A stretch of DNA of 36,944 nt from Oscillospiraceae bacterium (lineage in GTDB: Bacteria > Bacillota > Clostridia > Oscillospirales > Oscillospiraceae). Where the stretch lies: positions 1 to 36,944 of the forward strand of contig JAGBBD010000022.1 of the NCBI GenBank assembly GCA_017938625.1, in the 5' to 3' direction. The notes under the pieces were generated by a model that made no database searches, was not told the DNA's origin, and saw only the letters and a program-made list of their open reading frames with translations. Shown piece after piece: positions 1-36,944 of this stretch (positions are counted from its first letter, which is position 1; every line of letters begins with the position of its first letter). Made by a program: the position numbers and the translations under genes.

Positions 1-2715
1 ACCACAATAGGTAGCTCCGGCACCAGCGCCACAGCCAAGGTAAGAGATGCCAGACGCGATGCCTATCTGGCAGAGATGGGAGGCGGGACGATCACGACAA
101 CCAAAAACAATCCGACCACCACCACCTCGACGACCAAAAACAATCCGACCACCACCACGACCTCAACCAAGACGACCGGAAGCAATGGCTATGTGTCCAC
201 CTACGGCCCCAATGCCCTGTACACCGGTGCCGGAAACACAGCCACGTCCAACACCCAGTCGAGTACCGGGGGCACAAAGCAGACGAACGCCGGTACCGGC
301 ACAACGGCACCGACACCAACCAAAAGCACCGGCAGCAGCGGCAGAAGGACCGGCACAGGCGGTCTGCCAAAAGGGCTGAGTGCTGTGAGTCCACCCACAA
401 CTGCGCAGCGTTTGACCGATCGGGATGCCTATGACACCGGCGTGCGGAACGGATATGCAGAACGCCCTCAAAGCACCGGCAACGGTTATATCCTCCCACC
501 GTTACCGGGCTTCGGTATGACAGCAAATCAGGAATACGTTCAGCAGACACAGTCGCAAAAGCCGATCATGGCAGCCGAAACACCGGCTTCCATCACATTC
601 AATAGGTATAAAGAAAACCCCGGCTCATTTATCTATGACCATCAGAACGGCTTGCTGACAGACAATTCGGTCAATACAAAAAACACCCCCTCGAGCCAAA
701 CCTTTGCGCCCATGTTGTCGGATTATTCTCGCAAACAGGAGCTGGAGCAGCTGAAAGCCCAACCGGGAGTCATTCCCGTTCCCCAAAGAAACGACGATGG
801 CAGTATAAAATATGTTATGCCAACCCCAAATATCATCACACAGCTTTCTCTTGCCCATCCTGCTTCAGTCAATGATACGCCCAAACGCAGCGGCTTCGAT
901 ACCGTGCTTGATATGGTCAATCACGCTGCCGGAATATTTGTTACCGGTGTAAGTGGTTTTTTGGAGGGTGCCGCAAATTTCATCCCAGCGGTGGAAGGCT
1001 TTATTATGGGCGAGGATGACCCTTCCGCGACCTTCACAGGGCAGCTCCTTCAACCACTTACAACATTGACCGAGGCATTCAACGATTGGACACAACGAGA
1101 AACAAATCAGTCCGCGCAGAACTGGCAGCAGGATCTGGCGGACGAACCTGTTTTGCTGCAAAAATCAGCAAAGCTTGCCGTGTCTGCCATGGCGGCGCTT
1201 CCCTACCTTGCGGTCGTCCTTGCCAGTGGCGGCGGAGCGGCAGTGGCAGGCAGTACCACCACAGCAGCGAATGGTGCAACCGTTCTTAGCGGTGCAGGAA
1301 ATGTTTCTTTGTCACAGCTGACCCAAAGTGCCGTTTCCCAAATGGTCACCAAGCCTGCCTGGCAGGTTTCCTTTGCCCAGTCTTACGGCAATTCTTACAA
1401 CAATGCCAAAGCAAGCGGCGCATCGGAACTGGAAGCATGCGCCGCGGCTGTGCTTACTGCTTATATCAATGCCACCATTGAGCAGTCCGGCGGACTTGAG
1501 CAGCTGCCCAAGTCCTTGCAGCAGATAGACTTGCGTGATCCCCGTATGCTCCTTGACTGGCTGAAAGCCGGTGTTGCGGAGGGTGTAGAAGAAGCAGCGC
1601 AAGGGGTATCGGAACGAGCCATAGAGAAAGTTGTTTACGATCCGGACAAAAAAGTGTTCAGTCTGTCAGACTCCGATGCCGTATTCAGCGGCAAAGCCGG
1701 AGCCGAAGAGCTTGCAGGCGGCACGATTCTTGGAACACTCTTTTCCGCCGCAGCATCTGCAGGAAACAATATCATCAACACACGGCAAGTCGGAAAGAGA
1801 AATACGTCCGACAGCAATTTCGGCACAAAATCCGACAGCAGCATTGGCGCGGAGGATACCGGCAAGGTGATCTCCGATCACGGAATATCTCCGGTGGCAG
1901 CTGCACTGTCACAAGCATCCAAGGATGGACAAGCCGGTAAGATCATACGGGATTCCGGGAAAACCGCAGACCTCCTGCAGGACGGTCTGGCGATGCCGGA
2001 GGGGACACAGGCACATCAGCTTGCCGAGCAGCTTTCGGAGCAGTTGGAAACAGCGCTGACGGAAATGGGACTGGATGCAAGTGAACTGTACCATATGTCC
2101 CGGGCAGATCAGACGGAGCTCATACGGCAGGTCACAAACAAAACCCTCTCCGACCAGTCCGTCGGCGAACTGGCAAGGTTGGTAAATCAAGAATATTATC
2201 AAGACAAAGTAACATTAAATACTCCCGGAGAATACGGAGAAAAAGCAGTTCCTTACTCAGCGCGCAATATCGATATTGGAGAACGCTTGAAAAAGTATCA
2301 AGCTGAGCTCATTGCAGACGGAGACTTCGTCTGCAATGCAGTAGGCTCTTTTAAAAATGAAGACCTTGCTATTCTTACAGCTGAAACCGGTGTCGAATAT
2401 ACGGTTCTGACAATCGGAAACAATGCCTATCTTATCCGCGGAACAGAAAAAAGCACAACTATTCCAAATGATTTGCTCATCGCACTTAAAGAAAAACGAG
2501 GCACATTAGACAGTCATTCACATCCGTTTATTGGTGACTTAATCCCCTCAGAAACAGACAGAGAATTTTTGAGGATGTTGACATGGCAGAAAGATAGCCT
2601 TATAATTGACCCAACAAATAAAGGTGCAAGATATAACCCCGATGGCGTTATAGAAATGTTCAACATCGAAACTGTCCGCGACGAAAACTACTACGAAACA
2701 TTATTTCAAGAATAA
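1..2715 (+). CDS. Large polymorphic-toxin-like protein, 5'-truncated by the window, with a JAMM/JAB-like C-terminal domain
   Basis: The reading frame is open from base 1, so the real start lies upstream; the ATG at 76 is probably internal. Seen in order: a Thr/Asn/Pro/Gly low-complexity part with an 11-residue repeat (about 100-160), a long polar region, hydrophobic helices around 930-1000 and 1180-1260, an acidic helical segment with GVAEGVEEAAQG near 1570-1610, a pre-toxin junction (2053-2184), and a C-terminal domain of about 175 residues. The last domain contains HSHP followed by PSETD (2515-2559), close to the HxH-x(7)-SxxD signature of JAMM/JAB metallopeptidases; a possible upstream Glu is in TAETG near 2380. 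The layout of constant trafficking region, junction and variable tip is that of polymorphic or MuF/prophage-type effectors, and a small gene follows at once, as immunity genes do. The effector role is inferred and the JAMM assignment is tentative. Confidence 0.7.
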   Translation, partial: TTIGSSGTSATAKVRDARRDAYLAEMGGGTITTTKNNPTTTTSTTKNNPTTTTTSTKTTGSNGYVSTYGPNALYTGAGNTATSNTQSSTGGTKQTNAGTGTTAPTPTKSTGSSGRRTGTGGLPKGLSAVSPPTTAQRLTDRDAYDTGVRNGYAERPQSTGNGYILPPLPGFGMTANQEYVQQTQSQKPIMAAETPASITFNRYKENPGSFIYDHQNGLLTDNSVNTKNTPSSQTFAPMLSDYSRKQELEQLKAQPGVIPVPQRNDDGSIKYVMPTPNIITQLSLAHPASVNDTPKRSGFDTVLDMVNHAAGIFVTGVSGFLEGAANFIPAVEGFIMGEDDPSATFTGQLLQPLTTLTEAFNDWTQRETNQSAQNWQQDLADEPVLLQKSAKLAVSAMAALPYLAVVLASGGGAAVAGSTTTAANGATVLSGAGNVSLSQLTQSAVSQMVTKPAWQVSFAQSYGNSYNNAKASGASELEACAAAVLTAYINATIEQSGGLEQLPKSLQQIDLRDPRMLLDWLKAGVAEGVEEAAQGVSERAIEKVVYDPDKKVFSLSDSDAVFSGKAGAEELAGGTILGTLFSAAASAGNNIINTRQVGKRNTSDSNFGTKSDSSIGAEDTGKVISDHGISPVAAALSQASKDGQAGKIIRDSGKTADLLQDGLAMPEGTQAHQLAEQLSEQLETALTEMGLDASELYHMSRADQTELIRQVTNKTLSDQSVGELARLVNQEYYQDKVTLNTPGEYGEKAVPYSARNIDIGERLKKYQAELIADGDFVCNAVGSFKNEDLAILTAETGVEYTVLTIGNNAYLIRGTEKSTTIPNDLLIALKEKRGTLDSHSHPFIGDLIPSETDREFLRMLTWQKDSLIIDPTNKGARYNPDGVIEMFNIETVRDENYYETLFQE
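100..159 (+). repeat. 33-bp tandem repeat coding for a Thr/Asn/Pro-rich linker
   Basis: Two nearly identical units of about 27 bases start at 100 and 133 (period 33 bases, 11 residues, core TKNNPTTTT). They lie inside the large toxin-like reading frame and keep frame, so copy-number change would only lengthen or shorten the linker. Confidence 0.7.
2053..2184 (+). repeat. Pre-toxin junction repeat, copy A
   Basis: This 132-base stretch codes for a segment that includes MSRADQ and TNKTLSDQSVGELARLV just before the variable C-terminal domain. It is repeated in frame and direct orientation at 3057-3188 with about 13 mismatches. Downstream of each copy the proteins are unrelated, so the repeat marks the swap boundary between the constant part and the tip. 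Confidence 0.9.
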
Positions 2716-2729
2716 GGAGAATGTGCAAT

Positions 2730-2996
2730 ATGTTGGAGCAAAAAGAATTAAGAAGGATTGCGGTAAATGAGATTGTCCGCGTTTTCGGGCTCAAATATTT
2801 ACAGGAAACAGATAAGATGTCCTGCACAAGCGAAGGCATGGTAACAGATGATACCTATCAGTTGTTTTTGGGAATAAAAGGTTCCAAAGACCTTCCCGGT
2901 CGCAAAGCTACGGAAAAAGGCTGGGTCGTATATGGATTGATCCGGGTGGATGCTTATACCGGAGTTATTAAATCCTTTGAATATGAGTTAGAGTAA
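2730..2996 (+). CDS. Small hypothetical protein, candidate immunity protein for the upstream toxin
   Basis: The protein has 88 residues and no family I recognise with certainty. It begins with MLEQKELRR and ends with a beta-rich stretch (WVVYGLIRVDAYTGVIKSFEYELE). An AAGGAG at 2714-2719 overlaps the toxin stop codon and sits 10 bases before the ATG at 2730. An in-frame ATG at 2721 is too close to this site, so I prefer 2730. The gene lies 14 bases after the toxin gene and directly before a strong terminator, so the two form one transcription unit. That position is the main reason to propose immunity; the sequence alone does not prove it. Confidence 0.65.
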   Translation: MLEQKELRRIAVNEIVRVFGLKYLQETDKMSCTSEGMVTDDTYQLFLGIKGSKDLPGRKATEKGWVVYGLIRVDAYTGVIKSFEYELE

Positions 2997-3009
2997 AGAC
3001 AGCTAATAT

Positions 3010-3042
3010 AAAGCGCCGTGCATTTGCACGGCGCTTTTCTTC
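3010..3042 (+). terminator. Rho-independent terminator, copy 1 of an exact repeat
   Basis: A GC-rich hairpin with arms AAGCGCCGTGCA and TGCACGGCGCTT around a small loop is followed by a T-rich tract. The 27-base core at 3010-3036 is identical to 4615-4641. It closes the first toxin/immunity pair and separates it from the orphan cassette. Confidence 0.85.
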
Positions 3043-3056
3043 TTGTATCGCTTTGG

Positions 3057-3188
3057 GCGCTGACGGAAATGGGACTGGATGCAAGTGAACGGTACCATAT
3101 GTCTCGTGCAGACCAGACGGCACTCATCGGGCAGGCCACAAACAAAACCCTCTCCGACCAGTCCGTCGGTGAACTGGCAAGACTGGTG
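3057..3188 (+). repeat. Pre-toxin junction repeat, copy B
   Basis: This is the partner of 2053-2184, with a constant offset of 1004 bases, no indels and roughly 90% identity. Several mismatches are synonymous third-position changes, so the copy seems to have diverged under coding constraint or recently. Confidence 0.9.
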
Positions 3189-3566
3189 GAAGGGGTGCGT
3201 TTGACAGATGAACCGGACTATGGTATGGTAAAAAAGTTCAGCAACGAAGAGGTACGTCGTATGTATGTAGATCAGGTTTCTAAAATACATGAGTCTATAG
3301 ATCCGTCGCTGCCTCTGGAAGAGCGGGCTTTGCTTGCATTTGAGGCAAGAAACAGCCTTAGAACACAGGCAAGGGATCATATGGCAGATACCAAAACACG
3401 AAAAATTCTGGACGAAAATAAACCAAACCTCAGCTTTGATGATTTGCTAAAGTCAAAGATGGAAAGAAAAGGTTTGACAAGAGAAGAGACTCTTCAAGAT
3501 ATATACATAACAGCTACTACAACTAACCAGAATGTCAATTCTATGTTTGGAATAGGAGTGAAGTAA
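3057..3566 (+). CDS. Orphan (start-less) polymorphic toxin tip cassette
   Basis: The first 44 codons repeat the pre-toxin junction of the large upstream protein (2053-2184); after that the sequence is new. The frame opens at a GTG at 3018, but this lies inside the terminator hairpin and has no ribosome binding site, so I treat the module as a displaced 3' end rather than an independent gene. The unique tip of about 125 residues is helical and charged, with RNSLRTQARDHMAD and a C-terminal SVNSMFGIGVK-type ending (residues here NVNSMFGIGVK). This pattern resembles a tip I recall from Rhs-type proteins with unknown activity. The next gene starts immediately after the stop codon, as expected for a toxin-immunity pair. 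Orphan tips of this sort are known from CDI and Rhs loci, where recombination at the junction can place them on the active protein. Confidence 0.8.
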   Translation, partial: ALTEMGLDASERYHMSRADQTALIGQATNKTLSDQSVGELARLVEGVRLTDEPDYGMVKKFSNEEVRRMYVDQVSKIHESIDPSLPLEERALLAFEARNSLRTQARDHMADTKTRKILDENKPNLSFDDLLKSKMERKGLTREETLQDIYITATTTNQNVNSMFGIGVK

Positions 3567-3827
3567 ATGAAAAAGTATAAATATTCATACAACATTGAGA
3601 AATTTGCAGACAATGAGGCTTTTCTACAGGCTTGTAGAAGAATTGAACAGGCGGGGATTACCGATCTTCAAAAAGAGCAGCTTGCTGTTGATGTTGACGG
3701 CTCTCTGCTTCAGCTATATTACGTACCCCATGGTAGAATTATTGTATTCAACGATTACTATGTCGGTGCTGTCTATGTAGACTCTGACATCGATCTTTCT
3801 CACTTGTTCACCGTGGCCTCATTCTGA
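3567..3827 (+). CDS. Small hypothetical protein, candidate immunity protein for the orphan tip
   Basis: The protein has 86 residues and a mixed alpha/beta appearance: an N-terminal helix (DNEAFLQACRRIEQAG) followed by strands such as LLQLYYVPHGRIIVFNDYYVGAVYVD. The ATG directly follows the TAA of the tip cassette, with an AGGAGTG site inside the end of that frame, so the two are translationally coupled. Base composition is AT-richer than the core genes. I do not recognise the family; the immunity role is inferred from the adjacency. Confidence 0.7.
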   Translation: MKKYKYSYNIEKFADNEAFLQACRRIEQAGITDLQKEQLAVDVDGSLLQLYYVPHGRIIVFNDYYVGAVYVDSDIDLSHLFTVASF

Positions 3828-3869
3828 CAAAATCATTTGCAAAAGTCAGAGATGATGAGGTGTTTTTCT

Positions 3870-4067
3870 ATGAAGAAAATTAAACGAGTAAAGGTACGTT
3901 TTATTGCCGATGTGCGGTGCGCTTATTTGAAGAAAGGAGAAATCTACGAAGCCTTCCGTCCCCTTGACGACATTAAAGGGAACTGGTGGGGAATTTATAT
4001 TGCAGAAGACGATGATCCGGGAGATTATGCATTTCCTTCGGAATGGTTTGAATTGGTTGAGGAATAA
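3870..4067 (+). CDS. Small conserved-type protein of the toxin locus, possible immunity protein
   Basis: The protein has 65 residues: a basic N-terminus (MKKIKRVKVRFIADV), then short strands with KKGEIYEAF, NWWGIYI and a C-terminal FPSEWFELVEE. This compact all-beta pattern is common in small proteins next to polymorphic toxins, judging from memory. The ATG at 3870 has a TGAGGTG site about 8 bases upstream. A longer frame from 3837 has no such site. It lies 42 bases after the previous gene, in the same direction. Confidence 0.65.
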   Translation: MKKIKRVKVRFIADVRCAYLKKGEIYEAFRPLDDIKGNWWGIYIAEDDDPGDYAFPSEWFELVEE

Positions 4068-4087
4068 CTTGACAAGGTGTGGTTTCT

Positions 4088-4187
4088 ATGAAAGTAAAAG
4101 AACTCAGACAAATCATATCAATATGTATCTTCCGGAAATGAAAAGGCAACCATTATTTTTGCAGAGGAGATGAATGAATATGTATGA
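4088..4187 (+). pseudogene. Frameshifted relic of a small gene in the immunity array
   Basis: An ATG at 4088 after a GTGTGG/TTTCT leader opens MKVKELRQIIS and stops after 17 codons. In the next frame, from about 4131, SGNEKATIIFAEEMNEYV continues as plausible protein to a TGA at 4185-4187. The two parts read as one small protein broken by a frameshift or internal deletion. The remaining tail overlaps the start of the next gene. Joining the parts is my inference; the original middle is missing. Confidence 0.45.
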
Positions 4188-4611
4188 TATTTATGCCCCG
4201 ATCATTCCCCGTGTGGGTATGGGCGGCTTCTTATTGAATATGTCAAAGCAAGAGGCGGAAAAAGTTTTGGGATATCCCTTGGGTGATGGCGAAAACATGC
4301 ACAATGGTGCTTGGAAAAAATACATGATTGATGACGCGCTCACCCTGTTTTTCTCCGTTCAACAAAACAAACTTAAGGCGATTGAAACGGAAAAAGATTA
4401 TAAAGGGTTGGTTTTGGGAAGAATTGGAACTTCAACAGATGAAGCCGATCTTTTGCGCTTAGATCCAACCTTGGTTTACGATGAATTTGAAGAAGTCTAT
4501 GAGTCAAAGGAACATCACTATCAAATCGAAACCTGTTTGCCTGAAGAAAAAGCAAGATGGATATCCATTTCAACCGAAGACTGGAGCGAAAGCAGGATGA
4601 TCGATCAATAA
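4174..4611 (+). CDS. Hypothetical protein, candidate immunity protein
   Basis: The protein has 145 residues. It starts with a PRVGMGGFLLNMSKQEAEKVLG segment like the 'GIGGIKLGMTKEEV' opening seen in many small Firmicute proteins beside toxins, followed by strands and an acidic C-terminal half. An AGAGGAG site at 4163-4169 serves either ATG 4174 (4 bases away) or ATG 4180 (10 bases away); the second is equally plausible and would remove two residues. The gene overlaps the relic upstream and is the last gene before the second terminator copy. It is probably an immunity gene left from an older tip, but no cognate toxin is visible beside it. Confidence 0.6.
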   Translation: MNMYDIYAPIIPRVGMGGFLLNMSKQEAEKVLGYPLGDGENMHNGAWKKYMIDDALTLFFSVQQNKLKAIETEKDYKGLVLGRIGTSTDEADLLRLDPTLVYDEFEEVYESKEHHYQIETCLPEEKARWISISTEDWSESRMIDQ

Positions 4612-4614
4612 GCG

Positions 4615-4652
4615 AAAGCGCCGTGCATTTGCACGGCGCTTCTTCCGTTTTT
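4615..4652 (+). terminator. Rho-independent terminator, exact copy 2
   Basis: The 27-base hairpin at 4615-4641 is identical to that at 3010-3036, and a T-rich tract follows (4641-4652). It lies between convergent genes and may work on both strands. Confidence 0.8.
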
Positions 4653-5301
4653 ATATACGAAGCTCTCTTTTGTTCTTTCCGCACACGCAGGTGGAGGTAT
4701 AATTGGGGTTTTCTCTGCCGCAGGTACAGTGCCATTTTCCGGCGGTTTTGATTGAGGGTGTTCGGACTGCTGCGGGGACTTGATGTTTTTCTCTGCCGCA
4801 GGTGCAGATGGGAGCATAGGCAGCATTTACCCTGCCGCACAGACAGCGCCAATAAGCGTCTTCCTCGGAGATATTCTCTCTGATTTCCATCGGGACTTGT
4901 TGTTTGCTCATTCCGCAGACACAAGTATCGGTGTACGGGAGATTAATTCTGCTGCAGCTACACTTCCAAACAGGTTTTTTCGGCAGTTTTCCCGGGCAGG
5001 TTCTTCGTTTGAGTTCTTCCAATTCAACTTCTGCCTGAAATTCTTTCGCTTCTTCGATCCAAGACCCGATAGAGTTGATGCCGCTATAGTCGAAGTATTT
5101 TTCCCAACGAATGATTACGATTAAATACATAATAATTGCATCCACAAACACGGGGAAATCATCCCTTTTGATGCCCATTTGTGCAAGAGCACGATCACGG
5201 CGAATGCGGTGGTGGATCCAATAGCAAAGAGGACCTATGGGTACAAGCAGAATGACAGCCACAAAAATAAGCAGGCATAACAATAGCGTTGATACATTCA
5301 C
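4651..5301 (-). CDS. Membrane-anchored protein with three zinc-ribbon-like repeats
   Basis: The protein has 216 residues. An N-terminal membrane segment (about residues 5-28, LLLCLLIFVAVILLVPIGPLCYW) is followed by a basic stretch and a second hydrophobic helix near residues 50-65. The C-terminal half has three copies of W-x-C-x-C-x-R-x-N-x(2)-Y-x(4)-C-x-C-G (near residues 112, 150 and 191), each with four Cys that could hold one zinc. The start is a GTG at 5301 behind AAGGGGGTG. It runs against the toxin array. The fold suggests a scaffold or sensor; I see no catalytic motif and cannot name a function. Confidence 0.7.
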   Translation of the reverse strand: MNVSTLLLCLLIFVAVILLVPIGPLCYWIHHRIRRDRALAQMGIKRDDFPVFVDAIIMYLIVIIRWEKYFDYSGINSIGSWIEEAKEFQAEVELEELKRRTCPGKLPKKPVWKCSCSRINLPYTDTCVCGMSKQQVPMEIRENISEEDAYWRCLCGRVNAAYAPICTCGREKHQVPAAVRTPSIKTAGKWHCTCGRENPNYTSTCVCGKNKRELRI

Positions 5302-5359
5302 ATAGTCACCCCCTTAACTTTCATTATCTCACAGAACGATTTCTCCGTCAAGGCAATGC

Positions 5360-5408
5360 GCAGAGCCTCTGCAGGACGGTCTGGCGATGCCGGAGAAGAC
5401 GCAGGCGC
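5360..5408 (+). repeat. Decayed third copy of the toxin gene's pre-junction sequence
   Basis: Bases 5369-5395 match 1975-2001 exactly for 27 bases (coding there for LQDGLAMPE), with weaker similarity to either side. No open frame uses it here. It is a remnant of a former toxin copy or cassette and marks the outer edge of the toxin locus. Confidence 0.75.
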
Positions 5409-5426
5409 CCCATTTTAGATTATCCG

Positions 5427-5455
5427 TTGTCAACTTTCGCCAATCGTGGTAAAAT
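5427..5455 (+). promoter_or_regulatory. Sigma-A-type promoter of the Pgi-like gene
   Basis: TTGTCA (5427-5432), a 17-base spacer and TAAAAT (5450-5455) lie 24 bases before the ATG. An AGGAGGTG binding site follows. Confidence 0.75.
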
Positions 5456-5479
5456 AAAAAAACAACAGGAGGTGCGGAT

Positions 5480-6730
5480 ATGATCAATGTGGATATTTCC
5501 AATGTATGGACCTGCGTGTCGCTGCCGGATCTTTTGGGCAGTGAGCAGGAGGTGTTTGATGCCCATCTGCGCCTGCGCGACAACACGCCGGAGGGGCCCG
5601 ATCATATGGGCTGGCTCAATATGCCAGGTACTGCCAGCGGCAGGATGATCTATGGTATCCGGGAGGCGGCAAAGCGTATTTGCGGGAACTCTGATATTCT
5701 GGTGGTCTGCGGCAGCGGCGGCACGTACCTTGGTGCCAAAGCAGCGGTGAAGGCGCTGGGGAATGAAACGGACACACGGCTTTTGTTCGTGGGACAGAGC
5801 TTGTCTTCGGCAGAATTTCTGGAGCTGGGGCGCGTTTTGCAGAATAAGGATTACAGCTTGTTTATCATTTCCGCCGATGGCGCCGCCATGGCGACCAACA
5901 TCGCGGTGCGCAGCCTGCGCTGGATGATGGAGCGCAAATACGGCGCACAGGCAAAAGAGCGCATCTGCGTGGCGACCATGGTGGGCACGCAGATGCACAC
6001 CATGGCGCAGGAGGAGGGCTACACCCTGTTCCCGCTGCCCAAGCAGCTTGGGGGTGCTTCAAGCGCCTTGACGTCTGCTGCGTTCGTGCCCATGGCGGTG
6101 GCAGGAATCGATCCTCTGGCGGTGCTGGAAGGTGCGGCAGAGAGCCATTGGGAACTGGATATCCGCGCTTTTGAAAATCCGGCATGGATCTATGCAGGGA
6201 TTCGCCATGCGCTGATGAAGCAGGGCAGAAACCGGGAACTGCTTTGTCTGACCGACCCGGGACTGCAGGCATCGGGATATTGGCTGCAGCGGATGGCATG
6301 GCAGCGGCAGGTGGATGTGTCTGTGGAGACGGTGCTGCTTCCCGGAGATCTGGATGCCATGGATGCCATGGCGACCGATCCGCGCAGCCGTGCCTTTGAA
6401 ACGCTTTTGCACTTTGCCGGTGAGACCAGAAGAGTTCCCGTGGAAATGGACTGGAAGGACTATGACGGTCTTGGTTTCCTCTCCGGCAAAACGGTGGAGG
6501 ATGTGGAGCGGGGCATGGTGCAGGCACTGATCTCGGTCCATAATGATGCCGGTGTTCCCATTCTGGATGTGGACGCAGGAACGCTGACGGCTGAAAACTA
6601 CGGTGCCATGGTCTATTTCTTCGAGTTGGCAAACGCGCTGAATTCCGTCATGAATGACCATGACCCCTTTGCACCGTTTGGCGGTACGGTCGCACAGACG
6701 GCGATGAGGCTGCTGGGCGGCGCCTGTTGA
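5480..6730 (+). CDS. Glucose-6-phosphate isomerase-like protein with a degenerate active site
   Basis: The protein has 416 residues, slightly short of the roughly 450 of Bacillus-type Pgi, and aligns along its whole length: HMGWLNMP (residues 42-49), the first SIS loop CGSGGTYLGAKAA (77-89), DGLGFLSGKT (329-338), HNDAGVP (354-360) and YGAMVYFFELA (374-384). From memory, Bacillus Pgi has SKSGTTTE, GGRYSVLT, GESEGK and GVEAYK at sites that here read SADGAAMA (131-138), GGASSALT (191-198), AWQRQV and GGTVAQ (401-406). So the phosphate-binding Ser/Thr loop and the catalytic Arg, Glu and Lys appear to be lost, while one His remains. The frame is intact with its own promoter, so it is not simply decaying. 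It is either a pseudoenzyme, perhaps a sugar-phosphate sensor, or an isomerase of altered specificity. Confidence 0.8.
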   Translation: MINVDISNVWTCVSLPDLLGSEQEVFDAHLRLRDNTPEGPDHMGWLNMPGTASGRMIYGIREAAKRICGNSDILVVCGSGGTYLGAKAAVKALGNETDTRLLFVGQSLSSAEFLELGRVLQNKDYSLFIISADGAAMATNIAVRSLRWMMERKYGAQAKERICVATMVGTQMHTMAQEEGYTLFPLPKQLGGASSALTSAAFVPMAVAGIDPLAVLEGAAESHWELDIRAFENPAWIYAGIRHALMKQGRNRELLCLTDPGLQASGYWLQRMAWQRQVDVSVETVLLPGDLDAMDAMATDPRSRAFETLLHFAGETRRVPVEMDWKDYDGLGFLSGKTVEDVERGMVQALISVHNDAGVPILDVDAGTLTAENYGAMVYFFELANALNSVMNDHDPFAPFGGTVAQTAMRLLGGAC

Positions 6731-6774
6731 TCGGGATGTAGATTCTTTTGTTTGTAATTTGGCAAAACTAACAC

Positions 6775-6803
6775 TTGTATTCAAGCGCCAAAACTGATAG
6801 AAT
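6775..6803 (+). promoter_or_regulatory. Sigma-A-type promoter of the P-loop protein gene
   Basis: TTGTAT (6775-6780), 17 bases, TAGAAT (6798-6803). A strong AAGGAGGG site precedes the ATG at 6852. Confidence 0.75.
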
Positions 6804-6851
6804 GTTACAAAGGGGACAAGACTTCCCCATGGCAAATAAGGAGGGTTTCCT

Positions 6852-7262
6852 ATGGTTAAGGTAATCGCCGGCCTGAAAGGTTCCGGTAAAACTAAGAAAT
6901 TGATCGATTCCATCAACACTGCAGTCAAGACTGAATCCGGCAGCATGGTCTGCATCGAAAAGGGCAGCGCCCTGACTTTCGACATCGACTATCGTGTCCG
7001 CCTCATCGACGCCAGTGAGTACGATATTGGCAGCTACACTTTCCTCAAGGGTTTCATCAGCGGCCTGCACGCAGGTAACTTTGATATTTCCCACATCTTT
7101 ATCGACGGTCTGTTCAAGCTGTCCGGCACCAACGACGGCGAAGAGACTGCCGCATTCCTGGCATGGTGCGAAGCTTTCGGTGAAGCCAACAAGATGGAGT
7201 TCACCATCTCTGTTTCCGAAGATCCCGCAAAGCTGCCCGAGAGCGTTACCAAGTTTATCTGA
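6852..7262 (+). CDS. Small P-loop nucleotide-binding protein (often labelled twitching motility/PilT-like)
   Basis: The protein has 136 residues. A Walker A motif GLKGSGKT lies at residues 7-14, directly after the first strand (VKVIA), and a hydrophobic strand ending in an acidic residue, HIFIDGL near residue 83, is a good Walker B candidate. The remainder is alpha/beta without added domains, so it is a minimal P-loop NTPase. Similar short proteins in Clostridia carry the name PilT, but no type IV pilus genes are nearby and the true role is unknown. It has its own promoter and terminator and a strong ribosome binding site, so it is a well-expressed single-gene unit. Confidence 0.75.
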   Translation: MVKVIAGLKGSGKTKKLIDSINTAVKTESGSMVCIEKGSALTFDIDYRVRLIDASEYDIGSYTFLKGFISGLHAGNFDISHIFIDGLFKLSGTNDGEETAAFLAWCEAFGEANKMEFTISVSEDPAKLPESVTKFI

Positions 7263-7275
7263 GTTTGAGTATAAC

Positions 7276-7309
7276 AGACCCGGTCGGATCGTTCCGACCG
7301 GGTCTTTTT
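7276..7309. terminator. Strong terminator between the P-loop gene and spoVT
   Basis: A 13-base-pair stem (arms 7276-7288 and 7293-7305, loop TCGT) is followed by TTTTT on the plus strand. It stands between convergent genes. Confidence 0.9.
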
Positions 7310-7310
7310 G

Positions 7311-7853
7311 TCAGCTTTCCAGTTGTCTTCCGAGGAAGCCGGATACGGTCTGTACCAGCTTCTGCTCCGGCTCTGTCAGGGGAAGATCCTGCTCTTCCAG
7401 CAGAATCATCACGCAGCCCATCACATCGCCCTCGGACAAAATGGGCGACGCCACGCCGAGGTGATATTTTTCCACATGATCGCTGACCCGGATGCGGCTG
7501 TCACCGGACTGGTAGCGATAGGTCTTTCTGCCCTCCATGATCTGCTCCAGCTCCTGGGAGTTGCGCTTGTCCATCAGATCGCGCTTGGAGGTACCGGAAA
7601 CGGCAATGATGCTGTCGCGGTCGCTGACCACAGCAATGTGCCCGGTGTTCTTGGAAATAGACTCGCAGATCTGCGTTGCAGCCTCTGTCAGATCCCCCAT
7701 GGGGGAATACTTCTTGAAGATCACCTCGCCGTCGCGCTCGGTGTAGATCTCCAGCGGGTCGCCCTCGCGGATGCGCAGGGTGCGTCTGATCTCCTTGGGA
7801 ATGACCACCCGCCCAAGATCATCAATTCTTCGGACAATGCCCGTTGCTTTCAT
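7311..7853 (-). CDS. spoVT: Stage V sporulation protein T, AbrB/GAF transcription regulator
   Basis: The protein has 180 residues, the usual length. The N-terminal swapped-hairpin DNA-binding domain is almost canonical (MKATGIVRRIDDLGRVVIPK, residues 1-20, then EIRRTLRIREGDPLEIY). Residues of about 55-178 form the GAF-like sensor domain (HIAVVSDRDSIIAVSG, GDVMGCVMILLEE). SpoVT acts in the forespore late in sporulation, adjusting sigma-G-dependent genes. The ATG at 7853 has a GAGGAGAG site. The promoter and leader palindrome upstream fit the known self-regulation of the Bacillus protein. It stands alone, facing a terminator. Confidence 0.95.
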   Translation of the reverse strand: MKATGIVRRIDDLGRVVIPKEIRRTLRIREGDPLEIYTERDGEVIFKKYSPMGDLTEAATQICESISKNTGHIAVVSDRDSIIAVSGTSKRDLMDKRNSQELEQIMEGRKTYRYQSGDSRIRVSDHVEKYHLGVASPILSEGDVMGCVMILLEEQDLPLTEPEQKLVQTVSGFLGRQLES

Positions 7854-7872
7854 ATATCAATCTCTCCTCATT

Positions 7873-7900
7873 TTACAAATTACGATGCTATTATTTGTAA
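7873..7900. promoter_or_regulatory. Palindrome in the spoVT leader, possible autoregulatory operator
   Basis: TTACAAAT (7873-7880) and ATTTGTAA (7893-7900) form a perfect 8-bp inverted repeat with a 12-base spacer, between the -10 box and the spoVT start. An AbrB-fold dimer could bind it; this is inferred. Confidence 0.5.
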
Positions 7901-7910
7901 GCAGGCAGAG

Positions 7911-7939
7911 ATTATACCGATTTACTTTTCTTCCTGTAA
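7911..7939 (-). promoter_or_regulatory. Promoter of spoVT
   Basis: Read on the minus strand: TTACAG (7934-7939), 17 bases, TATAAT (7911-7916). It looks sigma-A-like; no clear sigma-G pair was found. Confidence 0.6.
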
Positions 7940-7991
7940 TCATACACCCTGGATAGACAACAAGAAAGAGTTTGCAATATCTTAGAGCCAT

Positions 7992-8225
7992 GTGGAGGTA
8001 AGCGAAGATACCGTTAAAGGAAAAAACTTCGGTAACATTATTATCGAAACGGAAAGAAAAAGATATACATTTCGGCATATTCCATTTTTAGATGGCTGGT
8101 TTTTCTATATTGTGGATGAACTGGAAGAGCAGATCAAAGAAAATGATATTTTCGTTGATCTGAGTGAGGCTACAATGTTTGATAAAGCCTTTGGATATGA
8201 TTGCCTCTTGGTGGAAAGTGTATAA
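7992..8225 (+). CDS. Small AT-rich hypothetical protein, possibly a 5'-truncated remnant
   Basis: The frame codes for 77 residues (ending YDCLLVESV), acidic and aromatic, with FRHIPFLDGWFFYIVDELEEQ in the middle. The only start is a GTG at 7992, just after an upstream stop and without a ribosome binding site in front. A GGAGGT lies just inside the frame but no start codon follows it. Composition is AT-richer than the flanking genes and resembles the small genes of the toxin locus. A terminator follows. It could be a real small gene with a weak start or the 3' end of a lost gene. Confidence 0.45.
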   Translation: MEVSEDTVKGKNFGNIIIETERKRYTFRHIPFLDGWFFYIVDELEEQIKENDIFVDLSEATMFDKAFGYDCLLVESV

Positions 8226-8239
8226 AATCCAAAATAAAC

Positions 8240-8265
8240 AGCGAGGTGTTGAACACCTCGCTTTC
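8240..8265. terminator. Bidirectional terminator before nadE
   Basis: Inverted arms AGCGAGGTGTT (8240-8250) and AACACCTCGCT (8252-8262) with TTT on the plus strand stand between convergent genes. Confidence 0.75.
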
Positions 8266-8279
8266 ATTATAGGTTTTTC

Positions 8280-9023
8280 TCAGACCTCCGGGTCAAAGGA
8301 CGGCATGAGCTGGAGTTTGAAAAGGTTATTTTTGTGCTTGGTGTCGATGAGCTGTTTTTTGGCAGCGTCTTCTATGATGCCTTCGCGGATATAGACATCC
8401 AACTCCGCATAGGTGAAGCCCAGGTTTTCCTCATCGGTTTTGCCGCACAGGCCGTCGATGGGGACTTTGTCCACCAGGATGTCCGGCAGACCCAGAAGTC
8501 TTCCGATCTGTTTGACCTCGGTGACCGTCAGGTTGCACATGGGAGAGAAGTCACCGGCGGCATCGCCGTAGCGGGTGGAGTAGCCCACCCAGTCCTCAGA
8601 CAGGTTACAGGTGTTGACCACCCGACCGTTGCAGCTCTGGGACACGGCGTAGAGGGTGGACATGCGAATTCTGGGCGGAAGATTGACGCGGCTCTGGGCG
8701 GAAAGCTCCAGCTCTTCTGGCAGGCTGCCCAGAAGACCGTCAACGGCATCCTTAATATTGACAACATAGTGGCGGATGCCAAGGTGATTCACCAGCAGCT
8801 GCGCCATGTCGATATCGTGCTGCTGACCGCAGGGCATGAGCACACCGATGACACGATCTTTGCCAAGGGCTTCCACGCACAGGGCGGCAGCCACAGAGCT
8901 GTCCTTGCCGCCGGAGATGCCGATGACGGCATTGCAGCCGGGACCGTTGTGCTCAAAAAAGTCGCGGATCCATGCAATACACCGATCCTTTACCTGTGCT
9001 GCGTCAAACGTATAAGCTTTCAT
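8280..9023 (-). CDS. nadE: NAD(+) synthetase, ammonia-dependent type
   Basis: The protein has 247 residues, the length of the free-standing NH3-dependent enzyme without a glutaminase domain. The adenylation P-loop GISGGKDSS is at about residues 34-42, and NTCNLSEDWVGYSTRYGDAAGDFSP carries the substrate site, here given in parts: NLSEDWVGY and YGDAAGDF. A C-terminal KVPIDGLCGKTDEENLGF closes the site. It converts nicotinic acid adenine dinucleotide to NAD in the cytosol. The start at 9023 has AAGGAG; a longer frame to 9092 would run into the upstream gene. It lies 13 bases after the hydrolase gene, whose stop overlaps the binding site, so the two are co-transcribed. Confidence 0.92.
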   Translation of the reverse strand: MKAYTFDAAQVKDRCIAWIRDFFEHNGPGCNAVIGISGGKDSSVAAALCVEALGKDRVIGVLMPCGQQHDIDMAQLLVNHLGIRHYVVNIKDAVDGLLGSLPEELELSAQSRVNLPPRIRMSTLYAVSQSCNGRVVNTCNLSEDWVGYSTRYGDAAGDFSPMCNLTVTEVKQIGRLLGLPDILVDKVPIDGLCGKTDEENLGFTYAELDVYIREGIIEDAAKKQLIDTKHKNNLFKLQLMPSFDPEV

Positions 9024-9036
9024 AGATTTTCTCCTT

Positions 9037-9963
9037 TCAGGAAACAGACTGCAGGGCTTTTTTGTAACCCTCCGGGTCTTTGATGTAGGCAAGTCCGTGC
9101 CCCGTATCGGGCACGGTGAAGAGCAACTTGTTGGGGGAACTACAGGCTTCGTAGTTTTCTATGCTCATCCGGCAGGGCACAAAATCGTCTGTCTCTCCGT
9201 GAGCGAACACCACCGGCACGGTCATGGTTTTGACGGCTTCTATGGGCGAGAAGCTTTCCGGGTCGAAGCCACCGTAGAGAATGGCGCCCAGACGGACAAA
9301 GGGATAGAGCAGCTTCGCCGGCAGCTTCAGCTGACAGATGACCTTTTGGATAATGGCCCTGGGGGAGGTATAGCCGCAGTCTGCCACCACACCGATGACC
9401 TGTTTGGGTAAGGGGGTTCCTGCTGCCATCAGCACAGTGGAAGCGCCCATAGAGATGCCGGTCAGATAGATCTTAACGTCTTCGCCAAAATAAGAGATCA
9501 TAAACCGCACCCAGTCCAGACAGTCACGATGTTCGTTGATGCCAAAGGAGATCACTCTGCCGCCGCTTTTGCCGCTGGTGCGCTGATCCACTACCAGAGC
9601 GCTGCGCCCAAGGGAGAAGCAGCGCTGCACGCCGCCGCACAGATCCCGTCTGGCGCTGCCCCGATAGCCGTGAAACATCAGCTCGATGGGTGCGCCGGGC
9701 GCATATTCATAAAAATTTCCATAAAGCTGCAGCCCGTCAAAGGAAGTGATGGAAAGCTCTTTGTGGACCAGTGCGTCCGCTTCCTTCATCCATTTGACCA
9801 TGATTTCCCGATGAGGCTCATAGATCTTCCCCGGCGGGATGGCGTAGGGATCGGGATCTTTGCGCTGCTTTTTTGACACGTAAAATGCCAGACGGAAGCA
9901 CACATATGCTGTCAGCAGTATGGCGCAGAGAACTAAGCAGAAAACTAAGAATATATGTTTCAA
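9037..9963 (-). CDS. Membrane-anchored alpha/beta hydrolase (serine esterase/peptidase-like)
   Basis: The protein has 308 residues. An N-terminal membrane segment (residues 3-29) anchors it, followed by a basic KKQRK stretch. The fold shows an oxyanion region (FHGYRGSARRD), a nucleophile elbow GISMGAS near residue 168, an acid in HGETDDFVP and a catalytic His in DTGHGLAY near the end. This matches the YqkD/BAAT-type hydrolase group often called alpha/beta hydrolase of the DUF1749/S9-like kind; the substrate is unknown. The active domain could face either side of the membrane, since the N-terminal segment is an uncleaved anchor. It is the first gene of a two-gene unit with nadE. Confidence 0.85.
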   Translation of the reverse strand: MKHIFLVFCLVLCAILLTAYVCFRLAFYVSKKQRKDPDPYAIPPGKIYEPHREIMVKWMKEADALVHKELSITSFDGLQLYGNFYEYAPGAPIELMFHGYRGSARRDLCGGVQRCFSLGRSALVVDQRTSGKSGGRVISFGINEHRDCLDWVRFMISYFGEDVKIYLTGISMGASTVLMAAGTPLPKQVIGVVADCGYTSPRAIIQKVICQLKLPAKLLYPFVRLGAILYGGFDPESFSPIEAVKTMTVPVVFAHGETDDFVPCRMSIENYEACSSPNKLLFTVPDTGHGLAYIKDPEGYKKALQSVS

Positions 9964-9983
9964 ATCATCGTCTCCTTTTCCTT

Positions 9984-10012
9984 ATTATAGCACCGGGATC
10001 TTTTCCTTGCAA
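9984..10012 (-). promoter_or_regulatory. Promoter of the hydrolase-nadE unit, sharing its -35 box
   Basis: On the minus strand TTGCAA (10007-10012) stands 17 bases from TATAAT (9984-9989). TTGCAA is its own reverse complement. Confidence 0.7.
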
Positions 10013-10035
10013 TCATAAGGAAAATCTTGTACTAT
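10007..10035 (+). promoter_or_regulatory. Promoter of the acyltransferase gene, sharing the same -35 box
   Basis: On the plus strand the same TTGCAA (10007-10012) is followed by 17 bases and TACTAT (10030-10035). Both divergent promoters therefore read from one palindromic hexamer. Confidence 0.65.
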
Positions 10036-10064
10036 ATCACCAAGAAAGAAGAGGAGTGTGAGGC

Positions 10065-11318
10065 ATGGAGGTCAATTACAAAAACAAAAAACGTTACAAA
10101 ACCGCGAAATATCCCATCCGTCAGCCTGTGATCATTGTGTGGCTGATCTGGCTCTTGAGCAAGTTTGCCCTGCTGGGGAAACGATACAAGGTGGAGAAGA
10201 TCAACATGGAGGGGCTGAAGCCGCCCTATCTTCTCCTGAGCAATCATATGTATTTTATTGATTTTGAGCTGGCGGCCATGGCGACTGTGCCCTACCGGGT
10301 CAACAATGTGGTATCCATCGACGGTTACTACCGCCGCCCGTGGCTCATGGAGCTGATCGGCGCCATCTGCACCAGAAAGTTCACCATGGATCTGCATCTG
10401 GTCAAGTCCATCAACAAGGTGCTGCGCCGTGGCGATATTCTGTCCATGTACCCGGAGGCCAGATATTCCCCCTGCGGAACGCTGAGCTATCTGCCGGAGT
10501 CCCTGGGCAAGCTGATCAAAATGAACAAGGTGCCGGTCGTGGTAGTCGTCCATCATGGCAATCATCTCCATTCGCCGTTCTGGAACTTCCGCAAAAAGCG
10601 CAAGGTGCCTCTGCACACCACTGTGACCCAGGTGCTCACAGCCGAACAGATCAAGTCTATGAGCGTGGAGGAGATCAACGAAGCGGTCAAAAACGCCATG
10701 AATTACGACGACTACCGCTATCAGAAGGAAAACGGTATTCTGATCACGGAGCCGTACCGTGCCGAGGGACTGCACAAGGTGCTCTATCAGTGCCCCCACT
10801 GCATGACCGAGAGCCAAATGGCATCCGAGGGCACGCAGATCTTCTGCCAAAGCTGCGGCAAGCGGTGGAACTTGAATGAGGATGGTACGTTGTCCGCGCT
10901 GGAGGGGGAGACGGAGTTTTCCCATGTGCCCGACTGGTTTAGCTGGGAGCGGGAGCAGGTGAGAAAGCAGGTGCAGGATGGCACGTATTTCTTTGAAGAC
11001 GAGGTGGAGGTCTTCTCCATGCCCAGATGCTGGAAATTTGAAAAGCTGGGCAAGGCACGTTTGCGCCATGACGGGGAGGGCTTCCGGCTGACGGGACACT
11101 ACCGCGGCGAGGATTATACCATCTGCCGTACCCCCATGCAGACCAACAGCCTGCACATTGAGTACGACTACTGCTATCTGCGTCCGGAGGACTGCGTGGA
11201 TATTTCCACAGAAAATGACAGCTTCTATTGCTATCCCACCAAGCAGAACGTGGTCACCAAAATGGCATTTGCCACAGAAGCGCTGTATGAGATGAACTAC
11301 AAAAAAATCAAGGCATAA
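10065..11318 (+). CDS. PlsC-like lysophospholipid acyltransferase with an inserted zinc ribbon and C-terminal domain
   Basis: The protein has 417 residues. A hydrophobic segment (about 22-38, IIVWLIWLLSKFALLG) is followed by the acyltransferase signature SNHMYFIDF (NHx4D, near residue 60) and YPEARYS (block III variant of EGTR, near 129). These motifs place it in the 1-acylglycerol-3-phosphate acyltransferase superfamily, active at the inner face of the membrane. Residues of about 245-275 hold CPHC...CQSC, a zinc ribbon, and the rest (about 280-417) is an acidic beta-rich domain I do not recognise. Ordinary PlsC has about 200-250 residues, so this is an extended form. The acyl acceptor is not evident. 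An AGGAGTGTGAGG stretch precedes the ATG. Confidence 0.8.
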   Translation: MEVNYKNKKRYKTAKYPIRQPVIIVWLIWLLSKFALLGKRYKVEKINMEGLKPPYLLLSNHMYFIDFELAAMATVPYRVNNVVSIDGYYRRPWLMELIGAICTRKFTMDLHLVKSINKVLRRGDILSMYPEARYSPCGTLSYLPESLGKLIKMNKVPVVVVVHHGNHLHSPFWNFRKKRKVPLHTTVTQVLTAEQIKSMSVEEINEAVKNAMNYDDYRYQKENGILITEPYRAEGLHKVLYQCPHCMTESQMASEGTQIFCQSCGKRWNLNEDGTLSALEGETEFSHVPDWFSWEREQVRKQVQDGTYFFEDEVEVFSMPRCWKFEKLGKARLRHDGEGFRLTGHYRGEDYTICRTPMQTNSLHIEYDYCYLRPEDCVDISTENDSFYCYPTKQNVVTKMAFATEALYEMNYKKIKA

Positions 11319-11357
11319 AAATGTGCTCCCCTGCGTTTGCAGGGGAGCACATTTTTT
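11317..11357. terminator. Bidirectional terminator between acyltransferase and phosphoesterase genes
   Basis: An almost perfect stem (AAATGTGCTCCCCTGC against GCAGGGGAGCACATTT, loop GTTT) is flanked by A and T runs at both ends, so it can serve both convergent genes. Confidence 0.9.
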
Positions 11358-12387
11358 AGTTGAAGGGAAGATAGCGGTCTTCCTGAGAGGCGGTGGAGAC
11401 GACGCCCGGCTCGTAGACTTCCTTCCACCAGCTATTGGGCTTGGTGTAAAGGCCCATTTCATCGGGGGTGATGCCGACAAACTGAGACTGAGTACCCTTA
11501 ATGTCAATGCCCTCATCATCCATGGTCACGATGGCATAGACGGGATCCATGTAGGGAACGACATATTTGATATTGGGATACTTTTCATCGATCTCCTTGC
11601 CGTAACGGCCCTCCACAATGAAGTCCACATCCAGCCAGATGCAGTCCATGGAGTTGATCTGCACAAACCAGATGTCGTCCTCTTTGGTGCACAGATCCAT
11701 GTGATGATGACCGTTGAAGCAGGCGGCAACGCCCTTGGGAGCGGCCTTGAGGATCTGGCGGACTTCCTTCCAGTTTTTGATCGCCCAGCTCTCGGGCAGG
11801 GTGGAGAGCGTCTGGTGGGAGAAAATAACCGAGGGGTTTTCTGCCTTGGCAAGATCCTCCTTCAGCCACTGTATCTGCTCTTCCGGCAGCCAGGGCAGGG
11901 ACATGTTCTCATCAAAACCTACCTCAAAATAGTTGCCGTTTTCGTAGGCGTGCAGATTGCCGTCTGCATCTTTGAAGAAGCTGCAGTCCAGCACGATGAA
12001 GTGGAAGCCGCCCATGTCGAAGGAGTAGTAAGAGCCGTTTTTGGCTTCGATAAAGGAAAGCAGCTCCTGCTTGGAGCACATATCGCACTCATGGTTGCCC
12101 AGAACGTGATAAGAGGGCTTCTCAAAGTCATTGAACATTCTCAGAATAGCGGGCTTGTCGGCATAGGTCTTGACCTTCAGCGCATTGGCGATGTTTACGG
12201 GCTGATGCTCCGGGGTGCAGTTGACCTTGCGGTTGTCATCGGGATAGCAGAAGTCGCCCAGATGGATGATGAAATCCACATCCTCTTTGCGGCAGTGGTC
12301 GAGGAAAAGCTGCAGTCTCTCCTGCGTGTCGTGCATGATGTCCACGTGCAGATCCGCGAAGACACCGAATTTTACTTTGCGTGCCAT
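11356..12387 (-). CDS. Calcineurin-like metallophosphoesterase
   Basis: The protein has 343 residues with all five metal-binding blocks of the family: DLHVD (D-x-H, near residue 12), GDFCYPD (near 44), GNHECD (near 97), FSHQT (near 191) and NGHHHMD (near 224). The C-terminal hundred residues form an accessory beta domain. There is no signal peptide, so it is cytosolic. Members cleave phosphate esters ranging from nucleotides to glycerophosphodiesters, and the substrate cannot be read from the sequence. It has a perfect consensus promoter of its own upstream, with an unusual leader hairpin, so it is expressed independently of the PIG-L operon behind it. Confidence 0.85.
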   Translation of the reverse strand: MARKVKFGVFADLHVDIMHDTQERLQLFLDHCRKEDVDFIIHLGDFCYPDDNRKVNCTPEHQPVNIANALKVKTYADKPAILRMFNDFEKPSYHVLGNHECDMCSKQELLSFIEAKNGSYYSFDMGGFHFIVLDCSFFKDADGNLHAYENGNYFEVGFDENMSLPWLPEEQIQWLKEDLAKAENPSVIFSHQTLSTLPESWAIKNWKEVRQILKAAPKGVAACFNGHHHMDLCTKEDDIWFVQINSMDCIWLDVDFIVEGRYGKEIDEKYPNIKYVVPYMDPVYAIVTMDDEGIDIKGTQSQFVGITPDEMGLYTKPNSWWKEVYEPGVVSTASQEDRYLPFN

Positions 12388-12415
12388 AAAACCATCCTTT
12401 CACAAAAACAAAGAT

Positions 12416-12443
12416 GCAGTTTCCTGACGAAACTGCGTTTTTT
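12416..12443. other. Hairpin in the leader of the phosphoesterase gene
   Basis: Arms GCAGTTTC (12416-12423) and GAAACTGC (12429-12436) are followed by a T run only on the plus strand, where no gene ends. On the minus strand it sits between promoter and start codon, so it may be a 5' stabilising stem or an antisense terminator. Confidence 0.5.
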
Positions 12444-12456
12444 GTATTTTGTCGCT

Positions 12457-12485
12457 ATTATAGTTTGAAAAAACAGAACTGTCAA
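12457..12485 (-). promoter_or_regulatory. Perfect consensus sigma-A promoter of the phosphoesterase gene
   Basis: On the minus strand TTGACA (12480-12485), exactly 17 bases, TATAAT (12457-12462): no mismatch to consensus. Confidence 0.85.
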
Positions 12486-12535
12486 TGGGCTTTGGAGAGA
12501 AAGATTTGGTATAAGGTGTGTTGTTTTCGGAAAAG

Positions 12536-12567
12536 AAAAGACTTTCGACCAAAGCCGAAAGTCTTTT
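12536..12567 (-). terminator. Terminator of the PIG-L operon
   Basis: Arms of 12 bases (12536-12547 and 12556-12567, AAAAGACTTTCG type) lie just after the stop codon of the last PIG-L gene, with a T-rich end on the minus strand. Confidence 0.8.
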
Positions 12568-12572
12568 GCCGG

Positions 12573-13283
12573 TTAATCGGGGAGCAGGTTTTTGGTGGAA
12601 TAGCGCTGGTAGACATTGTAGGGCTTGAAGCCCTCGGCATATTTTACGCCGCACTGGTAGCCGCGGTACTTGTCCCACGTCTGCACCATTTCACAGAAGT
12701 CCACATTGTCGTGATCCATCATCCACTTGACCTGGCTTTCGTGGCAGCACACAGCCTTGAGCTTCATTTCCTCCTGCTGTGTGATGTCCACATAATGGGT
12801 GGGCTGGAAGCCCAGACCGCCGCAGACATCCATGAAGAACACAGGGACAAAGCTGGAAAACGGCTCGTATTTTCTGGGGCGGTGAGAAATGCCGGAGCAG
12901 AAGCTGCCGTTGGTCACGATGACGCTGGCTTCCTCATGGTCGCGCATATAATCCTTGGGATTGTGGGTGAAGATCACGTCGGGACGGACGTAGCGGACAA
13001 TGTCTGCCATCTCATCCATCACAGCAGGATCGTGGGATGCCACGGTCAGATCATCGATATCCAGATTGAACACTTCCTTGGCGCCAAGGAACTTGCCTGC
13101 TGCTTCTGCCTCTTTGGCGCGCATGGCGGCAAGGGGGCCCGGTTCAATGACCACATGACCCTGACAGCCGTTTGCCACATGACCGGTGTAGACCTCCGCA
13201 CCCTGTTCCACATACTTTCTGACTGTGCCGCCGGCGTAGCATTCCACATCATCGGGATGGCAGCCCATAAAAAGAACTCTCAT
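12573..13283 (-). CDS. PIG-L family deacetylase, second tandem copy
   Basis: The protein has 236 residues and starts MRVLFMGCHPDDVE, with the zinc-binding HPDD motif near residue 9 and a second metal site in THNPKDYMRDHEEAS near residue 115. PIG-L/LmbE enzymes remove acetyl groups from N-acetylglucosamine-type sugars by zinc-dependent hydrolysis. It is a close paralogue of the next upstream gene over the full length, sharing GCQGHVVIEPGPLAAMR and the C-terminal YSTKNLLPD. The start at 13283 has AAGGAG; longer frames would run into the intergenic hairpin. It is the last gene of the four-gene operon. Confidence 0.85.
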   Translation of the reverse strand: MRVLFMGCHPDDVECYAGGTVRKYVEQGAEVYTGHVANGCQGHVVIEPGPLAAMRAKEAEAAGKFLGAKEVFNLDIDDLTVASHDPAVMDEMADIVRYVRPDVIFTHNPKDYMRDHEEASVIVTNGSFCSGISHRPRKYEPFSSFVPVFFMDVCGGLGFQPTHYVDITQQEEMKLKAVCCHESQVKWMMDHDNVDFCEMVQTWDKYRGYQCGVKYAEGFKPYNVYQRYSTKNLLPD

Positions 13284-13295
13284 AGTATTCTCCTT

Positions 13296-13325
13296 AAAAA
13301 GGCTCCCCGGAAGGGGGAGCCTTTC
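13296..13325 (-). terminator. Attenuator or processing hairpin between the two PIG-L genes
   Basis: Arms AAAGGCTCCCC (13298-13308) and GGGGAGCCTTT (13314-13324) with five A residues beyond give a U run on the minus transcript. It would cut expression of the last gene below that of the first three. Confidence 0.75.
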
Positions 13326-13330
13326 GTAAT

Positions 13331-14041
13331 TTAATCGGGAAGCAGGTTTTTGGTGGAGTATCTGGGATACACGTTGTAGGGCTTGAAGCCTTCTGCGAAG
13401 GCAGCGCCGCACTGGTAGCCGCGATACTTGGAGCAGGTCTTGACCATGTCGGCAAAGTCGATGCCGTCGTGGTCGAGCATCCACTTCAGCTGGCTCTCGT
13501 GGCAGTTGAGGGCTTCCATCTTACGGTCGATCTGAGCCGTCACATCCACATAGTGGGTGGGCTGGAAGTTGACGCCTGCCAGAGTGTCCATAAAGAACAC
13601 GGGGATAAAGCTGGAGAAGGGCTCATACTTTCTCTCACGATGGGAAATGCCGGAGCAGAAGCTGCCATTGGTGACGATGCGGCTGGTCTCGGTGTGATCG
13701 AGCATGTAGTCGTCATCGTTGTGGGTGATGATCACATCGGGGCGCACATAGCGGACATAGTCTGCCACGGCGTCCATGATGGCGAAATCATGGGAGTTGA
13801 TCTCCAGATCGTCCACATCGAAGTTGTGCACTTCTTTGGCGCCCAGAATGGCACCGGAGCGCTCAGCTTCCAGGGTACGCATGGCGGCCAGAGGGCCGGG
13901 CTCGATGACCACATGACCCTGGCAGCCGTTGGCGATGTGGCCCATGTAGACCTCAGCGCCCTGATCGGCATATTTTCTCAAGGTGCCGCCGCAGGCGATC
14001 TCCAGATCGTCGGGATGGCAGCCGATTGCTAAAACTCTCAT
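13331..14041 (-). CDS. PIG-L family deacetylase, first tandem copy
   Basis: The protein has 236 residues with GCHPDDLE (near residue 8) and THNDDDYMLDHTETS (near 115), the two metal-binding blocks. It matches the following gene throughout, so the pair arose by duplication; differences concentrate around residues 55-110, where substrate contacts are likely. There is no signal peptide, so the substrate is cytosolic: a small amino-sugar or glycoside brought in by a transporter not seen here. It starts 13 bases after the oxidoreductase gene in the same operon. I cannot tell which acetylated sugar it acts on. Confidence 0.85.
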   Translation of the reverse strand: MRVLAIGCHPDDLEIACGGTLRKYADQGAEVYMGHIANGCQGHVVIEPGPLAAMRTLEAERSGAILGAKEVHNFDVDDLEINSHDFAIMDAVADYVRYVRPDVIITHNDDDYMLDHTETSRIVTNGSFCSGISHRERKYEPFSSFIPVFFMDTLAGVNFQPTHYVDVTAQIDRKMEALNCHESQLKWMLDHDGIDFADMVKTCSKYRGYQCGAAFAEGFKPYNVYPRYSTKNLLPD

Positions 14042-14054
14042 TTGCGATTACCTC

Positions 14055-15065
14055 TTATTTCTTCACTGCGCCGCCGGCCAGCTCAACTTCCTTCTTGACC
14101 AGTCTGACGGATTCGATGGCATCGGCCAGAGTGGCGATGGACAGATCGTTCTTGCCCTGCAGACCTTCCACGAAGTACTTCAGCTCGGTGTAGTAGCCGC
14201 CCAGAGAGGAGATGTTGCCGCCGATGTCGTTCTCACCCTCGTATTCCTTGGGCAGTTCGGCAGGATAGGAGCCGCCTTCCTTGGGGTACACGGTGACCAC
14301 GCCGTCCTTCAGCTGCACGGTGGCCTTCTCGAACTTGACAATGTAGTCAGCGGTGAAGGGGAAGTCAGCGGGATAGTCCCAGCAAGCTTCTGCAGTAACA
14401 GCTACGCCGTTGCCGTAATCGTACTGGGTGTAGATCTGCTGGATCACGCCGTCAGCATCGCGGTTTGCCATGGACTGCATAGCCTTGGGCTCGCCCAGGA
14501 TGTAACGGACGAAGTCAGCATCATGCACATGCATATCCACGGTGACGGTACCGGACTGATCGGGGGTGTGCAGCCAGTTTTCCCAAGCCCAGGTGGGCAG
14601 GTTGCTCAGACGGCGGAAGGATGCGGAGCGGAGCTCGCCGAACTCCTTGGAATCCACAACGCCCTTGAGCCAGATGTAAGCGGAGAACTGACGGATGACC
14701 TGACCGATCTGAACCTTGACGCCGGTCTCCTTCTCGGTCTTGAGCAGCTCTTCCATTTCCTCTTCCTTCAGACACACGGGCTTTTCCAGGAACAGGTTCT
14801 TGCCTGCCTTCATGGCAGCAACGCCATGGGCAGCGTGCAGATGAGTGGGCAGGCAGACGTCGATGACGTCCACATCGGCCTTCTCGATCAGCTCCATGCC
14901 GGTGGCATAGATCTCAGCGCCGGACAGGTCAGCCAGCTTCTTTGCAAAATCGGGGCGCACGTCAGCAACAGCGGTCACCTTGACGCCTTCGCCTTCCAGA
15001 GCCTTGTAGCAGGCAGCGTGCATGCCGCCCATAAAGCCGCAGCCGATCAAACCAACTTTAATCAT
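14055..15065 (-). CDS. Gfo/Idh/MocA family NAD(P)-dependent oxidoreductase
   Basis: The protein has 336 residues. A Rossmann start GLIGCGFMGGMH (residues 5-16) binds the dinucleotide; EKPVCLKEEE near residue 95 holds the conserved EKP lysine; DMHVHDADFVRYILG near residue 178 carries the His/Asp catalytic region. Family members oxidise or reduce a ring hydroxyl of sugars, inositols or glycosides. It starts 2 bases after the isomerase gene stop, so the two are translated together. Such pairs often oxidise C3 of a glycoside and then rearrange or eliminate it, but the substrate here is not known. Confidence 0.88.
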   Translation of the reverse strand: MIKVGLIGCGFMGGMHAACYKALEGEGVKVTAVADVRPDFAKKLADLSGAEIYATGMELIEKADVDVIDVCLPTHLHAAHGVAAMKAGKNLFLEKPVCLKEEEMEELLKTEKETGVKVQIGQVIRQFSAYIWLKGVVDSKEFGELRSASFRRLSNLPTWAWENWLHTPDQSGTVTVDMHVHDADFVRYILGEPKAMQSMANRDADGVIQQIYTQYDYGNGVAVTAEACWDYPADFPFTADYIVKFEKATVQLKDGVVTVYPKEGGSYPAELPKEYEGENDIGGNISSLGGYYTELKYFVEGLQGKNDLSIATLADAIESVRLVKKEVELAGGAVKK

Positions 15066-15067
15066 AA

Positions 15068-15910
15068 TTAAAATTCTCCTTTCAGAATACGATCCATGGA
15101 TGCAGAGGTGTTGTAAATGATCTGGTCAGAAGCATAGGTGTACTGGGGGATCATCTCGCCGGCAGCCCAGCCTTCGTAACCAACATTCTTGAAAGCCTGC
15201 ATGACTGCGGGCCAGTTGACATCGCCTGCCAGCAGATCCACGATGGCGTTCAGGCCGCCGGGATTGCGGCGATAATCCTTGAAGTGTACCTTGAAGATGC
15301 GCTTGCCCATGATCTTGATCCACTGCTCGGGATAGCCGGTGATGCACATATTGCCGGTATCCAGATAGATGCCCACATTGGGAGAGCCGACCTTGTCGAT
15401 AAAGTCACGGAATTCCAGAGGAGACAGCAGGAAGAAGTTCCAGACGTTCTCCAGACCGATCTGTACGCCTGCTTCTTCGGCGATGGGAGCCAGCTTCTTC
15501 ACAGCTTCCAGAGCGCGGTCATAGACCACATCGTAGTCATTGACAGCCAGATGGGGGGCAAATTCCACGGACACGGTGCCGGGGATGATGAGAATGGTCT
15601 CACAGCCCAGAACCTTGGCGCAGTGGATCTGACGAACGATAACATCGAAGGCTCTCTGGCGCTCGGCGGGATCGTCGGAGGTCAGGGAGTTATCCCAGCA
15701 CAGGCCGCAGGACAGACTGGGAAGCTTAAGACCCAGTTCTTCGGCATAGGCCTTGATGCTCAGCAGTTCTTCATCGGAAGAGGTCATGGAGATCTCGCCC
15801 TCGGCGCCCAGAGCCAGCTCAATGCCTTCGAAACCGGCATCCTTTGCCAGCTTCATGGCTTCACGGTTGGTCTTGCCCACGAAGGACCAGATGTTAATGG
15901 ATTTTTTCAT
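15068..15910 (-). CDS. Sugar phosphate isomerase/epimerase-like TIM-barrel protein
   Basis: The protein has 280 residues of the AP-endonuclease-2/xylose-isomerase-like superfamily. The metal-binding residues are visible as Glu in GLENVWN (near 151), Asp in YLDTGN (near 184), His in KVHFKD (near 208) and Glu in AAGEM (near 251). It has no signal peptide. It is the first gene of the minus-strand operon, transcribed away from the AraC-type regulator, with AAAGGATGA before the ATG. It may act as an epimerase, isomerase or lyase on the keto-sugar made by the neighbouring oxidoreductase; this is inferred from the pairing. Confidence 0.85.
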   Translation of the reverse strand: MKKSINIWSFVGKTNREAMKLAKDAGFEGIELALGAEGEISMTSSDEELLSIKAYAEELGLKLPSLSCGLCWDNSLTSDDPAERQRAFDVIVRQIHCAKVLGCETILIIPGTVSVEFAPHLAVNDYDVVYDRALEAVKKLAPIAEEAGVQIGLENVWNFFLLSPLEFRDFIDKVGSPNVGIYLDTGNMCITGYPEQWIKIMGKRIFKVHFKDYRRNPGGLNAIVDLLAGDVNWPAVMQAFKNVGYEGWAAGEMIPQYTYASDQIIYNTSASMDRILKGEF

Positions 15911-15983
15911 GGTAGATCATCCTTTCACTTTTTATACTTTCTGACTACCATTTTAATATTATTTTTGAAAAAAGACTTTATAA

Positions 15984-15994
15984 ATTGTGACAAT
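15984..15994. promoter_or_regulatory. 11-bp palindrome, candidate operator of the AraC-type regulator
   Basis: ATTGTGACAAT is a perfect inverted repeat about a central G, in the AT-rich gap between the divergent regulator and operon. Confidence 0.5.
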
Positions 15995-15999
15995 GATTT

Positions 16000-16005
16000 T
16001 ATAAT
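16000..16005 (+). promoter_or_regulatory. -10 box of the AraC-type regulator gene
   Basis: TATAAT stands 27 bases before the start. The -35 position (15977-15982) is a poor match, which is usual for promoters that need an activator. Confidence 0.45.
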
Positions 16006-16032
16006 ATAAGCGCATGATTGGAGGGTAGTCAT

Positions 16033-16911
16033 ATGGGTTTGTACCAAATGCACAAATTGGAGCCACTGTTTTTTGTCAAAGGGCTGGAAAACGTGGCGCA
16101 GTACGATCTGCCGGCGGACTTTGCCTTTGACGGCGAGAGCCATGACAGCTGGGAGCTGACCTATGTGGACAGGGGGCAGATCGTCATTTCGGTCAAAGGA
16201 GAGAACTATCTGCTCAAGGCAGGGGAGATGGTGTTCTACACGCCGGGAGAGTTCCACTCTATCCATCTGATGGAGAAAAAGCCTGCCACCATCATCGTGG
16301 TGACCTTTAATTGTGACAGCCCCGGTATGGATATGGTGCAGGAAAAGATCCTCTTCCTCGGCGCGGAGGAAAAGCGCTGCCTTGCCACCATCGTGCAGGA
16401 AGGCGCAAGGACCTATGCCCATTTTGATAACATTCCACCTTTCGTCAACATGGAAAAGGTGAAAAACCCTCCCTTCGGTTCGGAGCAGATCATCAAAAAC
16501 GCCTTGGAGCAGCTTTTGATCTATATCTGCCGCCGTGGAGATAATATCGGCATGGATCTGCGTGTGCTGACGGACTCTCTGGAGCCGGCAGGCTCTCTGG
16601 CAGAGCGGGTCAAGACTTATATGCAGGACCATCTGGCGGAAAAACTGACGCTGGAGGTCATTTCGGAAGCCCATAATATCAGCATTTCTCAGCTCAAGCG
16701 TATCTTTAAAGAGCAGACCGGCACATCTGTTATCTCCTGCCTGATCGATCTGCGCATCCGTGCGGCAAAGAAGCTCATCCGGGAGGGAGAGCTGAACTTC
16801 ACCCAGATCGCGGAAGCTGTGGGATACGATAATATTTATTATTTTTCCGCCATGTTCAAAAAGCAGACCGGAAAGACGCCTACGGAGTATTCCAAATCCG
16901 TGCGAAGATAA
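16033..16911 (+). CDS. AraC family transcription regulator with cupin sensor domain
   Basis: The protein has 292 residues. The N-terminal half is a cupin (GESHDSWELTYVDRGQ near 36, KAGEMVFYTPGEFHSI near 70) that would bind a sugar. The last hundred residues are the double helix-turn-helix: LTLEVISEAHNISISQLKRI and ITQIAEAVGYDNIYYFSAMFKK-type sequence (here FTQIAEAVGYDNIYYFSAMF). The ATG at 16033 has GGAGGGT seven bases before it; a TTG at 16018 is less likely. It is divergent from the isomerase-oxidoreductase-deacetylase operon and so probably controls it in response to the substrate. Confidence 0.9.
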   Translation: MGLYQMHKLEPLFFVKGLENVAQYDLPADFAFDGESHDSWELTYVDRGQIVISVKGENYLLKAGEMVFYTPGEFHSIHLMEKKPATIIVVTFNCDSPGMDMVQEKILFLGAEEKRCLATIVQEGARTYAHFDNIPPFVNMEKVKNPPFGSEQIIKNALEQLLIYICRRGDNIGMDLRVLTDSLEPAGSLAERVKTYMQDHLAEKLTLEVISEAHNISISQLKRIFKEQTGTSVISCLIDLRIRAAKKLIREGELNFTQIAEAVGYDNIYYFSAMFKKQTGKTPTEYSKSVRR

Positions 16912-16955
16912 ATAGAACACGCAGCAGGTATCCCTGCTGCGTGTTCTATTTATTA
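16912..16955 (+). terminator. Terminator of the AraC-type gene
   Basis: A 17-bp perfect stem (16912-16928 with 16933-16949) follows the stop codon, then TTATT. The convergent gene ends nearby and may share it. Confidence 0.9.
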
Positions 16956-16966
16956 TATATGGTATG

Positions 16967-17308
16967 TCAGTTTTTCTTTGCTTTTTTATTCTTTACCTTC
17001 TGCCATTGTGCTTTGGCTTTTGCGTGCAGGTCTTTCAAAACACCCAGGGTCTTTTCATCGTGAGGGAAGAGCCTTTTGAGCAAAAAGACAGCGATGGCGA
17101 AGGTGATAAGCTTTTCCGGCGTTGCCGGGATCCACAAAAGTGCCATATAGCCGCCGCCCACGGCGATCATCCACTCGATCTGCAGGGCAGTACCCAGCGT
17201 AAACAAAATGTACGACCAGCCGTTGGTGATCATCCAGCCGATGCCGAGGCACAGCAGCAGTCTTGGATTGAGGAAAAACCGCAGGATCTTGATGATTTTC
17301 TCTTTCAA
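16967..17308 (-). CDS. Small integral membrane protein of unknown function
   Basis: The protein has 113 residues with about three hydrophobic helices: LLLCLGIGWMITNGWSYILF, WMIAVGGGYMALLWI and LITFAIAVFLLKRLF. A basic tail follows (KVKNKKAKKN). It starts at a TTG (17308) behind GGAAGG, which overlaps the end of the HAD gene, so translation is coupled. I see no known family signature. The pairing with a HAD phosphatase is common in Clostridia, but no joint function is clear. Confidence 0.7.
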   Translation of the reverse strand: MKEKIIKILRFFLNPRLLLCLGIGWMITNGWSYILFTLGTALQIEWMIAVGGGYMALLWIPATPEKLITFAIAVFLLKRLFPHDEKTLGVLKDLHAKAKAQWQKVKNKKAKKN

Positions 17309-17312
17309 GCAA

Positions 17313-17987
17313 TCAACCTTCCAAGATCGGCAGCAGCTCCATAAGGTCGCCGATCACATAGTCACATCTGGGGTCACCGTAGGCATCGCCCACAAGGCAG
17401 GTGTCAATGCCGGCATTTCTGCCGCCCTGCATATCGGAGGTCAGACTGTCGCCCAGAACGATACACTTGCTTTTGTCCACATCTCCGATGGCAGCAAAGA
17501 CCTTGTCGAAAAATTCCTTTTCCGGCTTCTTGCAGCCCATCTGCTCAGAGATGAACACGCCGTCAAAGTAAGCGGAAAGTCCCGACTTTTCCAGCCGCAC
17601 CTGCTGGGTCAGAGTCACGCCGTTGGTCAGGGCATAGAGCTTGTACTTGCCGCGGACGGCATTTAAAAACTCCATGCAGTGGGGGCGGTAGAAAATTTTG
17701 GACTTGAGCCCTTCCACATACAGGTCATTGGCAAACAGGGAATCTGCTTCCACACCGTAACGCGCCAGAAGCTCCCCAAAACGTGTCTCAAATATATAAC
17801 TCTTGGGAATTTCGCCTTTTTCATAGCGCTTCCACAGTGCGTCATTGAGCGTGAGGAATGTCTGCAGGCACTCCTGTGTGTATTCGATGCCGTAGTAGTT
17901 CATGACGTTTTCCACACCTGCGGCAGAGCCAAGGTCAAAATCCAGCAGGGTATTGTCCACGTCGGTCAGAATGATCTCATAGCCCAT
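17313..17987 (-). CDS. HAD superfamily hydrolase, YjjG/PyrP-like nucleotidase type
   Basis: The protein has 224 residues. HAD motif I is DVDNTLLDF (residues 8-16), motif II is ALTNGVT near 110, and motif IV is GDSLTSDMQGG near 176 with the Lys in CKKPEKEFF near 147. The helical cap between motifs I and II places it with YjjG-type noncanonical nucleotide or small-phosphate phosphatases, cytosolic. The start at 17987 has GGGAGG; frames reaching further upstream would enter the shared promoter region. It is divergent from tex. Confidence 0.85.
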   Translation of the reverse strand: MGYEIILTDVDNTLLDFDLGSAAGVENVMNYYGIEYTQECLQTFLTLNDALWKRYEKGEIPKSYIFETRFGELLARYGVEADSLFANDLYVEGLKSKIFYRPHCMEFLNAVRGKYKLYALTNGVTLTQQVRLEKSGLSAYFDGVFISEQMGCKKPEKEFFDKVFAAIGDVDKSKCIVLGDSLTSDMQGGRNAGIDTCLVGDAYGDPRCDYVIGDLMELLPILEG

Positions 17988-18015
17988 AAGGTGCCTCCCG
18001 GGAAATGTTTTCCAC

Positions 18016-18051
18016 ATTGTATCACAAAATGCCAAGGTTTTGTGATATAAT
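18016..18051. promoter_or_regulatory. Symmetric divergent promoter region between the HAD gene and tex, with a 9-bp palindrome
   Basis: ATCACAAAA (18021-18029) and TTTTGTGAT (18038-18046) are perfect inverted arms around 8 bases. Each arm leads into an extended -10 box: TGATATAAT on the plus strand (18043-18051, for tex) and TGATACAAT on the minus strand (18016-18024 region, for the HAD gene). The -35 positions on both strands are CACAAA, weak. Confidence 0.6.
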
Positions 18052-18082
18052 ATGATTAAATTTTTGAAAACAGGAGATACCC

Positions 18083-20245
18083 ATGGAAACCATCATCAAA
18101 ATCCTATCGCAAGAGCTTTCAAGCCCTGAAAGCCACATTGAAAATGTCATCCGTCTGCTGGATGAGGGCAACACCCTGCCCTTCATTGCCCGTTACCGCA
18201 AGGAGCTGCACGGCGGCATGGATGACACCAAGCTGCGCACGCTGCAGGACAGGCTCCAGTATTTGCGTAATCTGGATGCGCGTCGGCAGGAGGTCAAAAC
18301 TTCCATTGAAAATCAAGGCAAGCTGACGGAAGAGCTGGCGGCTGCCATCGATGCTGCGCTGACGCTGGCAGAGGTGGAGGATCTGTACCGCCCTTACAAG
18401 CAAAAGCGCCGTACCCGTGCCACGGTGGCAAAGGAGAAGGGGCTTGAGCCTCTGGCGCTGCAGCTTCTGGAGCAGAGTCCCGATCTTCCTCTTCCGGAGG
18501 AACTGGCAAAGGCGTACATAGATGCGGAAAAGGGCGTGGAAACGGTGGAAGATGCGCTGGCAGGCGCATCGGATATCATTGCCGAAATGGTCTCCGACGA
18601 TGCCGATATCCGCAAGAGTCTGCGTATGCTCGCCAATGTGAAGGGCGCAGCCATCTCCAAAGCCGCCAAGGAGGACGAGGACAGCGTCTATCGTCTGTAC
18701 TATGACTTTGCCCAGCCCTTAAACAAGCTGCAGAGCCATCAGGTGCTGGCACTCAACCGCGGTGAGCGGGAGGGCTTTTTGAAGGTAAAACTGGACAACC
18801 CCAGAGACCTTGCCATGGATCGGCTGTATAAGCGCGTGGTCAAGCCCGGCTCTTCTGCCACGGCGCTGGTGCGCGCTGCCTGTGAGGACAGCTACGACCG
18901 TCTGATCGAGCCGTCTGTGGAGCGGGAGCTGCGCAGCGCGCTGACCGACGAAGCCAACGAAGCTGCCATTGCAAATTTTGCCCTGAACTTAAAACCGCTT
19001 CTCATGCAGCCGCCGGTGAGAGGCTTTGTGACCATGGGTCTGGATCCCGGGTATCGCATGGGCTGCAAGGTGGCTGTGGTGGATGCCACAGGCAAGGTGC
19101 TGGATACTGCCGTGGTCTATCCCACCTACGGTGAAAAGCAGAAGAACGAAGCCATCGTCAAGCTGTCTGCCATGTGCAGAAAGCACGGTGTGCGCCATAT
19201 TGCCATCGGCAACGGCACAGCCTCCCGTGAAACGGAAGCCATGGCGGCAGAGATGATCAAAAACCTGCCCGGTGTGGGCTATGCCATCGTCAATGAAGCA
19301 GGTGCTTCCGTGTATTCTGCTTCCAAACTGGCGGCAGAGGAGTTCCCCCAGTTTGATGTCAACCTGCGCAGCGCCGTTTCCATTGCAAGACGGCTGCAGG
19401 ATCCGCTGGCAGAGCTGGTGAAGATCGACCCCAAAGCCATCGGTGTGGGTCAGTATCAGCACGATATGCCGGAAAAACGGCTGGATGAAGCTTTGGGCGG
19501 CGTGGTGGAAGACTGCGTCAACGCCGTGGGCGTGGATGTGAATACTGCCTCTGCCAGCCTTCTGCGGCAGGTGGCAGGTCTGACGGCTTCCACAGCAAAG
19601 AACATCGTTACCTACCGTGAGGAAAACGGTGCCTTTACCACCAGAAAGCAGATCCTCAAAGTTCCCAAGCTGGGGCCCAAGGCATTTGAGCAGTGCGCAG
19701 GCTTCCTGCGTGTGCCGGAGAGTAAGCAGGTGCTGGATAATACAGCCGTCCATCCGGAGAGCTACGCGGCAGCAGAGACGCTGCTGACTCTGTGCGGCTA
19801 TGAAATGAAGGATGTAGCGGCAGGACAGATCAAGGAGCTGCCCGGACGGGTGGAGCAGCTTGGCTGGGCAGATGCCGCAGCACGCTGCGGTGTAGGCGAG
19901 CCGACTCTGCGTGACATGGTCAAGGAGCTGCTCAAACCGGGCCGCGATCCCCGTGATGAGCTGCCTGCACCTATCCTGCGGACGGATGTGCTGGAAATGA
20001 AGGATCTGAAGCCCGGCATGATTCTCAAGGGCACGGTGCGCAACGTCATCGACTTCGGTGTGTTTGTGGATATCGGTGTCCATCAGGACGGTCTGGTGCA
20101 CATCTCCAAGGTCTGCAACAAGTTCATCAAGCACCCCTCTGAGGTGGTCGCCGTGGGCGATGTGGTGAATGTGGTTGTATTGGATGTGGATGAGAAGAAA
20201 AAACGCATCAGCCTGTCCATGCGGGATGTGAAAGAGGCAAAATAA
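18083..20245 (+). CDS. tex: Tex family transcription accessory / RNA-binding protein
   Basis: The protein has 720 residues, the normal size. In order: a helical Tex N-terminal region (1-190), a YqgF/RNase-H-like domain opening at TMGLDPGYRMGCKVAVVD (near 315), tandem helix-hairpin-helix units (ASLLRQVAGLTASTAKNIV and LKVPKLGPKAFEQCAGFLR, near 490-560), and a C-terminal S1 domain (LKGTVRNVIDFGVFVDIG, near 645-717). Tex binds nucleic acid and affects transcription and, in some species, toxin expression. It stands alone behind an extended -10 promoter that lies on a palindrome shared with the HAD gene. Confidence 0.95.
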   Translation: METIIKILSQELSSPESHIENVIRLLDEGNTLPFIARYRKELHGGMDDTKLRTLQDRLQYLRNLDARRQEVKTSIENQGKLTEELAAAIDAALTLAEVEDLYRPYKQKRRTRATVAKEKGLEPLALQLLEQSPDLPLPEELAKAYIDAEKGVETVEDALAGASDIIAEMVSDDADIRKSLRMLANVKGAAISKAAKEDEDSVYRLYYDFAQPLNKLQSHQVLALNRGEREGFLKVKLDNPRDLAMDRLYKRVVKPGSSATALVRAACEDSYDRLIEPSVERELRSALTDEANEAAIANFALNLKPLLMQPPVRGFVTMGLDPGYRMGCKVAVVDATGKVLDTAVVYPTYGEKQKNEAIVKLSAMCRKHGVRHIAIGNGTASRETEAMAAEMIKNLPGVGYAIVNEAGASVYSASKLAAEEFPQFDVNLRSAVSIARRLQDPLAELVKIDPKAIGVGQYQHDMPEKRLDEALGGVVEDCVNAVGVDVNTASASLLRQVAGLTASTAKNIVTYREENGAFTTRKQILKVPKLGPKAFEQCAGFLRVPESKQVLDNTAVHPESYAAAETLLTLCGYEMKDVAAGQIKELPGRVEQLGWADAAARCGVGEPTLRDMVKELLKPGRDPRDELPAPILRTDVLEMKDLKPGMILKGTVRNVIDFGVFVDIGVHQDGLVHISKVCNKFIKHPSEVVAVGDVVNVVVLDVDEKKKRISLSMRDVKEAK

Positions 20246-20320
20246 AGAAAAATTACAAAATAGTAACTAAATTTTTAAAAAATTATTACAAAAGGTATAG
20301 ATTTTTTACAATCCATGTGC

Positions 20321-20326
20321 TACAAT
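20321..20326 (+). promoter_or_regulatory. Possible -10 box of the large exported protein gene
   Basis: TACAAT lies in the very AT-rich 136-base gap after tex; a convincing -35 was not found. AGAGGAGA stands before the ATG at 20382. Confidence 0.35.
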
Positions 20327-20381
20327 GGATTAAGATTCCTTTAGTACGCGAAAAATACCATTTTAAGAGGAGACGAAAACA

Positions 20382-23300
20382 ATGAAAAAACTGTTATCTG
20401 TTCTGCTCGTCATCTGCATGCTGACCGCTCTGGTCGTGCCCGCCGCTGCTGCGGAGGTCGCCAGCGGTGACTGCGGCGTTACCGACGCTACGGTCAAGTG
20501 GAGCTATGACGATGTGACCAAGACGCTGACCCTCAGCGGTGCCGGCGCCATGGAGGACTATACTCTGAATTCTGTGCCTTGGAGCGAGTATCGGGGTGAA
20601 GTCGAGAAGATCGTGATCGGCGATGAGATCACCGCCATCGGCGCTTATGCGTTTGCCCGTATGACGAATTTGCAGCACGCAGATATCCCTGCTTCTGTGA
20701 CCTCTGTGGGCACACAGGCTTTTGCAGGCGATACCTCCCTGCTGACTGTGATCATGGGCAATGGTGTCCAGACCATCAAGGCGCAGGCATTCAAGGACTG
20801 CACCAAGCTGCTGGGCATCAGCCTCGGCAGCGGCCTGCTCACCATCGGTGACAAGGCTTTCTCCGGCTGCTCTTCTCTGAAGAAGGCTTTCTATATCGGC
20901 ACCTCTTCCGATTGGAACAATGTGGATGTGGGAAGCGATAACAGCGCTCTGACCTCTGTGTTGGAGAAGCTGACCGGCAATGTGTCCGGTGAAGTGGGCG
21001 AAGACAACACCTGGACCATGGATCCTGCCACTCTGACTCTGACCATCTCCGGCACCGGCAGCATCCCTGCCCTTACTGCGCAGGATCCCTATGGCTGGAG
21101 CGAGTATAGCAATGTGATCCGTGAGTTGGTCATCGAAGACGGTGTGACCGGTATCGGTGCCCGTGCATTCAAATCCTGTGTCAACCTGACCACTGCCAGA
21201 ATCGGCAAGGACGTTGCCACCATCGGTGAAAATGCCTTCCAGAACTGCACTTGTCTGGAGACTGTCTACTACGGCGGCTCCATCGATCAGTGGGTTGCTC
21301 TGACCGAAAATGCCGATACTACCCTGACCTCTGCTGATATCGAACCTGCTGAGCCTTGCGGTCATACTCTGACCAAGACCACCTACAACAAGAAGGACGA
21401 TGAGACCCATAATGTGATCGTCAACTGCAAGACCTGCAACAAGCAGATCAGCGATACGCTCAGTGACTGTGTCGACAGCGATAAGGACCTTGTTTGTGAC
21501 AACTGCGGCGATGCCGTGGCTTGCAAGCACGACGGTGAAGAGAACTTCGCTTATGTTCAGGTCGAAGGTGAAGAAAAGCATACTGTGACCGTGACCTGCA
21601 AGATCTGCGGTGAGCAGAAGGGCAATGTGAGCACCGCCAACTGCGTTGATGCCAATGCAGACCTTGTGTGCGACAAGTGCGAAGGCGCTGTGAGTGAAAA
21701 CCTCGGCAGCGGCGAAGGCTCCGGTGAAGGGGATGGTGAAGGTTCCGGCGAGGGCGAAGGCTCCGGCGACGTGACCACCTGCCAGCACTCCGAAACGGAA
21801 ACCGTCTATGTTGAAGTGGACGGCACCAACCATACTGTGAAAACTGTCTGCAAGGCTTGTGAGCAGACTGTCGGCACCGAGACCACCGAAGCGTGTGTTG
21901 ACAGCGACAAGGACTTTGCCTGCGACAAGTGCGAGGCAGCCATGACCTATGTTGCCTACCGTATCGATGAAGCCACCGGTACTCTGTACATCTGGGGCAA
22001 CACCGAAATGGATGACTATTCCACCGCTCCCTGGTATAACCAGCGCGCCAAGATCACCAAGGCTGTGATCGAATACGGTGTGACCTACATCGGCAAGCGT
22101 GCGTTCTATAACTGCACCAATCTGACTGAGGTCACCATCCCTGTCAGCGTCAAGACCGTTGCCGCCTATGCATTCTATCGCTGCAACATTCTGGCTTCTG
22201 TCAAGTACGGCGGTACTGAGGCACAGTGGGATGAGATCTCCATCCAGAGCTACAACGAGCCTCTGCTCAAGGCTGTCATGACAGGCGCCTGCGGTCATGC
22301 ACAGACCACTACCACCAAGACTCCCAATGCCAATGGTACCCACAACATCACCGTGACCTGCGATGCTTGCGGTGAGGTCATCTCCTCTGTGAAGAACCAG
22401 GCTTGTGATGTGAAGACCACCTACGAGCCCGGCTCCAATGATACCCATACTGTGGTCACCAAGTGCACCATCTGCGGCGAAGTCACCACCTCCAAGACTG
22501 AGAATTGCACGCTGACGACCACCAACGTGCCCAACGGCGACCGTACCCATACCACCACCAAGACCTGCAGCGTCTGTAATGCTACAAGCACGGTCAAGAA
22601 TCCCTGTGTGGATGAAAACGACAACGATCTGTGCGACAAGTGTAATGCAGACCTTGCCTGTGCCCATAACGGCTATCTGTATCAGGGCTATGTGTCCAAG
22701 TATGACGAAGCTGCTGACAGATACACCCACCAGAGCGCACACCTGTGCGTGATCTGCGGCGAGTCCGTCCTCACCACCGGCAACGTGATCACTTGCGTGG
22801 ATGCAGATTCCAACAGCGTCTGTGATGTCTGCGGTCAAGCGATCCCCTGCCGCCATGTGGGCAAGTACACCCAGACCGAGTATTTCAGCAACGGCTTCGG
22901 CACCAGAACCCATCAGGAAGCCGATGTGACCTACTGCCCCAAGGACGACTGTGATGTTGCCGATGAAAAGGGCATTCTGAACACCGAGATCCGCAAGACC
23001 GCTGTGGACTGCGTGGACGTCAAGGGCGCATTTGATGATCAGCTCAATCCCATCAGTGATGATGTCTGCGACCTGTGCGGACAGGATCTGGAGTGCAGCC
23101 ATGCAGGCACCACCGAGATCAAGTATGAGATCGTCAAGACTGAAGACGGCAAGTGCATCTATGAGCACGTTCTGATCGTTTACTGCACCCACTGTAAGAA
23201 GAACGTCACCGAAGATCAGATGGACTGCAAGGACAAGAACAGCGATGGCAAGTGCGATGCCTGTGGCGCAGCCTGCGATCATAACTACGAGTATACGTAT

Positions 23301-25562
23301 GAGATCGTTGAAAATGCTGAGACCCATAAGGCTACTTGGGTCTGCGCATGGTGTAAGGATCAGGGCATCAACACCGAAGAAGCTTGTGTAGACACCACCG
23401 CACATGACGGCGTGTGCGACAAGTGCGGCGATGCCGTTGTGTGTAAGCACAAGGATGCCGAGGTCAAATACGAGAAGATGGACGGCGAAGTCCACAAGGA
23501 AATCTTCTCTTGCGATACCTGTGCCAATGCAGAAGCTGCAGCCGGCTGCGAAAAGTGCGCCAGCGCCTTTACTGAGGTGGAAGTCGAGTGTATTGACGAA
23601 GACCATGACCAGAAGTGCGATGACTGCGGCGATACCGTGGCATGCATGCACGATGGTGAAGACGACTACACCGAAACCAACAACAACGGTACCCACAAGG
23701 TCAAGTGCGACTACTGTGATGAAGTGAAGGAAGAAGCAACTGCCTGCGAGTACGAAAACTTCATCTGTAAGGAATGTGGCTACAACTCCGCTATCGCCAC
23801 CACCGGCGAAAACAAGTTCTACGGCTCCGTCAAGGACGCTGTGGCAGCTGTTGACGCAGAAGGCACCGTGACCCTGCTGAAGAATACCGAGATCACCGAA
23901 GCCATCACTGCAGACAAGGCATTCACCTTGGATCTGGGCGGCAAGGAGCTGACCATCAATGTGGAAGGCAGCGGCGGCGCTGTCAATGTGGCGGCTGCTC
24001 TGACTGTGAAGAACGGCAAGATCACCTCTGTCAACAACATTTTCCGTATGACGGAAGGCGAACTGGTTCTGGCTGACGATCTGACTGCTGCTTCCCAGAA
24101 CGGCTATGTTGTCTTTATTAGAGGCGGCAAGCTGAAGACTGCAGCAAAGCTGACGGCATCCGGCGGCTTTGCCACCATCACCGGCAACGGTCTGTATCAG
24201 GGCGATGCCGAGATCACCGGCGGCTCTGTGACCCATACTTCCGATATTGCCATTTCCTGGCCCCAGGACGGCAAACTGGTCGTTTCCGGCGGCACTATCA
24301 CCGGCACCACTGCTCTGTATGTCAAGGGCGGCGAAGTGGAGATCTCCGGCGGTAAGCTGGAAGCCACCGGCGAAATGGCTGACTTTGTCCATGGCGACAA
24401 CGGCGCCACCGCTACCGGCGATGCTCTGGTCGTGGAAAACAGCGATTATCCCGCAGCACCTCCCGTGGTGAACATCTCCGGCGGTACCTTCACTTCCAAG
24501 AACGCGCTGCCTGTGGTAAAGTATAGTGTCGAGGGTGCGGAAGGCGAAGCAACGCTGTCCATCACCGGCGGTACTTACGACTATGATGTGACCGAGTATG
24601 TGGCAGAGGGCTACGAATGCGTGGAAGCCAATGTGGATCTCATGTACACCGTGCAGAAGAAGGCAGTCATCAAGACTACCGTTGCCGGCTCCAACATGAA
24701 CCTGGGTAACGAGCTGCAGGTCAACTTCATTGTCAACAATCCTGTGGAGGGTGACTATGTTGCTTATGTCCATCAGGAAACCAAGGCTGAGGGCGGCGTG
24801 ACCTATACCATCGCTGACGAAGCTTGGGAAGCTTTCGGCACCACTCGTCAGAGAATCACAGTCCGTGTCCGCGCCATGGAAATGACCGATAAGCTGACTC
24901 TGACCATCAAGAATGCTGATGGCGAAGACATCATCGATCCTTACATCACCTCCGTCCGTGAGTATGGTGCAAAGGCTCTGGTCGCTGCTACCTCCTCCGC
25001 AGCTATGAAGACTGTGGTGGTCGATATGCTGAACTACGGCGCAGCCGCCCAGACCAACTTCAATTATAAGGCAGATGATCTTGCCAACAACCAGCTGACC
25101 GACGCTCAGAAGGCTCTGGCAACCGGCGCTGTGACTTGCGAAAACAAGCAGGTCAAGGATGCCAATACCATTGGCTCCAACCTGGCTCTGGATGACTGCA
25201 TCCTGCTGAATGTGTTCTTCAAGGGCTTTACCGGTAAGGACGTGGCAAAGACCTATGCCAAGGTCACCTTCACCAACTGGAAGAATGAAGCCAAGGAAGT
25301 CATCATCCCCGGCACCGAGTTCGAACTGTACAAGACTGCCGATCAGTACAAGGTCACCGTTGATGATATTGTGCTGGCTGATGCATCCTGCCTTGTGACT
25401 GTGGAAGTCTACGAGGAAGGCGCAGAGACTCCCTTCGCATCCTGCACCGACTCCGTGGAAAGCTACGCAAACCGTGGCGCAGCCACCGCTTCTGCTCCTT
25501 TGTATGAAGCCATCATGAAGTTTGCAACTTCCGCAAAGGCATACCTGCTGACCAGACAGTAA
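20382..25562 (+). CDS. Giant exported repeat protein: BspA-type leucine-rich repeats and Cys/His/Asp modules
   Basis: The protein has 1726 residues. A signal peptide (residues 1-24, MKKLLSVLLVICMLTALVVP then AAAAE) is followed by two LRR_5/BspA-like blocks (about 30-320 and 523-635; marks such as IGAYAFARMTNLQHADIP and IGKRAFYNCTNLTEVTIP). About ten modules (325-520 and 636-1135) have a C-x-H start, a middle His, CxxC, then CVDxDxDxxCDxC; these could hold zinc or calcium. A Gly/Ser/Glu linker lies near 445-465. Residues of about 1140-1420 are beta-rich with repeated ISGGT turns, like a short beta-helix, and 1424-1726 is a domain with NYGAAAQ seen at the end of many Clostridia surface proteins. 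No LPxTG motif is present. A role in adhesion to host or food matrices is inferred. Confidence 0.85.
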   Translation: MKKLLSVLLVICMLTALVVPAAAAEVASGDCGVTDATVKWSYDDVTKTLTLSGAGAMEDYTLNSVPWSEYRGEVEKIVIGDEITAIGAYAFARMTNLQHADIPASVTSVGTQAFAGDTSLLTVIMGNGVQTIKAQAFKDCTKLLGISLGSGLLTIGDKAFSGCSSLKKAFYIGTSSDWNNVDVGSDNSALTSVLEKLTGNVSGEVGEDNTWTMDPATLTLTISGTGSIPALTAQDPYGWSEYSNVIRELVIEDGVTGIGARAFKSCVNLTTARIGKDVATIGENAFQNCTCLETVYYGGSIDQWVALTENADTTLTSADIEPAEPCGHTLTKTTYNKKDDETHNVIVNCKTCNKQISDTLSDCVDSDKDLVCDNCGDAVACKHDGEENFAYVQVEGEEKHTVTVTCKICGEQKGNVSTANCVDANADLVCDKCEGAVSENLGSGEGSGEGDGEGSGEGEGSGDVTTCQHSETETVYVEVDGTNHTVKTVCKACEQTVGTETTEACVDSDKDFACDKCEAAMTYVAYRIDEATGTLYIWGNTEMDDYSTAPWYNQRAKITKAVIEYGVTYIGKRAFYNCTNLTEVTIPVSVKTVAAYAFYRCNILASVKYGGTEAQWDEISIQSYNEPLLKAVMTGACGHAQTTTTKTPNANGTHNITVTCDACGEVISSVKNQACDVKTTYEPGSNDTHTVVTKCTICGEVTTSKTENCTLTTTNVPNGDRTHTTTKTCSVCNATSTVKNPCVDENDNDLCDKCNADLACAHNGYLYQGYVSKYDEAADRYTHQSAHLCVICGESVLTTGNVITCVDADSNSVCDVCGQAIPCRHVGKYTQTEYFSNGFGTRTHQEADVTYCPKDDCDVADEKGILNTEIRKTAVDCVDVKGAFDDQLNPISDDVCDLCGQDLECSHAGTTEIKYEIVKTEDGKCIYEHVLIVYCTHCKKNVTEDQMDCKDKNSDGKCDACGAACDHNYEYTYEIVENAETHKATWVCAWCKDQGINTEEACVDTTAHDGVCDKCGDAVVCKHKDAEVKYEKMDGEVHKEIFSCDTCANAEAAAGCEKCASAFTEVEVECIDEDHDQKCDDCGDTVACMHDGEDDYTETNNNGTHKVKCDYCDEVKEEATACEYENFICKECGYNSAIATTGENKFYGSVKDAVAAVDAEGTVTLLKNTEITEAITADKAFTLDLGGKELTINVEGSGGAVNVAAALTVKNGKITSVNNIFRMTEGELVLADDLTAASQNGYVVFIRGGKLKTAAKLTASGGFATITGNGLYQGDAEITGGSVTHTSDIAISWPQDGKLVVSGGTITGTTALYVKGGEVEISGGKLEATGEMADFVHGDNGATATGDALVVENSDYPAAPPVVNISGGTFTSKNALPVVKYSVEGAEGEATLSITGGTYDYDVTEYVAEGYECVEANVDLMYTVQKKAVIKTTVAGSNMNLGNELQVNFIVNNPVEGDYVAYVHQETKAEGGVTYTIADEAWEAFGTTRQRITVRVRAMEMTDKLTLTIKNADGEDIIDPYITSVREYGAKALVAATSSAAMKTVVVDMLNYGAAAQTNFNYKADDLANNQLTDAQKALATGAVTCENKQVKDANTIGSNLALDDCILLNVFFKGFTGKDVAKTYAKVTFTNWKNEAKEVIIPGTEFELYKTADQYKVTVDDIVLADASCLVTVEVYEEGAETPFASCTDSVESYANRGAATASAPLYEAIMKFATSAKAYLLTRQ

Positions 25563-25573
25563 TCCCTAACAAC

Positions 25574-25606
25574 AAAAAAGACCCCCTCGGGGGTCTTTTT
25601 TGTTTA
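25574..25606 (+). terminator. Terminator of the giant exported protein gene
   Basis: AAAAAAGACCCCC and GGGGGTCTTTTTT with a two-base loop form a classic intrinsic terminator 12 bases after the stop codon. The next 150 bases (25607-25760) hold no gene I can support. Confidence 0.9.
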
Positions 25607-25763
25607 GGCAATAGTAAATAAGTGTGGTGTCGGCTGTGCTGCGATGTCCCGAATGCAGGCACTTCCATGCCCACAAACTGCGTTTTATACGAATTTGGCA
25701 AATATTATTGGTTGCTTGGTTTAAAATTAGGGGAAAATTTCGGAAAAATATCGCAAATAACCC

Positions 25764-25792
25764 TTGCAATTTCCAACTTTGGGCATTATAAT
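25764..25792 (+). promoter_or_regulatory. Promoter of the rimP-nusA-infB operon
   Basis: TTGCAA (25764-25769), 17 bases, TATAAT (25787-25792). It should start RNA near 25799, about 70 bases before rimP. Confidence 0.8.
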
Positions 25793-25817
25793 GTAGGTAA
25801 TTGATCGTATGTTGACT

Positions 25818-25845
25818 AAAGACTGGGGAACGCTCCCCAGTCTTT
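25818..25845 (+). promoter_or_regulatory. Leader hairpin before rimP, possible attenuator
   Basis: A 12-bp perfect stem (25818-25829 with 25834-25845, loop ACGC) ends in TCTTTCTTG. It lies inside the transcribed leader, so it may end part of the transcripts early. Leaders of nusA operons are known sites of NusA feedback in other bacteria; here that is inferred. Confidence 0.6.
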
Positions 25846-25867
25846 CTTGTTGGAAAGGACGGGATCT

Positions 25868-26320
25868 ATGAAGATCACAGAACAAGTCTGGCAGTTTGCC
25901 GAGCCCATTGTGACAGAAAAAGGCTGCTCCTTGTGGGATGTGGAATATGTCCGTGAGGGCGGCGAATGGTATCTCAGACTCTATATCGACAAAGACGGCG
26001 GTGTGGATATCACCGACTGTGAGGCCGTGTCCAGAGCTGTGGACCCCATTCTGGACGAAAAGGACCCCATTCCGGAAAGCTACCATTTTGAGGTCTGCTC
26101 CGCAGGTCTGGAACGTGCGCTGAAGCGCCCTTCCGATTTTGAAAAGTTCATGGGTGCCAAGGTGCTCGTGAAGCTCTATCAGCCCAAAAACGGCTCCAAG
26201 GAGCTCAAGGGTGAACTGAAAGCCTATGAAAACGGCGATGTGACCATCGAACAGGCAGGAACTGCCATCACGCTGAAAAAACAAGAGGTCGCCCTTGTGC
26301 GGCTCTACGTGGAATTTTGA
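25868..26320 (+). CDS. rimP: Ribosome maturation factor RimP
   Basis: The protein has 150 residues, typical of RimP, which helps assemble the 30S subunit. It shows the N-terminal alpha/beta domain with CSLWDVEYVREGGEWYLRLY (split here: LWDVEYV near 24, YLRLYIDK near 37), DCEAVSRAVDPILD and the diagnostic YHFEVCSAGLERAL near 78-91, then the C-terminal SH3-like domain. The ATG at 25868 follows GGAAAGGA; a TTG at 25847 would place the leader hairpin too close. It is the first gene of the operon, 15 bases before nusA. Confidence 0.95.
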   Translation: MKITEQVWQFAEPIVTEKGCSLWDVEYVREGGEWYLRLYIDKDGGVDITDCEAVSRAVDPILDEKDPIPESYHFEVCSAGLERALKRPSDFEKFMGAKVLVKLYQPKNGSKELKGELKAYENGDVTIEQAGTAITLKKQEVALVRLYVEF

Positions 26321-26335
26321 CAAGGAGGAAAAGAC

Positions 26336-27421
26336 ATGAACGCCGAAATTTTTGCCGCACTTGCCCAGCTGGAAAAGGAGCGGGGCATCCCTCAGACCTA
26401 TATGCTGGAGAAGATCACCCAGGCTCTGGTCGCTGCTTACAAGAAGGATAAAGACGGCTACACCGACAACGTATTTGTTGACGTGCAGGACAATAACATG
26501 AAAATGTATGTCCAGAAGGAAGTGGTGGAGGATGTGATCAGCCCTGCCACCGAGATCTCTCTGGACGAAGCCAGAAAGATCACCGCCCGTGCCGAACTGG
26601 GCGATCTGGTCAATGTGGATGTGCAGACCCAGGCATTCGGACGCATCGCCGCCCAGACTGCCAAGCAGGTCATCATTCAGGGCATCCGCGAAGCCGAGCG
26701 CGGCATGGTCTTTGAAAGCTTCTCTTCCAAGGAACACGAGATCCTTACCGGCACGGTGCTGCGCATCGAGCCTGCCTCCGGTGATATGACCATCCGCATC
26801 GGTACCGGCAACGACAAGACCGATGCGCTGCTGGCAGGTACCGAGCAGGTGCGCGGCGAGGAATACAAGGAAGGCGACATGATCCGTGTCTATGTGGTGG
26901 AAGTCCGCCGCAGCAACCGTGGCCCTCAGGTCATCGTTTCCCGTACCCATCCCGGTCTTGTCAAGCGTCTGTTCGAGCTGAACGTGCCCGAGATCGAAAA
27001 CGGTCTGGTGGAAGTCAAGTCCATCGCCCGTGAAGCCGGCTCCCGTACCAAGATCGCCGTGTGCGCAACAGAAGAGAACATCGATGCCGTGGGCGCCTGT
27101 GTCGGCCCCAGAGGCGGTCGTGTAGGCGCCGTGGTGGATGAACTGCACGGCGAGAAGATCGACATCGTTGTCTGGTCCGAGAATGCCGACGAGTTCGTAG
27201 CTTCCGCTCTGTCTCCCGCCGATGTGGTGTCCGTCAGCGTTCTGCCCGGCATGACCAAGGCCTGCCGTGTGGTGGTGCCCGATGACCAGCTGTCCCTTGC
27301 CATCGGCAAGGAAGGTCAGAATGCCCGTCTGGCAGCCCGTCTGACCGGCTACAAGATCGATATCAAGCCTGCCTCTCAGGCAGATGACCTGTCTGAAGAA
27401 GAGGTCGTAACGGAAGAATAA
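26336..27421 (+). CDS. nusA: Transcription termination/antitermination factor NusA
   Basis: The protein has 361 residues, the Gram-positive form without the acidic repeats of enterobacteria. An N-terminal RNA-polymerase-binding domain (1-130) precedes an S1 domain (LTGTVLRIEPASGDMTIRIG, near 140-200) and two KH domains with VGPRGGRV (near 260) and IGKEGQNARLAARLTG (near 322-337). It binds RNA polymerase and nascent RNA and adjusts pausing and termination. An AAGGAGG site precedes the ATG. In KH1 the usual GARV reads GGRV, a mild variation. Confidence 0.96.
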   Translation: MNAEIFAALAQLEKERGIPQTYMLEKITQALVAAYKKDKDGYTDNVFVDVQDNNMKMYVQKEVVEDVISPATEISLDEARKITARAELGDLVNVDVQTQAFGRIAAQTAKQVIIQGIREAERGMVFESFSSKEHEILTGTVLRIEPASGDMTIRIGTGNDKTDALLAGTEQVRGEEYKEGDMIRVYVVEVRRSNRGPQVIVSRTHPGLVKRLFELNVPEIENGLVEVKSIAREAGSRTKIAVCATEENIDAVGACVGPRGGRVGAVVDELHGEKIDIVVWSENADEFVASALSPADVVSVSVLPGMTKACRVVVPDDQLSLAIGKEGQNARLAARLTGYKIDIKPASQADDLSEEEVVTEE

Positions 27422-27445
27422 GCCCGAAGGCACAAGGAGGTACCC

Positions 27446-27721
27446 ATGCAGAAGAAAATACCCATGCGCCAGTGTGTCGGCTGCCGTGAGATGAAGCCCA
27501 AGAAGGAACTGATCCGTGTGGTCAAATCCCCGGAGGGTAGCATCAGTCTTGATTTCCGCGGCAAGGCACCCGGTCGGGGCGCCTACCTGTGCCCGGATGG
27601 TGCGTGTTTGAAAAAAGCCATCAAGTCCAAGGCGCTGGAGCGCGGATTTGAAACGGCGATCCCTGCCGAGATCTATGAAGATCTGACCAGGAAGATGGAG
27701 GAGGGCGACCATGGAGAATAA
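27446..27721 (+). CDS. rnpM: RNase P modulator RnpM (YlxR family)
   Basis: The protein has 91 residues. MRQCVGCREMKPKKELIRVV near the start and DFRGKAPGRGAYLC near 43-56 are the family marks; paired Cys (CVGC, and C56/C63) suggest a structural metal or fold Cys. YlxR of Bacillus has been reported to bind the RNA of RNase P. It is the third gene of the operon with AAGGAGG before its ATG, and its last bases overlap the next start. Confidence 0.93.
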   Translation: MQKKIPMRQCVGCREMKPKKELIRVVKSPEGSISLDFRGKAPGRGAYLCPDGACLKKAIKSKALERGFETAIPAEIYEDLTRKMEEGDHGE

Positions 27722-28145
27722 CAAAGCCCTCGGCTATCTCGGTCTTGCCCGACGGGGCAACAACATCGTCATTGGCGAAGAGCCTGTGGGCGCGGCTTGC
27801 CGTGCATCCCACGCAAGGCTTCTGATCCTGGCAAAAGACGCGGCGGACAACACCTGCCGCAGAGCGGCTTCCTTCGCAGGCGGCGGCAAGCCCCCTGTTT
27901 TGAAAGTGCCCTTCACCAAGGATGAGCTTGGTATGGCGCTGGGCTGCAATGCCTGTGCCATGGCGGCATTTATCGATGTGGCGCTGGCGCTGGCATTTGT
28001 CAGAGCGCTGGGTGAGGAAGAAAAACACGCTGCTTTGCTCGAGACCCTTGAAAAGCAGACAGACCGTGTGCTCAAGCGCCGCAAGGAAGAAAAAGCGCAC
28101 CGGAAAAACATTCGTCAGGGCAAGAAAAAGCCCGTGAAATCGTAA
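27711..28145 (+). CDS. L7Ae-family ribosomal-type RNA-binding protein (YlxQ-like)
   Basis: The protein has 144 residues. It begins [20 protein letters not shown], followed by [12 protein letters not shown], the L7Ae/L30e fold that binds kink-turn RNA. A basic C-terminal tail of about 30 residues ([18 protein letters not shown]) extends beyond the usual 100-residue core. The start overlaps the end of rnpM by 11 bases, so translation is coupled. The position between rnpM and infB is the standard place for ylxQ. Its precise RNA partner is unknown. Confidence 0.88.
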
Positions 28146-28174
28146 ATCTCTATCTACGGAGGTGGCTATACTAT

Positions 28175-30523
28175 ATGAGTAGTCTTGTGAAGTATCGTAT
28201 CAGCGAAATGGCCAAGGATTTTGGTGTCCCCAGCAAGGAGATCACCGCTCTGGTCACAGAATTTTATGAAAAGCCCAAGTCCAGCCAGCAGGTCTTGACG
28301 GAAGAGCAGCTCAATGTGCTCTTTGACGTGATGACCCTGCGTAATCAGATCGAATCTGTGGAGCAGGTCTTTGCCACAGCGGCACCTGCCGAGCAGCCCA
28401 AGGAAGAGCCTGCCAAGGAAGAAGCACCCAAGGCGGAAGCAAAGGCAGAAAAGACTGCCGAAGCACCCAAGGCAGAAGCCAAGCAGGAAGCAAAGCAGGA
28501 GGCAAAGCCTCAGCCCGAAAAGCCCAAGGAGCCCGAACGCAAGCGTGAGCGCCGCGTCATCGATACCAGTGCTGTCACCGTCAATGCAGATCGCTTTGAC
28601 GACCGCGTGGATGTACTGGTCTCCGAGCGTGCCCAGAACTATTCCGGCGGCAAGCAGAAGATCGGCAACAAGAACAAACAGCAGAACCGCAACAAGTTCG
28701 GCGGAAACAAGCGCCGTAACGAGGATCAGGAAAAGATGCGCCGTCTGCAGCTGGAGGTCGCCAAGAAGGCACCTCTCACCGTCAAGATCCCCGATGAGAT
28801 CACCGTCGGTGAGCTGGCTTCCCGCATGAAAAAGTCCGCTGCCGAGGTCATCAAGTATCTGCTGGTCAACCTTGGCATCATGGCATCCGTCAACCAGACC
28901 ATCGACTATGATACTGCCGCTCTGGCAGCAGAAGAACTGGGCTGCAAGGTGGAGAAGGAAGTCATCGTCACCATCGAAGAACGCCTGATCGACGACAGCG
29001 AGGACGCAGCGGAAGATCTGGTCACCAGAAGCCCTGTCGTGGTCGTCATGGGTCACGTTGACCATGGTAAGACCTCTCTTCTGGACGCTGTGCGTCAGAC
29101 CAATGTGGTGTCCGGCGAAGCCGGCGGCATTACGCAGCATATCGGCGCTTATACCGTGGATGTGAACGGTCAGTCTCTGACCTTCCTGGATACCCCCGGT
29201 CATGCTGCCTTTACCTCCATGCGCGCCAGAGGCGCCATGTGCACCGATATCGCCATTCTGGTGGTGGCAGCCGATGACGGCATCATGCCTCAGACCATCG
29301 AAGCCATCAACCATGCCAAGGCAGCGGAGATCCCCATCATCGTTGCCATCAACAAGATGGATAAACCCACCGCCAACCCCGACCGCATCAAGCAGCAGCT
29401 GACCGAGTACGGTCTTCTGCCCGAAGAATGGGGCGGCGACACCGTCATTTGCCCCATCTCTGCCAAGGCAGGCACGGGCATCGACGAGCTGCTTGAAATG
29501 GTGCTGCTGACTGCCGAAGTGCAGGAACTGAAAGCCAATCCCGACCGCCGCGCCAAGGGCGTGGTCATCGAAGCCCGTCTGGACAAGAACCGCGGCCCCG
29601 TTGCAACGCTGCTGGTGCAGAACGGTACCCTCAGCCAGGGCGATATTCTGATCGCCGGTACTGCTGTGGGCCGTGTCCGTGTTATGACGGACGACAAGGG
29701 CAGAACGGTCAAGACGGCAGGCCCCTCCACGCCCGTGGAAATCACCGGTCTTGCCGAAGTGCCCGGTGCAGGCGATATCTTCAATGCAGTTGAAGACGAG
29801 CGCATGGCACGTCAGCTGGTGGAGCAGCGTAAGGAAGACGCCAAGGCTGCCGCCAACAAGTCCAAGGGCAAGGTCTCTCTGGAGGATCTGTTCGCACAGA
29901 TCCAGGAGGGTCAGATGAAGGAACTGAACCTGATCGTCAAGGCAGACGTGCAGGGCTCTGCGGAAGCTGTCAAGGCATCTCTGGAGAAGATCACCAACGA
30001 GGAAGTCCGTGTCAAGGTCATCCATGCAGGTGTCGGCGCCATCAACGAAAACGATGTGCTGCTGGCTTCCACCTCCAATGCCATCATCGTCGGCTTCAAC
30101 GTCCGTCCCGACTCTGTGGCACAGGCAGCTGCTGCCAGAGCCAAGGTCGATATGCGTATGTACCGCGTCATCTATGATGCCATCGACGAGATCAAGGATG
30201 CCATGAAGGGCATGCTGGATCCCAAGTTCAAGGAAGTCATCATCGGTCATGCCGAAGTTCGCCAGACCTACAAGGTCTCTGCCATCGGCACCATCGCCGG
30301 CTGCTATGTCAAGGACGGCAAGATCACAAGAGACGCGCAGGTTCGTGTGCTGCGTGACAATATCGTTATCCACGAAGGTGTGCTGGGCAGCCTGCAGCGC
30401 TTCAAGGACAGCGTCAAGGAAGTTGCCGCCAACTACGAGTGCGGTATGTCCATCGACAAGTACAACGATATCAAGGAAGGCGATATCTTCGAGTGCTTCG
30501 TCATGGAGCAGATCAAGGAGTAA
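28175..30523 (+). CDS. infB: Translation initiation factor IF-2
   Basis: The protein has 782 residues. The N-terminal IF2_N motif ([20 protein letters not shown], residues 7-26) is followed by an Ala/Glu/Lys/Pro-rich linker (about 75-125), a second IF2_N unit near 205-255, and the GTPase core with GHVDHGKTS (G1, near 294), DTPGH (G3), NKMD (G4) and SAK (G5). Domains II to IV follow, with the C-terminal fMet-tRNA-binding part ([16 protein letters not shown]). It brings initiator tRNA to the 30S subunit. GGAGGTGG precedes the ATG. The linker is shorter than in E. coli. Confidence 0.97.
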
Positions 30524-30526
30524 TCT

Positions 30527-30895
30527 ATGGCATCTAATCGTATCGGTCGGATCAACGAGGATCTGCAGCGTGAGCTGAGCGCCTTGATCCGCACCTTGAA
30601 AGACCCTCGTGTGCAGCAGTCTATGGTATCCGTCACCAAGGTGGATGCCACAGGCGACCTGCGCTACGCAAAGGTCTATATCAGTGTTCTGGATAAGGAC
30701 AAGAGCAAGGAAACGCTCAAGGGTTTGAAGTCTGCTGCAGGCTTTATGCGCCGTGAGATCGGCAGCCGCCTGCGTCTGCGCTATACTCCGGAACTGGTCT
30801 TCGAGGAAGACGAGTCCATGGCATACGGCGCACGGATGTTTGACCTGCTGCGCAGCCTTGAAAAGAAAGAGGAAAACCATGAAGACGGTGAATGA
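30527..30895 (+). CDS. rbfA: Ribosome-binding factor A
   Basis: The protein has 122 residues, a single KH-like domain: NRIGRINEDLQRELSALI at the start, then KDPRVQQSMVSVTKVDATGDL and AKVYISVL, with SRLRLRYTPELVFEEDES near 83-100. It binds 16S rRNA during late 30S assembly. It starts 3 bases after infB and its end overlaps the next gene by 17 bases. Confidence 0.95.
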   Translation: MASNRIGRINEDLQRELSALIRTLKDPRVQQSMVSVTKVDATGDLRYAKVYISVLDKDKSKETLKGLKSAAGFMRREIGSRLRLRYTPELVFEEDESMAYGARMFDLLRSLEKKEENHEDGE

Positions 30896-31829
30896 AGCGG
30901 CATTGTGGCTGCAAAGCCATGATACCTATGTCATTTTGACCCACTGCCGTCCCGACGGTGACGCAGTTGGCTCTGCCATCTCTCTGTGTCTCGGCTTGAG
31001 AAGTATCGGGAAAACTGCGTATATCTGGAAAAATCCCCAGTTTACGCCGAGGTATCTGCCAAGACTGCAGGGACTGGTCATCGATACCGTGCCGGAACAT
31101 GCCACGATTATTTCTGTGGATATGGCAACGGAAGGACTGCTTCCCATCAACGGAAAAGACTTTGCAGGCAAGATCCTGCTGAGTCTGGATCACCACCCCA
31201 GCAACACCGGCTATGCACAGCACAGCCTTGTTCTGGCGCAGTGCGCTGGCTGCGGGGAACTGATCTGGGATCTTTTGGAGGAACTGGGTGTTGCCATCAC
31301 CAAGGAAATGGCAGAGGCGATCTATATCGCCATCTCCACAGATACGGGGTGCTTCCGTTTTTCCAATACCACTGCCCACACCTTTATGACCGCTGCCAAG
31401 GCGGTGGAGCACGGTGCGGACATTGCGCCCATCAACCGGGAACTGTTTGAGATCAAATCCAAGGGCCGCCTGCGGCTGGAGAGCCGCATCATGGCGAATA
31501 TGGAATTCTACGCAGACGGCAAAGTTGCCATTGCGTGTCTGCCCCAGACCTGGGTGGAAGAACTGGAAGTGACGGAGGACGATCTGGACTCCATTTCCGG
31601 CTTCCCCCGCACCATCGACGGTGTGCAGGTGGGCATCATGGTTCGGGATTCCGAGCCGGGCAAGGCTAAGCTGTCTGTGCGCACAGCAAACGGCTATGAC
31701 GCCTCTGCCTACTGCAGCAAGCTTGGCGGCGGCGGACATAAGGCTGCGGCAGGCTGTGCTGTTGCAGGCACACTGGAAGACGGCAAAAAAGCCATTTTGG
31801 AAGTTCTCAAACAAGAACAAGTGATCTAA
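30879..31829 (+). CDS. nrnA: DHH/DHHA1 family phosphoesterase (NrnA-like oligoribonuclease/pAp phosphatase)
   Basis: The protein has 316 residues. DHH motifs are visible as THCRPDGDAVGS (near 21-32), SVDMATEGL (near 79) and LDHHPSNTGY (near 103); the C-terminal DHHA1 domain has GGGGHKAAAG (near 285). NrnA breaks down short RNAs and pAp, and some members degrade cyclic dinucleotide products. The ATG at 30879 has AAAGAGGAAAA and overlaps rbfA. A longer frame from 30753 lies entirely inside rbfA and is not supported. Confidence 0.92.
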   Translation: MKTVNEAALWLQSHDTYVILTHCRPDGDAVGSAISLCLGLRSIGKTAYIWKNPQFTPRYLPRLQGLVIDTVPEHATIISVDMATEGLLPINGKDFAGKILLSLDHHPSNTGYAQHSLVLAQCAGCGELIWDLLEELGVAITKEMAEAIYIAISTDTGCFRFSNTTAHTFMTAAKAVEHGADIAPINRELFEIKSKGRLRLESRIMANMEFYADGKVAIACLPQTWVEELEVTEDDLDSISGFPRTIDGVQVGIMVRDSEPGKAKLSVRTANGYDASAYCSKLGGGGHKAAAGCAVAGTLEDGKKAILEVLKQEQVI

Positions 31830-31835
31830 GCGTGT

Positions 31836-31861
31836 AAGGGCGGACTGCGACGTCCGCCCTT
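31836..31861 (+). promoter_or_regulatory. Intercistronic hairpin between nrnA and truB
   Basis: Arms AAGGGCGGAC (31836-31845) and GTCCGCCCTT (31852-31861) form a strong stem without a T run. It is more likely a processing or stability element than a full terminator, so truB and ribF probably stay in the operon. Confidence 0.6.
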
Positions 31862-31885
31862 GCGTATTATAGGGGAGGGGAAACC

Positions 31886-32746
31886 TTGCCAAACGGTATT
31901 ATCATCATTGACAAGCCTGCAGGCTGGACCAGCCAGGATGTGGCAGCCAAGCTGCGCGGTGTGTTCCACGAGCGGCGCATCGGTCATGGCGGCACGCTGG
32001 ATCCTATGGCGACAGGTGTCCTGCCCATTTTTGTGGGCAGAGCCACAAGGGCTGTGGAATTTTTTGAGCATGCGGAAAAGGAATATGTTGCAGGTCTGCG
32101 GCTGGGTCTTGTGACCAACACCCAGGACACCACCGGGGAAACACAGGAAGAGCATCCTGTCAGCGTCACCCGGCAGCAGCTGCTGGCTGTGCTGGAACAG
32201 TTCCGGGGCGAGCAGGAGCAGCTTCCGCCCATGTATTCTGCCGTGAAGATTGGCGGCAAGAAGCTCTATGAAATGGCACGGCAGGGCAAGACTGTGGAGC
32301 GCAAGCCGAGAAAGATCCATATTTTTGAGTTGGAGCTGCTGTCCGGCGAAATGGAGGAGTATCTCATCCGGGTCAAGTGCTCCAAGGGTACTTATATCCG
32401 CACATTGTGCCACGATATCGGACAGGCTCTGGGCTGCGGTGGCTGTATGTCATCCTTGCGGCGCACCATGGCAGGCTGCTATGATCTGTCCAAAGCCGTG
32501 ACCATGGAACAGGTGCTGCAGGGCAAGACGGAACTTTTGCCTGTGGATAGCCTGTTTTCCCATCTTCCTGCGGTGACGGTGACTCAGCTCAAACCTATCT
32601 ACAATGGTGCGGCAGTCAAAATGCCGCAGCTTTCAGACGGGCAGTACCGTGTCTATGCACCGGACGGAGAATTCCTTATGGTGGGACAGGCGGAAAAGGG
32701 ACTGCTCAAAACGGTGAAAAGTTTTTTTGAGGTGAAGGATCTGTGA
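31886..32746 (+). CDS. truB: tRNA pseudouridine(55) synthase TruB
   Basis: The protein has 286 residues. The catalytic block GHGGTLDPMATGVLPI (near residues 32-47) contains the essential Asp; IIIIDKPAGWTS at the start and YMYSAVKIGGKKLYE-type sequence (here PPMYSAVKIGGKKLYE) complete the family pattern. It makes pseudouridine in the T-loop of tRNA. The start is a TTG at 31886 after GGGGAGGGG. The stop codon overlaps the GTG of ribF. Confidence 0.96.
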   Translation: MPNGIIIIDKPAGWTSQDVAAKLRGVFHERRIGHGGTLDPMATGVLPIFVGRATRAVEFFEHAEKEYVAGLRLGLVTNTQDTTGETQEEHPVSVTRQQLLAVLEQFRGEQEQLPPMYSAVKIGGKKLYEMARQGKTVERKPRKIHIFELELLSGEMEEYLIRVKCSKGTYIRTLCHDIGQALGCGGCMSSLRRTMAGCYDLSKAVTMEQVLQGKTELLPVDSLFSHLPAVTVTQLKPIYNGAAVKMPQLSDGQYRVYAPDGEFLMVGQAEKGLLKTVKSFFEVKDL

Positions 32747-33597
32747 AACGAGTCATAGCGCTGGGTTTCTTTGACGGTGTCCATCTGGGTCACAGAGCGC
32801 TTCTGCGTAAGGCGCGGCAGGAGGCGGATCGCCTTGGCTGTATGGCATGTGCCGTGACCTTTGACAGGCATCCTGCTGATGTGATCTTTGGCAGAACGAC
32901 ACCTTTGCTCCAGACTTTGCCGCAACGGGAACAGCTTATGAAGACCTTAGGTATGGATGAAGTTCTGACTCTGCCCTTTGATGAAAACATGATGCATATG
33001 CCGTGGCAGGAGTTTGCAGCCATGCTGCGGCAGCGCCATCATGCGGCAGCTGTGGTGTGCGGTTATGATTTCACTTTCGGCTTCCGCGGAGAGGGCAACG
33101 CCCAAAGACTGCAGGAAGTTTTTGGGGAATGCTGCCATGTGATCGGCGCCGTGGAGGTGTCCGGGCAGCGAGTGTCTTCGTCTGCCATCCGCGCATTTTT
33201 GCAGCAAGGGCAGGTGGCGCTTGCCAACAGGATGCTGGGCAGCTGCCATACCATTGAGGGCAAGGTGATCCCGGGCAAACAGCTGGGAAGACGGCTGGGC
33301 ATCCCCACTGCCAATATTAGGCTGCCGGAGGGCACGGTGGTACCTGCCTTTGGTGTCTATGCTGCCCGTGTGGACGGTCATTTGGCTGTGACCAACATCG
33401 GGACGCGTCCTTCTGTGGACGATGGCGAGCACATCACCGTGGAAAGCTGGCTTTTGAATTTTGAAGGTGACCTGTACGGAAAGACCATCTGTGTGGAGCT
33501 ACTGGAGTTCCTGCGTCCGGAACAAAAATTTTCTTCGGTGGAGGAACTGAAAGCCCAGATCCTCCGCGATGCAGAACAAGTAAAACAGACCTGCTGA
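32743..33597 (+). CDS. ribF: Bifunctional riboflavin kinase / FAD synthetase
   Basis: The protein has 284 residues. The N-terminal nucleotidyltransferase has GFFDGVHLGHRALL (near 8-21), GYDFTFGFRGEGN (near 107) and SSAIRAFLQQG (near 146); the C-terminal kinase has GRRLGIPTANI (near 183) and the FEGDLYGKTICVELLEFLR end. It turns riboflavin into FMN and FAD. The GTG start at 32743 overlaps the truB TGA, giving coupled translation. Position after truB is standard in Firmicutes. Confidence 0.96.
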   Translation: MKRVIALGFFDGVHLGHRALLRKARQEADRLGCMACAVTFDRHPADVIFGRTTPLLQTLPQREQLMKTLGMDEVLTLPFDENMMHMPWQEFAAMLRQRHHAAAVVCGYDFTFGFRGEGNAQRLQEVFGECCHVIGAVEVSGQRVSSSAIRAFLQQGQVALANRMLGSCHTIEGKVIPGKQLGRRLGIPTANIRLPEGTVVPAFGVYAARVDGHLAVTNIGTRPSVDDGEHITVESWLLNFEGDLYGKTICVELLEFLRPEQKFSSVEELKAQILRDAEQVKQTC

Positions 33598-33624
33598 GAG
33601 ATTTTCTTGGCAGGTCTTTGTTTT
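33587..33624 (+). terminator. Terminator at the end of the rimP-ribF operon
   Basis: AGACCTGC (33587-33594) pairs with GCAGGTCT (33610-33617) around a 15-base loop that includes the ribF stop, then TTGTTTT. The long loop makes it weaker than others here. Confidence 0.6.
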
Positions 33625-33686
33625 GCGGAAGTTCCTGTTTGAATGTGCCAAAACATGGTAATACTACCTGTGGAGGTGCATAAACA

Positions 33687-34334
33687 ATGCAAAATCATAA
33701 GGATCAAAACGGAAAAACCAAAGGGTTTTACATTCTTCTGGCGCTGTGTGTTCTGGTCATCGGCGTATCGGGATATATTTTCCTGTCCGATGCCGCACAG
33801 GAGCAGAAGGAGGTAGAAGCCAGCCTGTCTGTTCCCGTGCGGACAGAGCCTGCGGAGCAGACGCCCGGTGCAGAAACCAAGCAGCCGGAACAGGCGGAGC
33901 AGACAACACCTGCTTTGGCGCAGACGGAGCAGACGGTCATGCCTGTTTCCGGGGATGTTCTGCAGCCTTACTCCATGGAGCAGCTCAGCTACAACACTAC
34001 CACCAGAGACTGGCGCACCCACAACGGTGTGGATCTGGCGGCGGAGCTTGGGCAGAGCGTCAAGGCGGCACGCAGCGGTACTGTTATGGCGGTGTACGAG
34101 GATGACTATTACGGCATGACCGTGGCGCTGCAGCATGAGGACGGTTACACCACAGCCTACTGCGGTCTGGCAGCAGAGCCGAAGGTGGCAGCCGGGGAGC
34201 AGGTGAAGGCAGGGCAGATCATCGGTGAGATCGGCGGCACAGCCCTGATCGAAACAGCCCTTGATTCCCATCTGCATTTTGAGGTCTGCAAAAACGGTGT
34301 GCCTGTAGACCCTGCAGGATTTTTGTACAACTGA
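33687..34334 (+). CDS. M23/LytM peptidase-domain membrane protein, SpoIIQ-like
   Basis: The protein has 215 residues. A single membrane segment (residues 12-32, GFYILLALCVLVIGVSGYIFL) leaves a short inner N-terminus; a Glu/Gln/Pro-rich linker (about 40-90) leads to the LytM domain. The domain has TRDWRTHNGVDLAAE (near 110-124, with His and Asp of the zinc site) and SHLHFEV (near 194-200, HxH). WRTHNGVDL next to a single N-terminal helix is typical of SpoIIQ-like proteins in Clostridia, which join forespore and mother cell during engulfment. All zinc ligands seem present, unlike Bacillus SpoIIQ. GGAGGTG precedes the ATG. A sigma-F-like pair is possible upstream but weak. Confidence 0.8.
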   Translation: MQNHKDQNGKTKGFYILLALCVLVIGVSGYIFLSDAAQEQKEVEASLSVPVRTEPAEQTPGAETKQPEQAEQTTPALAQTEQTVMPVSGDVLQPYSMEQLSYNTTTRDWRTHNGVDLAAELGQSVKAARSGTVMAVYEDDYYGMTVALQHEDGYTTAYCGLAAEPKVAAGEQVKAGQIIGEIGGTALIETALDSHLHFEVCKNGVPVDPAGFLYN

Positions 34335-34339
34335 CGAAG

Positions 34340-34369
34340 AGCGGATCGGGATCTCCCGATCCGCTTTTT
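34340..34369 (+). terminator. Terminator of the SpoIIQ-like gene
   Basis: A 12-bp perfect stem (34340-34351 with 34354-34365) is followed by TTTTTA. Confidence 0.9.
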
Positions 34370-34410
34370 ATATGATGTGTTAGACTACCCAGTATCAAAA
34401 TCATGAAAAA

Positions 34411-34427
34411 CGAGCCATGATGGTTCG
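34411..34427. promoter_or_regulatory. 17-bp near-palindrome before the DUF2207-type gene
   Basis: CGAGCCAT-G-ATGGTTCG has one mismatch and ends two bases before the -35 box; a possible operator. Confidence 0.4.
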
Positions 34428-34429
34428 CC

Positions 34430-34458
34430 TTGCCTTTTCGAAGTGTATGTGCTATACT
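34430..34458 (+). promoter_or_regulatory. Promoter of the DUF2207-type gene
   Basis: TTGCCT (34430-34435), 17 bases, TATACT (34453-34458), about 57 bases before the ribosome binding site. Confidence 0.65.
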
Positions 34459-34521
34459 TATTCTGTATCTGTATGACTATTTTGCGACTGGTTTACATAA
34501 GTCCTTTTGGGAGGCATATAC

Positions 34522-36345
34522 ATGAAAAGATTGTTTGCGGCGCTGCTGGTGCTGTGCTGCTTGACCATATTGCTGCCTGCCGCTCTGGCAACAGAGCCTG
34601 CGGCAGAGGAAACAGCGGAAGAGATCACGGAAGTGATGACACAAGAGTCTGCAGAGCAGACTGAGCAGACCGAGCAGCCTGCTGCGGAAGAAACGGATTC
34701 GTCCGATCAGACCGTGGTCATCACGGAACGGGATCTGAGCGTGCTGGACGGCGAAACTGCCATCCGCTCCATGGAAGTGACTGTTGCCATGGATGAAGCC
34801 GGCAGAGCCACCGTGACCCAGAAGCTGGAAATGCGCATCGTGGGTGAGGTGGAGGAGCTTCGTTTCTCCTTCCCGGACGGTGCAAAGCGCACCCAGATCA
34901 TCGGCAGAAGAAGCAAGGTGGAGCGGGAAAACGGTGTGCGCTACCTTGTGGTTTCGCAGAAAGAAAAATTCACCGGTACCCAGACCTTTGAGCTGTACTA
35001 CACCATGGCGGATGTGGTCTCCGAGGGTGAGGAGAGCCAGGTGCTGAACCTGCCTTTGCTGTCTTTGCAGGATTACCGCATCGGCAAATATACCTTTGCC
35101 GTTGCCATGCCTGAAGCCTTCACCACCACGCCCCGATTTGCCAGCGGCTACTACAATGACCTTGTGGCAGACGTTATGACCGTCCGTGTGGAGGATATCT
35201 GGGTGGTCGGCGCCATGAATGAGATCATCCGCGACAATGACACGCTGACCATGAATTTGGTCGTGCCGGAGGGCTACTTTGTGGGCAGCCACGGCGACAG
35301 CAGTATGCCGACGGTCATGAACATTCTGGCAATGGCGCTGCTGCTTCTGGCTGTGATCTACTGGCTGCGCACCCTGCGAAATCCCGGTCTGAAGATCCGA
35401 GCAAGAACTTTGCCGCCCGACGGTGTCAACCCCGGCGATCTGCCGTTCCTGCTGTCCGGCGGTACCATGGATTTCAATCTCTTAGTCAGCCATTGGGCGA
35501 TCATGGGTTATCTTTCCATCTATGTGAGCAAGTCCGGCCATGTGATCCTGCGCCGCAGAATGGACATGGGCAATGAGCGCCGCAGAATGGAGCAGAAGCT
35601 GTTTGCCATGCTCTTCGGTGACGGCGATACCTGCGATGGTGCCAGCGTCCGCTACAAGCGCGTAGGCGAGAAGGCTGCGCAGGTGGTGGGCAGATACTGG
35701 AGCAAGCGTCTGTTTGTCCGCAGCAGCGGCTCGCCTGTGCTGGCAAGAGCCATGTGCTGGCTGGCCTGCGCTTTCAGCACCTTGGTCGCCATGGATGCGG
35801 TCGCACCCGTCAAGGGACACGGCTTCTTCCTGCTGCTGGCTCTGGTGGCAGGTGCCGCTATGGGCATTATGCTCAGCAAGGTGGTCGGTGCGTATTATAT
35901 GGGCGACTGGCTGCAGACCGGTGTGGGCGCGGCATCGGCGTTGGTGCTGTTCGTGCTTGGCATCGTGGGTGAAAATGCCCTTGCCATGATCCCCACCATC
36001 GGTGTGACCTTGTTCATTGGTGCTCAGACCTGTCACGGTGGTATGCGCTGTGAGTATGGTGACGAAGTCATTCGTCAGACCTTGGGCTTCCGCCGCTTCC
36101 TGCGCCATGTTTCCGAGCATCATGTGCTGCAGATGCAGGCACGCGATCCGCAGTATTTCTATAAGCTTCTGCCCTATGCAGAAGCCATGGGTCTCGGTAA
36201 GCGCTTTGTGGATCTGTTCCATGACTGCCGTCTGGAATCCTGCCAGTGGTACGAAGCTGCCCGGGGCGTTCCCGGCACGGCAGCTGCCTTCTATGACCAC
36301 TACTGCGACACCTTGGATATGCTGGATCTGTCTCTTAAAAAATAA
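34522..36345 (+). CDS. Predicted exported membrane protein, DUF2207-like
   Basis: The protein has 607 residues. A signal peptide (1-24, MKRLFAALLVLCCLTILLPA then ALATE) is followed by a Glu/Gln/Thr-rich linker and an extracellular beta domain (about 70-255). A membrane helix (near 262-280, MNILAMALLLLAVIYWL) leads to a cytoplasmic part with LPPDGVNPGDLPFLLSGG and RRMEQKLFAMLFGDGD, then three or four further helices (about 410-515) and a C-terminal helical tail (QMQARDPQYFYKLLPYAEAMG). This order is that of DUF2207/YciQ-like proteins, whose role is unknown. The ATG at 34522 has GGGAGGC; a TTG at 34507 is less likely. It is a single-gene unit. Confidence 0.8.
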   Translation: MKRLFAALLVLCCLTILLPAALATEPAAEETAEEITEVMTQESAEQTEQTEQPAAEETDSSDQTVVITERDLSVLDGETAIRSMEVTVAMDEAGRATVTQKLEMRIVGEVEELRFSFPDGAKRTQIIGRRSKVERENGVRYLVVSQKEKFTGTQTFELYYTMADVVSEGEESQVLNLPLLSLQDYRIGKYTFAVAMPEAFTTTPRFASGYYNDLVADVMTVRVEDIWVVGAMNEIIRDNDTLTMNLVVPEGYFVGSHGDSSMPTVMNILAMALLLLAVIYWLRTLRNPGLKIRARTLPPDGVNPGDLPFLLSGGTMDFNLLVSHWAIMGYLSIYVSKSGHVILRRRMDMGNERRRMEQKLFAMLFGDGDTCDGASVRYKRVGEKAAQVVGRYWSKRLFVRSSGSPVLARAMCWLACAFSTLVAMDAVAPVKGHGFFLLLALVAGAAMGIMLSKVVGAYYMGDWLQTGVGAASALVLFVLGIVGENALAMIPTIGVTLFIGAQTCHGGMRCEYGDEVIRQTLGFRRFLRHVSEHHVLQMQARDPQYFYKLLPYAEAMGLGKRFVDLFHDCRLESCQWYEAARGVPGTAAAFYDHYCDTLDMLDLSLKK

Positions 36346-36347
36346 GC

Positions 36348-36379
36348 AAAACTCCGCAGCAGCTGCTGCGGAGTTTTTG
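36348..36379 (+). terminator. Terminator of the DUF2207-type gene
   Basis: AAACTCCGCAGCAG and CTGCTGCGGAGTTT form a perfect 28-base palindrome (36348-36375 region) with a T run beyond. Confidence 0.85.
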
Positions 36380-36390
36380 TATAAGTGCGT

Positions 36391-36423
36391 AAAAAAGCTG
36401 CCATCCTGAAGGATGGCAGCTTT
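36391..36423 (-). terminator. Terminator of gap
   Basis: Stem AAAGCTGCCATCC / GGATGGCAGCTTT (36394-36406 with 36411-36423) has six A residues at 36391-36396, giving a U run on the minus transcript, 15 bases after the gap stop codon. Confidence 0.85.
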
Positions 36424-36438
36424 GTATCTGTGTAAGAA

Positions 36439-36944
36439 TTACAGCAGAGTGGAGAAGTGCTTGATGGTGCGGACCATCTGAGAAACGTAGGAGTTCTCGT
36501 TGTCGTACCAGGAAACGACCTGAACCTGGGTCATGCCGCCGGGCAGCTTGTTGACCATGGTCTGGGTAGCATCGAACAGGGAGCCGAAGGTCATGCCGAC
36601 GATGTCGGAGGAGACGATCTCGTCTTCGGTGTAGCCGTAGGACTCGGTCACAGCAGCCTTCATGGCAGCGTTGATCTCTTCCTTGGTGACTTCCTTAGCG
36701 ACAACAGCGTTCAGGATGGTGGTGGAGCCGGTGGGGGTGGGGATACGCTGTGCAGCGCCGATCAGCTTGCCGTTCAGCTCGGGGATGACCAGGCCGATAG
36801 CCTTAGCAGCACCGGTGGAGTTGGGAACGATGTTCACAGCACCAGCGCGGGAGCGGCGCAGGTCGCCCTTTCTCTGGGGGCCGTCCAGGATCATCTGGTC
36901 GCCGGTGTAAGCGTGGATGGTGCACATAATGCCGGACTCGATGG
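36439..36944 (-). CDS. gap: Glyceraldehyde-3-phosphate dehydrogenase, C-terminal part (cut by the window end)
   Basis: The last 168 or so residues of type I GAPDH are present and the frame stays open to base 36944, so the N-terminal half with the NAD-binding fold and active-site Cys lies outside. Visible marks are [30 protein letters not shown] (phosphate site), RIPTPTGS and the C-terminal [14 protein letters not shown]. It converts glyceraldehyde-3-phosphate to 1,3-bisphosphoglycerate in glycolysis. The ATG at 36927 is internal. A strong terminator follows. Confidence 0.95.

What the first reader, a model, noticed from the sequence alone, without database searches (positions are those of the whole stretch)
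2053..3566. Orphan toxin tip behind a duplicated junction: a tip-swapping polymorphic toxin locus
The 132-base junction at 2053-2184 recurs at 3057-3188 in frame and in the same direction at about 90% identity, and the sequences after it are unrelated. The second copy has no usable start of its own. Recombination between the copies would remove about 1004 bases and fuse the orphan tip to the main protein. This is the logic of CDI/Rhs orphan modules in a Clostridia effector of a different backbone.
Basis: partly seen in the sequence, partly recalled or inferred. Interest (0 to 1): 0.75.

Follow-up and report, generated by a model that had tools for sequence, protein, structure and literature searches.

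The report
Swappable toxin tied to phage-particle genes
A Clostridia genome carries a toxin-type gene with a spare, apparently silent toxin tip and its presumed antidote parked behind it, and the gene's control region closely matches those of the genome's scattered phage-shell genes, which suggests that the exchangeable toxin may be cargo of a domesticated phage particle.

Summary
In detail: a 131-base junction (2053-2183) recurs at 3057-3187 (119 of 131 identical), in frame, 1004 bases on, with unrelated sequence after it. The second copy follows a terminator-like hairpin and contains no start codon with a convincing ribosome site. The tip behind it (3188-3566) is a toxin-type tip: in 15 of 15 related loci the same kind of small gene as 3567-3827 follows it, and in 7 of 9 carriers scanned it ends a phage MuF/minor-capsid protein. 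Parked tips behind duplicated junctions recur in 2 of 13 loci tested.

New here: the main gene's start codon lies 15 bases off-window; its backbone occurs in large phage proteins; and its 100-base leader recurs in this genome only before a second copy of the gene and before two separate phage operons (terminase-portal; capsid-tail, 86%). Those phage genes are conserved across the genus under purifying selection and resemble the Faecalibacterium gene transfer agent. Best reading: a polymorphic toxin co-regulated with, and probably carried by, a domesticated phage particle. Expression, toxicity, delivery and exchange are inferred, not shown.

The parts
1..2715 (+). Main toxin-type gene; the start codon lies 15 bases upstream, on contig C35 (and a second copy of the start on C22)
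   Evidence: Open frame; window bases 1-119 equal the last 119 bases of C35, which carries ATG and AGGAGG just upstream
850..1840 (+). Backbone stretch shared with large phage proteins
   Evidence: 14 of 400 family genomes including the own one
1930..2052 (+). Hinge with the MPEGT motif, shared with L021, L028 and L032
2053..2183 (+). Junction, copy 1
2188..2715 (+). Tip 1, weakly JAB-like (HSHP...S..D motif recognised by eye)
   Evidence: Prok-JAB E 0.17; relatives in a Deinococcus plasmid and G013
2730..2996 (+). Presumed antidote gene of tip 1
   Evidence: 30% identical to the gene behind the Deinococcus relative of tip 1; AGGAGA upstream
3010..3037 (+). Terminator-like hairpin before the orphan module
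3057..3187 (+). Junction, copy 2 (orphan)
3188..3566 (+). Tip 2, orphan toxin-type tip
3567..3827 (+). Presumed antidote gene of tip 2
   Evidence: Same family directly behind tip 2 in 15 of 15 loci
3870..4067 (+). Small gene, possibly a leftover antidote (inferred from position)
   Evidence: no relative in plasmids
4174..4611 (+). Small gene, possibly a leftover antidote (inferred from position)
   Evidence: no relative in plasmids or phages
4615..4641 (+). Second copy of the hairpin sequence, closing the orphan module
5359..5406 (+). Remnant of a third junction copy (matches 1965-2012 at 88%)

Best explanation
The locus is a polymorphic-toxin islet of roughly 5.8 kb inserted between ylxM and a pgi-like gene. 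The main gene joins a backbone related to large phage polyvalent proteins to a C-terminal tip with its own presumed antidote gene. A second tip with its antidote lies silent behind a duplicated junction and a terminator. Homologous recombination across the junction could delete 1004 bases and put tip 2 on the backbone (inferred). The gene has the same leader as the genome's separated phage terminase-portal and capsid-tail operons, so toxin and particle are probably made together; the protein is most likely packaged in or attached to that particle and delivered to related cells (inferred). Shown here: junction duplication, tip-antidote linkage, backbone kinship, empty site in a sister species, shared leader, conserved phage genes. 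Not shown: expression, toxicity, protection, exchange, packaging, delivery.
For: Junction duplication in frame. Tip 2 followed by the same gene family in 15 of 15 loci, 11 of 11 after leaving out seeds and near-copies of seeds. Same-backbone protein in G005 with Colicin-DNase/WHH tip and SUKH gene. Parked tips behind duplicated junctions in L061 and L063. Backbone relatives with LPD3 or MuF_C domains. Empty site in G002. Leader at 86% before terS-terL-portal and before the capsid operon; a 33-base pattern finds four places in the genome, two phage operons and two toxin starts, with 0 reversed controls and 0 in 7 other genus genomes. Within G005 the terS and capsid leaders match at 97 of 105. 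Phage genes conserved in the genus with dN/dS 0.11-0.34. In G005 the toxin contig also holds scaffold-gene copies and a portal 3' end.
Against: No expression, toxicity or particle data. The leader does not occur on the G005 toxin contig as held, and the leaders of other genus members differ from that of G000. G006 and G001 capsid leaders resemble each other (z 64) more than the two G006 leaders do (z 12), so within-genome likeness is not a strict rule. The phage genes might be remnants of prophages; capsid dN/dS reaches 0.34. Tip 1 is only weakly recognised. In the four most distant tip-2 relatives the antidote family is absent. No junction variant from the same species is held.
Confidence: 0.55

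Rival explanations
1. Ordinary chromosomal polymorphic toxin with a displaced orphan module, delivered by an unrelated route; the shared leader is only a relic of the gene's phage ancestry.
For: The orphan-module anatomy stands without any particle. The islet is not beside the phage operons in G000: they are on C42, the islet is on C35/C12. No leader was found on the G005 toxin contig.
Against: The leader is 86-96% alike over about 100 nt at all four places while leaders differ between species, which argues for upkeep rather than relic. The backbone kin are phage late proteins.
Confidence: 0.27
2. Phage early-effector reading: the protein acts on the infected or producing cell or on rival phages, as polyvalent proteins are thought to do, not in killing neighbours.
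For: Backbone relatives are polyvalent-type phage proteins with LPD3 or MuF_C; tip 2 mostly sits on minor capsid proteins.
Against: Dedicated antidote genes beside each tip fit self-protection from a delivered toxin.
Confidence: 0.11
3. Decaying duplication: the second module and the remnants are debris without function.
For: The copy at 5359-5406 is a remnant; the junction copies differ at 12 of 131 bases.
Against: Tip 2 and its partner gene are both open and tip 2 aligns over its length with 13 relatives; changes between junction copies are mostly synonymous (dN/dS 0.125, only 44 codons).
Confidence: 0.07

Closest known systems
Rhs/CDI orphan toxin-immunity modules (Koskiniemi 2014, PMC3967940: abstract and passages seen)
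   Same: Tip-antidote pair downstream of the main gene, in-frame stretch of shared sequence, no translation start; there recombination across 522 bp at 95% identity fused the orphan tip to the main gene
   Different: No Rhs or CdiA domain was found in the window protein; shared stretch 131 bp at 91%; fusion not observed here
MuF polymorphic toxins of temperate phages (Jamet 2017, PMC5576092: passages seen)
   Same: Tip 2 and its antidote occur on MuF/minor-capsid proteins
   Different: The window protein has no MuF domain hit; the word 'orphan' does not occur in that paper's main text
Phage polyvalent proteins (Iyer 2017, PMC5512222: passages seen)
   Same: Backbone kinship; that paper notes small frames near some polyvalent genes reminiscent of polymorphic-toxin cassettes
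   Different: Window protein is short, has no LPD domain hit and lies outside a prophage
FpGTA, Faecalibacterium gene transfer agent (Borodovich 2026, PMC12946183: section 9 read whole, other passages seen)
   Same: Podovirus-type TerS, TerL, portal, scaffold, capsid and tail/lysis genes in separated operons, widespread in a genus
   Different: Operons are split differently here; orthology to FpGTA was not tested; 'toxin', 'effector' and 'immunity' do not occur in its main text

Membership tests
Polymorphic toxin system | Shared backbone with different C-terminal tips | tested here: met
   Same backbone in G005 with another tip, at 27-30% identity; no close relative available
Polymorphic toxin system | Antidote gene directly behind the tip | tested here: met
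   Tip 2: 15 of 15 loci; tip 1: one relative pair at 30%
Polymorphic toxin system | Tip is toxic and antidote protects | not testable with these tools
   Needs expression tests
Rhs/CDI-type orphan module | Displaced tip behind an in-frame copy of the junction, without its own start | tested here: met
   weak start inside the tip not excluded
Rhs/CDI-type orphan module | Rhs or CdiA backbone | tested here: not met
   No such Pfam or NCBIfam match
Rhs/CDI-type orphan module | Recombination between main gene and orphan observed | not testable with these tools
   No reads available
MuF phage toxin | MuF domain in the carrier | tested here: not met
   Window main protein without PF04233 match up to E 1; tip 2 elsewhere on MuF proteins
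Phage polyvalent protein | LPD or other polyvalent-protein domain | tested here: not met
   None in the window protein; in backbone relatives LPD3 in 3 of 6 above cut-off, 1 just below
Gene transfer agent (for the phage operons, not the toxin) | Phage structural genes split over separate loci | tested here: met
   Two operons on C42 with host genes between; separate contigs in G005, G006, G007, with 8-11 kb free of terL/portal upstream of the capsid gene in G001 and G005
Gene transfer agent (for the phage operons, not the toxin) | Maintained in the lineage under purifying selection | tested here: met
   8 of 8 genus genomes have terL or the capsid gene; dN/dS 0.11-0.34
Gene transfer agent (for the phage operons, not the toxin) | No replication or integration genes of a phage | tested here: inconclusive
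   None noticed in the frames read on C42; only part of the flanks was scanned
Gene transfer agent (for the phage operons, not the toxin) | Particles package random host DNA | not testable with these tools
   Needs particles

The most novel reading that the evidence does not exclude
A domesticated, dispersed podovirus-like particle (gene-transfer-agent type) of Clostridia carries polymorphic toxin cargo: toxin islets keep the particle's leader, are made with it, and renew their payload by recombining parked tip-antidote cassettes.
Probability: 0.4. Interest if true: 0.92.

Novelty: new variant of a known kind. Interest (0 to 1): 0.77.

Why it matters
Why domesticated phage particles persist in bacteria is open. 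A control region shared between particle genes and an exchangeable toxin would give them a direct competitive use and makes the question testable: look for backbone-type proteins in purified particles. It also adds a phage polyvalent-type backbone to the carriers whose tips are exchanged by the orphan-cassette logic known from Rhs and CDI. In the library searched, 7 papers hold both 'gene transfer agent' and 'polymorphic toxin', none with both in title or abstract (listing only); a second search with related terms listed no paper on gene transfer agents among the 8 shown of 51.

Tried and rejected
Chance repeat: rejected. Tip 2 as a free-standing gene: no convincing start in the junction; a start inside the tip (ATG 3261) is possible but weak. 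L064 is a relative whose tip lies in a separate frame from a truncated MuF piece. Window locus as part of a prophage: rejected for this site, since its flanks (ffh-ylxM on C35, pgi-like gene in the window) adjoin in G002. Beside the pgi-like gene of six other genus genomes no part of the toxin locus was found, two of the six with under 2 kb of upstream sequence. Close relatives of backbone or junction: none in viral contigs, phages or genome contigs. Tip 1: none in phages or viral contigs. Small genes at 3870 and 4174: none where searched. Solved structures: none for tip 1 or the backbone; for tip 2 only weak matches, best E 0.012. Among 13 tip-2 loci tested for duplicated junctions, L062 gave only weak translated matches on the opposite strand, not counted.
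Full report
What was claimed and what is there. The repeat is as described apart from its last base: 2053-2183 and 3057-3187, 131 nt, 119 identical, spacing 1004. Both copies are read in the same phase, with 4 residue changes in 44 codons. The sequences behind the copies are unrelated. The second copy begins 20 bases after a terminator-like hairpin of 12 pairs (3010-3037). Start codons inside the junction copy match AGGAGG at 3 of 6 bases, the commonest score at random positions; the small genes at 2730, 3567 and 3870 score 5 and that at 4174 scores 4. Inside the tip ATG 3261 scores 5, so a short product cannot be excluded. The hairpin sequence recurs at 4615-4641; the genome search returned no further copy. 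A third, shorter junction remnant lies at 5359-5406. GC is 55-58% in backbone and junctions, 39-42% in tips and small genes.

Tip 2 is a toxin-type tip with a constant partner. Matches: 3 of 400 family genomes including the own one, 3 plasmid and 3 phage records, 10 loci of genome contigs, 5 of viral contigs. In the Mycobacterium phage record the matching gene is annotated 'polymorphic toxin protein' and the next one 'polymorphic immunity protein'; the latter is of another family (DUF7161). A profile of the gene at 3567-3827, built from three sequences, finds a relative directly behind tip 2 in 15 of 15 loci and in no other of 2165 segments; 4 of the 15 are a seed contig or near-copies of a seed, so 11 of 11 are independent. 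In the four more distant relatives (L039, L040, L042, L043) it is absent. Pfam on nine of the fifteen carrier frames finds MuF or phage minor-capsid domains in seven; L040 has MuF as well.

Parked tips recur. Of 13 tip-2 loci tested (L073 and L074, near-copies of L072, were left out), two have the stretch before tip 2 duplicated nearby: L061 (266 nt, 88%) and L063 (328 nt, 89%, plus partial copies). In L061 a main gene with a PBECR3 tip is followed by the tip-2 module and then by a module with a papain-fold toxin domain (PF15644). In L063 several short tip-like frames share the junction; Pfam named little there.

Tip 1 is less clear. It resembles JAB domains only weakly (Prok-JAB E 0.17). Relatives: one plasmid record and one of 390 family genomes besides the own one. 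Both are short frames with a small gene behind; the Deinococcus small gene is 30% identical to 2730-2996.

The backbone is kin to phage late proteins. It was found in 14 of 400 family genomes including the own one, in open frames up to 3225 aa. PHROG scans of neighbours in six of these loci found tail fibre, portal, holin or endolysin matches in three (L022, L027, L028) and none for the single neighbours scanned in L020, L024 and L026. Five of the proteins were scanned with Pfam: three have LPD3 above its cut-off, one just below, one has MuF_C. L061 is linked to the backbone only by a weak profile match, probability 83% over 96 columns. The nearest relative, in G005 of the same genus (27-30% identity), ends in a Colicin-DNase/WHH tip with a SUKH gene behind it. 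A further 84% copy of its hinge region lies downstream on the same contig, out of frame with what follows.

Gene start and site. The first 119 bases of the window equal the last 119 of contig C35, which supplies a start codon 15 bases upstream and an AGGAGG site. C35 ends with ffh and ylxM. In G002 ylxM and the pgi-like gene adjoin, with 77 bases between the two aligned blocks. So the islet occupies a site that is empty in a sister species, and C35-C12 adjacency rests on the overlap and on synteny. A second copy of leader and gene start (96% over 332 nt) lies at the end of contig C22 beside a SpoIIE-domain gene. The genome is a draft, 71% complete.

The leader. About 90 bases before the toxin start lies an element of about 100 nt with four GGCAGAnnn repeats (one varied in the phage copies) and an extended -10 box, both recognised by eye. 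It recurs at 86% on contig C42 twice: before terS-terL-portal, and before a capsid-connector-tail-amidase operon that ends in a scaffold-like gene. Isocitrate dehydrogenase and an aconitase-family gene lie between them. A 33-base pattern with up to 3 mismatches finds these four places and no other in G000, no reversed control, and nothing in the 7 other genus genomes. Leaders differ between species, yet within G005 the terS and capsid leaders, on different contigs, match at 97 of 105. G006 shows the same more weakly (z 12). G002 has a terS leader and a similar one before a DUF6291 gene. A shared regulator would maintain such a pattern. Against a strict rule, G006 and G001 capsid leaders are closer to each other (z 64) than the two G006 leaders are, and the leader is not on the G005 toxin contig as held.

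The phage operons look domesticated. The capsid gene is in 81 of 340 family genomes; in the genus it is in 6 of the 7 genomes that the answer shows (G002 is not in that list), at 76-80%. terL is in 6 of 8 at 79-85%. Each of the 8 has one or the other. In other genera terL, portal, capsid and tail genes are contiguous (G079, G256, G065; in G154 portal to tail from the contig edge), 4 of 4 fetched. In this genus they lie apart: 4 kb apart and divergent in G000; on separate contigs in G005, G006 and G007; with 8-11 kb upstream of the capsid gene free of terL and portal in G001 and G005, and 18 kb around terL free of the capsid gene in G006. Separate contigs alone would be weak evidence in draft genomes. 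dN/dS is 0.11 (terL), 0.12 (portal), 0.16-0.34 (capsid), against 0.06 for ffh. The gene content resembles FpGTA of Faecalibacterium (PMC12946183, section 9 read); orthology was not tested. On the G005 toxin contig lie two copies of the scaffold gene and a portal 3' end; both scaffold copies are in a perfect 605-base repeat, one at the contig end, so an assembly artefact is possible. In L027 the gene before the backbone-bearing giant protein is kin to the p524 gene of the C42 operon, 50% over 167 residues.

Reading. Established here: a displaced tip-antidote module behind a duplicated junction; a phage-kin backbone; a leader shared with conserved, separated phage operons. Inferred: tip exchange by recombination (precedent: Rhs in Salmonella, PMC3967940, passages seen), co-expression, packaging and delivery, toxicity. 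The most economical mechanism is a particle-borne polymorphic toxin whose payload is renewed by parked cassettes.

Noticed in passing
window 5480-6730: The pgi-like gene is only 51-58% identical among genus members while the next gene (6852-7262) is 84-93% identical; each genus genome has a second pgi-like gene.
   Followed up: no
window 2578-2606: A 12-of-12 sigma-70-type promoter match lies inside the tip 1 coding sequence, upstream of the presumed antidote gene 2730-2996; a weaker one (10 of 12) at 3201-3229 precedes the second antidote.
   Followed up: no
L096 6050-9810: Isocitrate dehydrogenase and an aconitase-family gene lie between two divergent phage operons that have the same leader.
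   Followed up: partly
L063 1215-5673: A Clostridiales contig carries several short tip-like frames behind repeated junction sequence, three of them with long in-frame junctions.
   Followed up: partly
L021 544-1148 and 4820-5424: Perfect 605-base repeat around a scaffold-like gene, one copy at the contig end; possibly an assembly effect.
   Followed up: partly
L133 3673-4237: In G002 a similar leader precedes a DUF6291 gene, possibly a further member of the phage-particle regulon.
   Followed up: partly
L044 2986-3599: A Deinococcus gobiensis plasmid has a stand-alone relative of tip 1 with a small gene behind it.
   Followed up: partly
window 4651-5301: Minus-strand frame with a hydrophobic start and repeated cysteine-rich (zinc-ribbon-like, by eye) segments, inside the islet; no family match above cut-off.
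   Followed up: no
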